From: Candidatus Gastranaerophilales bacterium | GTDB lineage: Bacteria > Cyanobacteriota > Vampirovibrionia > Gastranaerophilales > Gastranaerophilaceae | Direction of reading: 5' to 3' | Assembly: GCA_944326115.1 (NCBI GenBank) | Contig: CALVCQ010000020.1 | Coordinates: forward strand, 1-42,056 | DNA: 42,056 bases | In this document: positions 1 to 42,056 of the stretch, piece by piece | Layout: every line of letters starts with the position of its first letter | Position numbering within the stretch: the stretch's first letter is position 1 | Position numbers and translations under genes: made by a program | The notes under the pieces: generated by a model | What the model was told of the DNA's origin: nothing | The model's database searches: none | The model's input: only the letters and a program-made list of their open reading frames with translations

Positions 1-79
1 CAGAGTCGTAAAATGCTAGACTCGGCGCCACTCGCACTCCGTGTACCACTCCTACAAGCGAGGTCCCACTCAGACATCT
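1..79 (+). repeat. Partial copy of dispersed repeat, tail module A (cut by window start)
   Basis: This stretch matches 425-502 base for base over about 78 nt, starting at CAGAGTCGTAAAATGC and ending at the CTCAGACA box. A diverged copy lies at about 16310-16387. It has no open reading frame of note. It is the 3' part of a longer repeat whose head lies outside the window. Confidence 0.8.
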
Positions 80-290
80 TTATCACGTAATTTTCTCTGA
101 CAAGTTAATATAACAAACCATCGGGTTTTACCATTTATGCTTCATAGGTATTTCTAACTATTCAATATAGGTATTTGCTATTTCTATAAAAAAGTTAAAT
201 AATAAAAATAATTAATTATTTTTTATAATGACCTGCTTATAATAACCGGCACTAAATGAAATTTTTGCCTGCAAATTAATGTTGAAATTT
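80..290. other. Gene-free AT-rich spacer
   Basis: Very AT-rich DNA between two copies of the same repeat. I see no credible reading frame with a ribosome binding site, no strong hairpin and no clear promoter. Confidence 0.5.
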
Positions 291-512
291 TCATATTGTC
301 AACTGACTCCGACTACTTGTTGAACCTGTGCAATAAGCAAGTTCAATATTTAACAATAAGTCCGGCACAGTCAACAAGCGCATGGGGTCTACCTCTCAGA
401 AACAATACTTAATTGTTTCTTCGGCAGAGTCGTAAAATGCTAGACTCGGCGCCACTCGCACTCCGTGTACCACTCCTACAAGCGAGGTCCCACTCAGACA
501 AATTTTGTCTCA
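291..512 (+). repeat. Dispersed repeat, full head-to-tail copy
   Basis: The copy begins with the head box TCATATTGTCAACTGACTCC and ends with the tail CTCAGACAAATTTTGTC. The same head occurs at about 16216, 29746, 40014 and 41953, and the same tail at 1-79 and 16310-16387. A small perfect palindrome (AGACAAA-T-TTTGTCT, 496-510) closes it. It sits directly upstream of the operon that starts at 554 and could carry its promoter, but I could not identify convincing -35/-10 boxes. Confidence 0.8.
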
Positions 513-553
513 TTTGAACTATAGAAATGAATAAATACCTAAAAGGAATGAAC

Positions 554-1156
554 ATGAATAAAAACAAAATAGAATTAGAAAAATTTTATAAATACATGTC
601 AGAAGACCGGATTGTAGAAGCAGAGTCTGATATGGGGCTTGCCTTTCATGAAATGGCACAAGAGGCATTAAAAATTACAACAGAGCTTAACAATAAATAC
701 CATTCGCCCGAAGAAATAGTTAAAATTTTTTCAAAACTTACAGGAAAAAACGTGGACAATTCTTTTAGAATGTTTCCGCCTTTTTATACGGATTGCGGGA
801 AAAATATCACTGTGGGCAAAAATGTATTTATAAATTCCTGCTGCAAGTTTCAGGATCAGGGCGGAATTTTTATAGATGACGGATGTTTAATCGGACATAA
901 TGTAATTATTACAACACTAAATCACCTGACGCAGCCGTCTAAAAGACACTCTATGCAGCCAAAGCCTGTTAACATCGGCAAAAATGTATGGATAGGCTCT
1001 AATGTTACAATTGTCCCCGGCGTGACAATCGGGGAAAATGCTATAATAGGTGCAGGCAGCACCGTGGTCAGTGATATCCCCGAAAATGCAATCGCAGTGG
1101 GGTGTCCGTGTAAGGTTATTAAATACATACAAGATGATGAGGTAGAAAATGGTTAA
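554..1156 (+). CDS. Sugar O-acetyltransferase, maltose/galactoside acetyltransferase (LacA/NodL) type
   Basis: The predicted product, about 200 residues, is a left-handed beta-helix acetyltransferase that would move an acetyl group from acetyl-CoA to a sugar hydroxyl. The C-terminal half shows hexapeptide repeats (IGKNVWIGSNVTI, then PGVTIGENAIIGAG) and ends in the family-typical AVGCPCKVI; the TLNHL segment holds the likely catalytic His. The N-terminal third is less conserved. I chose the ATG at 554 because AAAAGGA (541-547) lies 6 nt upstream; in-frame ATGs at 527 and 548 lack this spacing. The 3' end overlaps the next gene by 8 nt, so it is probably translated with the exported-protein genes that follow. 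Its true acceptor (sugar, LPS or glycan) cannot be read from the sequence. Confidence 0.85.
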   Translation: MNKNKIELEKFYKYMSEDRIVEAESDMGLAFHEMAQEALKITTELNNKYHSPEEIVKIFSKLTGKNVDNSFRMFPPFYTDCGKNITVGKNVFINSCCKFQDQGGIFIDDGCLIGHNVIITTLNHLTQPSKRHSMQPKPVNIGKNVWIGSNVTIVPGVTIGENAIIGAGSTVVSDIPENAIAVGCPCKVIKYIQDDEVENG

Positions 1157-2198
1157 AAAGTTTTTAATTTCATTAGCAGTGTTCACATTAATTATAGGAG
1201 GTGCAGCAATGAGTATGGCAAAAAGCCACGAAAAAAACAGCGATTGGGATAAAACTTTCCCCAAAAGCGACAAGGTTGATATTCAAAAAGTTAGTTTTAA
1301 AAACAGATATGGAATTACCCTCGTAGGGGATTTGTACACACCGAAAAATAAACCGTCAGAAAAAATGGCGGCAATAGCAGTCGCAGGCCCATTTGGTGCA
1401 GTAAAAGAACAGGCTTCTGGTTTATACGCCCAGACAATGGCTGAGCGTGGATTTGTGACATTAGCTTTTGACCCTTCTTATACCGGCGAAAGTTCAGGTG
1501 AACCGAGGAATGTATCTTCACCGGAAATTAATACAGAAGATTTCAGTGCAGCAGTTGATTTTTTGAGCAATCAAAAAGATGTTAACCCTGACAAAATCGG
1601 TATTATCGGTATCTGCGGATTTGGGGGCTTCGGCTTGAATGCTGCTGCTATTGATACAAGAATCAAAGCCGCAGCAACGGTTACAATGTACGATATGACA
1701 AGAGTTACAGCTAACGGCTACTTTGATTCAATGGATGAAAAAGCACGTTATGAATTGAAAGAATCTTTAAACAAACAACGTACAGAAGATTTTAAAAACG
1801 GCACTTATGCCAAAGCTCCGGGCTTGCCGGAAAAATTAACAGGAGATGAGCCTCAGTTTGTAAAAGATTACTACGGATATTACAAAACAAAAAGAGGCTT
1901 CCACGAACGTTCTATAAACTCTAACGGAAACTGGAATACAACGGCTTCACTTGCATTGATTAATATGCCAATTTTGGCTTACAGCAATGAAATTAAAAAT
2001 GCCGTGCTTATGATTCACGGAGAAAAAGCACACAGCAGATATTTTAGTGAAGATGCCTTTAAAAAATTAAAAGGCAACAACAAAGAACTTTTGATTGTCG
2101 AAGGGGCAAACCACGTTGATTTATACGACAATCTCGACAAGATTCCGTTCGACAAAATTGAACAGTTCTTCACTAAATATTTGAAAGAAGGTAAATAA
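1149..2198 (+). CDS. Exported alpha/beta hydrolase, dienelactone-hydrolase-like
   Basis: The 349-residue product has an N-terminal signal peptide (KK, then a hydrophobic stretch ending near SMAKS), so it should act outside the cytoplasm. The mature part has an alpha/beta-hydrolase fold: oxyanion region around AVAGPFGA, a nucleophile elbow GICGFGGFG in which the nucleophile would be Cys (as in dienelactone hydrolases) rather than Ser, and a late catalytic His in EGANHVDLYD. It overlaps the acetyltransferase by 8 nt and the cupin gene by 1 nt, which indicates one mRNA with coupled translation. The substrate is unknown; hydrolases of this type often sit beside cupin and CMD genes, as here. Confidence 0.85.
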   Translation: MVKKFLISLAVFTLIIGGAAMSMAKSHEKNSDWDKTFPKSDKVDIQKVSFKNRYGITLVGDLYTPKNKPSEKMAAIAVAGPFGAVKEQASGLYAQTMAERGFVTLAFDPSYTGESSGEPRNVSSPEINTEDFSAAVDFLSNQKDVNPDKIGIIGICGFGGFGLNAAAIDTRIKAAATVTMYDMTRVTANGYFDSMDEKARYELKESLNKQRTEDFKNGTYAKAPGLPEKLTGDEPQFVKDYYGYYKTKRGFHERSINSNGNWNTTASLALINMPILAYSNEIKNAVLMIHGEKAHSRYFSEDAFKKLKGNNKELLIVEGANHVDLYDNLDKIPFDKIEQFFTKYLKEGK

Positions 2199-2653
2199 TG
2201 AAAAAATTATTATTGGTATTTATGGCATTTATACTTACAGGAGGCGCTATAACAATGGCAAAAGAACTTGACCAACCCTTTGCAAAAGGTGAAATCAATC
2301 CTTACAGCAAATTTTTTACAGGCACTACACATCTGCAAATGCTTGTTACAAAAGATGACACCTGGAATTCTTCCATAGGAAACGTAACCTTTGATAAAGG
2401 AGCAAGAACAAACTGGCATAAGCATTCAGGCGGGCAAATTCTTCTTGTCACTGCAGGAGAAGGCCGCTATCAGGAAAAAGGCAAAGAAATTCAAATCCTT
2501 AAAAAAGGCGATGTGGTAAAAATTCCTCCGAATGTCGAACACTGGCATGGCGCAGCACCGGACAGTGAATTTGCTCATATTTCTATAGAGTCTAACTTGC
2601 CTAATAACGAAACTTCATGGCTTGAACCCGTAACAGACAAAGAATATAAGTAG
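2198..2653 (+). CDS. Exported cupin-domain protein
   Basis: This 151-residue protein has a signal peptide of about 22 residues ending near ITMAKE, then one conserved cupin barrel. Metal-binding motif 1 is visible as WHKHSGGQ with the downstream Gly-rich turn TAGEGRY, and motif 2 as PPNVEHWHGAAP. The start codon overlaps the previous stop in a TAATG arrangement. Cupins paired with CMD proteins are commonly assigned to small-molecule or quinone-like redox chemistry, but no substrate can be deduced. The signal peptide shared by all three neighbours suggests a periplasmic pathway. Confidence 0.85.
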   Translation: MKKLLLVFMAFILTGGAITMAKELDQPFAKGEINPYSKFFTGTTHLQMLVTKDDTWNSSIGNVTFDKGARTNWHKHSGGQILLVTAGEGRYQEKGKEIQILKKGDVVKIPPNVEHWHGAAPDSEFAHISIESNLPNNETSWLEPVTDKEYK

Positions 2654-2662
2654 GTGAAAATT

Positions 2663-3505
2663 ATGATAAAAAAAATACTTGCGCTGCTGATTGTATTAAC
2701 GGTTGTACAAAGCTGTGTTTTTGCAAAAGCAGCAAAAAATGAGGATAAAAAAATGACAAGAACAGATATTTGTAAAGAAAATTATAAAACCCTTTTTGGC
2801 GGAGAAGCGCTGACACCAACAGGCGATGACCCTGAAATGATGGCAATTTTGCAAAAATACATCTTTGGAGAAGTCTTTACAGTAGACGAACTGGATATTA
2901 AAACAAGAGAACTTATTACCGTAACTTCTCTTGCTGTACAGCAGACTCTGCCCCAGCTAAAAGCGCATACAAATGCAGCTTTGAATGTAGGAGCTACGCC
3001 TGTTGAACTAAGAGAAACGATTTACCAGCTTGCGCCGTTTATTGGTTTTCCAAAAACGTTGAATGCTTTAGGTGTATTGAACGAAGTATTCAAAGAAAGG
3101 GGAATAAAAACACCGCTTGAATCAACAGCAACCGTAAATGAAGAAGAAAGATACCAAAAAGGTCTTGATATTCAAAAACCTTTGTACGGTGATGAAATTA
3201 AAGAATCAATGAAGGGGCTGCCACAGAATATGGGCGATGATGTAGCAAGATTTTTAACGGAAGTTTGCTTTGGTGATTTTTACACAAGAAAAGGGCTGGA
3301 CATCAAAACAAGAGAACTCCTTATGATAAGTGCACTTGTAACAACAGGGAATAATACAATTACTCTAAGAAGCCACATCAAAGGTGCACTAAAAGCAGGA
3401 AACTCTAAAGAAACAATAACTGCGGCAATCATCCAGTGCCTGCCTTATGTCGGGTTTCCAAATACACTCGAAGCTTTAAGAATATTGAAGGAAGAGTTAA
3501 AATAA
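2663..3505 (+). CDS. Exported carboxymuconolactone-decarboxylase-family protein, two CMD domains
   Basis: About 280 residues. A hydrophobic N-terminus ends in VVQSC, a loose lipobox, so this may be a lipoprotein. Two CMD domains follow: residues about 60-120 (TRELITVTSLAV, KAHTNAALNVGA, YQLAPFIGFPKTLNAL) and about 190-270 (TRELLMISALV, RSHIKGALKAGN, CLPYVGFPNTLEAL). Neither domain has the CxxC of AhpD-type peroxidases, so an AhpD-like reductase role is unlikely; the two repeats look like the decarboxylase/unknown branch. The start at 2663 (ATG) follows AGGTG at 2652-2656 with 6 nt spacing; a GTG at 2654 is also in frame but is part of that ribosome binding site. Last gene of the operon. Confidence 0.85.
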   Translation: MIKKILALLIVLTVVQSCVFAKAAKNEDKKMTRTDICKENYKTLFGGEALTPTGDDPEMMAILQKYIFGEVFTVDELDIKTRELITVTSLAVQQTLPQLKAHTNAALNVGATPVELRETIYQLAPFIGFPKTLNALGVLNEVFKERGIKTPLESTATVNEEERYQKGLDIQKPLYGDEIKESMKGLPQNMGDDVARFLTEVCFGDFYTRKGLDIKTRELLMISALVTTGNNTITLRSHIKGALKAGNSKETITAAIIQCLPYVGFPNTLEALRILKEELK

Positions 3506-3521
3506 AAAATTAGTGATAAAA

Positions 3522-3557
3522 TTCTGTTTTCAGCCATTCTATTGGCTGAAAACAGAA
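3522..3557. repeat. Perfect 15-bp inverted repeat after the operon
   Basis: Arms 3522-3536 and 3543-3557 are exact reverse complements around a 6-nt loop. There is no U-tract directly after it, so it is not a textbook intrinsic terminator, but its position 17 nt after the CMD stop codon fits an mRNA 3'-end or stabiliser role. Weaker outer pairing (ATAAAATT against AATTTTAT) extends it. The rest of the gap to 3731 has no supported gene. Confidence 0.7.
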
Positions 3558-3731
3558 AGACTAATTTTATATTATCAACCGCCCCTATTGCGTATTGGAT
3601 TTGCATCTGGTCAGGTACAGTCGTTCGCTATATTTCTGCTTTTACTTACTTCGCACCTTTTTACAAGGATACCCTCAAGGTCATCCCAAGAGCGCAGAAT
3701 CGTTGAAATTCATTCATTATACAACAAAACT

Positions 3732-3760
3732 TTGACAACATTTTTTGTCTAAAATACAAT
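3732..3760 (+). promoter_or_regulatory. Sigma70-type promoter for the DUF177-rpmF-plsX-fab cluster
   Basis: TTGACA (3732-3737) and TACAAT (3755-3760) are separated by exactly 17 nt. Transcription would start about 3766-3768, only 2-4 nt before the ATG at 3770, so the mRNA would be essentially leaderless. Confidence 0.7.
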
Positions 3761-3769
3761 AAAAAAACT

Positions 3770-4279
3770 ATGAAGATTTCCATTGATGACATAAAAAATG
3801 CAAAAGACCAATCACTTAAAATCAATTTTGACAATGAAGTTAAAAACCTTTCGACTGATGGAAACGTTGTTGCGGAATTGATTTTTAAAGCCTATGGAAA
3901 ATTTATAAATGCAAAAGGAAAAATTGTTGCAAATGTTAAGCTTGTTTGCGACAGATGTTTAAAAGATTTTACAAATAAAATTGAAGTTGATGTGGACGAA
4001 ACTTATATACTCGGACGTCTTATACCCAGTGAAGACGCACATTCCGGACAAGAAATCGAACTAAAAGACGGTGATTTTGTCACAGAACTCACAGATACAA
4101 ATGAAATAGATGTTGATGATTTAATTTATCAATCTGTAACATTAAACATCCCAAATCCGTGTGTTTGTGATATAAATTGTGTAGGTGACCCTGAGATTGA
4201 AAAATATATAAAAAAAGAGATTTCAGATCCCCGTTTGGAAGTTTTTAAGAATTTAAAGATAAAAAAAGAAGGAAAATAG
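3770..4279 (+). CDS. yceD: DUF177 (YceD-like) protein, large-subunit/rpmF-linked
   Basis: The 169-residue product matches the DUF177/YceD family, which is almost always encoded next to rpmF and has been linked to 23S rRNA and ribosome assembly. Visible marks are the Cys pair in CDRCLKDF at about residues 62-66, the second Cys set in NPCVCDINCVGD, and the family-typical C-terminal DPRLEVFKNL. It starts at the ATG at 3770 with no Shine-Dalgarno sequence upstream; a strong promoter lies only a few nucleotides away, pointing to leaderless translation. The next gene, rpmF, begins 2 nt after the stop. Confidence 0.85.
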   Translation: MKISIDDIKNAKDQSLKINFDNEVKNLSTDGNVVAELIFKAYGKFINAKGKIVANVKLVCDRCLKDFTNKIEVDVDETYILGRLIPSEDAHSGQEIELKDGDFVTELTDTNEIDVDDLIYQSVTLNIPNPCVCDINCVGDPEIEKYIKKEISDPRLEVFKNLKIKKEGK

Positions 4280-4281
4280 AA

Positions 4282-4704
4282 ATGGCAGTACCAAAGAAAA
4301 GAACAGGTGCATCAGCACAAGGACACAGAAGATCAAACTGGAAAGCAACAGTTCCGGAAACGACAGTTTGCCCGAATTGCGGGGAACTGGTTTTGACACA
4401 CACTGTATGTACAGCTTGCGGACAGTATAAAGGCAAAGTGGTTTCCAGAAAAGCAGAAGGCTTTGTTGAAGAAGTAAAAGAAGAACCTAAAAAAACAGCA
4501 AAAACAACTAAAGCTAAAAAAGCTCCTGCTAAAAAAACTAAAAAAGCAGAAGCAGTTGAAGCAGAAGTAAAAGAAGAGTCAGTTGTTGAAAAAACAGCAG
4601 AAGAATCAAAAAATGAAGAAACAGCAGAAACTCCTGCTGAAGAAGTAATAGCAGAAACTGCTAAGGAAGAAGAAACAAAAGAAGAAAAATCTTCCGAAGA
4701 ATAA
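4282..4704 (+). CDS. rpmF: 50S ribosomal protein L32 with long charged C-terminal extension
   Basis: Residues 1 to about 57 are a normal zinc-ribbon L32 (MAVPKKRTGASAQGHRRSN, then CPNCGEL and CTACGQY forming the Zn site). L32 is usually 55-65 residues; this one is 140. The extra 80 or so residues are low complexity: first a Lys/Ala-rich basic part (KTTKAKKAPAKKTKK), then a Glu-rich acidic part ending KEEKSSEE. The extension is intact in frame and uses the same A-rich codon style as its neighbours. Its role is unknown; it could be disordered and lie outside the ribosome. It is preceded by DUF177 and followed by a hairpin and plsX, the usual bacterial arrangement. Confidence 0.9.
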   Translation: MAVPKKRTGASAQGHRRSNWKATVPETTVCPNCGELVLTHTVCTACGQYKGKVVSRKAEGFVEEVKEEPKKTAKTTKAKKAPAKKTKKAEAVEAEVKEESVVEKTAEESKNEETAETPAEEVIAETAKEEETKEEKSSEE

Positions 4705-4718
4705 TTAAAAAATTTACA

Positions 4719-4742
4719 ATGCGCCGATTTATTTCGGCGCAT
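4719..4742 (+). terminator. Hairpin between rpmF and plsX (weak terminator or attenuator)
   Basis: Nine-bp GC-rich stem ATGCGCCGA / TCGGCGCAT with a 6-nt loop, 14 nt after the rpmF stop. No U-tract follows, so read-through into plsX, or use as an mRNA processing or stability element, is more likely than full termination. Confidence 0.5.
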
Positions 4743-4805
4743 GTATAATAAAAATAAGCGGATGCTGTTTGGTGTAAAGAGTTTTGTAGGGAGTAGAGTT
4801 AAGGT

Positions 4806-5858
4806 ATGACAAGAATAGCTATTGACGCAATGGGCGGAGATCACGCACCGCACGAGATTGTAAAAGGTGCTCTGTGGGCTGCCGATGAATACGGTGTAGC
4901 AATTGAGCTTGTCGGAAAAGAAGATGAGATTCAAAAAGTAATTGACTCCGTCAGACGGCAGGGAATAAGAACTGCTAACCTTAATGCGCCTAAGGGCAGA
5001 ATAAGAGTTGATGTCGATAAACTTGATATAAAAATCACCCCTGCATCAGAAGTTATTGAAATGGGAGAAGCTCCGGGGGCAGCTATCAGAAAGAAAAAAG
5101 ATTCTTCTATCGTACTTGCCGTAAAAGCAGTTGCAACTGGCAGTTCTCAGGCTGTTGTTGCAGCAGGTTCAACGGGTGCTGCTATGGCATCCAGTCTTTT
5201 TGGTTTAGGCAGATTGCCGGGGATTGAAAGACCGGCTATCGCTACGACTCTTCCTACAATGAAAAAACCGGTTGTGATGATAGATTCCGGTGCAAATTCA
5301 AATTGTACGCCTGAAATGCTTTATCAATTTGCAATTATGGGTTCTGCTTTTTCTAAAAATGTTCTTGGCAATGAAAATCCGAGAATCGGTGTCTTGAATA
5401 TCGGTGAAGAAGCAGGAAAAGGCAATGACCTTACTCAGGCTGCTTACAAACTTTTAGACGAAAACAAAGACGGGTTGAACTTTATAGGAAATGTTGAGGG
5501 TAAAGAAATCTTCCTTGGAGATTGCGATGTTGTTGTTTGTGACGGATTTGCCGGCAATGTTGCCCTGAAAAGTATTGAAGGCGCATCTTCGATGCTGTTT
5601 AAAATGATACTACAGGAATTTAAACGTGATCCTGTTTCAATGCTTATAGGTCTGCTTGCAAAATCAGCAATGAAAAGAATTTTTAAAAGAGTTAACTATG
5701 AAGAATTCGGCGGAGCGCTGCTTCTCGGTGTAAAAGGAATAACAGTTATTTCTCACGGCAGAAGTATGGCTTATGCAATAAAAAATGCTGTCAGAGTGGC
5801 AAAAGAAGCCGTTGAATCTGATGTTAATAAGAAAATAACAGAGTTTTACGAAGGATAG
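4806..5858 (+). CDS. plsX: Phosphate acyltransferase PlsX
   Basis: PlsX makes acyl-phosphate from acyl-ACP, feeding PlsY for the first step of phosphatidic acid synthesis; it is a peripheral membrane enzyme. The start AIDAMGGDHAP is the family signature, followed by the internal AAGSTGAAMASS loop, the MIDSGANSNCTPEML motif and GDCDVVVCDGFAGNVALKSIEG. Length, 350 residues, is normal. A poor ribosome binding site (GGGAG about 13 nt upstream) precedes the ATG. The gene sits in the common rpmF-plsX-fabH-fabD-fabG order; fabH follows after 3 nt. Confidence 0.96.
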   Translation: MTRIAIDAMGGDHAPHEIVKGALWAADEYGVAIELVGKEDEIQKVIDSVRRQGIRTANLNAPKGRIRVDVDKLDIKITPASEVIEMGEAPGAAIRKKKDSSIVLAVKAVATGSSQAVVAAGSTGAAMASSLFGLGRLPGIERPAIATTLPTMKKPVVMIDSGANSNCTPEMLYQFAIMGSAFSKNVLGNENPRIGVLNIGEEAGKGNDLTQAAYKLLDENKDGLNFIGNVEGKEIFLGDCDVVVCDGFAGNVALKSIEGASSMLFKMILQEFKRDPVSMLIGLLAKSAMKRIFKRVNYEEFGGALLLGVKGITVISHGRSMAYAIKNAVRVAKEAVESDVNKKITEFYEG

Positions 5859-5861
5859 ATT

Positions 5862-6869
5862 ATGGCATTAAATTTAATCCCTGTAATGATTGCAGGCGTA
5901 GGCTACGGCGTACCGGAGCATGTAATTACAAATGACGACTTAACAAAACTTGTAGACACAAGTGATGAATGGATTACTACAAGAACCGGTATCAAGGAAA
6001 GACGGGTTGTCTCAGGTGAAGAAAATGCCGTAACCCTCGGTATTGCTGCTGCGAAGAATGCACTGGAAAAAGCAAAAATGGACGCAAAAGATATTGATAT
6101 GATTATCGCTGCAGCATCTGTTCCAGCTCATCCTTATCCTTCCACAGCATGCGAAATTCAGGCTGCAATAGGCGCTGATAATGCAGCGGCTTACGATATT
6201 ACGGCAGCATGTACAGGCATGATTTATGCTATGAATATTGCAAAGGCGTTTATTTCATCAGGCATTTATAAAAATGTTTTGCTTGTGGCAACTGACGCAA
6301 ATTCAAAATTTATTGACTGGTATGACAGAACAAGCTGTGTGTTGTTTGGCGATGGTGCCGGCGCAATTGTGATGAAAGAATCCGTTGACGGTGTGGACGA
6401 TATTATTGCAATGGATATGCATTCAAACGGAAAAGACGGTGATTTTATAAAAATGCCGTTAAACGGTGAAAATTGTCCGCTTGTTGAGCCATGTGCACAG
6501 CAAAAGCAAAAAATTGTTATGCAGGGCAGAGAAGTTTACAAATTTGTTGTTACAACAATGCCTGAATCTATCAGCAATTGTCTTGAAAAAGCCGGCTTAA
6601 CACCAGATGATGTGGATTATTTAATCCCTCATCAGGCTAATTTCAGAATAATAGAAGCAATGGCATCCAGACTGAACTACAGTGATGATAAGATTATTGT
6701 AAATCTTCAAAAATACGGCAATACATCTGCTGCTTCAATTCCAATAGCAATGGCTGAAGGGATTGAAGAAGGAAAAATTAAGCTTCCTTGTAAAGCTATC
6801 TTAAGCGGTTTTGGTGCAGGACTTACATGGGGCACTGTTATTGTAAGACTAAGAGAAGGTATCGCTTAA
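5862..6869 (+). CDS. fabH: Beta-ketoacyl-ACP synthase III (FabH)
   Basis: FabH starts fatty-acid synthesis by condensing acetyl-CoA (or a branched acyl-CoA) with malonyl-ACP. The catalytic triad is complete: Cys in AACTGMIYAMN, His in IPHQANFRI and Asn in YGNTSAASIP. The N-terminal DTSDEWITTRTGIKERR and C-terminal GFGAGLTWG are also family marks. Length, 335 residues, is normal for FabH and excludes FabF. It follows plsX after only 3 nt. Confidence 0.96.
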   Translation: MALNLIPVMIAGVGYGVPEHVITNDDLTKLVDTSDEWITTRTGIKERRVVSGEENAVTLGIAAAKNALEKAKMDAKDIDMIIAAASVPAHPYPSTACEIQAAIGADNAAAYDITAACTGMIYAMNIAKAFISSGIYKNVLLVATDANSKFIDWYDRTSCVLFGDGAGAIVMKESVDGVDDIIAMDMHSNGKDGDFIKMPLNGENCPLVEPCAQQKQKIVMQGREVYKFVVTTMPESISNCLEKAGLTPDDVDYLIPHQANFRIIEAMASRLNYSDDKIIVNLQKYGNTSAASIPIAMAEGIEEGKIKLPCKAILSGFGAGLTWGTVIVRLREGIA

Positions 6870-6872
6870 AAT

Positions 6873-6925
6873 TGTCATCCTGAACTTGTTTCGGGATTTC
6901 CTGTCAGACAGGTCATAAATAAAAA
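6873..6925. repeat. REP-like palindromic unit between fabH and fabD
   Basis: Contains GTCATCCTGAACTTGTTTCG, an imperfect palindrome (ATCCTGAAC against GTTTCGGGAT) that resembles a repeat found between genes in many unrelated bacteria, followed by CCTGTC-A-GACAGG, a second small perfect palindrome. It lies inside an operon between convergent-free, same-strand genes. Confidence 0.55.
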
Positions 6926-6942
6926 GTAAGGAGATATTTTAT

Positions 6943-7887
6943 ATGGGAAAAATTGCGTTCGTATTCCCCGGACAGGGTTCACAATCAGCAGGCATGGGAA
7001 AATCATTGTATGATTCTTCATCTGCAGCAAAAAAAATCTTTGACTCGGCTGATAAAGTTCTGGGCAGAGATATTTCAAAATTGTGTTTTGAAGGACCTGA
7101 AGAAGACTTAAAACTCACAATTAATACTCAGCCGGCTATTCTGGTTACTTCGATAGCTGCACTGGAAGCATTGAAAGAAAAAGCAAATATCACGCCTGAT
7201 TATGTAGCGGGTCATTCTTTGGGTGAATACGGTGCATATTATGCTGCAGGTGTTGTTGATTTTCCTACGGCAATGAAGCTTATAGATAAACGAGCACAAG
7301 AAATGAATACTGCAGCAGAATCAACAAAAGGCGCTATGACAGCAGTAATCGGCATGGACAAAGATTCAATTTTAGATACAATTTCAAAAATTGACGGCAT
7401 TGTATCCGTTGCAAATTACAATTCGCCTGCGCAAATTGTTATAACAGGAGAAGCAGATGCAGTAGAAAAAGCAAACACAGCATTAAAAGAAGCAGGTGCA
7501 AAAAGAGTTATTCCTCTTCCTGTATCAGGCGGATTCCATTCAAAACTTATGGAAGAAGCAAGTGTAAAATTTTCGGAAATTCTTGATGACTGCGATATTA
7601 AAGAAGCCAAAATTCCTGTATTTACAAATGTAGATGCAGAACCTACAACTTCCGCAATAAGATTTAAAGCCAAAATGACAGCACAAATCTATTCATCTGT
7701 TATGTGGACACAGACAGTAGAAAAAATGATAGCTGACGGAGTTGATACATTTGTGGAAATAGGACCCGGCAAGGTGCTTGCAGGATTAATCAAGAAAACT
7801 GATGCTTCAGTAACAGTTTTGAATGTATATGATGAAGAATCATTGAATACAGCTCTGGACTCTTTGAAAACAAAGGCAGGTGTTTAA
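6943..7887 (+). CDS. fabD: Malonyl-CoA:ACP transacylase (FabD)
   Basis: FabD loads malonyl groups onto acyl carrier protein. The sequence begins FVFPGQGSQSAGMG, has the nucleophile elbow GHSLGEYGA (Ser about residue 89), the active-site His in SGGFHSKLM and the C-terminal EIGPGKVLAGLIKK. The 314-residue length is typical. A good Shine-Dalgarno (AAGGAG) lies 8-9 nt upstream of the ATG. Its stop codon overlaps the start of a 53-residue small gene. Confidence 0.96.
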   Translation: MGKIAFVFPGQGSQSAGMGKSLYDSSSAAKKIFDSADKVLGRDISKLCFEGPEEDLKLTINTQPAILVTSIAALEALKEKANITPDYVAGHSLGEYGAYYAAGVVDFPTAMKLIDKRAQEMNTAAESTKGAMTAVIGMDKDSILDTISKIDGIVSVANYNSPAQIVITGEADAVEKANTALKEAGAKRVIPLPVSGGFHSKLMEEASVKFSEILDDCDIKEAKIPVFTNVDAEPTTSAIRFKAKMTAQIYSSVMWTQTVEKMIADGVDTFVEIGPGKVLAGLIKKTDASVTVLNVYDEESLNTALDSLKTKAGV

Positions 7888-8048
7888 TGTCCGTAAATTT
7901 TTCAGTTTTTTTTAACAACGGATTTATCAAACAAAAGAAGTTTAAACCTTCACGAATAAATACACCTGAATTTTACAAACAGCATCCCGATCTTGCACCT
8001 CGTAATATCTATCTGAGAGAAGGCAGGATGATAACGCCTGAAGACTGA
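7887..8048 (+). CDS. Small hypothetical protein, 53 residues
   Basis: A short reading frame whose ATG overlaps the fabD stop codon (TAATG), the same coupled arrangement seen elsewhere in this window, which is the main reason to call it real. The product is basic and hydrophobic at the start (MSVNFSVFFNNGFIKQKK) and ends REGRMITPED. No domain is recognised. A second, weaker frame of 33 codons (8067-8168, Lys/Asn-rich) follows and I do not call it. Between fabD and fabG many bacteria have nothing or acpP; neither frame resembles ACP (no DSL motif). Confidence 0.55.
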   Translation: MSVNFSVFFNNGFIKQKKFKPSRINTPEFYKQHPDLAPRNIYLREGRMITPED

Positions 8049-8183
8049 AAAAAAACATTAAAAAGAATGGATAGAATAAACCAAATATCTGATTTTATAA
8101 ATTTGGTAAAATCTAAGCTAAAACACTTTTTTAATAAATTCAATAATAAAACAACGAAAAATCAGTAGTTTAAGGAGAAAATT

Positions 8184-8912
8184 ATGTCAGAAAAAAAAGT
8201 TGCGTTGATTACAGGTGCATCTCAAGGTATCGGAAGAGTTACTGCAATAAAACTCGCAAGCTGCGGTTATGATATTGCTATCAACTATATCGGACGTGAA
8301 GATGATGCAAAAGGCGTAAAAAAAGAGTGCGAAGCTCACGGTGTTGAAGCTGAAATATTTGAATTTGACGTAACAAATGTTGAAGCTGTAAATGCAGGCG
8401 TTGATGCTATTGTTAAAAGATTCGGCAGAATCGATGTTCTTGTAAACAATGCAGGTATTACAAAAGACGGCTTGTTCCTGAGAATGAGTCCGGATCAGTG
8501 GAATGCTGTTATAAATATCAACCTGACAGGTGCTTATAATGTTACTCATCCTGTTGTAAAAATCATGATGAAACAAAGAATCGGCTCTATTATCAATATG
8601 TCAAGTATTGTCGGTGTAATGGGCAATGCAGGTCAGGCAAACTACTCCGCTTCTAAGGCAGGTTTAATCGGTTTTACAAAATCACTCGCTAAAGAATTGG
8701 GCTCCAGAAATATCAGAGTAAACGCTGTTGCGCCCGGGTTTATCAAAACTGCCATGACAGAAGGTCTTGATAATAACGAAATATATCAGCACATTCCTTT
8801 AAGAAGAATGGGTGAGGCTGAAGATATTGCTACTGTTATCAAATTCTTAGCAGAAGACGCTACTTATGTAACAGGACAGGTAATAGGTGTTGACGGCGGT
8901 CTTGTTGTATAA
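8184..8912 (+). CDS. fabG: 3-oxoacyl-ACP reductase (FabG)
   Basis: FabG performs the NADPH-dependent first reduction of the fatty-acid elongation cycle. A classical short-chain dehydrogenase is seen: cofactor loop TGASQGIGR at the N-terminus, NNAGIT, the catalytic Ser in NMSSIVG, and YSASKAG with the catalytic Tyr and Lys; the end VTGQVIGVDGGLVV is typical of FabG. Length 242 residues. The start has a strong AAGGAG ribosome binding site. It is the last gene of the lipid cluster; no acpP, fabF or fabZ follows in this window. Confidence 0.95.
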   Translation: MSEKKVALITGASQGIGRVTAIKLASCGYDIAINYIGREDDAKGVKKECEAHGVEAEIFEFDVTNVEAVNAGVDAIVKRFGRIDVLVNNAGITKDGLFLRMSPDQWNAVININLTGAYNVTHPVVKIMMKQRIGSIINMSSIVGVMGNAGQANYSASKAGLIGFTKSLAKELGSRNIRVNAVAPGFIKTAMTEGLDNNEIYQHIPLRRMGEAEDIATVIKFLAEDATYVTGQVIGVDGGLVV

Positions 8913-8930
8913 AAAACATCTTTTTATCAA

Positions 8931-8966
8931 AAAAGAAAGAGGTATCTTTTAATACCTCTTTCTTTT
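8931..8966. terminator. Bidirectional intrinsic terminator between fabG and mnmE
   Basis: A perfect 15-bp stem (8931-8945 with 8952-8966) around a 6-nt loop. The outer part is A-rich on one arm and T-rich on the other, so it gives a U-tract in both directions and serves both convergent genes. Confidence 0.85.
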
Positions 8967-8986
8967 TCAAATATTAATATATACAG

Positions 8987-10339
8987 CTACTTGCCTATAC
9001 AAAAATGTTCAAATATATTTTCCAAAATTTCATCGGTTATAACTTCACCGGTAATTTCATCCAGCGCAAGCAATGCAGCTTTTATGTCTATAGAAATCAA
9101 ATCCTGCAATTCATTGTTATTTGCTGCAATTAAAGCGTTATTTAAAGCTGATTTTGCATGTTTAAGACACTCTTCCTGACGCTGATTAGTTACAAATTCC
9201 GTATTCATAGAATCTTTATCAATTACGGCTTCTTTGATTTTTTGTTTTAACTCTTCTATGTTAAAACCTGTTTTTGACGAAATATTTATTGCCCCAGGAT
9301 TAGGAACTTCTGCAATATCTGATTTTGCTGCAATTTTTATATGAGGCTTGTCTTGAATCATCTCATAAATAAGCGCATCATTTTCATCAAACCCCTTGCT
9401 CCAGTCAAACAAAAACAGTATCAAATCTGCATTTTCAACACAATTTTTTGTATATTCAATACCTATTGCCTCAACTTTATCAATATTTTTATTATCTCTG
9501 ATACCGGCTGTATCAATAAGTGTAACCGGTATTCCGTCAATGTCTATTGATTCTTGAATAACATCTCTCGTTGTACCGGGGATTTCCGTAACAATAGCTC
9601 TGTCCAGATTGAGTAAAGCATTAAACAAAGAAGATTTACCCGCATTGGGACATCCTGCTATTGCAATTTTTATTCCCTGCCGCATAATATTTGAGGCATT
9701 GGCATTTTTTAAAATATTATTAATTCTTTCAATATTTTTGCTGCATTCATCTGTCAAATATGAATATTCCGGTTCTCTGACATCTTCCGGAAAATCTACA
9801 GCGGCTATTATCCGTGAATACAGGGTAAATAATGAAGATTTTATCTCTTTTATTTGCTTTGCCAAAGCGCCGGAAAGATTATTTGCACTTTTTTGGGCAA
9901 AATCAGAGGTTTTTGCATGGATAATATCAAGGACAGCTTCTGCCTGTGATAAATCCATTTTTTTATTTAAAAAAGCACGTTTTGTAAATTCTCCTCTTTG
10001 AGCAAGTCTTGCACCATTTTTAAGTGTCAAATCAAGAATTCTTTTTACTACTTTAGGACCGCCATGGCACTGGATTTCTGTTACATCTTCCCCTGTATAA
10101 CTATTTGGAGATTTAAATGCAAGAACTATAACCTCATCAATTTTTTTATCTTCTTCCATTATCCATCCGTGATGAATTTTTCCGGCTGTTAAATGTTTAT
10201 CGGAATTTATTGATAAAGAAAATATTCTTTCAGTAATTTCAAAAGCTTTTTCTCCGGAGATACGGATAACACCAACCCCTCCGGTTCCAAGAGGAGTTGT
10301 TATTGCTGATATAGTTTCAAATTCGTAATTTATATTCAT
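8987..10339 (-). CDS. mnmE: tRNA-5-carboxymethylaminomethyl-uridine GTPase MnmE
   Basis: MnmE works with MnmG to modify the wobble uridine (U34) of certain tRNAs. Its parts are clear: an N-terminal tetrahydrofolate-binding domain (ITTPLGTGGVGVIRISG), a central helical domain, and an inserted G domain with P-loop GCPNAGKSSLFNALL, switch PGTTRD, DTAGI, and a guanine site AAKSD. The C-terminal FCIGK is the invariant CxGK motif whose Cys is needed for modification. 450 residues is normal. It is transcribed toward fabG. mnmG is not nearby. Confidence 0.96.
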   Translation of the reverse strand: MNINYEFETISAITTPLGTGGVGVIRISGEKAFEITERIFSLSINSDKHLTAGKIHHGWIMEEDKKIDEVIVLAFKSPNSYTGEDVTEIQCHGGPKVVKRILDLTLKNGARLAQRGEFTKRAFLNKKMDLSQAEAVLDIIHAKTSDFAQKSANNLSGALAKQIKEIKSSLFTLYSRIIAAVDFPEDVREPEYSYLTDECSKNIERINNILKNANASNIMRQGIKIAIAGCPNAGKSSLFNALLNLDRAIVTEIPGTTRDVIQESIDIDGIPVTLIDTAGIRDNKNIDKVEAIGIEYTKNCVENADLILFLFDWSKGFDENDALIYEMIQDKPHIKIAAKSDIAEVPNPGAINISSKTGFNIEELKQKIKEAVIDKDSMNTEFVTNQRQEECLKHAKSALNNALIAANNNELQDLISIDIKAALLALDEITGEVITDEILENIFEHFCIGK

Positions 10340-10440
10340 ATCCAGATAGTAGTATCAACAGGCTGTATTTTCAATGAATATATATAATTGTAAAGTTATT
10401 ATTGGTCTATATTGCGCTTTTCTTATTCAATATTGAGTTC
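10340..10440. other. Spacer upstream of mnmE, nothing recognised
   Basis: AT-rich DNA holding the presumed mnmE promoter on the minus strand. I could not assign convincing -35/-10 boxes. Confidence 0.4.
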
Positions 10441-10656
10441 CTGTACATTTTATTAAGAAATATTACAAAATAATGAATTTATTGTTTCAAAAAGTCAATT
10501 ATTTCTTACGTAAATACTTTATATATATACGAGAGATAAAAAGAGAAATTAAAGAGAGAAATAATTTTAAAACACATATATTACATACACTGACCTACCA
10601 CACTAACCTACACACTTACTTACTACTTACACACGAGGAATCAAACAAGATTCGAC
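10441..10656 (+). ncRNA. Candidate small RNA, G-poor tract ending in an intrinsic terminator
   Basis: No conserved coding frame is apparent. The stretch from about 10570 to 10633 is almost free of G and rich in CA and CTA steps (for example CCTACCACACTAACCTACAC), and it runs directly to a strong terminator (10657-10685) on the plus strand with no plus-strand gene before it. The repeated ACCTAC-type words could pair with Shine-Dalgarno sequences. The 5' end is not defined. Inference only. Confidence 0.3.
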
Positions 10657-10685
10657 GGGAATTCATTATGAATTCCCTTTTTTTT
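10657..10685 (+). terminator. Strong rho-independent terminator with no upstream gene
   Basis: Stem GGGAATTCA / TGAATTCCC (9 bp, 3-nt loop) followed by eight T. Reads on the plus strand; there is no plus-strand gene upstream back to fabG. Confidence 0.8.
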
Positions 10686-10782
10686 AATTTATATTGCGTT
10701 AAGCAGCGACAACTGCGACACTGGATTAGATAATTTATTCATTCTTAAATTTTTCTTTAGCTCGTATATGCCAGCTTAAAAA

Positions 10783-10930
10783 AAGCAAATCCGCTGTCTT
10801 GGATTATTGGCGTTCGTAAGGTTTGGTATTCCGTTTCGAAATTTTATTCTAAAATTTTTCCATTTCATCGACCTTGCTCACATGGCTGTTCGCTCACTTC
10901 GTTCGTCTTCACAGCTGCTCTTTCACTGTT
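10783..10930 (+). repeat. Dispersed repeat, module B copy
   Basis: GTCTTGGATTATTGGCGTTC (10796 on) and about 95 following bases recur at about 40038-40135 and 41983-42056. Here the head box TCATATAGTCAACTGAC is absent, so this is a headless copy. A short word GCAAATCCGCTG from its left edge is repeated at about 11016. No gene in 10690-11096. Confidence 0.75.
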
Positions 10931-11098
10931 TACAAATCAATAATACAAAGAAAAACCATTGATAATTTCGTGAAGCCATTTTGCACGTTTCGCCCAAGCT
11001 CAACGGCAAAAGAAGGCAAATCCGCTGCATGATAAATATTAAAAAGTATATATACATTTTAATAACAATTTTGGTCATCGACTTACGCAATATATACA

Positions 11099-11135
11099 AA
11101 AATGACGGAATATATAAAATATTCCGCCATTTTTA
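11099..11135 (-). terminator. Terminator of the prepilin gene
   Basis: An interrupted hairpin (GGAATAT / ATATTCC core, CG and TGNC-type outer pairs with one mismatch, A/T-rich ends) that yields a U-rich tail on the minus strand, 17 nt after the prepilin stop codon. Confidence 0.65.
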
Positions 11136-11151
11136 TTTTACGTTATTACTT

Positions 11152-13158
11152 TTACCATTCGATAATTACAGCACCCGGTGCACCCATACCGCCTTTGCCT
11201 TTGAGTCCGAGAGTGTTGCTGCTTCCGCCGCCGCCACCGCCTGCGCCAAAGTAGGTTCCGTTACCTCCATCAGTACAGTTTGCAGGAATTACTTGTGTTT
11301 CTGTTGCTTGATATGTATAAGGTGCTCCTGGTTCATATTCATTGCACACAAAATCACCCTTTTTAAGACTGTAAAAACCTTCATTCGGAACCATTGATGA
11401 TTGTTTTTCATAATAGTCTCCTGAAAAAACTACATCATAAGAATGCATAAAAGCCCCTACGGCTTCATTGCTGGCTGTTATGTCAGTCAAATTATAATAT
11501 TGGTTTTGCATAAAGCCGAGAAAGTTTTGATAATTCATTTCATAGTTGCCATGTTCTGCATCTGATTGTGCCGAATTATATACATAGCCAAGACAATAAA
11601 ATCCGTTAATAGGACAGGTTATTTTTCTGTCACTTGAAGAGTAATTAGTTTTTGTAGATACACCACCAACATAGTAAAATCCTGCTTTACATTTGTCGGA
11701 TGGTAAATACCCTGTTTTTTGAACTGTAACAGTTTTGTACTCAGTAGCTTTGCACTGACCGCCTGCACCTCCGCCTTTGTCAAGCCACAGAGAGTTTTTA
11801 CCTGACTCACCGCTTACATATCCTGCGTCAGCAGCAATTGCTTCACCGGTTGTGCCTTTTTTGCCAAACTGACTTGTGATTACTCTGGCAGCATTACCCT
11901 GTGAGTCATAAATTGTAGCTTTAGTTTGTTTGCCGTCTTCGCCGGATTTACCGCCCTGACCGACTGTAGCTACCAGCTTGCCTTTTATATTTGCAACAAC
12001 CGCTGTTTCAAGAGGTGAAGATTCTCCGCCTTTACCAGGTTTCTGTATTACCTGCCAGAGAACTACACGTCCTGCTTCACCGGTCTTTCCTGTAGACTGT
12101 GAATATTGAGCACCATAGCCGCCTGCGCCAAACGAACCGTATGCAGTATCACCCCAGAATTCTTTCGGTATGGATATACCTGTATTTGTAAATCCGAAAT
12201 AAGTATTATTTATCATCTGCTCATTTCCAATTGTTATACTGCCATGGTATCCGTTAAATTTGGTATTTTGAGACCATCTTCTGTTTGTATTGGTACGACC
12301 TGATACACCGACACTTGAATAAAATGTCTTTAAGAAGCTATTATAAGTACTATTTATAGAGAATGTACCGCCTACACCACCATCACCGCACTTAGGATCA
12401 GCTCCGCCAGAATTTTTGGTGGAACGACCGCTTTGTCCTGAACCGGCTGCTACAAAGTTAATATCGTTATTGAAACCAAATGTTGACCAATGTAAATCTC
12501 TGCCATATGCATATTCGCAATTTCTACCGCCATCAGAAACTGCTGCGGATGAATTAGCTACATTTGGCACTGAAGCCTTATAGATATTGGAGTAATTGAG
12601 TTTTACTTCACCAATCCAGTATCCGCCAGCTCCGCCCTGTCCGCCAATACCGCAATTAGGACAGCCATCAGAATCATCAGAACCGGAACCACCGCCGCCG
12701 TTGCCGATAACAGCAAGACGATATGTCCCTGTTTCAGGATTGGCTAGTATTTCGGATTCCCCATTACCAACATCAAGATATATTTTTCTTTCGGAGATAC
12801 CTTCTGCTCCGCCTCCGCCTCCGCCAATAACTGTAACGCCAAAGTTTTTAGCTTGCAATGGAGGGGTAAACGTACATGATGAACCGTCTCCTGCCAGTTC
12901 CCATGTAGAGGGGTCATTTATATCTCCTTCCGATGTTTGAGAGTTATAATAGACATGTTTGTAAGACGTGATGTTACCGTCTTTATCATATTGCGGTGCC
13001 AGTGTACATATCCACTGTCCCGAGCCGCCGTCTGTAATTTGTCTTTTCTTTTTTGTCAATATAGGAATTGACGCAAGTGTAATTAAACATACGATTAGCA
13101 GTGTAATCAGTGCTTCAGCAAGTGAAAAACCAAATTTCTTATTTGTTTCTTTTTTCAT
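11152..13158 (-). CDS. Giant glycine-rich prepilin-like protein (type IV pilin / type II pseudopilin leader)
   Basis: The 668-residue product starts with a class III leader: basic residues, then the prepilin-peptidase site KKFG/FSLAEALITLL (Phe at +1, Glu at +5) and a hydrophobic helix to about residue 30 ending ILTKKKRQ. After this comes a huge extracellular domain with many Gly runs (GGGGGGAEG, GNGGGGSG, GAGGYGAQ, a GGGGGG run near the C-terminus) and scattered Cys. Ordinary major pilins have 130-200 residues. I placed the start at 13158 because GGAG lies 7-8 nt upstream and the leader then has the right length; the longer frame to 13215 adds a poor leader. No pilus assembly genes adjoin it. 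Surface appendage, adhesin or predation structure are possibilities. Confidence 0.8.
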   Translation of the reverse strand: MKKETNKKFGFSLAEALITLLIVCLITLASIPILTKKKRQITDGGSGQWICTLAPQYDKDGNITSYKHVYYNSQTSEGDINDPSTWELAGDGSSCTFTPPLQAKNFGVTVIGGGGGGAEGISERKIYLDVGNGESEILANPETGTYRLAVIGNGGGGSGSDDSDGCPNCGIGGQGGAGGYWIGEVKLNYSNIYKASVPNVANSSAAVSDGGRNCEYAYGRDLHWSTFGFNNDINFVAAGSGQSGRSTKNSGGADPKCGDGGVGGTFSINSTYNSFLKTFYSSVGVSGRTNTNRRWSQNTKFNGYHGSITIGNEQMINNTYFGFTNTGISIPKEFWGDTAYGSFGAGGYGAQYSQSTGKTGEAGRVVLWQVIQKPGKGGESSPLETAVVANIKGKLVATVGQGGKSGEDGKQTKATIYDSQGNAARVITSQFGKKGTTGEAIAADAGYVSGESGKNSLWLDKGGGAGGQCKATEYKTVTVQKTGYLPSDKCKAGFYYVGGVSTKTNYSSSDRKITCPINGFYCLGYVYNSAQSDAEHGNYEMNYQNFLGFMQNQYYNLTDITASNEAVGAFMHSYDVVFSGDYYEKQSSMVPNEGFYSLKKGDFVCNEYEPGAPYTYQATETQVIPANCTDGGNGTYFGAGGGGGGSSNTLGLKGKGGMGAPGAVIIEW

Positions 13159-13287
13159 ATAAACTCCAGACTTATGCTGTAAACTTAAATTTTTTATTAA
13201 ATTTAATATATACAATTATTATACCCAATATTATATATTTTATAACATTAATTTTCAACTTATAAATTAGTTCTGTACGGGGCTAAT

Positions 13288-13504
13288 ATACAACTTTACA
13301 CAAAATATTCTCTAAATACAGCTATTATGCCACCCTTATATATGTCACATACAACACTGAACATGATTGACTGTTTTTGCCGGAATCTTTGAATTCATGC
13401 AAAACGTCCTGTATTCTACGGAGGCTTAGCGCCGGCAAAATTTCGAAGCAAGTACAAAATAACATTATAGCTGTATTTCGAGAATATTTTGTGTAAAGTT
13501 GTAT
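13288..13504. mobile_element. MITE-like element with 42-bp terminal inverted repeats
   Basis: Ends 13288-13329 and 13463-13504 are inverted repeats, 40 of 42 positions identical. Both ends contain the TTTACACAAAATATTC core. Inside, a second inverted pair TTTTGCCGG (13375-13383) and CCGGCAAAA (13432-13440) adds structure. No transposase is encoded (217 bp). Both ends can be read with a flanking TA dinucleotide, compatible with TA target duplication; no longer target duplication is visible. It lies 10 nt after the clpB stop codon and may act as its terminator. Confidence 0.8.
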
Positions 13505-13514
13505 GTAAGTATCA

Positions 13515-16121
13515 TTACTTAAATACAATCTCATCATTATCTGTATCTACGGTAATTGTATCCCCTTCTTTGAATTTACCAGCAAGAATTTCTTTTGCAA
13601 GAGGATTTTCGACCAGCTGTCTGATAGTTCTTTTTAGCGGTCTTGCTCCGTAAACAGGATTGAATCCCTGAGTTGCTAGCAATTCTTTTGCATCCTCAGT
13701 AATTTCAAGTTTTATATCTCTGTCTGCAAAGAGTCTGGTCAGTCCGGAAAAATAAATATCGACTATAGATTTTAACTGCTGTAATGTCAATGCTTTGAAG
13801 AAAACAATTTCGTCTATTCTGTTTAAGAATTCCGGTTTAAACTGTTCTTTCATAAGCTCCATAACCTGATCTTTTGTCTGCTCAAAATCTTTTTCTGACA
13901 GCATTGAATTAAGACTATTTTCAAGTATAATAGAGCTTCCTATATTACTTGTCATAATAATCAGTGTATTTTTAAAATCGACTGTTCTTCCTTTAGAGTC
14001 AGTCAAACGTCCGTCATCAAGAATCTGCAGCATTATATTGAATACATCCGGATGAGCTTTTTCAATTTCATCAAAAAGCACAACAGAATAAGGTTTACGT
14101 CTTACTGCTTCTGTTAACTGTCCTCCTTCATCGTATCCCACATATCCGGGAGGCGCACCTACAAGTCTTGCGACAGAATGTTTTTCCATATACTCTGACA
14201 TATCAATTCTGATAAGTGCATCTTCATCATTAAACAAAAATTCCGCTAATGATTTTGCAAGTTCTGTTTTACCAACACCAGTCGGTCCTAAAAAGATGAA
14301 TGAACCGATAGGACGTTTAGGGTCTTTTAAGCCTGAACGGGCACGTCTTACGGCATCGGATACTACAATAACTGCCTCATCCTGTCCGATTACACGTTTA
14401 TGCAAAAATTCTTCCATTCGAAGAAGCTTATCACGTTCGCTTTCGACTAGTCTTGATACTTCTATACCAGTCCATTTGCTAACGACTTCTGCAATATCAT
14501 CCTCATCAACTTCTTCTTTTAAAAGCTGATTTTTGGGTTTTTCTTTTACATTTTTTTGGACTTCTTCCAGTTTTTTCTGCAGTTCTATCATTTTTCCGTA
14601 TTTCAATTCTGCAGCACGCTCTAAATCAGCGTCACGCTCTGCAATATCAATCTGAGCCCTTGTTTTTTCGATTTCTTCTTTGATTTGAGCCTCGTCCATA
14701 ATATTGCTTTTTTCGAGTTCCCACTGTGTTTTCAGTTTTGTGAGTTTTTCATCAAGTTCATTTATAGTTTTATTCAAACCATCGATTTTCTTAACATTGT
14801 CTTCTGTCTGGTCTTCTTTTTGCAAAGCTTTTCTTTCAATTTCAAGCTGCATTTTTTGGCGAACAAGAGAATCTATTTCTTCAGGCATGGAATCAATATC
14901 TATTCTCAAAGCGGAAGCAGCTTCGTCTATAAGGTCAATAGCCTTATCCGGTAGAAATCTGTCAGTAATGTATCTGTCAGAAAGTTTTGCCGCAGCAACA
15001 AGAGCCGAATCTTTGATTCTTATACCATGATGAACTTCATAACGTTCTTTAAGCCCTCTTAAAATACTTATTGTATCTTCGACAGAAGGTTCATCAACCA
15101 TAACAGGCTGAAATCTTCTTTCAAGAGCGGCGTCTTTTTCTATATACTTTCTGTATTCATTTATTGTTGTAGCACCGACCGTTCTTAAAACACCACGTGC
15201 AAGCATTGGTTTTAGGAGATTACCTGCATCCATAGAACCTTCTGTAGCACCGGCACCGACTACAGTATGCAATTCATCTATAAACAATATAATTTCGCCG
15301 TCAGAAGCCTCAACTTCTTTCAACACAGCTTTTAATCGCTCTTCAAATTCTCCTCTGAATTTTGCACCGGCAACCAGCGCACCTAAATCAAGAGCTATAA
15401 GCTGTGTATTTTTAAGGCTTTCCGGAACATCCCCTCTTACTATCCTTTGAGCAAGACCTTCTACAATAGCTGTTTTACCGACACCGGGTTCACCAATTAA
15501 TACAGGATTGTTTTTAGTACGTCTGTTTAAAACCTGAATTACACGTCTAACCTCTTCATCTCTGCCTATTACAGGATCAAGTTTGCCTCGTTGAGCTAAT
15601 TTTGTAAGGTTTTGAGAATATTTTTCAAGTGCTTTGAATTTTTCTTCGGAATCCTTTGAGTCCACTTTATTTTGTCCCCTTATTTTCTTCATTTCATTCA
15701 AAATTTTGTTTCTTGTAACACCAAAATTTTCAAGAAGCGTTTTAATTTTTGAACCCTGTAATTCTGTCATTGCAAGAAGAATATGTTCGATACTAATATA
15801 TGTGTCTTTCAAAGATTCAGCCTCTACCTGCGCCATATCAAGAAGGTTTATTGTTTCCTGTGAAAGATAAAGCTGCTGTGTATTTACAGGTTGTTCTACT
15901 CTTGGAAGATTATTTAATTCTGACATTACAGCATCGACAAACTGCGGACGGGCAAGTTTTAAAGCTTCCATATAGTCGCCGGAAATACCTTCTTTTGCCT
16001 GAAGCATTGCCATCATAATATGTGATGGCTCAAGCTGGGTATTTTGAAATTTTGCCATTAATTGCTGCGCTGAAAACATTATCTCCTGTGCTTGATTCGT
16101 TAATTTATTAAAATCTATCAT
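13515..16121 (-). CDS. clpB: ATP-dependent disaggregase ClpB
   Basis: A ring-forming AAA+ chaperone that, with DnaK, pulls polypeptides out of aggregates. The 868-residue length, the ClpN repeats, the first AAA module ([18 protein letters not shown] Walker A, LFIDELHT Walker B), the long coiled-coil M-domain at about residues 405-525 and the second AAA module ([31 protein letters not shown]) all identify ClpB and not ClpA/ClpC. The start is the ATG at 16121: GAGGTG sits 6-7 nt upstream, while the GTG at 16130 would be inside that site. No CIRCE operator was seen upstream. Confidence 0.96.
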
Positions 16122-16215
16122 TGTTAACACCTCACTAAATAATTTTATATTTTTATTTTAATAAGATTTTTTTTAAAATCAGCAAAAATTAATTTTTATT
16201 TAATGATTAATATTT
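16122..16215. other. AT-rich leader of clpB
   Basis: Over 80 percent A+T. The clpB ribosome binding site lies here; promoter boxes are not distinct. Confidence 0.4.
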
Positions 16216-16390
16216 TCATATCGTCAACTGACTCCGACTACTTATTGAACCTGTGCATTAATCAAGTCTATTCATTACAACAAGTCCGGCACAGGCAGCA
16301 AGTGCATTGGGTCACTTCCACAAAATGCTAGACTTGGAGTCATTCTCACTCCGTGTACCACTTCTACAAGCGAGACCGCCTCAGACAATT
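16216..16390 (+). repeat. Dispersed repeat, head plus diverged tail A
   Basis: Head TCATATCGTCAACTGACTCC and tail ending CCTCAGACAATT, closely like 291-512 but with a shorter middle. It fills most of the gap between clpB and the 277-residue gene. Confidence 0.8.
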
Positions 16391-16420
16391 AAATAAGAAG
16401 AAATAAACATAAGAAAAATC

Positions 16421-16457
16421 AAAACGTCCCCGTAATAAATATACAGAGGACGTTTTT
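16421..16457 (-). terminator. Terminator downstream of the 16498-17331 gene
   Basis: Arms AAAACGTCC (16421-16429) and GGACGTTTT (16448-16456) around an 18-nt loop. The minus-strand transcript ends in a U-rich tract. It can also work on the plus strand. Confidence 0.65.
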
Positions 16458-16497
16458 TATAATTATATTGTAATCAAACTACAATATATTAACCTTA

Positions 16498-17331
16498 CTA
16501 AGCAAAAAATACACCTTTCGGATCAAATCCTTCAGGATATACAACCGGTCTTTCACCAGCAAGTTCAGCTATCATTTCATTATATTTACGAGCCATTGAA
16601 TAGACATCAGGATGTTTAGCTTTTGTACTTGCTGCAGCAATTCCCTCCTGTTGTTTTATGCTTTCTATAGCTGACATTGCCTCGCTAAGAGAGATATCTC
16701 CATTCTTATAATTTTTCAATAAAGAATTTATCAGCCCAACAAGTGTTTGATTTGAATTTTCAATCGCATACTGAAGTGTAGAGATTATTTCTAACAACTT
16801 CAATATATTAACATTATGCAAATCCATAAGGTCAACAATCTGTTCTTGAGAATTTTTGCCGCTGTTTGATATTACGTCTATTTTCATGTTCGTTTCTTCA
16901 TCATTTGCATACAGTTCACTGAGAAAAGATATAAGATCGTTCATTGCCTTATCATGATCTATTGCATTATTATTTAAGTCATTAATAAGCTCAAGTATTT
17001 CTTTATTTTTATCATCTATAGTTTCAAGATAAGCATTGTTTTCCTGAATCTGATTCAAGGAATCAGCAAGTTCCTGAAGTTTATCTGCTGCTTCAGAAAT
17101 ACTGTTTATATTTATCTCAGGGTCAATATATTGATCACGTTCTGTACAGCTTTGCATACCGGGAACTAACGAAGCAAGAGCCAGAGCAGCTCCAATTAAT
17201 TCACCTTTCATTCTTCCTGAATGTTTTGTATTTTTTTCTTCATAATGAAACTCCGGAACCTCTGCTTTCTTATGAGTTCTATTTTGTGTTTGACTAACAA
17301 TTTGATGATTCTTAATGCTTTCAATAGCCAT
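16498..17331 (-). CDS. Hypothetical protein with one membrane segment and long helical/coiled-coil body
   Basis: I do not recognise this 277-residue protein. The N-terminal 40 residues are polar and basic (HKKAEVPEFHYEEKN), then a short hydrophobic stretch GAALALASLVPGMQSC (about residues 46-61) that could be a membrane anchor; the Cys in GMQSC resembles a lipobox but stands too far from the N-terminus for a normal lipoprotein. Residues about 75-235 are predicted helical, Leu/Ile- and Asn/Glu-rich with heptad spacing (ELADSLNQIQENN, ILELINDLNNNAI). The C-terminus ends in YPEGFDPKGVFFA. The start has AAGGAG 7-8 nt upstream. Single gene with its own terminator. Perhaps an envelope or surface protein; this is a guess. 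Confidence 0.65.
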   Translation of the reverse strand: MAIESIKNHQIVSQTQNRTHKKAEVPEFHYEEKNTKHSGRMKGELIGAALALASLVPGMQSCTERDQYIDPEININSISEAADKLQELADSLNQIQENNAYLETIDDKNKEILELINDLNNNAIDHDKAMNDLISFLSELYANDEETNMKIDVISNSGKNSQEQIVDLMDLHNVNILKLLEIISTLQYAIENSNQTLVGLINSLLKNYKNGDISLSEAMSAIESIKQQEGIAAASTKAKHPDVYSMARKYNEMIAELAGERPVVYPEGFDPKGVFFA

Positions 17332-17625
17332 TTCCTACTCCTTTTTGGGTAAAATTATTATGTACGTAACAGTGAAAACAACTGAAACAAAAAAATTGTC
17401 AATGTGATTACTATTTCCTTGAAGTTCTACCCCCAACGACCTAGCAAAATGCTTGTTATATAACCATTAAAAGGATTTGTAAATAATTATTAAAAAAAAA
17501 ACACTGCTGGATGTAATTTTTAAGAATAATAAGATTTTTTAAATTTTATTATTACAAATATATTTTTGTTAAAAAAGGAATTATTGCTTTAGTCTATATT
17601 TGCAGATTCTTATTGTATTTTTATG
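17332..17625. other. Divergent intergenic region
   Basis: Separates two divergent genes. It contains a TTGACA on the minus strand (rc at about 17396-17401) but no well-spaced -10 partner, and a GC-richer segment around 17419-17450 (CTACCCCCAACGACCTAG) whose role I cannot tell. No small gene is supported. Confidence 0.4.
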
Positions 17626-17651
17626 CTACAATACCTGTATAGTAATACAGG
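17624..17651 (+). promoter_or_regulatory. Extended -10 promoter and leader hairpin of ricT
   Basis: TGCTACAAT (17624-17632) is an extended -10 element. Directly downstream, CCTGTAT (17634-17640) pairs with ATACAGG (17645-17651) around a 4-nt loop. The AGG of the pairing arm is also the Shine-Dalgarno (AGGA, 17649-17652) of the gene at 17659, so the hairpin would hide the ribosome binding site. Confidence 0.5.
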
Positions 17652-17658
17652 ATAAAAA

Positions 17659-18585
17659 ATGATAAAATACGCTGTAAATCTTATAAAGAACACTTTTCAC
17701 CCACTTGAAATTGCAGAATCAGCACATGTTGAACACGGACAGACAGTGCTTGTTCGGACAGAAAAAGGTGAAGAAGTTGCTAAAGTTTTTATGGTTAACC
17801 CGCTGATAGCCAAAGCATGGGAAACAAAAATGCCCGAGGCTGTACCTTTAATACGGGTTCTTTCAAAAAAAGATTTTGAAACACTGGACGAAATAAAAAT
17901 AGCGGAAGAAGAAGCGTTTAAAACCTGTAAAGAATTAGTTGCGCAGCACAATCTGCAGATGAATCTTGTTCAAACAAAATATACTTTTGACAGAAGAAAA
18001 ATTACTTTTTACTACACTGCTCCCGAGAGAGTAGATTTTAGAGGTCTTTTAAAAGACCTTACACAGGTTTTTAAACGTGTAAGAATTGATTTAAGACACA
18101 TCGGTGTAAGAGATGAGACATCTCTTTTATGCGGCAACGGACTGTGCGGAAGACCGTTTTGCTGCTGCACATTTCTGAGAAAGTTTGACTCTATAAACAT
18201 AAAACTTGCAAAAGATCAAGGGATGCCGATTACCCCCGGTAAAATTTCAGGTACATGCGGAAGGCTTTTATGCTGTCTGAACTATGAATATAAAAATTAT
18301 ATTGATGCAGCAAAAGATATGCCGCCTGTAGGCTCAGGAGTAATGACGCCTGACGGGCTTGGAAGAGTTTGCTCTCTGCATTTTCTGAACAATGAAATAG
18401 CAGTCAAAACAGAAGACGGCAAGATAAAGAATTACAAAAAAGAAGAAATTGAAATGGTTGACAGCGATGTTAACATTGAAATTGATATTCAGGATACAAA
18501 CACAATATATCAAGAACAATCCGATTACAATGTTGATATAAAACAACTGGAAGACGACAGAAACAGCTCTACAGGAAATGTATAA
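17659..18585 (+). CDS. ricT: PSP1-domain protein, RicT (YaaT) family
   Basis: RicT is a subunit of the RicA-RicF-RicT Fe-S complex that in Bacillus helps RNase Y mature mRNAs and affects phosphorelay control. The PSP1 domain spans roughly residues 50-130; the central Cys-rich signature is clear (LLCGNGLCGRPFCC, then GTCGRLLCCLNYEY), supplying the cluster ligands. Length is 308 residues; the last 60 are acidic and Asn-rich and not conserved. Neither ricA nor ricF is nearby. The next gene follows after 60 nt and may be co-transcribed. Confidence 0.88.
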   Translation: MIKYAVNLIKNTFHPLEIAESAHVEHGQTVLVRTEKGEEVAKVFMVNPLIAKAWETKMPEAVPLIRVLSKKDFETLDEIKIAEEEAFKTCKELVAQHNLQMNLVQTKYTFDRRKITFYYTAPERVDFRGLLKDLTQVFKRVRIDLRHIGVRDETSLLCGNGLCGRPFCCCTFLRKFDSINIKLAKDQGMPITPGKISGTCGRLLCCLNYEYKNYIDAAKDMPPVGSGVMTPDGLGRVCSLHFLNNEIAVKTEDGKIKNYKKEEIEMVDSDVNIEIDIQDTNTIYQEQSDYNVDIKQLEDDRNSSTGNV

Positions 18586-18645
18586 CCCATAAGCCAATAA
18601 TGACTTTAGCAGCATAAGTAATATAAAAACGGGAATTATAGAATT

Positions 18646-20109
18646 ATGAAGACAACAAGAATGCAATACTGTATAAAAGCTGTACCCAGTGATGATACTT
18701 TTCAGATGGAATCATTGCTGAATGAGATGTCTTCTCTTGGATGGGAATTGTATACTATGCACGAAGTTGAAGTAGATGACGGCTTTAACTACAATTGCAT
18801 TTTTGTAAAAGAATGCGAAATCTCAACAACAGAAACCGAAGATGAAGAAGAAAGCATCTACGGCTATAAAACACAAATGCAAAAAATGATTTCAGCGCAA
18901 AGTGAACCTTATGAAAAATGTATTGATATACAAAGTAAAATAAAAGAAAAACGAAAAAGAATACATAACATAAAATCTCTTATTGACGAAACAGATGAAA
19001 CCCAAAGACAGGAACTCAATAACGAGATGTATAAAAATATGGAAGAATTAAAAGAATTAAGAAAACAGCTAGCCGATACGATTTCGCCGGAAATTATGCT
19101 GGATAAAATCGGGGAAGACAAAATCAAAATAAAGCTAAGTGAAGAAAATATCGAACTCGTAAACCCTGATCTTGATGCAAAGCTTGTAGCTGAAACTGTA
19201 AAAGTAAGACAAAATCTTACCGGAGAACTCGGTTACATAATTCCGAAAGTTAAATTCGAAAATGATGAATCACTTCAGGCAAATGAATTTGAAATTGATG
19301 TCAGAGGAGTTTGTGCGGCAAAAGGTGTTGTTTACACAGGATATTTGATGTTTTTTAAAGACGATTTGAATCTTGATAAACCATCTAAAGACATGATAAA
19401 AGACAGCGATCCTATCACAGGAAAAATTGTTTACTGGATTCCTGAGGGAAAGACAAAGGATTTCTGGGCACAAGGCTACAAGCCGGAACAGGTAATTTCC
19501 AGAATACTGGAATACGTATGCATAAAAAATGTAGAAGAAATTTTTGATTACAATGATATAAATAATTACATAGAAATTGTAAGCGAAAATAATCTTTACC
19601 TTATAGAAAACATCATTCCTGATTTTGTCTCTATTGCAGAGTTAAAATATATACTGACAAGTCTTATAAAAGAACGTGTATCTATAAAAGATATTGTATA
19701 TATTTTTGAAAAAATAAATGATTTTGCAGATGAAGAGACAAAAGAAGATTTACTTAGCAGGGTACGCCACTCGCTGTCACGTCAGATATCTAAAGGTATT
19801 GCTAACGAAAATAATGTAATACAAGCATTTGAATTAAACGAAGAATCTTTAAAATATCTTGCCGGGAAAATTTCCGGAAACAATACAATAATAAGAATAG
19901 ATAACACAAAAATAAAAGCAATAGTAAATAATATTTATAAAGTAATTGACAAAAACAATATAAATGCTGATGAAATAATCGTAATTGTACCTATGGAAAT
20001 AAGACAGGTAACAAGTGCCGTTCTTTCCCAGTTAATGCCTTCCGTCAAAGTTGTAGCAAGAGAAGAAATTGCAAACGGCTACACAACAGAAATTTATGAC
20101 AGAGTTTAA
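18646..20109 (+). CDS. Soluble protein with FlhA/FHIPEP cytoplasmic (C-terminal) domain
   Basis: The 487-residue product has no membrane segment. Residues about 1-55 look like a DUF4177-type domain (LLNEMSSLGWELYTM). Residues about 80-140 form a charged coiled coil. From about residue 155 to the end it follows the cytoplasmic domain of FlhA/LcrD-type secretion proteins: VRQNLTGELGYIIPKVKF; NEFEIDVRGVCAAKGVVYTG; YWIPEGKTKDFWAQGYKP; the helix LKYILTSLIKERVSIKDIVY; SRVRHSLSRQI; and the final VPMEIRQVTSAVLSQLMP with VAREEI. The N-terminal 8-helix membrane part of true FlhA, needed for export, is missing by design, since the upstream region is filled with other domains. No flagellar or type III gene is near. 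It may have been recruited as a binding module for another system. Confidence 0.8.
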   Translation: MKTTRMQYCIKAVPSDDTFQMESLLNEMSSLGWELYTMHEVEVDDGFNYNCIFVKECEISTTETEDEEESIYGYKTQMQKMISAQSEPYEKCIDIQSKIKEKRKRIHNIKSLIDETDETQRQELNNEMYKNMEELKELRKQLADTISPEIMLDKIGEDKIKIKLSEENIELVNPDLDAKLVAETVKVRQNLTGELGYIIPKVKFENDESLQANEFEIDVRGVCAAKGVVYTGYLMFFKDDLNLDKPSKDMIKDSDPITGKIVYWIPEGKTKDFWAQGYKPEQVISRILEYVCIKNVEEIFDYNDINNYIEIVSENNLYLIENIIPDFVSIAELKYILTSLIKERVSIKDIVYIFEKINDFADEETKEDLLSRVRHSLSRQISKGIANENNVIQAFELNEESLKYLAGKISGNNTIIRIDNTKIKAIVNNIYKVIDKNNINADEIIVIVPMEIRQVTSAVLSQLMPSVKVVAREEIANGYTTEIYDRV

Positions 20110-20124
20110 CTCTGTTAATTAATA

Positions 20125-20159
20125 AAAAAGCCTTCCTTTAAAAATAAGGAAGGCTTTTT
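20125..20159. terminator. Bidirectional terminator between the FlhA-like gene and rplR
   Basis: Perfect 14-bp stem (20125-20138 with 20146-20159), AAGCCTTCCTT / AAGGAAGGCTT core, A- and T-tracts at the ends. It ends the ribosomal operon on the minus strand and the ricT region on the plus strand. Confidence 0.88.
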
Positions 20160-20177
20160 ATTTATAACTTTGACAAA

Positions 20178-20546
20178 TTAGAAGTCCAAACCGGCTTCTC
20201 TTGCAGCTTCTGCTAAAGCAGAAACTCTGCCGTGGTATAAGAAGCCGCCTCTATCGAAAACGCATTCTTTAACACCTGCTTTTAAAGCTTTTTTAGCGAT
20301 AGCTTCACCAACAACTTTAGCAGCTTCTATGTTGCCGCCGTGAGAGAGTTTTTCTCTCAAGTCTTTATCGATAGAAGATGCAGAGCAAAGTGTAACTTTT
20401 GCAACATCATCAATCAACTGTGCATAGATGTGTTTTGTGCTTCTGTGAACTGCCAATCTCGGAGATTCAGCAGTACCGGAAATTTTTGTTCTTACACGCT
20501 GGTGTCTTTTTCTAACTTGTTCTTTTCTGTTTCTAGTTTTAATCAT
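20178..20546 (-). CDS. rplR: 50S ribosomal protein L18
   Basis: L18 binds 5S rRNA in the central protuberance. The 122-residue product begins with the basic tail [16 protein letters not shown], has the core [17 protein letters not shown] and ends with [18 protein letters not shown] and AREAGLDF, all typical. AAAGGA precedes the ATG. Here it is the last gene of the spc operon: a strong terminator follows after 18 nt, whereas in most bacteria rpsE comes next. An unrelated gene separates it from rplF. Confidence 0.96.
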
Positions 20547-20637
20547 TTTTCTTTCCTTTCACCCGAACCTTCTTTTTTCAACCCGACAGCCTGAGATACT
20601 TTCTCTTTTGCCTAGGTCTAAAAGGGTTCATACGGGC

Positions 20638-20976
20638 TTATGCTTGTGTATCTAATATTAACTCAATTTTTGTCTTATTAACGTATTCTTGACCCAATTT
20701 TTTATCTAATTTATCAAATAAATCACACAAAATATAGGGATTGTCTATTATAGCCGAAACTCTTATACCCTTATCTTCTAAAATTTTATCTGACTTTGTT
20801 ATATCAAACCAATCAAGAGTTTTTGCATCTAGAAAAGATTGACCGTCTTTATTGGTATAATTCTCTTTGATATAGTCCTGAGCCTGTTTACATTTTGCGT
20901 CTATAAATTCAGAGCTGGTTCCTTTTGGAAATCTTATATCGTAAACGCCTTTAAATGATAAGGAATTAAGCTTCAT
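20638..20976 (-). CDS. Hypothetical protein inserted between rplF and rplR
   Basis: A 112-residue, soluble, acidic/basic mixed protein of no family known to me. It starts MKLNSLSFKGVYDIRFPKGT and ends KIELILDTQA; a Lys/Asp-rich middle contains SFLDAKTLDWFDITKSDK. It starts 12 nt after the rplF stop (the rplF side ends at 20989), so it is transcribed with the ribosomal genes. Between its stop and rplR there are 91 nt with Pro/GGG-type GC patches. It is not a ribosomal protein by sequence: not S5, L30, L15 or L36. Its presence inside the most conserved operon of bacteria is unusual. Confidence 0.8.
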   Translation of the reverse strand: MKLNSLSFKGVYDIRFPKGTSSEFIDAKCKQAQDYIKENYTNKDGQSFLDAKTLDWFDITKSDKILEDKGIRVSAIIDNPYILCDLFDKLDKKLGQEYVNKTKIELILDTQA

Positions 20977-20988
20977 CTGGTTAGCCCC

Positions 20989-21531
20989 TTATTTCTTACC
21001 AGTTTTACCGGCTTTACGTCTTACGTATTCGCCTTCGTATCTAACACCTTTTCCTTTGTAAACTTCCGGCGGGCGTTTGCCTCTGATTTCGGCAGCTACA
21101 TCACCAACGAGCTGTTTATTAGAACCTGAAACAGTAATTTTTGTATTGGCTTCAACAGCAATTTTAATACCTTCCGGAGGTGTAATCAAAATCGGGTGAG
21201 AATAACCTAACACGAGGTTCAAATTAGAGCCTTCCATATTAGCTCTATAGCCTACACCTTGAATTTCCAGTTTTTTAGAAAAACCGTGTTTTACGCCTTC
21301 AACAGCGTTGTTGATTAATGTTCTTGTTAATCCCCACAATGCTCTTGATTTTCTGTCTTCGTGATTATGAACATCAACAATAACTTCATTATTTTCGATT
21401 TTTACTGAAATTTCCGGACGGAATTCAACTGATTCTGTACCAAGAGGTCCTTTAGCAGTCAATACGTGATCTTCAATTTTTACTTCAACGCCATCCGGTA
21501 TAATAACAGGTTTTTTACCTATACGTGACAT
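20989..21531 (-). CDS. rplF: 50S ribosomal protein L6
   Basis: L6 lies near the factor-binding site of the large subunit. The start MSRIGKKPVIIPDGV, the internal LILGYSHP-type motif (LVLGYSHPILITPPEG) and the C-terminal signature RGKRPPEVYKGKGVRYEGE are diagnostic. 180 residues is normal. Two similar folds (residues about 1-80 and 85-175) are expected for L6. Confidence 0.97.
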   Translation of the reverse strand: MSRIGKKPVIIPDGVEVKIEDHVLTAKGPLGTESVEFRPEISVKIENNEVIVDVHNHEDRKSRALWGLTRTLINNAVEGVKHGFSKKLEIQGVGYRANMEGSNLNLVLGYSHPILITPPEGIKIAVEANTKITVSGSNKQLVGDVAAEIRGKRPPEVYKGKGVRYEGEYVRRKAGKTGKK

Positions 21532-21590
21532 TTTTTTATCTCCAATTTAAATTTTTAACTATTTTTATAAAATTAGCAATTTCGAAAAAA

Positions 21591-21986
21591 CTACCATACG
21601 TAGCAAAGAACTTCGCCGCCGAGGTTTTCTTTTCTAGCTTTTCTGTCAGTCATAAGACCTTTGCTTGTTGAAATAATTGCAATTCCAAGACCGCCGAATA
21701 CCTGCGGAAGGTCTTTTGCTTTAGAATATACCCTCAAACCTGTTTTTGAAATTCTTTTTAAATTAGATATAACAGGTTTATGAGTTTCATCGTATTTCAA
21801 AGTTATAACTAAAACTTTAAATTTACCAACTTCTTTTTCATAGTAGTCAGTAATATAACCTTCTTCTTTTAAAACTTTAGCAAGTTCTACTTTTAATTTG
21901 GAAGACGGCATTTCAACTTCAGTATGAGAAACGATATTGGCGTTTCTGATTCTTGTCAGCATATCTGCTATAGGATCTGTAAACAT
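21591..21986 (-). CDS. rpsH: 30S ribosomal protein S8
   Basis: S8 binds 16S rRNA helix 21 and, in enterobacteria, also represses the spc operon. The product has 131 residues, starting with [14 protein letters not shown] and ending with the rRNA-binding signature [20 protein letters not shown]. The gap of 124 nt to rpsN upstream is longer than usual. Confidence 0.97.
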
Positions 21987-22110
21987 AATATTTTTTCCTT
22001 TTCTCAGGAAAACGCAGCAACAATAAAACTTTTGTGCGAATTCCTCTTAACTACTTACTTGAACATATCAAAGTTTGTCAGGCAGTATAGTTAAGCAAAA
22101 GCGGCAATTA

Positions 22111-22317
22111 CTACCAGCTTGCTTTAACTACACCGGGTAACAAACCTTCATGAGCCATTTTTCTCAAGCATATCCTGCAAAGACCGAAATCTCTGTGATA
22201 TCCGTGAGGACGGCCGCATATAGAACATCTGTTGTGGAGTCTTACTTTAGGATATTTTCCTTTTGATACAAGTAATTCTCTTTTTTGTTCTTTAGCTATC
22301 ATTGATTTTTTAGCCAC
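22111..22317 (-). CDS. rpsN: 30S ribosomal protein S14, zinc-ribbon (type Z-like) form
   Basis: The C-terminal half has a zinc site ([20 protein letters not shown]) and ends LPGVVKASW, as in type Z S14. At 68 residues it is slightly longer than the usual 61. I place the start at a GTG (22315-22317) because AAGGAG ends 6 nt before it; the upstream ATG at 22338 would put this strong site inside the coding region. The protein then starts (M)[10 protein letters not shown]. It helps assemble the 30S head. Confidence 0.93.
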
Positions 22318-22399
22318 GATTTTCTCCTTTTTATGCAAATTGCATTAATTGTTTTTGATTTTCTTTATATAAAAAAGCCTTTACGACTTTATTATTTAC

Positions 22400-22963
22400 T
22401 TATGAATTAGATTTTTTCTTAAACGGCATACCGAGTTCAGCGAGCAATGCTCTTGCTTCTTCATCAGTTTTTGCAGTAGTAATGATAGAAATGTTCATAC
22501 CGAATACTGCATCAACTTCGTCGTAAGAAATTTCAGGAAACAGTGTCTGTTCTTTCAAACCTAAAGTATAGTTGCCTCTGCCGTCAAAGCTTTTAGAAGA
22601 AATACCTCTAAAGTCACGGATTCTCGGAAGAACTACACAGATGAGTTTTTGCAAGAAGTCATACATTCTTTCGCCTCTGAGTGTAACCATACAACCTACA
22701 GGCATACCTTCTCTCAATTTGAAAGATGAAATTGATTGTTTTGCTTTTGTAATTACAGCTTTTTGACCTGCAATTTTGGTCAATTGTTTTACTATAGTTT
22801 CAGCCAGTTTAGAATTGTGACAAGCTTCACCGACACCCATATTGATAACTATTTTGTTCAATTTAGGAATCTGGTTTACATTTTCATAACCAAACTGTGA
22901 TTTTAATGCTTCTTTAACTTCTTCTTCGTATCTTACTTTTAAGTCTTTTGTTATTGTTGTCAT
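22400..22963 (-). CDS. rplE: 50S ribosomal protein L5
   Basis: L5 contacts 5S rRNA and the P-site tRNA. Family marks: [16 protein letters not shown] near residue 40, [20 protein letters not shown], and [19 protein letters not shown]. Length is 187 residues. AAAGGAAAG precedes the ATG. Gene order rplX-rplE-rpsN-rpsH is the classical one. Confidence 0.97.
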
Positions 22964-23064
22964 TTTTCTTTCCTTTTCGTAGAATGTACCTTCATTTTAG
23001 TACAAACATAATATTTGTGCGCAAACAAGGCACCCATACTCAAACTAATACAGTGATGCATAAA

Positions 23065-23415
23065 TTAAGCATCAATTTGCTTGCCGCATTTTTTGCAAAC
23101 ACGAACTTTCTTGCCGTCAACAATATCATGTTTGATTCTTGTTGCTTTTTCGCAAGAAGAGCAGTAAATCATAACCTTGGAAGAATCAACAGGAGCTTCA
23201 ATCTTATTCAATCCGCCCTGAATACCTGCCATAGGGTTAGGTTTTTGTGCTTTTGTAATCATATTAGCACCTTCAACAATTACTTTGTTTTCAGATGCAA
23301 TGATTTTTTTAACGTTGCCGATTTTACCTTTATCTTTACCTGATGTTAAGATAACACGGTCACCTGCTTTAACGTGTAAATCATGTTTTTCTACTGTTTT
23401 TTTCTTATTTTTCAT
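23065..23415 (-). CDS. rplX: 50S ribosomal protein L24
   Basis: L24 begins assembly of the 50S particle and lies near the exit tunnel. The KOW motif is visible (VKAGDRVILTSGKDKGKIGNV), and the C-terminal part has a CxxC pair and another CxxC (YCSSCEK, VCKKCGK) that would bind zinc, as in many bacterial L24 proteins. 116 residues, a normal size. The 145-nt gap to rplN upstream holds a structured repeat. Confidence 0.96.
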   Translation of the reverse strand: MKNKKKTVEKHDLHVKAGDRVILTSGKDKGKIGNVKKIIASENKVIVEGANMITKAQKPNPMAGIQGGLNKIEAPVDSSKVMIYCSSCEKATRIKHDIVDGKKVRVCKKCGKQIDA

Positions 23416-23442
23416 TGTTCTTTCCTTAATTAAGTTGTTTAT

Positions 23443-23560
23443 CCGCCTGTCAAATCAAAGATTTGTTCGTTCCTTCGCTTTCGCTTTGTCACAACGGCGG
23501 TTTAGAACGGTTACACCCTCTGGGCTTATAGTTCTCGAACCCAGGCGGGTTTCGCACACC
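23443..23560 (-). repeat. Structured intergenic repeat between rplN and rplX
   Basis: Read on the minus strand, it starts immediately after the rplN stop codon with GGTGTGCGAAACCCGCC and ends with the hairpin CAAATC-TTT-GATTTG and ACAGGCGG. A second copy lies between rpsJ and rplC (29110-29229), also right after a stop codon. CCGCC near its middle can pair with GGCGG at its end. Part of it (AACCCG...GAACT...AGGGTGTA) is echoed at about 23960-24015. Confidence 0.7.
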
Positions 23561-23929
23561 TTAAATAACTTCCGGAGCAAGTGAGATAATCTTCATAAAG
23601 TTTTTATCTCTTAATTCTCTTGCAACAGGACCAAATACACGGGTTCCTCTCGGGTTGCCGTCTTTGTTAATAATAACGGCTGCATTTTCGTCAAATCTGA
23701 TAACTGAACCGTCAGCACGTTTGATATCAGCTTTTGTTCTAACAACAACAGCTTTTACAACGTCAGATTTTTTTACAGCCATATTGGGAGTAGCATCTTT
23801 TACTGTTGCTACTATTACGTCGCCAACATGAGCAAACTTTTTATTAGAGCTGCCCATTACACGGATACAAAGAAGCTCCTTTGCACCTGTGTTGTCGGCT
23901 ACGACTAATCTGGTTTCTTGTTGTATCAT
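23561..23929 (-). CDS. rplN: 50S ribosomal protein L14
   Basis: L14 sits at the subunit interface. The start [20 protein letters not shown], central [14 protein letters not shown], and C-terminal [20 protein letters not shown] are typical. Length is 122 residues, as standard. AAAGGAT precedes the ATG at about 9 nt. Confidence 0.97.
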
Positions 23930-24023
23930 TGTCTTTTATCCTTTATTTCTTATTTTTTAGAAATTTATTTGCTACACCCTTTGTGCTTCGAGTTCGCAAA
24001 CCACATCGGGTTTAACTCATCAA

Positions 24024-24269
24024 TTATCTGGCTTTTTCAACAATTTCAGCCACAACCCATCTTTTATCACCTGAAATAGGTCTTGATTCCACAATTCTTA
24101 CTACATCGCCTTCGCCGCAATTATTTTCAGCATCATGAGCTTTATAGTTTTTGTGAGTTTCAATGATTTTGTGATATTTAGGGTGTTTATTGTATTCAGC
24201 TACTTTTACAACAGCTGTTTTGTCCATTTTGTTGCTTACCACAACACCTTGTTTTTCTTTCTTCGGCAT
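24024..24269 (-). CDS. rpsQ: 30S ribosomal protein S17
   Basis: S17 is a primary 16S rRNA binder. The OB-fold protein shows [17 protein letters not shown] and [20 protein letters not shown] with [20 protein letters not shown]. Length 81. It starts 1 nt after the rpmC stop, so the two are coupled. Confidence 0.97.
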
Positions 24270-24270
24270 C

Positions 24271-24465
24271 TTACTTTACCTCTGACTTTTCTTTAATTAA
24301 TGTCTTAGCCTGAGCCACAACAGTTTTTAGCTGACGAATTTGAGCTGTATTTTCAAGTTTTTGCAAAGATTTTTGCATTCTCAAATCAAGCAGCTGTTTT
24401 TTTGTGTCAACAATCAACGCATTCAGCTCATCTATTGATTTTTCTTTTAATTCTTGCAATTTCAT
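24271..24465 (-). CDS. rpmC: 50S ribosomal protein L29
   Basis: A short helical-hairpin protein near the tunnel exit. Marks: [20 protein letters not shown] and [20 protein letters not shown]. 64 residues. Position between rplP and rpsQ is the expected one. Confidence 0.96.
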
Positions 24466-24504
24466 TGTTTTATCCTTTAATTACGATTGGTAATTATTCA
24501 CATA

Positions 24505-24924
24505 TTAAGCTTCAGCAGCTTCTTTTTCTATAATCTTAACTCTGATAGGAAGCTTTTGAGCAGCCAATTTTAGTGATTCAACAGCAACATCTCTCTGAGG
24601 GAAATCCAGTTCAAAGAGAACTCTGCCCGGTTTAACAACAGCTACCCAGTACTCAGGGTTACCTTTACCTTTACCCATACGAGTTTCAGCAGGTTTTGCC
24701 GTAATAGGTTTATCCGGGAAGATTTTTATCCAAACATTACCGCCTCTTTTGATGTTACGTGTCATAGCACGTCTTGCGGCTTCTATTTGTCTTGATGTAA
24801 TCCAGGCAGGATCACAAGCGATAAGACCAAAGTTACCAAACTCGAGTTTTGTCCCTCTTGTTTCGTGACCTTTCATTCTGCCTTTCATTTTTTTACGATA
24901 TTTAGTTTTTTTGGGCATTAACAT
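24505..24924 (-). CDS. rplP: 50S ribosomal protein L16
   Basis: L16 organises the A-site of the 50S subunit. Features: [17 protein letters not shown], then [20 protein letters not shown] and [20 protein letters not shown]. Two starts are possible: ATG at 24924 (GGAG 10 nt upstream) and ATG at 24918 (the usual MPKK start). I kept the first because the ribosome binding site is closer; the two differ by only 2 residues. Confidence 0.96.
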
Positions 24925-24957
24925 TTTTATGTCGCTCCTAATTATTTTTCTAACTTA

Positions 24958-25689
24958 TTACTCGGCAGGTTCAGAAGCTTTTTTTCTTCTTCTTCCGCCT
25001 AACTGTTTTTCTTCATGGTTACCGGCTTTTTTAGATTTTATGTTCATATCGGCTTTTTCACCGGGCATTAAGTTGCCTTTGAAAATCCAAACTTTAACAC
25101 CGATTTTGCCCATTATAGTATCTGCTTCAGCAAAACCGTAATCTACATCAGCTCTGAGTGTTTGAAGAGGGATTCTTCCTTCTTTTACCCATTCACTTCT
25201 TGCGATTTCAGCACCGCCTAAACGTCCGGATACCATAATTTTGATACCTTGAACGCCGGAACGCATAGTTCTTTGAGTTGCCTGTTTCATTGCTCTTCTG
25301 AAAGCAATACGTTTTTCTAACTGAAGTGCGATTGATTCTGAAACGAGTTGTGCATCAGCATCTGTTCTTGCAACTTCTACAACATCGATAGAAACTGTTC
25401 TTTTAACAAGTTTTGAAACATCAGCTCTCAATTCTTCTATACCCTGACCGCCTCTGCCTACTACAATACCCGGTTTGGCAGTAACAACTGTAATATTAAG
25501 ATTTTGAGCTTTTCTGTCAATCAAAACTTTGGATATGCCTGCGGCATACAGTCTTTTTTTGATGTATTTTCTTAATTTATCGTCTTCTTTAACAAATTCA
25601 GGATAATCTTTTCTTTTAGCATACCATGTGCTTTCCCAAGGTTCGATTATACCTACTCTGAATCCTTTTGGATGTGTCTTTTGTCCCAA
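24958..25689 (-). CDS. rpsC: 30S ribosomal protein S3
   Basis: S3 forms part of the mRNA entry site. Start GQKTHPKGFRVGIIEPWEST; the KH domain GRGGQGIEEL loop is at about residue 80; C-terminal domain SGRLGGAEIARSEW and DYGFAEADTIMGKIGVKVWI. The 243 residues include a Lys/Arg-rich tail of about 30 residues (KSKKAGNHEEKQLGGRRRKK) beyond the core, a common variation. Confidence 0.97.
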   Translation of the reverse strand: MGQKTHPKGFRVGIIEPWESTWYAKRKDYPEFVKEDDKLRKYIKKRLYAAGISKVLIDRKAQNLNITVVTAKPGIVVGRGGQGIEELRADVSKLVKRTVSIDVVEVARTDADAQLVSESIALQLEKRIAFRRAMKQATQRTMRSGVQGIKIMVSGRLGGAEIARSEWVKEGRIPLQTLRADVDYGFAEADTIMGKIGVKVWIFKGNLMPGEKADMNIKSKKAGNHEEKQLGGRRRKKASEPAE

Positions 25690-25700
25690 GGTCAGCCTCC

Positions 25701-26042
25701 TTAATTCTTATTACTTGCTAATTTAACTGTTAAATGAGAAGTTCTTTTGAGTCTTCTGTAGATTCTGCCTTGAGCTCTCGGTTTACCTCTCTTATATGTT
25801 TTACTTTCGTCGGCAAAGATTTCTGAAATTTTGAGGTCTTCAGCATTTGCACCGAATTTTTCATTAGCGTTAGCAATTGCTGCAACCAAGTTTTTTTCAA
25901 CAACTCTTGCTGCGAAGTATGGCATAAATTTTAAGATTTTAGCTGCTTCTAAAGCAGATTTGCCTCTTAACTCGTTGATTACTCTGCGTAATTTGCGAGC
26001 CGGCATGCTTATATTAGTTTGTCTTGCCATTGATTCTTGCAT
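25701..26042 (-). CDS. rplV: 50S ribosomal protein L22
   Basis: L22 lines the peptide exit tunnel. Typical parts: ARKLRRVINELRGKSALEAA, KILKFMPYFAARVVEKNLVA and KRGKPRAQGRIYRRLKRTSH. 113 residues. The ATG at 26042 follows AAAGGAAG and begins 4 nt after the rpsS stop, with its ribosome binding site inside the rpsS end; starting at the internal MARQ would be 4 residues shorter. Confidence 0.96.
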   Translation of the reverse strand: MQESMARQTNISMPARKLRRVINELRGKSALEAAKILKFMPYFAARVVEKNLVAAIANANEKFGANAEDLKISEIFADESKTYKRGKPRAQGRIYRRLKRTSHLTVKLASNKN

Positions 26043-26045
26043 AAT

Positions 26046-26327
26046 TTACTTCCTTTTAGCTGTTTTATCTTGACCTGCATGGCCTCTGAATAACCTGGTA
26101 GGTGCAAATTCACCTAATTTATGACCAACCATTTGTTCTGTAACATAAACCGGTACATGGCTTTTACCATTGTGAACAGCAATTGTGTGACCCAGCATAT
26201 CAGGTACAATCATTGATGCTCTTGACCAAGTTTTTATTACTTTTTTCTCTCCAGCTTCGTTCATCTTAGCGATTTTCTTCTGAAGTGATTCTTGTACAAA
26301 TGGACCTTTTTTTAGCGAACGAGCCAT
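26046..26327 (-). CDS. rpsS: 30S ribosomal protein S19
   Basis: S19 sits in the head of the 30S subunit. [31 protein letters not shown] and [16 protein letters not shown] identify it. 93 residues. Immediately upstream is rplB, downstream rplV. Confidence 0.97.
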
Positions 26328-26345
26328 TCATTATCTCCTTACTTA

Positions 26346-27173
26346 TTAACGTTTTCTGCCTCTAACAATATACTTGTCAGAATGTTTATTAGATTTTCTA
26401 GTTTTGTAACCAAGAGCCGGTTTGCCCCATGGAGTTTTCGGGTGTCCGCCGGGACCTGTTTTACCTTCACCACCACCGTGAGGGTGATCGCAAGGGTTCA
26501 TTGTTACACCACGCACCGTAGGTCTGATACCCATATATCTTTTACGACCTGCTTTACCGATTTTCATGTTTTTCTGTTCAGCATTGCCTAAAACACCGAT
26601 TGTAGCCAAACATTCTTTTCTTATCATTCTCATTTCTGAGCTCGGTAATTTGATAGTAACGTAGTTGCCTTCTTTAGCCATCAACTGTGCAGCAGCACCT
26701 GCTGTTCTGACTAATTTTGCACCACGACCCGGTATCATTTCTACGTTGTGTACCATAGTACCTAACGGGATCATTTCCAGAGGCAACGCATTACCTGTTA
26801 TGATATCAGCATTGGGACCGGAAACAATAACATCACCGACATTCAATCCCTGTGGTGTCAAGATATATCTTTTTTCACCGTCAGCGTAGAATACAAGTGA
26901 AATTCTTACGTTTCTGTTCGGATCGTATTCAATGGTTTTTACGGTAGCAGGAACACCGAATTTTTCACGTTTAAAATCTATAACACGGTAAGCTTTTTTT
27001 ACACCGCCGCCTTTATGACGACATGTAATTCTGCCTGTATTGTTTCTTCCTGCAGTTTTTCTTATAGGCTTCAACAAGGATTTTTCAGGTTTTGAAGCAG
27101 TGATTTCAGCAAAATCACTCTTTGTCATACCTCTTTGTCCGGGTGAAGTTGGATTTATTACTTTTATACCCAT
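26346..27173 (-). CDS. rplB: 50S ribosomal protein L2
   Basis: L2 is needed for peptidyl-transferase activity and subunit joining. Marks: [40 protein letters not shown], and the conserved catalytic-region [19 protein letters not shown] with the His near the transferase centre. The start is at 27173 ([13 protein letters not shown], normal L2 N-terminus, GGAG about 9 nt upstream); a longer frame to 27233 runs into the structured gap and is not used. 275 residues. Confidence 0.97.
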
Positions 27174-27202
27174 TTTCTTTTGCTCCTGTTTCTTTAGGGT
27201 TT

Positions 27203-27242
27203 TGCATAACCATCGGCTGTTAATTGTTGCCACCGTTATGCA
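27203..27242 (-). promoter_or_regulatory. Intercistronic hairpin between rplW and rplB
   Basis: TGCATAAC (27203-27210) pairs with GTTATGCA (27235-27242), 8 bp, with an inner GGC/GCC pairing. A second small hairpin AACGG-TTTT-CCGTT lies closer to rplW. Such structures may control L2 translation or mRNA processing; no binding partner is known. Confidence 0.45.
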
Positions 27243-27286
27243 CTGTCTACTTCATTTAACGGAAAACCGTTACATATTTTTCAGAC

Positions 27287-27595
27287 CTATGCTCCAATCA
27301 ATTCTTGAATCGGTTCACCTTCGATAGTTACGATTGCTTTTTTGCCTGATTGAGATCTGCCTGCACTGTAGCCTACTCTTTTTGCTTTAGAAGGCATATA
27401 TACAGTGTTTACACTTTTTACTTTTCTGCCCGGGAAAGCCAGTTCGACAGCCTGAGCAATCTCAACTTTTGTAGCATCTTTTACAACTTCAAAAGTGTAT
27501 TGCTGCAAAGTAGTTGCTTCCATAGACTTTTCTGTAATGATAGGTCTTTTAATGATGTCGTACAGTCTTTCCGTATTGTTTTTCATGCTGCTCAT
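27287..27595 (-). CDS. rplW: 50S ribosomal protein L23
   Basis: L23 is the docking site for SRP and trigger factor at the tunnel exit. Recognised by LYDIIKRPIITEKSMEA, YTFEVVKDATKVEIAQAVEL and VKSVNTVYMPSKAKRVG. 102 residues. The start overlaps the rplD stop by 1 nt (TAATG), so it is translationally coupled. Confidence 0.97.
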   Translation of the reverse strand: MSSMKNNTERLYDIIKRPIITEKSMEATTLQQYTFEVVKDATKVEIAQAVELAFPGRKVKSVNTVYMPSKAKRVGYSAGRSQSGKKAIVTIEGEPIQELIGA

Positions 27596-28230
27596 TATTT
27601 AGACAACCTTTCAGTAATTTCTTTTATTGCTGCTTCTGTAATAATTACATTATCTGCTTCCAACAGGTCTTTTACATTCAAGTTAGAAGGTAAAATAATT
27701 CTTACATTCGGTAAATTTCTTGCACTGAGTTCAAGGTAAGCATTCTCTGCTGCTTTAACATCAGCAATGATTAAAATTTTACCTTCAACTTTAAGAGCTT
27801 TAAGAGTTTCTGCCATCAATTTTGTTTTAGGTTCATTGATTTCAGAGAAATCTTTAACCAGAACAGTATTGTCAATTCTAGCTGACAAAGCGGATTTTAA
27901 AGCCAATCTTCTAGCTTTTTGCGGCATAGAGAAGCTGTAATCTCTCGGTTTTGGTCCAAAGATAACGCCGCCGCCTGCGAACAACGGTGAACGCAAAGAA
28001 CCGGCTCTTGCACGACCAGTACCTTTTTGTTTCCATGGTTTTCTTCCGCCGCCTGATACTTCTGCTCTAGTTTTTGTACATGCTGTACCTGCTCTGCCGT
28101 TGTTTAACTGACGTCTTAATGCAAGGTGCATAACATGCAGATTCGGTTCAACGCCGAAGACTTTTTCGTCAAGAGCGATTTGTCCGACTGCACTTCCTTT
28201 TGTATTTAATATTGAAACTTCTTTTGTCAT
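27595..28230 (-). CDS. rplD: 50S ribosomal protein L4
   Basis: L4 lines the exit tunnel and in some bacteria represses the S10 operon. Visible: LNNGRAGTACTKTRAEVSGG, the tunnel loop KQKGTGRARAGSLRSPLFAG and FGPKPRDYSFSMPQKARRLA. 211 residues, normal. Confidence 0.97.
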   Translation of the reverse strand: MTKEVSILNTKGSAVGQIALDEKVFGVEPNLHVMHLALRRQLNNGRAGTACTKTRAEVSGGGRKPWKQKGTGRARAGSLRSPLFAGGGVIFGPKPRDYSFSMPQKARRLALKSALSARIDNTVLVKDFSEINEPKTKLMAETLKALKVEGKILIIADVKAAENAYLELSARNLPNVRIILPSNLNVKDLLEADNVIITEAAIKEITERLSK

Positions 28231-28276
28231 TTTTCTTTAACCTCAATTAAATTGTTATTCTCAAGATTTAAGGAAA

Positions 28277-28948
28277 CTAATTCCATTTAACTCTTGAAGG
28301 GATTACCGTAACCATTTTTCCTTCGGGACCGGGTACTGAACCTTTTACCAGAAGAAGGTTGCTTTCTTTGTCAACTTGAACAACTGTCAATTTTGTAATG
28401 GTTACTCTTTCATTTCCCATATTTCCGGCCATCCTCTTACCTTTGATTACACGGCTCGGTGTAGTACCTGCACCGATAGAACCGGGTTCTCTATGGTTTT
28501 TAGAACCGTGACCCATAGGCCCTCTTGAGAAGTTCCATCTCTTAACGGTACCCTGGAAACCTTTACCTACTGATTTACCCGTTACGTCTACTTTTTCAAC
28601 GTTTTCTAATACAGACAAATCAATCTGCTGTCCAACTTTATATTCTGAAGAGTTTTCTACTCTGAATTCCTGCAAATTTCTGAAGTTATCGAGTCCGTTT
28701 TTAGCAAAGTGACCGATTTGAGCTTTTGTTAAATGTTTTTCTTTAGCCGGCTCAAAACCAACCTGAATTGCATTATATCCGTCAGAATCGACTGTCTTAA
28801 CTTGAGTAACTGTTAACGGATCAACTTTGATAACTGTTACAGGAATTGCAAGCCCTTGTTCATCAAAGACCTGTGTCATTCCTAATTTTTTACCAACTAC
28901 GCCTAATCTGTTTTTTGATTTAGACGCTCTTTTAGCGTTTGTAGTCAT
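28277..28948 (-). CDS. rplC: 50S ribosomal protein L3 with N-terminal extension
   Basis: L3 is an early 50S assembly protein. VVGKKLGMTQVFDEQGLAIP, KGFQGTVKRWNFSRGPMGHG and SIGAGTTPSRVIKGKRMAGN are diagnostic. The 223 residues include about 16 basic residues before the normal start (MTTNAKRASKSKNRLG). AAGGAG lies upstream of the far ATG at 28948, so the extension appears real. A 281-nt gap with a repeat separates it from rpsJ. Confidence 0.96.
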   Translation of the reverse strand: MTTNAKRASKSKNRLGVVGKKLGMTQVFDEQGLAIPVTVIKVDPLTVTQVKTVDSDGYNAIQVGFEPAKEKHLTKAQIGHFAKNGLDNFRNLQEFRVENSSEYKVGQQIDLSVLENVEKVDVTGKSVGKGFQGTVKRWNFSRGPMGHGSKNHREPGSIGAGTTPSRVIKGKRMAGNMGNERVTITKLTVVQVDKESNLLLVKGSVPGPEGKMVTVIPSRVKWN

Positions 28949-29109
28949 ATCTACCTTTCTCCTTGTGAGCGCTACCTTGATACTTTTTGAGCGGATGTCC
29001 CTGCCGCTTCTTATTTGTTACGGACCGTAGATCACATTAAATCGTATTCAATTGTTAATGTGTTATTTGTTTCGGATTTTATAACCCTTAATACGAAGTT
29101 TTGCTTATT

Positions 29110-29229
29110 CCGCCTGTCAAATCAGAGATTTGTTCGTTCCGTTAACTTTGTTAACTCCACAACGGCTGATTGGAACGGTTTCGGCTTTTGGTCTTTCAGT
29201 ACTGAAAGCCCTGCAAGCCGTCACACACC
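29110..29229 (-). repeat. Structured intergenic repeat between rpsJ and rplC
   Basis: Second copy of the element at 23443-23560. On the minus strand it starts GGTGTGTGACGGC right after the rpsJ stop and ends CAAATC-TCT-GATTTG-ACAGGCGG. The stem of the end hairpin is identical while its loop differs (TTT versus TCT). The middle differs: GTTAAC-AAA-GTTAAC here replaces AAGCGAAAGCGAAGG there. The remaining gap to 28949 holds no gene. Confidence 0.7.
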
Positions 29230-29547
29230 TTAGAGCTTTACTTCAATATCAACACCTGCAGGTAAATCCATTCTGCTTAACTCTTCAGTAGTCTGTTGAG
29301 TCGGGTCATAGATGTCGATAATTCTTTTGTGGATACGCATTTCAAAATGTTCTCTTGATTTTTTATCCACGTGAGGTGATCTTAAAACGCAATACAATCT
29401 TCTTTTTGTAGGAAGAGGAATAGGACCTGCTACCTTAGCGTCAGTTCTTTTTGCTGTTTCAACAATTTTTTCTGCTGATACATCAATAAGCTTATGATCA
29501 TATGCTTTTAAGCAAACTCTAATTCTTTGTCTTTGAGCTGTACTCAT
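29230..29547 (-). CDS. rpsJ: 30S ribosomal protein S10
   Basis: First gene of the S10 operon; S10 also acts in transcription antitermination as NusE. The sequence shows [40 protein letters not shown] and [19 protein letters not shown]. Length 105, with the C-terminal [11 protein letters not shown]. Its mRNA leader of about 110 nt contains hairpins; tuf and fus are not upstream here. Confidence 0.97.
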
Positions 29548-29582
29548 TTGTTATACTTCCTTTTACTTGCTTATTGTTTTAT

Positions 29583-29686
29583 AAGTCGCTGGGGCGCTTG
29601 ATGGGCAAATTTAAAAATAATGCACATTTATGCGCATTGCCAGCTAGTGTAATAATAACCTTATATTAAACAAAATTACACGTCAA
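29583..29686 (-). promoter_or_regulatory. Possible promoter and structured leader of the S10 operon
   Basis: A minus-strand TTGACG (29681-29686) is the best -35 candidate; a well-spaced -10 is not clear (TAATAT or TAAGGT). Between it and rpsJ two hairpins can form: AATGCGCA/TGTGCATT at about 29619-29639, and AAGCGC-CCCA-GCG(A)CTT at about 29583-29600. The second may be a control site. Confidence 0.35.
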
Positions 29687-29745
29687 CAGGTATATTTAAG
29701 ATTTTATTTCAAATTTCAAAAAATTTACAAAAGTTTATAAAAGTT

Positions 29746-29925
29746 TCATATAGTCAACTGCCCCCGACTACTTATTGAATCTATGCAATAATCAAGTCCA
29801 TTCATTACAACAAGTCAGGCACCGCCAATTTATTCGGCAGAGTGTACCGCTCCCGGCTTGAGATGCAGGCGAGTTTACGAGCCGTACATATCAGAATACT
29901 CTTGAGTAGAAGCAAGGTATCGCTC
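29746..29925 (+). repeat. Dispersed repeat, head plus tail C
   Basis: Head TCATATAGTCAACTGCCCCC joined to a tail that begins CGGCAGAGTGTACCGCTCCC. This tail (module C) recurs at 40373-40470 and, inverted and diverged, at about 41000-41052. The spacer between 29687 and 29745 holds nothing else. Confidence 0.75.
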
Positions 29926-29932
29926 CAACATT

Positions 29933-30223
29933 TTACTGCAGAACATAATATTTTTTCAAAATTTCCTGCTGAAAACTTTCCGGAAGATTTTCAAATTTCA
30001 CAACATCGACAAGAAAAGGAATATTGCTGTCTTGAAGAGCCTGCTCTAAAGCAGAAATATTCCCTTCGCCAAGCATTGCAAGATCAAGGTCGCTGCCTGA
30101 ATGAGCACTGCCGTCAACTCTGCTGCCGTATGCCCATATCTGAGCATCAGGCACTGTCGATTTAAAAATATTTTTTAATTCATCCAAAAATTTCTTTTCT
30201 AATAAAATTGAAAAATCATTCAT
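29933..30223 (-). CDS. MNT-type nucleotidyltransferase antitoxin of a HEPN/MNT pair
   Basis: The 96-residue protein is a minimal nucleotidyltransferase. The catalytic GSx10DxD motif is intact (GSRVDGSAHSGSDLDLAML, about residues 33-51). Family members pair with HEPN proteins and some neutralise the HEPN toxin by adding AMP to its Tyr. The gene overlaps the HEPN stop by 8 nt, confirming co-translation. Its stop lies only a few bases from the neighbouring dispersed repeat. Confidence 0.85.
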   Translation of the reverse strand: MNDFSILLEKKFLDELKNIFKSTVPDAQIWAYGSRVDGSAHSGSDLDLAMLGEGNISALEQALQDSNIPFLVDVVKFENLPESFQQEILKKYYVLQ

Positions 30224-30616
30224 GTTCTACAACCTCTATGAGTTTTTGAACATCGTTTATAAAACCATCAATCAAAACAAGTGTTTCTTTTGCAAATTGC
30301 TCTCCGTAGTCATGTGCGGTTGAATTTCTGTTATCCCGATATACAAACCACCTTTGAACAGCCTCTTCATTTAAAAGAGAATGTTTATTTGCATAGCGGA
30401 ATAAATCTTTGAAAGTCAGTGCATCAACTGCTTTTTTTGAGGAAAAATAAGGTGTGAGCTTTTTTCTCAAAAGTTTTAAACTCTGCTCAATAGACATTTC
30501 AAAACCTTTTACAAGAGAATTTCTGTACATTTCATAGTCTATATTTTTAAAAGCTCGTATGATTTTTTCAAAGTTTCAAGACATCTTTTTAAATATTCTG
30601 TATTTATTTCACTCAT
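30216..30616 (-). CDS. HEPN (HI0074-type) protein, requires -1 frameshift
   Basis: The complete HI0074-like product would have 133 residues, but the frame from the ATG at 30616 stops at 30539-30541 after 25 codons, and the rest (NIDYEMYRNSLVKGFEMS onward) is in the -1 frame. The break lies at the heptamer T-TTA-AAA (30551-30545), the canonical X-XXY-YYZ slippery form; a -1 slip there gives LLK/NIDYE, exactly the continuity expected for the family. The toxin motif Rx4HxY (RNSTAHDY) is intact. The 5' start is supported by AAAGGA 6 nt upstream and a promoter at 30640-30668. Either a programmed frameshift or a one-base loss in an A-run; sequencing error is possible. Confidence 0.8.
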
Positions 30617-30639
30617 ATATTTTCCTTTAATAATTTCCA

Positions 30640-30668
30640 ATATTAGCAGAATTTTTGTTAATATACAA
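30640..30668 (-). promoter_or_regulatory. Promoter of the HEPN/MNT pair
   Basis: On the minus strand, TTGTAT (30668-30663), 17-nt spacer, then TGC-TAATAT (extended -10; -10 box 30645-30640). Predicted start about 30633, giving a 17-nt leader with AAAGGA. Confidence 0.65.
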
Positions 30669-30684
30669 AATCAAAACTAAAAAG

Positions 30685-30717
30685 AAAATGCGCACTTTCA
30701 AATAAAGTGCGCATTTT
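30685..30717 (-). terminator. Terminator of the 30734-31102 gene
   Basis: Perfect 14-bp stem (30685-30698 with 30704-30717), GTGCGCAT core, 5-nt loop, U-rich tail on the minus strand. It sits between this gene and the HEPN promoter and so isolates them. Confidence 0.8.
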
Positions 30718-30733
30718 TACAGATGATTATTTT

Positions 30734-31102
30734 TTATCTTTTGCCTTTATATGCGTCAACTATATTACGGACCCAGACCCCAACACCAACAGCTAAAGCA
30801 GCCAGACCAAGCTTAGATCCTTTCGGCAAATTCGCAAGGATTCTCATTGCAGTTGGCTTATTACTGAAAACCACACTATCAATAGCCTTTTCCGCAGCTT
30901 CACGATTCTCTTTTATAAGAGATACACCTGTATGTAAAACTCCGGCGGTTCCTAATAAATAACCGAAACCATCGCCAATTCGACCATCACAAAACTGTCC
31001 CAGACCCGGAACAAAAGCTGATGCAACCGCTTTTCCTGCTCCTCCGTTTTTTTTAGTACTTTGAACAGGTGCCGCACCCGGTGTAATTGAATTCACTGAC
31101 AT
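30734..31102 (-). CDS. Small membrane protein with PGLGQ motif
   Basis: A 122-residue protein that I cannot name. It has a polar N-terminus with Gly/Pro, then ASAFVPGLGQFCDGRIGDGF and YLLGTAGVL, the motif (PGxGQ with a small hydrophobic hairpin) seen in TM2- and DUF5683-like proteins, and a second hydrophobic stretch LGLAALAVGVGVWVRNIVDA near the end. Two to three membrane segments are likely. AAGGAAG precedes the start. It is a single gene with its own terminator. Confidence 0.65.
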   Translation of the reverse strand: MSVNSITPGAAPVQSTKKNGGAGKAVASAFVPGLGQFCDGRIGDGFGYLLGTAGVLHTGVSLIKENREAAEKAIDSVVFSNKPTAMRILANLPKGSKLGLAALAVGVGVWVRNIVDAYKGKR

Positions 31103-31289
31103 AAAAACTTCCTTTCTTTCACAATGATAACCTACATATTTATTAAGTTACTTGTGCCAAAATTATTGCTACATGTATAATTCACCCTCATCTATCCTAT
31201 CCTATTAGGCATTATGACAGGGTTTTAGGCAAACACAAACTCGGGTTTACATTTGTTTACAATTGATAAAATTTCACAAAATATAGATA

Positions 31290-32870
31290 TCAATCACTTT
31301 TTTCAGGCAGCTCTATTTCTTCGGGAGCAGGTTTTCTTAATTTATTTCTATACAACAGCAATAGAGGCAGACAAACAAAGGTAATAATACCCCACACTCG
31401 GAAGGTTTCAATGTATGCACACAGAGTAGACTGCTGAATCAACTGGTTATACAGCATTCCCTGTGCTTTTTGAAATGCCACCGCATAAACATCAAACTGA
31501 GCAAAATAAGATGTAAGACTGGAAAGCTTTTCTGTATACACAGTGCTTGCATTATCCAAAAAACCTACCATATTATGTTGAAAAGCCTGAGAGTATCTTG
31601 AAACCATTGTGGCAACGAGTGATGTACCTATAGCTGCTCCGAGGTTTTTAATAAGGTTTTGAACTCCGCTTGCATTTGTCATTTGTGCATTGGAGATTGT
31701 TTCCATTGAAGCTGTAGTTAACACTGTAATGGTTAACCCTACCGAGAAACCGAAGATTATATTTGGTATAACAATATTTATCATAGAAAATTCAAGATTC
31801 AAATGCCCGAACATCAACCCTGATATACCGAGCAGAGTTATTCCTATTGCAGTAAAAATTCTGAAATCAAGAACTCTGTTCATTACGCTGTAAAGAAAAA
31901 TTGCAGCAACCGAACCAAAACCTCTGGGCATCAAGGAATATCCGCTCCAGAAAGCATTGTACCCCATCAAATTTTGTAAAAACAGAGGCATTATGGTTGT
32001 TGAAGCATAAAGCACCATATTAGCAATAACAAGTATTGTGGTGCCTATCAAAAAATTCCTGTCTTTGAATACTTTTAAATCAATAATAGATTCTTTTTGA
32101 ACAATTTGAGAATATATAAAAAGAACCATTGCAACCATAGAAATCCCGAAAGTCCAGCATATCCATTCAGAGCCGAACCAGTCAGCATTGTTCCCCTTAT
32201 CCAGAAATACCTGAAAAGTCACAAGCCATATAATAAGAAATCCAAAGCCTATATAATCAATTTTTGCGTTATCTTGTTTTTGGGCATAAGGCGGATCATA
32301 AATCCACAATTTTGATGTAACGGCAGCAAGTATTCCGAAAGGTATATTTATAAAAAATATCCAGTTCCACGACCAGTTATCCGTCAGCCACCCGCCCAAA
32401 ATAGGACCTATTACGGGTGCAACAACAACCCCGAAACCAAAAATTGACATTGCAAGAGCTCTCTTTTCAAGAGGGAATGCCTCAAGCAAAATTGCCTGAG
32501 AAACAGGCAAAAGTGCTCCGCCGCCAAGCCCCTGCAGTATCCTTGAAAATATCATCATTTCCAGAGAAGTTGACAATCCGCAAAGAAGTGAAGCGATTGT
32601 AAAAAGTAAAATACAGGCTATAAAAAATGCTTTTCTTCCGAAGAATTTAGAAAACCAGTCTACAGACGGAACAACAATACCGCTTGCAATAAGGTAGCTC
32701 GTTAAAATCCACGTAGCCTCATCATTACTGGATGAAAAGCTTCCTGCCATTTGCGGCAGTGCAACGTTTGCAATAGTTCCGTCAAGCACAAAAATAAAAG
32801 TTGCGCTCATAACAGCTATTGTTGTAAGCCACGGATTTACATTAGGAATATTATCCTGTGTTTCAGCCAA
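31290..32870 (-). CDS. MFS drug-efflux transporter, DHA2 family (EmrB/QacA-like)
   Basis: A 526-residue inner-membrane protein, the size of 14-helix DHA2 transporters. The first helix has FIFVLDGTIANVALP (motif D1), the loop 2-3 motif A is DWFSKFFGRKAF, and motif C on helix 5 is VVVAPVIGPILGGWL. It would export drugs or toxic compounds using the proton gradient. In many genomes EmrB is paired with EmrA and a TolC; no adaptor gene is beside it here, so the partner is either elsewhere or not needed. Substrate unknown. Confidence 0.88.
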   Translation of the reverse strand: MAETQDNIPNVNPWLTTIAVMSATFIFVLDGTIANVALPQMAGSFSSSNDEATWILTSYLIASGIVVPSVDWFSKFFGRKAFFIACILLFTIASLLCGLSTSLEMMIFSRILQGLGGGALLPVSQAILLEAFPLEKRALAMSIFGFGVVVAPVIGPILGGWLTDNWSWNWIFFINIPFGILAAVTSKLWIYDPPYAQKQDNAKIDYIGFGFLIIWLVTFQVFLDKGNNADWFGSEWICWTFGISMVAMVLFIYSQIVQKESIIDLKVFKDRNFLIGTTILVIANMVLYASTTIMPLFLQNLMGYNAFWSGYSLMPRGFGSVAAIFLYSVMNRVLDFRIFTAIGITLLGISGLMFGHLNLEFSMINIVIPNIIFGFSVGLTITVLTTASMETISNAQMTNASGVQNLIKNLGAAIGTSLVATMVSRYSQAFQHNMVGFLDNASTVYTEKLSSLTSYFAQFDVYAVAFQKAQGMLYNQLIQQSTLCAYIETFRVWGIITFVCLPLLLLYRNKLRKPAPEEIELPEKSD

Positions 32871-32964
32871 TATTCAAACTCCGGCACTTTCTAATTCCAA
32901 TTTTAATGGTATAAAATTTTACAACTATGGTCAACAGATAATTTTTTGCTATATAATAAGTGCT

Positions 32965-33285
32965 ATGGATAAAAATGAAGAATTAAAAATTATAGAAGAT
33001 ATGCAGGCTGTAGTTGCACAGATGAAAGCCGATGATATAGAAGAGAATCCCGATTGTGAATTTGAAACTTTTGACTGCCAGTGCTGCGGTGAAGAAAAAT
33101 CGCTTGCCGGTTCCGTTGTTTATGACGGAATAAGAATATGCAATGATTGTGTTTTGTACGCAGAAACAGGATTTGCTCTGGGCAAAATTAATAGTATTCA
33201 AGATTTAATTAAAAATATGGAAGATAAAAAACTTGAAGCTCAATGTAATTTTATAAAACAGGATGAAATTGAGCATAACAATTAA
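32965..33285 (+). CDS. Small zinc-ribbon protein
   Basis: 106 residues, mostly acidic, with CxxC (FDCQCCGEEKS) and CxxC (IRICNDCVLY) pairs about 21 residues apart that would bind one zinc ion, flanked by helical Glu/Lys-rich ends. No family name is recognised. It begins after an AT-rich leader and ends 14 nt before the permease gene, so the two are probably co-transcribed. Confidence 0.65.
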   Translation: MDKNEELKIIEDMQAVVAQMKADDIEENPDCEFETFDCQCCGEEKSLAGSVVYDGIRICNDCVLYAETGFALGKINSIQDLIKNMEDKKLEAQCNFIKQDEIEHNN

Positions 33286-33298
33286 TCAGGAAGAGACA

Positions 33299-34432
33299 AT
33301 GCGCATAAAATTTCTTGATAAATTAACCATACTGGATAGATATATATTATTACAGGTGCTGGAAATCTTTATTATGGGGATTGTTATTTTTACCTCCATT
33401 ATTTTTGCATCAGATACATTTATTACATTGATAAAACAAATAACACTATACGGAATCCCGTTTAATGTTGCACTGATGATAGTCCTTTTGAATCTTCCAC
33501 AGGTTATAGTAATGGCAATTCCCATGAGTGTGCTGTTTTCTACGGTAATGACATTGAACCGGTTGAGTCTGTCATCGGAAATTACAGTTATGAGAGCATG
33601 CGGCATAGGATTGAATCGTGTAGCAAAACCTATTTTTATATTTGCGACATCAATGTCGCTTCTGACTTTTGTTGTTAATGAAACTATTGTTCCGATTACG
33701 AATTCTCAGTCAAAAACACTTGCTGTATGGGCACTGGGTCAAAAAAATATACCTAACGGAAAACAGAATTTCACCTTTAAAGAAATAAAAGAAAATCCCG
33801 ACGGAAGCAAGACAATGAAAAGGCTGTTTTTTGTTCAAAAATGCGAGGATAACACACTGAAAAATGTTTCTGTTGTAGATTTTTCCAATGACAAAACAAT
33901 TCAGGTAATCCAATCACAAACGGGAAGCACAAGCCCCGAAGGCTGGCAGTTCAACAGAGGTGCTGTTTATACAATGAACAAAGATGAAAAAATTCTGAAT
34001 ACGACATGGTTCAGCAAGTCCATTGTGGACTTCGGAATGGATGTAAAAGATGCACTTACGGAAGATGAAGCAACTCAATACAATGTAATTGCACTGTGGA
34101 AATATGTGGAAAACAATTCAAAAAAACATGACCCCAAAACACACTCTTTGTTTAAAATAGAATTACATAATAAGTTTGCTTTCCCCGTAACAACGGTTGT
34201 ACTTGTTTTATTAGGCGTTCCTCTGGCTATTACACCGCCGAGAGTAAGATATAACAGAGGTTTTTTATTCAGTATACTTATTATATTTTTATATTACCTG
34301 CTAAGAGCATTATCTCTGTCTTTCGGTGAAACAATGGCGATATCACCTTTCCTTGCAGCGTGGATACCGAATGCTGTTCTGTTTATTTTAGGTTCTATAC
34401 TTTATTACAAAAAAGTTTATACAATAACATAG
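33299..34432 (+). CDS. LptF/LptG-family permease (YjgP/YjgQ)
   Basis: These inner-membrane proteins, with LptB, extract lipopolysaccharide from the inner membrane. The 377 residues have three N-terminal membrane helices (LLQVLEIFIMGIVIFTSIIF and others), a periplasmic beta-jellyroll-like middle, and three C-terminal helices (FPVTTVVLVLLGVPLAITPP ending in KKVYT). The start at 33299 follows AGGAAGAG; a longer frame from 33263 overlaps the upstream gene without its own site. It implies a diderm envelope. I cannot say whether it is LptF or LptG. Confidence 0.86.
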   Translation: MRIKFLDKLTILDRYILLQVLEIFIMGIVIFTSIIFASDTFITLIKQITLYGIPFNVALMIVLLNLPQVIVMAIPMSVLFSTVMTLNRLSLSSEITVMRACGIGLNRVAKPIFIFATSMSLLTFVVNETIVPITNSQSKTLAVWALGQKNIPNGKQNFTFKEIKENPDGSKTMKRLFFVQKCEDNTLKNVSVVDFSNDKTIQVIQSQTGSTSPEGWQFNRGAVYTMNKDEKILNTTWFSKSIVDFGMDVKDALTEDEATQYNVIALWKYVENNSKKHDPKTHSLFKIELHNKFAFPVTTVVLVLLGVPLAITPPRVRYNRGFLFSILIIFLYYLLRALSLSFGETMAISPFLAAWIPNAVLFILGSILYYKKVYTIT

Positions 34433-34440
34433 TATGATTT

Positions 34441-34486
34441 ATCTATAATTTCACAAAAATTTTGTAGTTATTGTAAAATTATAGAT
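34441..34486. repeat. Inverted repeat ahead of the TPR gene
   Basis: Perfect arms ATCTATAATTT (34441-34451) and AAATTATAGAT (34476-34486), with an inner ACAAAA/TTTTGT pair (34453-34465). It lies between the permease stop and the ribosome binding site of the next gene; either a weak terminator or an operator. Confidence 0.6.
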
Positions 34487-34506
34487 AAGAGTGATGAGGT
34501 GGAATT

Positions 34507-36288
34507 TTGAACAGAGATGAAATTTTAAATAAAGCAAATGAATTTATAAGTGAAAAAAATTTTGACAGTGCAAAATCGACTATTGAAACATACCTGAAAG
34601 AACAGAATGATGATTCGGTTGAAATTCAAAAGACACTGGGTCTTTGTAATGTAAATTTAGAACTGTATACAGATGCTAAGTTAAACTTCGAAAATGTTGT
34701 AAAAACGGATGATTCGGATGCTACCTCCTGGTATTATCTCGGAATAATATATGAAGATTCCAATGAACTTGAAAAAGCGCAAAAAGCTTATGAAAAGGTT
34801 ATATCTTTAAGAGAAGACTACAAAGATGCATATAAAAACCTTGCTGTAATACAGCTGAAGCTAAAAAATTATGACACGGCAATAGAATATGCACAAAAAG
34901 CACTGACAATAGATGAAAGTGATTATCAAGTTCACTACATAATAGGCACAGCATATACATCAAAAAAAGAATATGAAAAAGCTATAGAGGCTATGCTGAA
35001 AGGTATTGAGCAAAACCCTGACCACCCGTTGATGTATAACAATCTAGGCTCCTGCTATCTGGGGTTAAATCAAATAAACAAGGCGCAGGAAGCCTTCAAA
35101 AAATCAGTGGAACTAAATCCTGAAAATGCCACCAGCATGTACAATCTGGCAACATCGTTTCAGCTTCAAAAAAAACATAAAAAAGCTTTTGAGTATTTCA
35201 AAAAAGCTTATGAAATAGAACCATCCGAGTTCAATTTGTCTGCACTGGCTCTTGCAAGCGCCAATGCAAAAGATTGGAAATCCGCAGAACAATATTATCA
35301 CAAACTGGTTGTGTTACATCCAGAAAAACAAAATTTCCAGTATAATCTTGCCTGCGCTTACCATGAACTCGGTAAATATAACGATGCAATAAAAATTCTA
35401 TCCCAGCTTGTTACAACAAATCCAAAATCAATTTCAATGGGCAAAAGGCTTGCTGATTGTTATGAAAAAACAAACAATATTGAACTTGCAAAAAATGTAT
35501 ACACAAATCTGATAAAATTAGGTAAAATTCCTGCCGAAGTCTACTACAGATATGCCATATTGTGCATGAGAACAGAAGATAAAGATAAAGCTGAAAACAT
35601 CTTTAAAAAGGTTATACAGCTGGATCCGACAAATCCTTATGCGCACAAAGATCTGGGCGTTGTTTATCTGTCCGAAAGATTATTTGATTATGCAAAAGAT
35701 GAATTTGAAACCGCTTACAAAATGGCACCTGATGACGCTTCTGTAGTTTTTGAATATGCAAATTTTTATCACGCTATGAACGATTATCAAAAAGCACAGG
35801 AACTTTATGAAAAAGCGTATTCATTAGAACCCAATATAATGGACATAGCTTTGTTCAGAGCTTTGAATTATTTCAGAATGAATGATACTGATAAAGCATT
35901 AAAATTATTTCTTGATGCAAACAAAAAATATCCTTCGCAGCATGCGATATTGTTTAATACAGGCTTAATTTATCTTCAACAAGGTAAATTTGACACCGCA
36001 AGAGAATTTTTATCAGATGCTTTTAGTTTAAGTCAGGATGCAGAAACAATGAATGCGCTTGCCATATCTTTCTTTGAGACAAAAGATTATGAAAACGCAA
36101 AAAAACTTGCACACAAACTGCTTGTAAATTACCCTGACAGCATAAATGTTCTTCTGCTGCTTGCAAAATCCTATATTGAATTAGGTGATGTTGAAAATTC
36201 TATCCGATATCTAGAAAAGATACTAAAAATTTTCCCGGAACAGCCTGAAGCAAAAGAATTGTATGAACGAATAAAAGGAGCCGTCTAG
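34507..36288 (+). CDS. Tetratricopeptide-repeat protein
   Basis: A 593-residue protein built almost wholly of TPR helical hairpins (about 15-16 repeats of 34 residues, such as ATSWYYLGIIYEDSNELEKA and ALMYNNLGSCYLGLNQINKA-type units). No enzyme domain and no signal peptide are seen, so it is a cytoplasmic scaffold. The start is TTG: a strong GAGGTGG lies a few nt upstream and no ATG fits. queD begins 2 nt after its stop, which puts it in the same transcript; the functional link to queD is unclear. Confidence 0.85.
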   Translation: MNRDEILNKANEFISEKNFDSAKSTIETYLKEQNDDSVEIQKTLGLCNVNLELYTDAKLNFENVVKTDDSDATSWYYLGIIYEDSNELEKAQKAYEKVISLREDYKDAYKNLAVIQLKLKNYDTAIEYAQKALTIDESDYQVHYIIGTAYTSKKEYEKAIEAMLKGIEQNPDHPLMYNNLGSCYLGLNQINKAQEAFKKSVELNPENATSMYNLATSFQLQKKHKKAFEYFKKAYEIEPSEFNLSALALASANAKDWKSAEQYYHKLVVLHPEKQNFQYNLACAYHELGKYNDAIKILSQLVTTNPKSISMGKRLADCYEKTNNIELAKNVYTNLIKLGKIPAEVYYRYAILCMRTEDKDKAENIFKKVIQLDPTNPYAHKDLGVVYLSERLFDYAKDEFETAYKMAPDDASVVFEYANFYHAMNDYQKAQELYEKAYSLEPNIMDIALFRALNYFRMNDTDKALKLFLDANKKYPSQHAILFNTGLIYLQQGKFDTAREFLSDAFSLSQDAETMNALAISFFETKDYENAKKLAHKLLVNYPDSINVLLLLAKSYIELGDVENSIRYLEKILKIFPEQPEAKELYERIKGAV

Positions 36289-36289
36289 A

Positions 36290-36655
36290 ATGTTCGAACT
36301 TAAAGTAATAAGCTCATTTTCAGCAGCGCATCACTTATTAAACTACGAAGGAGAATGCGAAAATCAGCACGGACACAACTGGAAAGTAGAAGTTTATGTT
36401 AAAGGAGAAAACCTTGACAAATCAAATATACTTGTTGATTTTAAGGTATTAAAGAGGGAACTCAAAAAAGTACTCGACAGACTGGACCACAAAGACATAA
36501 ACGAGCTTCCTGAATTTGAAAATATAAGCCCGAGCAGTGAAGTCCTCGCAAAGTTTATCTATGACGAAATGAACAAAACATTTCCGCAGGTTTCTAAAGT
36601 CGGAGTATGGGAAAATGAAAATTCCTGTTCAATGTATTACGAAAACTGGGATTAA
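36290..36655 (+). CDS. queD: 6-carboxy-5,6,7,8-tetrahydropterin synthase (QueD)
   Basis: QueD converts dihydroneopterin triphosphate to carboxy-tetrahydropterin, the second step to preQ0 and queuosine. Zinc ligands are in SAAHHLLNY and QHGHNWKVE, the catalytic Cys in GECENQHGH, and further active-site positions in LDHKDINE and WENENS. 121 residues is standard. AAGGAG lies before the ATG, inside the end of the TPR gene. queC and queE are not in this window. Confidence 0.94.
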   Translation: MFELKVISSFSAAHHLLNYEGECENQHGHNWKVEVYVKGENLDKSNILVDFKVLKRELKKVLDRLDHKDINELPEFENISPSSEVLAKFIYDEMNKTFPQVSKVGVWENENSCSMYYENWD

Positions 36656-36684
36656 TATAAAAAAATAAAAAGGCGGTTTAATTT

Positions 36685-37530
36685 ATGAATCTTATACAGG
36701 CAATAATAATGGGCATAATACAGGGCTTAACTGAATTTTTACCGGTTTCAAGCTCCGGACACCTTGTTTTGACATCAAGCTTATACAAATATTTTACAAA
36801 CAAAGATTTTGTTACAGGAGCAAGTGAAGAAGTGGTATTTGACATAGTGCTGCATCTTGGCACACTGCTTGCTGTCTGTATTTTCTTTAAAGATGACATT
36901 ATAAAAATAATAAAAGCATTTATTAATGCCTGCATAAAAAAAGATTTTTCTTCACCCGAAGCAAAACTTGCCGCTTTTATACTTATCGGCACAGTTTTTA
37001 CAATACTTGTTGCTTATCCGCTTAAAATTGTTTCGGAAAGCCTTATTAACCTGCCTTATATCGTGGGTATATTTATATTTTTGACAGGCTGCATTCTATA
37101 CATAGGAGAATGGGCTTCTGAAAAAAAACAGGTTAAAACAGATAAAGTTGATTTAAAAACAGCAATTATTATCGGTCTTGCACAGGGTATTGCATCTATC
37201 CCGGGAATATCCAGATCAGGTTCAACAATATCTACGGGTATACTGCTCGGTCTGGACAGAGTAACCTGTGCCAGATATTCGTTTTTATTGAGTCTGCCTA
37301 TTATTATAGGTGCATCTATATTTTATCCGATTCTTGAATTAGAGCTTAACGAATTTTTAAACTTCAACTGGATAGCTTTCATTGTCGGATTTTTTATCTC
37401 ATTTGTTTCAGGATATTTTTGCATAAAATATTTTCTTAAATTTCTAGCAAAACACTCAATGAAAATATTTGCATATTACTGCTGGATTGCTGGAATGTTT
37501 ATGTTTGTATTTTTTAAATTTTTTGCATAA
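36685..37530 (+). CDS. uppP: Undecaprenyl-diphosphatase (UppP/BacA)
   Basis: An inner-membrane enzyme that recycles the undecaprenyl pyrophosphate carrier for peptidoglycan and LPS synthesis and confers bacitracin tolerance. Two signature segments are present: QGLTEFLPVSSSGHLVL near the N-terminus (the Glu-rich motif) and ASIPGISRSGSTISTGILLG in the middle. 281 residues, about 8 helices, normal. Confidence 0.95.
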   Translation: MNLIQAIIMGIIQGLTEFLPVSSSGHLVLTSSLYKYFTNKDFVTGASEEVVFDIVLHLGTLLAVCIFFKDDIIKIIKAFINACIKKDFSSPEAKLAAFILIGTVFTILVAYPLKIVSESLINLPYIVGIFIFLTGCILYIGEWASEKKQVKTDKVDLKTAIIIGLAQGIASIPGISRSGSTISTGILLGLDRVTCARYSFLLSLPIIIGASIFYPILELELNEFLNFNWIAFIVGFFISFVSGYFCIKYFLKFLAKHSMKIFAYYCWIAGMFMFVFFKFFA

Positions 37531-37601
37531 CAACAATTTATAATATGTCACCGGCAGCCGGAATTGGAATAACAATACTTGAGCTGTTCGTTTTAAAATA
37601 T

Positions 37602-37617
37602 TGCACTCACATGTGCA
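37602..37617 (+). promoter_or_regulatory. Possible CRP/FNR-type operator upstream of hcp
   Basis: TGCAC (37602-37606) and GTGCA (37613-37617) form a 5-6-5 inverted repeat 98 nt before the hcp start. This size fits a CRP/FNR-family site; hcp genes are often controlled by such proteins (HcpR). Weak evidence. Confidence 0.3.
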
Positions 37618-37714
37618 CAGAAGATTCTTTTATGATTTTATAGTTCATCTTATATTTTTAGCAGTTACAAATTTTATTCATTAGAAAATTAAAACTATCT
37701 AAGGAGAAAGAGTC

Positions 37715-39262
37715 ATGGAGAATAAGATGTTTTGTTTTCAATGTGAACAAACAGCACAGGGAAAAGGCTGCACACAGACAGGTGTATGCGGAAAAACACC
37801 TGATGTAGCAAACCTTCAAGATGAATTAACAAGTTCTTTGATAAAACTTGCTAACACACAACCTCATACGGAAGAAAATACAGTTTTACTGATAAAAGGG
37901 CTTTTTACAACTATTACAAATGTAAATTTTGATGCAAAATCCATAGAAAATGAAATAAAAAATATCACAGAAAAAGCAGGAACAAAAGATTTTGATATAC
38001 AAAACGTTTGGAACTGTAATGAGGACACAAGAAGTCTTAAATCCCTGATCTTATTCGGATTAAAAGGTATTGCTGCTTATGCATACCATGCACGGGTTCT
38101 TGATTATAGAGACGGGTTTATTGACGAATTTTTTTATGAAGCTTTACAATCTATATCAAAAGATTTGTCATCCGAAGAATTGTTGTCGCTGGTTTTAAAA
38201 ACCGGAGAAGTAAATTTTAAATGTATGGAGCTTCTTGATAAAGCAAATACAGAAACATTTGGAACACCTGCCCCGACAACGGTGACAACAAATATCGAAA
38301 AAGGACCTTTTATTGTTGTTACCGGTCATGACCTGAAAGATCTGGCTGTTTTGCTTGAACAAACACAAAACAAAGGTATCAATATATATACACACGGAGA
38401 AATGCTCCCTTGCCACGCTTATCCAGAACTAAAAAAATATCCCCATTTAAAAGGTAACTTCGGAACAGCATGGCAGAATCAGCAGAAAGAATTTGATAAT
38501 ATTCCTGCAGCAATACTTTTCACAACCAACTGTATTATGCCTGTAAAACAGAGTTATAAAGACAGAGTTTTTACGACGTCCGTTGTAGAATATCCGGATA
38601 TTATGCATATTGGAAGCGAAGAGAAAAAAGATTTTACACCCGTTATTAATAAAGCTCTTGAGCTCGGAGGATATAATGAAAACAGAGAAATGACCGGTAT
38701 AAACGGAGGCAGTGTTTTAACAACAGGTTTCGGTCATAATGCAGTGCTTTCAGTTGCTGATAAAGTTATAGAACTTATAAAATCAGGTGATTTAAAACAT
38801 ATATTTCTTGTGGGTGGCTGTGATGGAGCAAAACCCGGAAGAAATTACTATACGGAATTTGTAAAACAAACACCGGAAAATACACTTGTTTTAACACTTG
38901 CATGCGGTAAATTCAGATTTAATGATTTAAATTTAGGAAGTATAAAAGGAATACCGAGACTGCTTGATATCGGACAATGCAATGATGCATATTCTGCAAT
39001 TAAAATTGCAACAGAGTTGTCAAAAGCTTTTAATTGCACTATTAATGAGCTGCCTTTATCTCTTGTTCTGTCATGGTATGAGCAAAAAGCTGTTTGTATA
39101 TTACTGACACTTCTTTATCTTGGAATTGAAAATATAAGACTCAGACCAACCATGCCGGCATTTGTATCACAAAATGTATTGAATACTCTTATTGATAAAT
39201 TCAAAATAAAACCTGTTACAACCCCTCAAAAAGATTTAAAAGATATTTTAAACCAATCATGA
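37715..39262 (+). CDS. hcp: Hydroxylamine reductase / hybrid cluster protein, class I
   Basis: Hcp protects against nitrosative stress; it reduces hydroxylamine and has NO reductase activity in vivo. The N-terminal FCFQCEQTAQ...CTQTGVC set is C-x2-C-x8-C-x5-C, the spacing of the [4Fe-4S]-binding strict-anaerobe class. Hybrid-cluster ligands are found later: GHDLKD and TTNCIMP, LVGGCDGAKPG, and LTLACGKFRF with SWYEQKAV. 515 residues. AAGGAG precedes the ATG at 9 nt. Its dedicated reductase Hcr is not adjacent. Confidence 0.95.
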   Translation: MENKMFCFQCEQTAQGKGCTQTGVCGKTPDVANLQDELTSSLIKLANTQPHTEENTVLLIKGLFTTITNVNFDAKSIENEIKNITEKAGTKDFDIQNVWNCNEDTRSLKSLILFGLKGIAAYAYHARVLDYRDGFIDEFFYEALQSISKDLSSEELLSLVLKTGEVNFKCMELLDKANTETFGTPAPTTVTTNIEKGPFIVVTGHDLKDLAVLLEQTQNKGINIYTHGEMLPCHAYPELKKYPHLKGNFGTAWQNQQKEFDNIPAAILFTTNCIMPVKQSYKDRVFTTSVVEYPDIMHIGSEEKKDFTPVINKALELGGYNENREMTGINGGSVLTTGFGHNAVLSVADKVIELIKSGDLKHIFLVGGCDGAKPGRNYYTEFVKQTPENTLVLTLACGKFRFNDLNLGSIKGIPRLLDIGQCNDAYSAIKIATELSKAFNCTINELPLSLVLSWYEQKAVCILLTLLYLGIENIRLRPTMPAFVSQNVLNTLIDKFKIKPVTTPQKDLKDILNQS

Positions 39263-39281
39263 TAATCGGTTATAAAAACCC

Positions 39282-39315
39282 AAAGAGGTTCTTGTCAAAA
39301 CAAAAGAACCTCTTT
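39282..39315 (+). terminator. Terminator of hcp
   Basis: Perfect 12-bp stem AAAGAGGTTCTT / AAGAACCTCTTT (39282-39293 with 39304-39315), 10-nt loop, T-rich tail. Confidence 0.8.
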
Positions 39316-39374
39316 TAAAAATTGGTTATAAATTATGTTTCAATACAGCTCTTCAAAAAAGAACAAAGTATGTT

Positions 39375-39557
39375 TTACATGTCATAAGTTGATTTTGTTT
39401 CCTGCTTTTTGCTTGAACCTATGGAGATAATCAACTCATTGTTTACTACTCTGTATTTAACCATATCTACTTCGGGATCAACTTCTATAAGTTGAAGAAC
39501 CGTATTGTTTATATATGCGCACCATCCTGTGCCCGAACGTATAAGCTTTCTTTCCAT
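39375..39557 (-). CDS. Small AbrB/SpoVT-like protein (possible antitoxin or regulator)
   Basis: The 60-residue product has the beta-swapped AbrB pattern: MERKLIRSGTGWCAYINNTV, then VDMVKYRVVNNELIISIG. Such proteins are MazE-type antitoxins or DNA-binding regulators. No toxin gene is next to it: hcp lies on one side and the broken Fe-S gene on the other, both on the opposite strand. AGG lies 9 nt upstream of the ATG. Confidence 0.55.
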   Translation of the reverse strand: MERKLIRSGTGWCAYINNTVLQLIEVDPEVDMVKYRVVNNELIISIGSSKKQETKSTYDM

Positions 39558-39739
39558 GATTTCAACCTGTATATTTACAATGTTGTTAACAGTAAGATAT
39601 TATTAGCAGTAAGCATTTTCTACAGTGATAAACGCTTAATTATTAACATTGTAAAATCATATATAAAAACATTGTTAAAAATAAGTTGTTTATAAAAAAT
39701 TTTCGTAATGTATTATAAAAACAAAAGCTGGATGGAAGT

Positions 39740-40147
39740 ATGATTAATAATTGTTTGGAAAAAGTTCAATACACTGCATTGGCTGATAAAACTTGCAGCG
39801 GCTGCAGCGCTTGTTTTAATATATGTCCACAGCGTGCAATATCAATGGAAGAAAACGCAGAAGGATTTTTGTATCCTCAAATAGATAAAGATAAATGCAA
39901 TAATTGCGGATTGTGCACAAAAATTTGTCCGGTATTACATCCTGATTTTTCTAATAGAAGCAATCCCGATTGCATTGCCGCAATGGCTGATGACAATCTT
40001 AGAAAAGAAATTTTATATAGTCAACTGACCCCGACTATGTCTTGGATTATTGGCGTTCGTAAGGTTTGGTATTCCGTTTCGAAATTTTTTTCTAAAATTT
40101 CTTCACTCCATCTACCTTACTCACATGGCTGTTTTTGTCTATTTTAA
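39740..40147 (+). pseudogene. Truncated double [4Fe-4S] protein, cut by a dispersed repeat
   Basis: Residues 1 to about 91 (to LRKEI, 40012) are a ferredoxin-like module with two clusters (CSGCSACFNICP and CNNCGLCTKICP), as found at the N-terminus of FrhB-like / polysaccharide-pyruvyl-associated proteins that normally run for 350 or more residues. At 40014 the sequence becomes the head of the dispersed repeat (TATATAGTCAACTGACCCCG), and the remaining about 45 residues are read from the repeat itself. The C-terminal catalytic part is not seen further on. This looks like a gene destroyed by repeat insertion or deletion. Confidence 0.75.
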
Positions 40148-40475
40148 TTTTAATACGGTACACAAAAGCTCAGCTTTTGATTTAGCCCCTCTCATAAGAT
40201 ATGACATTTAGTCATATTTTATTGGGCAGAGTCGCAAAATGACTGATTGGGTCAGACTGGCTGCAACATCGGCTGAGATAGAGCGAAGTCTGATGTTATG
40301 CAACTGCGTTGCGGTGTCATTCGTTACCTCTCTTAATTATATTTTCTCCGGATGCCACCGGAATATTTATTCGGCAGAGTGTGTACCGCTCCCGGCTTGA
40401 GATGCATGCGAATTTGTAATCCGTACATATCAGGATACTATTGAGTACAAGCGAAGCCGCCTCAGACAAATTTTA
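40014..40475 (+). repeat. Dispersed repeat, long composite copy (head, B, A-like, C modules)
   Basis: Holds, in order, the head box, module B (about 40038-40135, as at 10796 and 41983), an A-like piece with CAGAGTCGCAAAATGACTG (about 40216), and module C (40373-40470) ending CCTCAGACAAATTT. It is the most complete mosaic in the window. No gene after 40147. Confidence 0.75.
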
Positions 40476-40625
40476 TTTGTTCGAAAAATCATAATGTTTT
40501 TGTAATTTCAATACATATTAAACACAATACAACACAAGCATGAAAGTACATGATTAAATTCTATATAAAACAACTTGCAAAAAAATATTATTAATTTTAT
40601 GATAAGTATACATTAATAAGGATTT
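40476..40625. other. AT-rich spacer, nothing recognised
   Basis: Between the composite repeat and the first tRNA fragment. No open frame with a ribosome binding site, no hairpin of note. Confidence 0.4.
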
Positions 40626-40626
40626 T

Positions 40627-40731
40627 GCCGATGTGGTGACAAACCGAAGCGAAAGCGAAGGTATTTAATTTAAATTAAAACCATTTCAGTATCATCTATT
40701 GAACTTTGATAATAATATATGCAGATGTGGC
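40627..40731 (+). repeat. Two 5' fragments of tRNA-Leu(CAG)
   Basis: GCCGATGTGG at 40627-40636 and ATATGCAGATGTGGC at 40717-40731 match the first 10-12 nt of the tRNA-Leu(CAG) gene and, for the second, also its 5' flank (14 of 15 with 40845-40859). Both copies stop at about the same position, just after GTGG(C). They are not complete tRNAs. Confidence 0.6.
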
Positions 40732-40848
40732 AGGAACCAGTTATTGCATGTTGCTTTGCAAAAACGATTAAGTATCGTTTTTGCCGTTAAATAAGGAACA
40801 CAGCGAAGCTGCTTCGCCACAAAGGATTGTTCTTTAAAATTTTAATAT
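40732..40848. other. Spacer with hairpins upstream of tRNA-Leu(CAG)
   Basis: Contains GCAAAAACGAT/ATCGTTTTTGC (about 40758-40784) and a small AGCGAAGC/GCTTCGC pair near 40802-40817. The first could end a transcript. A tRNA promoter is not obvious. Confidence 0.4.
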
Positions 40849-40929
40849 GCCGATGTGGCGAAATGGTAGACGCACACGCTTCAGGTGCGTGCGAGGAAAC
40901 TCATGGGGGTTCGAGTCCCTTCATCGGCA
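40849..40929 (+). tRNA. tRNA-Leu (anticodon CAG)
   Basis: Seven-bp acceptor GCCGATG (40849-40855) with CATCGGC (40922-40928). Anticodon loop TTCAGGT, anticodon CAG at 40882-40884, stem CACGC/GCGTG; a long variable arm GAGGAAACTC of a class II tRNA; T-loop TTCGAGT. The CCA end is not encoded. Reads CUG. Confidence 0.93.
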
Positions 40930-40961
40930 TTTTTCAAACAAAGAAAATATAAAGCAGGACT

Positions 40962-41076
40962 CTTCACCCATGTTGTTCCAAAGGAACAACGGTGGTTTAC
41001 CTGTTCGAGTATCCTGCCTCGTATGACTCGTAAACTCGTCTATGATGCAAGCCGAGTCCCTTCGTCGGCATTTTTT
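40962..41076 (+). repeat. Repeat module C remnant fused to a 3' fragment of tRNA-Leu(CAG)
   Basis: Positions about 41000-41050 (TATCCTGC...GACTCGTAAACTCGTC) resemble module C in the inverted sense, and at 41053 this joins CGAGTCCCTTCGTCGGCATT, the last 18 or so nt of the tRNA and its T-rich tail, with one mismatch to 40912-40934. A GTTGTTCC/GGAACAAC hairpin lies at about 40977-40995. Confidence 0.6.
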
Positions 41077-41083
41077 CTATCTC

Positions 41084-41235
41084 CATCTCTTAGTGAGATG
41101 GCAGGGGTGAGGGTTGATTATAAGCAGGAATGTAATTACATCTCATGTTATTTCCCATAAATCTTGAGGGAGTAATTGATAGAATTATAAAGGTGTTGAA
41201 TAATTGCCCATAACCCTCTCCCGAGAAGAGGGAAT
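41084..41235. repeat. Palindromic repeat pair (GGTGAGGG / CCCTCTCC type)
   Basis: CCATCTC-TTAGT-GAGATGG followed by CAGGGGTGAGGGTT, then about 85 nt, then AACCCTCTCCCGAGAAGAGGG. The two G/C-rich words are inverted to each other (8 of 10) and each adjoins a hairpin. It resembles intergenic CCCTCACCC/CCCTCTCCC repeats seen in many bacteria. Confidence 0.5.
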
Positions 41236-41278
41236 AAGAAGTTTTACAAAAATTATGTTTATGATAATATAATTTTTG

Positions 41279-41310
41279 TTGAAAATTAAATATATGTCGA
41301 CGTGGCACTC
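41279..41310 (+). repeat. 5' fragment and flank of tRNA-Leu(GAG)
   Basis: TTGAAAATTAAATATATGTC and GACGTGGC (to 41306) match the flank and first 11 nt of the tRNA gene at 41502-41531; the match stops after GTGGC, and ACTCTGCCG (the reverse complement of the start of module C) follows directly. Confidence 0.65.
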
Positions 41311-41501
41311 TGCCGGAGGATTTTTGCAAGAGCGGAGTCGAGGCTTTTTAAAGCCGAGCGAGCTTGTCAAGCGGAAGTGTTCGGTGTGAAGAATATTTTA
41401 CTAGAGTAAAATATGATGAACAAAAGAACACAGAGCTGCAAATAATCCGAGAAAAATGATAATATATCGTTTTTCGAGAGGAGAGGTATACGCCGCACAA
41501 A
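41311..41501. other. Spacer upstream of tRNA-Leu(GAG)
   Basis: No gene. It holds a perfect hairpin ATATTTTAC-TAGA-GTAAAATAT (41393-41414) and a GGCTTT/AAAGCC palindrome near 41342-41355. Promoter boxes for the tRNA are not distinct. Confidence 0.4.
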
Positions 41502-41520
41502 TTGAAAATTAATATATTAT

Positions 41521-41605
41521 GTCGACGTGGCGGAATCGGTATACGCGCACGTTTGAGGGGCGTGTGGGGAAACCCGTGCGGGTTCAAGTCCCGCCGTCGA
41601 CACCA
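41521..41605 (+). tRNA. tRNA-Leu (anticodon GAG)
   Basis: Acceptor GTCGACG (41521-41527) pairs with CGTCGAC (41595-41601); CCA is encoded (41603-41605). Anticodon loop TTGAGGG-type, anticodon GAG at 41555-41557 on stem CACGT/GCGTG; long variable arm GGGGAAACCC; T-loop TTCAAGT. Reads CUC and CUU. Confidence 0.93.
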
Positions 41606-41606
41606 T

Positions 41607-41640
41607 AAAAAAGATGATGACTTTTGTTATCATCTTTTTT
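41607..41640 (+). terminator. Terminator of tRNA-Leu(GAG)
   Basis: Twelve-bp stem AAAAAAGATGAT / ATCATCTTTTTT (41607-41618 with 41629-41640), 10-nt loop GACTTTTGTT, U-tract. Confidence 0.85.
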
Positions 41641-41803
41641 ATTAGTAGATTGGTGAGGGCTTTAATCCGTATATCGCGGTTTCAAGCAGATTTGCGGACG
41701 GACGACACGAACGAAGTGAGTTAGTCCGGATAGCGAACAGATTGAGCCGACTAAGCCACAAGGCTTTCAGGCGAAACTCTGTGAGCGTGGAGCAAATCCA
41801 AGA

Positions 41804-41859
41804 CAAGTCCCGCCGTCGACACCACAAAAATACGATGACATTTGTTGTTATCGTATTTT
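41804..41859 (+). repeat. 3' fragment of tRNA-Leu(GAG) with a second terminator
   Basis: CAAGTCCCGCCGTCGACACC plus A (41804-41824) is identical to the tRNA 3' end (41585-41605, 21 nt with CCA). It is followed by its own hairpin AAAATACGAT/ATCGTATTTT (41827-41836 with 41850-41859) whose loop GACATTTGTT resembles that of the true terminator but whose stem differs with compensating changes. Upstream it is joined to AAATCCAAGA, the reverse complement of the start of module B. Confidence 0.7.
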
Positions 41860-41951
41860 CTATTTGAAGAGTAGTGAAGACATTAATCCATCGGCTGATA
41901 AATATCATTGGTTTAATTATTAAATTGAACTCGTACTGTATAAATAGTCAT

Positions 41952-42056
41952 TTCATATAGTCAACTGACCCCGACTACGTCTTGGATTATTGGCGTTCGT
42001 AAGGTTTGGTATTCCGTTTCGAAATTTTTTCTAAAATTTTCCATTTCGTCGACCTT
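41952..42056 (+). repeat. Dispersed repeat, head plus module B (cut by window end)
   Basis: TCATATAGTCAACTGACCCC followed by ACTACGTCTTGGATTATTGG and the rest of module B. It is nearly identical to 40014-40120. Confidence 0.85.

What the first reader, a model, noticed from the sequence alone, without database searches (positions are those of the whole stretch)
18646..20109. FlhA cytoplasmic domain as a soluble, stand-alone protein
Seen: about 330 C-terminal residues align in order with the FlhA/LcrD cytoplasmic domain, including its three helical motifs and the final EIR...VAREEI region, but the N-terminal membrane half is replaced by a DUF4177-like domain and a coiled coil. Known: FlhA_C binds export chaperones and late substrates; it needs the membrane part for export. 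No other flagellar or injectisome gene is in the window. Inference: the domain may have been co-opted as a binding platform, maybe together with RicT next door.
Basis: partly seen in the sequence, partly recalled or inferred. Interest (0 to 1): 0.68.

Follow-up and report, generated by a model that had tools for sequence, protein, structure and literature searches.

The report
Soluble cousin of flagellar export gate
Nearly every bacterium of one gut-dwelling order carries a free-floating copy of the inner half of a protein-export gate, normally anchored in the membrane, with a new head domain and with its usual chaperone-docking pocket rebuilt, so it is probably a dedicated accessory part of an export machine and not a broken fragment.

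Summary
ORF 18646-20109 (487 aa) is the FlhA/SctV cytoplasmic domain (Pfam FHIPEP 179 bits; predicted fold matches FlhA_C with Z 31) without the membrane half. In its place are a DUF4177-like beta-alpha-beta-beta domain and a helical hairpin. It is not a fragment: full-length orthologs occur in 130 of 131 high-quality genomes of the order (Candidatus Gastranaerophilales) and in none sampled outside it, at dN/dS about 0.04. The same genomes separately carry full-length FlhA. The stand-alone family is one clade with the FlhA of a second, universal flagellum-type T3SS that even flagellin-less genomes retain. RicT adjacency is confined to this genus and two close relatives. The canonical chaperone dimple is rebuilt (F459 to T/S, T490 to R/K), while the ring-forming subdomain D3 and the linker are the best-kept parts. 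Best explanation: an order-specific, soluble gate-ring paralog working as an accessory or regulator of that T3SS, assembling through D3 with itself or with FlhA_C, and not a classical chaperone dock. The T3SS link is inferred; ring formation and partners are untested. No earlier description was found in the literature held here.

The parts
18646..20109 (+). Stand-alone FlhA_C-family gene, 487 aa, order-wide orthologous family
   Evidence: ORF; PF00771 179 bits; orthologs; dN/dS about 0.04
18646..18819 (+). Residues 1-58: N-terminal beta-alpha-beta-beta domain, DUF4177-like (invariant L24 L25 N26 M28 G32 W33 Y36 E40 F53)
   Evidence: AF2 model pLDDT 90; PF13783 in 20/35 members; invariant columns
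18820..18906 (+). Residues 59-87: acidic, variable, low-confidence linker
   Evidence: pLDDT under 50 for residues 59-85; alignment
18907..19080 (+). Residues 88-145: helical hairpin (conserved P88, C92, Q96, I99, K110); its second helix is the FlhA linker
   Evidence: conservation
19015..19113 (+). Residues 124-156: stretch homologous to the FlhA linker (LNNEM...LKELRKQLADTISPEIMLDKIG against VNQDV...LENVKQNMQDLVNPNKMYERLG of the genome's own FlhA)
19120..19338 (+). FlhA_C subdomain D1, first part (residues 159-231); kept R188, G196, P200
19339..19482 (+). FlhA_C subdomain D2 (residues 232-279), strongly diverged; family-specific W274
19408..19503 (+). Rebuilt chaperone dimple: D255 (Salmonella D456, kept), T258 (F459, lost), R286 (T490, lost)
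   Evidence: residue frequencies; site definition PMC8166844 and PMC5932034
19543..19779 (+). FlhA_C subdomain D3, ring-forming in SctV/FlhA (residues 300-378), best conserved: 9 of 11 shared FlhA columns kept
   Evidence: role of SD3 from PMC8223533
19780..20085 (+). FlhA_C subdomain D4 (residues 379-480), most variable: 4 of 18 shared FlhA columns kept
20125..20159 (.). Terminator-like stem (14 pairs) between this gene and the converging ribosomal-protein operon
   Evidence: reported on the - strand; T run also on the + strand; consensus match only
17659..18585 (+). ricT, upstream neighbour (60 bp gap); adjacency not conserved beyond g1, g19, g33
   Evidence: NF041131 238.6 bits; synteny

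Best explanation
A soluble, order-specific paralog of the T3SS export-gate cytoplasmic domain. It arose before the order radiated by duplicating the FlhA of the order's universal flagellum-type T3SS, replacing everything up to the last membrane helix with a DUF4177-like domain and a helix. Shown: homology and predicted fold, clade membership, near-universality in the order, strong purifying selection, absence of membrane helices, rebuilt chaperone pocket, conserved D3 and linker. Inferred: it works as a cytosolic accessory or regulator of that T3SS. It would assemble through D3 and the linker into its own ring or onto the FlhA_C ring, with the N-terminal domain and hairpin supplying oligomerisation or a partner site. 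It would bind ATPase-side or gate components or non-classical substrates and would not receive FliS/FliT/FlgN-type chaperones in the dimple.
For: FHIPEP match and FlhA_C fold. Full-length orthologs in 105/110 order genomes and 130/131 high-quality ones (scores of at least 556 bits against at most 288 for any other FlhA); none in sampled other families of the class or phylum. One clade (SH-aLRT 100), grouped with the universal FlhA and a related fusion against flagellar FlhA (99) (quick tree). dN/dS about 0.04, like the full FlhA. Present in flagellin-less genomes that keep the universal T3SS. D3 keeps 9/11 shared columns, D4 4/18, D2 1/4; the linker is kept. Dimple F459 is T/S in 95% and T490 is R/K in 77%, against Y/F and T in the universal FlhA. 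In family f7 the gene stands directly upstream of fliJ-fliK-flgD-flgE.
Against: No direct evidence of interaction or of a ring. Apart from family f7 the neighbours are housekeeping genes, so operon context does not tie it to the T3SS in most genomes. A few genomes (G024, 98% complete; G025) keep the universal T3SS but lack this gene, so it is not strictly needed. The family evolves much faster than the universal FlhA, which could mean a shifted function. D3 could be conserved as a folding core and not for ring assembly.
Confidence: 0.5

Rival explanations
1. A soluble chaperone/late-substrate docking hub that collects export cargo in the cytosol and hands it to the membrane gate.
For: FlhA_C fold, and D456, the one charged dimple residue that hydrogen-bonds the chaperone tyrosine, kept in 97%.
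Against: F459 and T490 replaced by T/S and R/K family-wide, H491 lost; F459A in Salmonella decreases ternary-complex stability and impairs motility (PMC5932034). D2 and D4, which line the docking cleft, are the least conserved parts.
Confidence: 0.17
2. A neofunctionalised protein outside type III secretion, for example in RNA metabolism with RicT.
For: Sits 60 bp behind ricT in this genus and two near genera; scattered housekeeping neighbours; fast evolution.
Against: ricT adjacency is recent and lost elsewhere. Every order genome with the gene has the universal T3SS, and the gene is grouped with that system's FlhA. The ring-type subdomain and linker are retained.
Confidence: 0.18
3. A dominant-negative or decoy subunit: a dimple-blocked FlhA_C that enters the FlhA ring and holds the gate closed to one substrate class.
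For: D3 and linker kept, dimple altered by a bulky charged residue.
Against: No structural evidence of mixed rings; homo-ring equally possible.
Confidence: 0.12
4. A decaying duplicate or an assembly/annotation fragment of FlhA.
For: Lacks the membrane half.
Against: Uniform length (median 488 aa over 128 sequences), intact in 130/131 genomes, dN/dS about 0.04, complete FlhA elsewhere in the genome.
Confidence: 0.01

Closest known systems
FlhA (flagellar export gate), cytoplasmic domain FlhA_C (3a5i, 6ch1, 3mix, 7amy)
   Same: Four-subdomain fold (Z 31, 325 residues), D3 and linker residues, invariant R188/G196/P200/W264/L340/D349/R374/R453/E474
   Different: No membrane domain, different N-terminus, dimple F459/T490/H491 replaced, gene outside T3SS operons, 159 bits against a 772-bit FlhA equivalog cut-off
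SctV (injectisome export gate: YscV, CdsV, MxiA, SsaV)
   Same: Same fold (Z 22-30)
   Different: No membrane domain; sequence closer to FlhA models than to SctV models (159 against 97 bits)
Universal FlhA of Gastranaerophilales (this genome C52; 698 aa)
   Same: Closest kin; homology runs through the linker; same clade against flagellar FlhA
   Different: That protein has the full membrane half, Y459/T490/H491 and evolves slowly
C28 fusion protein of this genome (700 aa)
   Same: Another extra FlhA_C-bearing paralog related to the universal FlhA
   Different: Keeps partial membrane segments and carries the N-terminus of the operon's X protein; found in a few species of the genus only
DUF4177 domain (PF13783)
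   Same: N-terminal 58 residues, 20 of 35 members match
   Different: Weak matches only (best E 3e-4); function of DUF4177 unknown
FliJ/SctO
   Same: Short helical hairpin next to an FlhA_C; FliJ/SctO is a coiled coil that binds the gate
   Different: The hairpin is shorter and no member matched FliJ among the families shown; one helix is the FlhA linker itself

Membership tests
FlhA/SctV export gate (FHIPEP family) | C-terminal cytoplasmic domain with four subdomains | tested here: met
   PF00771 179 bits; Z 31.3 to 6ch1 over 325 residues
FlhA/SctV export gate (FHIPEP family) | N-terminal multi-span membrane domain with the FHIPEP cytoplasmic loop | tested here: not met
   Profile match begins at position 307 of 657; no hydrophobic segment
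FlhA/SctV export gate (FHIPEP family) | Score above the FlhA or SctV equivalog cut-off | tested here: not met
   159.1 against 772.1 (TIGR01398), 96.7 against 692 (TIGR01399)
FlhA/SctV export gate (FHIPEP family) | Conserved chaperone dimple D456/F459/T490 (flagellar FlhA) | tested here: not met
   D kept 97%; F459 is T72/S23; T490 is R64/K13 over 100 non-redundant members
FlhA/SctV export gate (FHIPEP family) | Linker and D3 that hold the nonameric ring | tested here: inconclusive
   Sequence kept (D3 9/11 shared columns; linker aligned); assembly itself not tested
FlhA/SctV export gate (FHIPEP family) | Nonameric ring and function in export | not testable with these tools
   No multimer prediction or experiment available
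FlhA/SctV export gate (FHIPEP family) | Encoded with other T3SS genes | tested here: not met
   Housekeeping neighbours in most genomes; exception: upstream of fliJ-fliK-flgD-flgE in G093 and G098
DUF4177 (PF13783) | Profile match of the N-terminal domain | tested here: inconclusive
   20 of 35 members at E up to 1, best 3.2e-4; window protein itself no match at E 5
Dodecin-like fold | Beta-alpha-beta-beta fold with clear structural match | tested here: inconclusive
   Foldseek best E 0.014, dodecins at 0.045; best VIA Z 6.1, to KCTD5
FliJ/SctO | Profile match of the hairpin | tested here: inconclusive
   No FliJ match among the 25 families shown for A1

The most novel reading that the evidence does not exclude
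A whole bacterial order runs a flagellum-derived, filament-less type III secretion system whose export gate has a dedicated second, soluble FlhA_C subunit. This subunit is dimple-blocked, carries a new N-terminal oligomerisation domain, and forms a separate or mixed ring that sets which substrates pass.
Probability: 0.28. Interest if true: 0.8.

Novelty: new variant of a known kind. Interest (0 to 1): 0.62.

Why it matters
FlhA/SctV is the part of type III secretion that chooses substrates, and its cytoplasmic domain is normally tied to the membrane. A soluble paralog kept by nearly every member of an order, with the ring-forming part preserved and the chaperone pocket rebuilt, is a natural separation-of-function variant. 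It could show which FlhA_C functions are separable from the pore. It also points to a largely unstudied second T3SS in abundant, mostly uncultured gut bacteria.

Tried and rejected
Fragment or pseudogene: rejected. N-terminal truncation in G086: the gene runs off a contig end at 116236, so an assembly edge. RicT operon as functional partner: adjacency not conserved. A common operon for all members: none; neighbours differ between families. Flagellum-specific role: rejected as sole role, since nine flagellin-less order genomes tested carry the gene. FliJ-like hairpin: no FliJ match among the families shown. Fold of the N-terminal domain: searched alone; only weak matches to dodecin, KCTD5 C-terminal domain and GNAT pieces, below the level to trust. 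Literature search for a stand-alone FlhA, or for FlhA in this lineage: nothing found in the library held. Laying the whole genome in the Python box was not available. The tree is a quick IQ-TREE search with long branches (SA stem 1.36); the place of the C28 fusion is unsure.

Full report
What is there. The ORF at 18646-20109 (+) encodes 487 aa. Residues 127-477 match Pfam FHIPEP positions 307-654 (179 bits, cut-off 29). NCBIfam FlhA matches at 159 bits, far below its full-length equivalog cut-off of 772. Solved relatives found by sequence are FlhA cytoplasmic domains (3mix E 5.5e-26). An AlphaFold2 model from 48 family members has mean pLDDT 82, and its C-terminal part aligns with FlhA_C (6ch1) over 325 residues at Z 31.3. 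The protein has no transmembrane segment. The first 58 residues fold as beta-alpha-beta-beta (pLDDT 90) and resemble DUF4177 (20 of 35 members, best E 3e-4). An acidic disordered linker follows, then a helical hairpin (residues 88-145). The second hairpin helix and the next residues are the FlhA linker: they align with the stretch right after the last membrane helix of the genome's own FlhA, including P148 and M151.

Not a fragment. The genome has a complete FlhA elsewhere (C52) and a third FlhA_C-bearing protein (C28). Orthologs of the stand-alone gene occur in 105 of 110 genomes of the order and in 130 of 131 high-quality order genomes in a second sample, with scores of at least 556 bits against at most 288 bits for any full-length FlhA. 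None was found in the sampled other families of the class and phylum. Record titles name the lineage: Candidatus Gastranaerophilales. Lengths are uniform (median 488 aa), and dN/dS within the genus is about 0.04, as for the full-length FlhA.

Which FlhA it comes from. The order's genomes carry up to two export systems. One is the true flagellum, present in part of the order. The other is present in essentially all order genomes, including those with no flagellin gene. In a maximum-likelihood tree the stand-alone proteins form one clade (SH-aLRT 100) that groups with the universal system's FlhA and the C28 fusion, against flagellar FlhA, the FlhA of other orders and the Salmonella and Bacillus references (99). 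The tree is a quick search with a long stem, so the exact branching order is less sure than the clade itself.

What has been kept and lost. In Salmonella FlhA a hydrophobic dimple containing D456, F459 and T490 docks the filament chaperones, and F459A decreases complex stability and impairs motility (PMC8166844; PMC5932034). Over 100 non-redundant stand-alone proteins D456 is kept (97%), but F459 is T or S (95%), T490 is R or K (77%) and H491 is lost. The universal FlhA of the same order has Y or F, T and H. By subdomain, columns shared by universal and flagellar FlhA are kept in the stand-alone family as follows: D1 8 of 21, D2 1 of 4, D3 9 of 11, D4 4 of 18. SD3 drives ring assembly in SctV (PMC8223533), and the linker stabilises the nonamer in FlhA and SctV (PMC8213127). 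So the parts needed for ring assembly are the best kept, and the classical cargo-docking parts have changed most.

Context. ricT precedes the gene only in this genus and two near genera; elsewhere the neighbours are varied housekeeping genes. One informative exception: in two genomes of family f7 the gene lies between the ribosomal L20 gene and fliJ-fliK-flgD-flgE, with FliJ at 64 bits. Presence does not follow flagellation: of 37 genomes of the window's family with a single FliP, 34 carry it, and nine flagellin-less order genomes tested all carry it.

Mechanism. I commit to an accessory or regulatory subunit of the universal T3SS that assembles by D3 and linker contacts, alone or with FlhA_C, with the N-terminal domain and hairpin adding an oligomerisation or partner site. 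Homology, distribution, selection and residue changes are shown. The functional tie to the T3SS is inferred from descent and co-occurrence, plus one operon context. Ring formation and partners are untested. Overall probability about 0.5. The main rivals are a cytosolic cargo hub (0.17) and a function outside secretion (0.18).

Novelty. By fold and descent it belongs to the FlhA/SctV family, but it fails several defining features of an export gate, so I do not file it as an FlhA. The literature held here contains no description of a stand-alone FlhA_C. Earlier papers note only that most Gastranaerophilales have partial flagellar gene sets (PMC4040986; PMC5877343).

Noticed in passing
L064, L066, L230, L232, L278 7053-9308, L280 7683-10002, L283 5998-8378: Order genomes, including flagellin-less ones, keep a second flagellum-type export system: FliF-X-FliH-FlhA-FliI, FliMN-FliO-FliP-FliQ-?-FliR, FlhB, a FliJ/FliK-like/short hook-like cluster and rod-like proteins, without a filament gene. 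Earlier papers describe such sets only as incomplete flagella.
   Followed up: partly
L065 4781-6880 (G000 contig C28): A 700-aa protein fuses the N-terminal part of the operon's X protein (58% identical) to partial membrane segments and an FlhA_C; related fusions in G002, G008, G012 and pieces in G004 and G001.
   Followed up: partly
L064 4601-5578: X protein of 326 aa between fliF and fliH, in the place of FliG, has no trustworthy Pfam match.
   Followed up: no
L230 6633-6989: A 119-aa secreted-looking protein between FliQ and FliR of the universal system has no convincing Pfam match.
   Followed up: no
window 20638-20976: A 112-aa ORF of unknown kind lies inside the ribosomal-protein operon between the L18-like and L6-like genes; homologs stand in the same place in two relatives (L084, L088).
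   Followed up: no
window 11152-13215: A 687-aa prepilin-like protein (pilin-type N-terminus KKFGFSLAEALITLLIVC) with a long glycine-rich region; similar N-terminal prepilin signals recur in several neighbouring loci (L065, L141).
   Followed up: no
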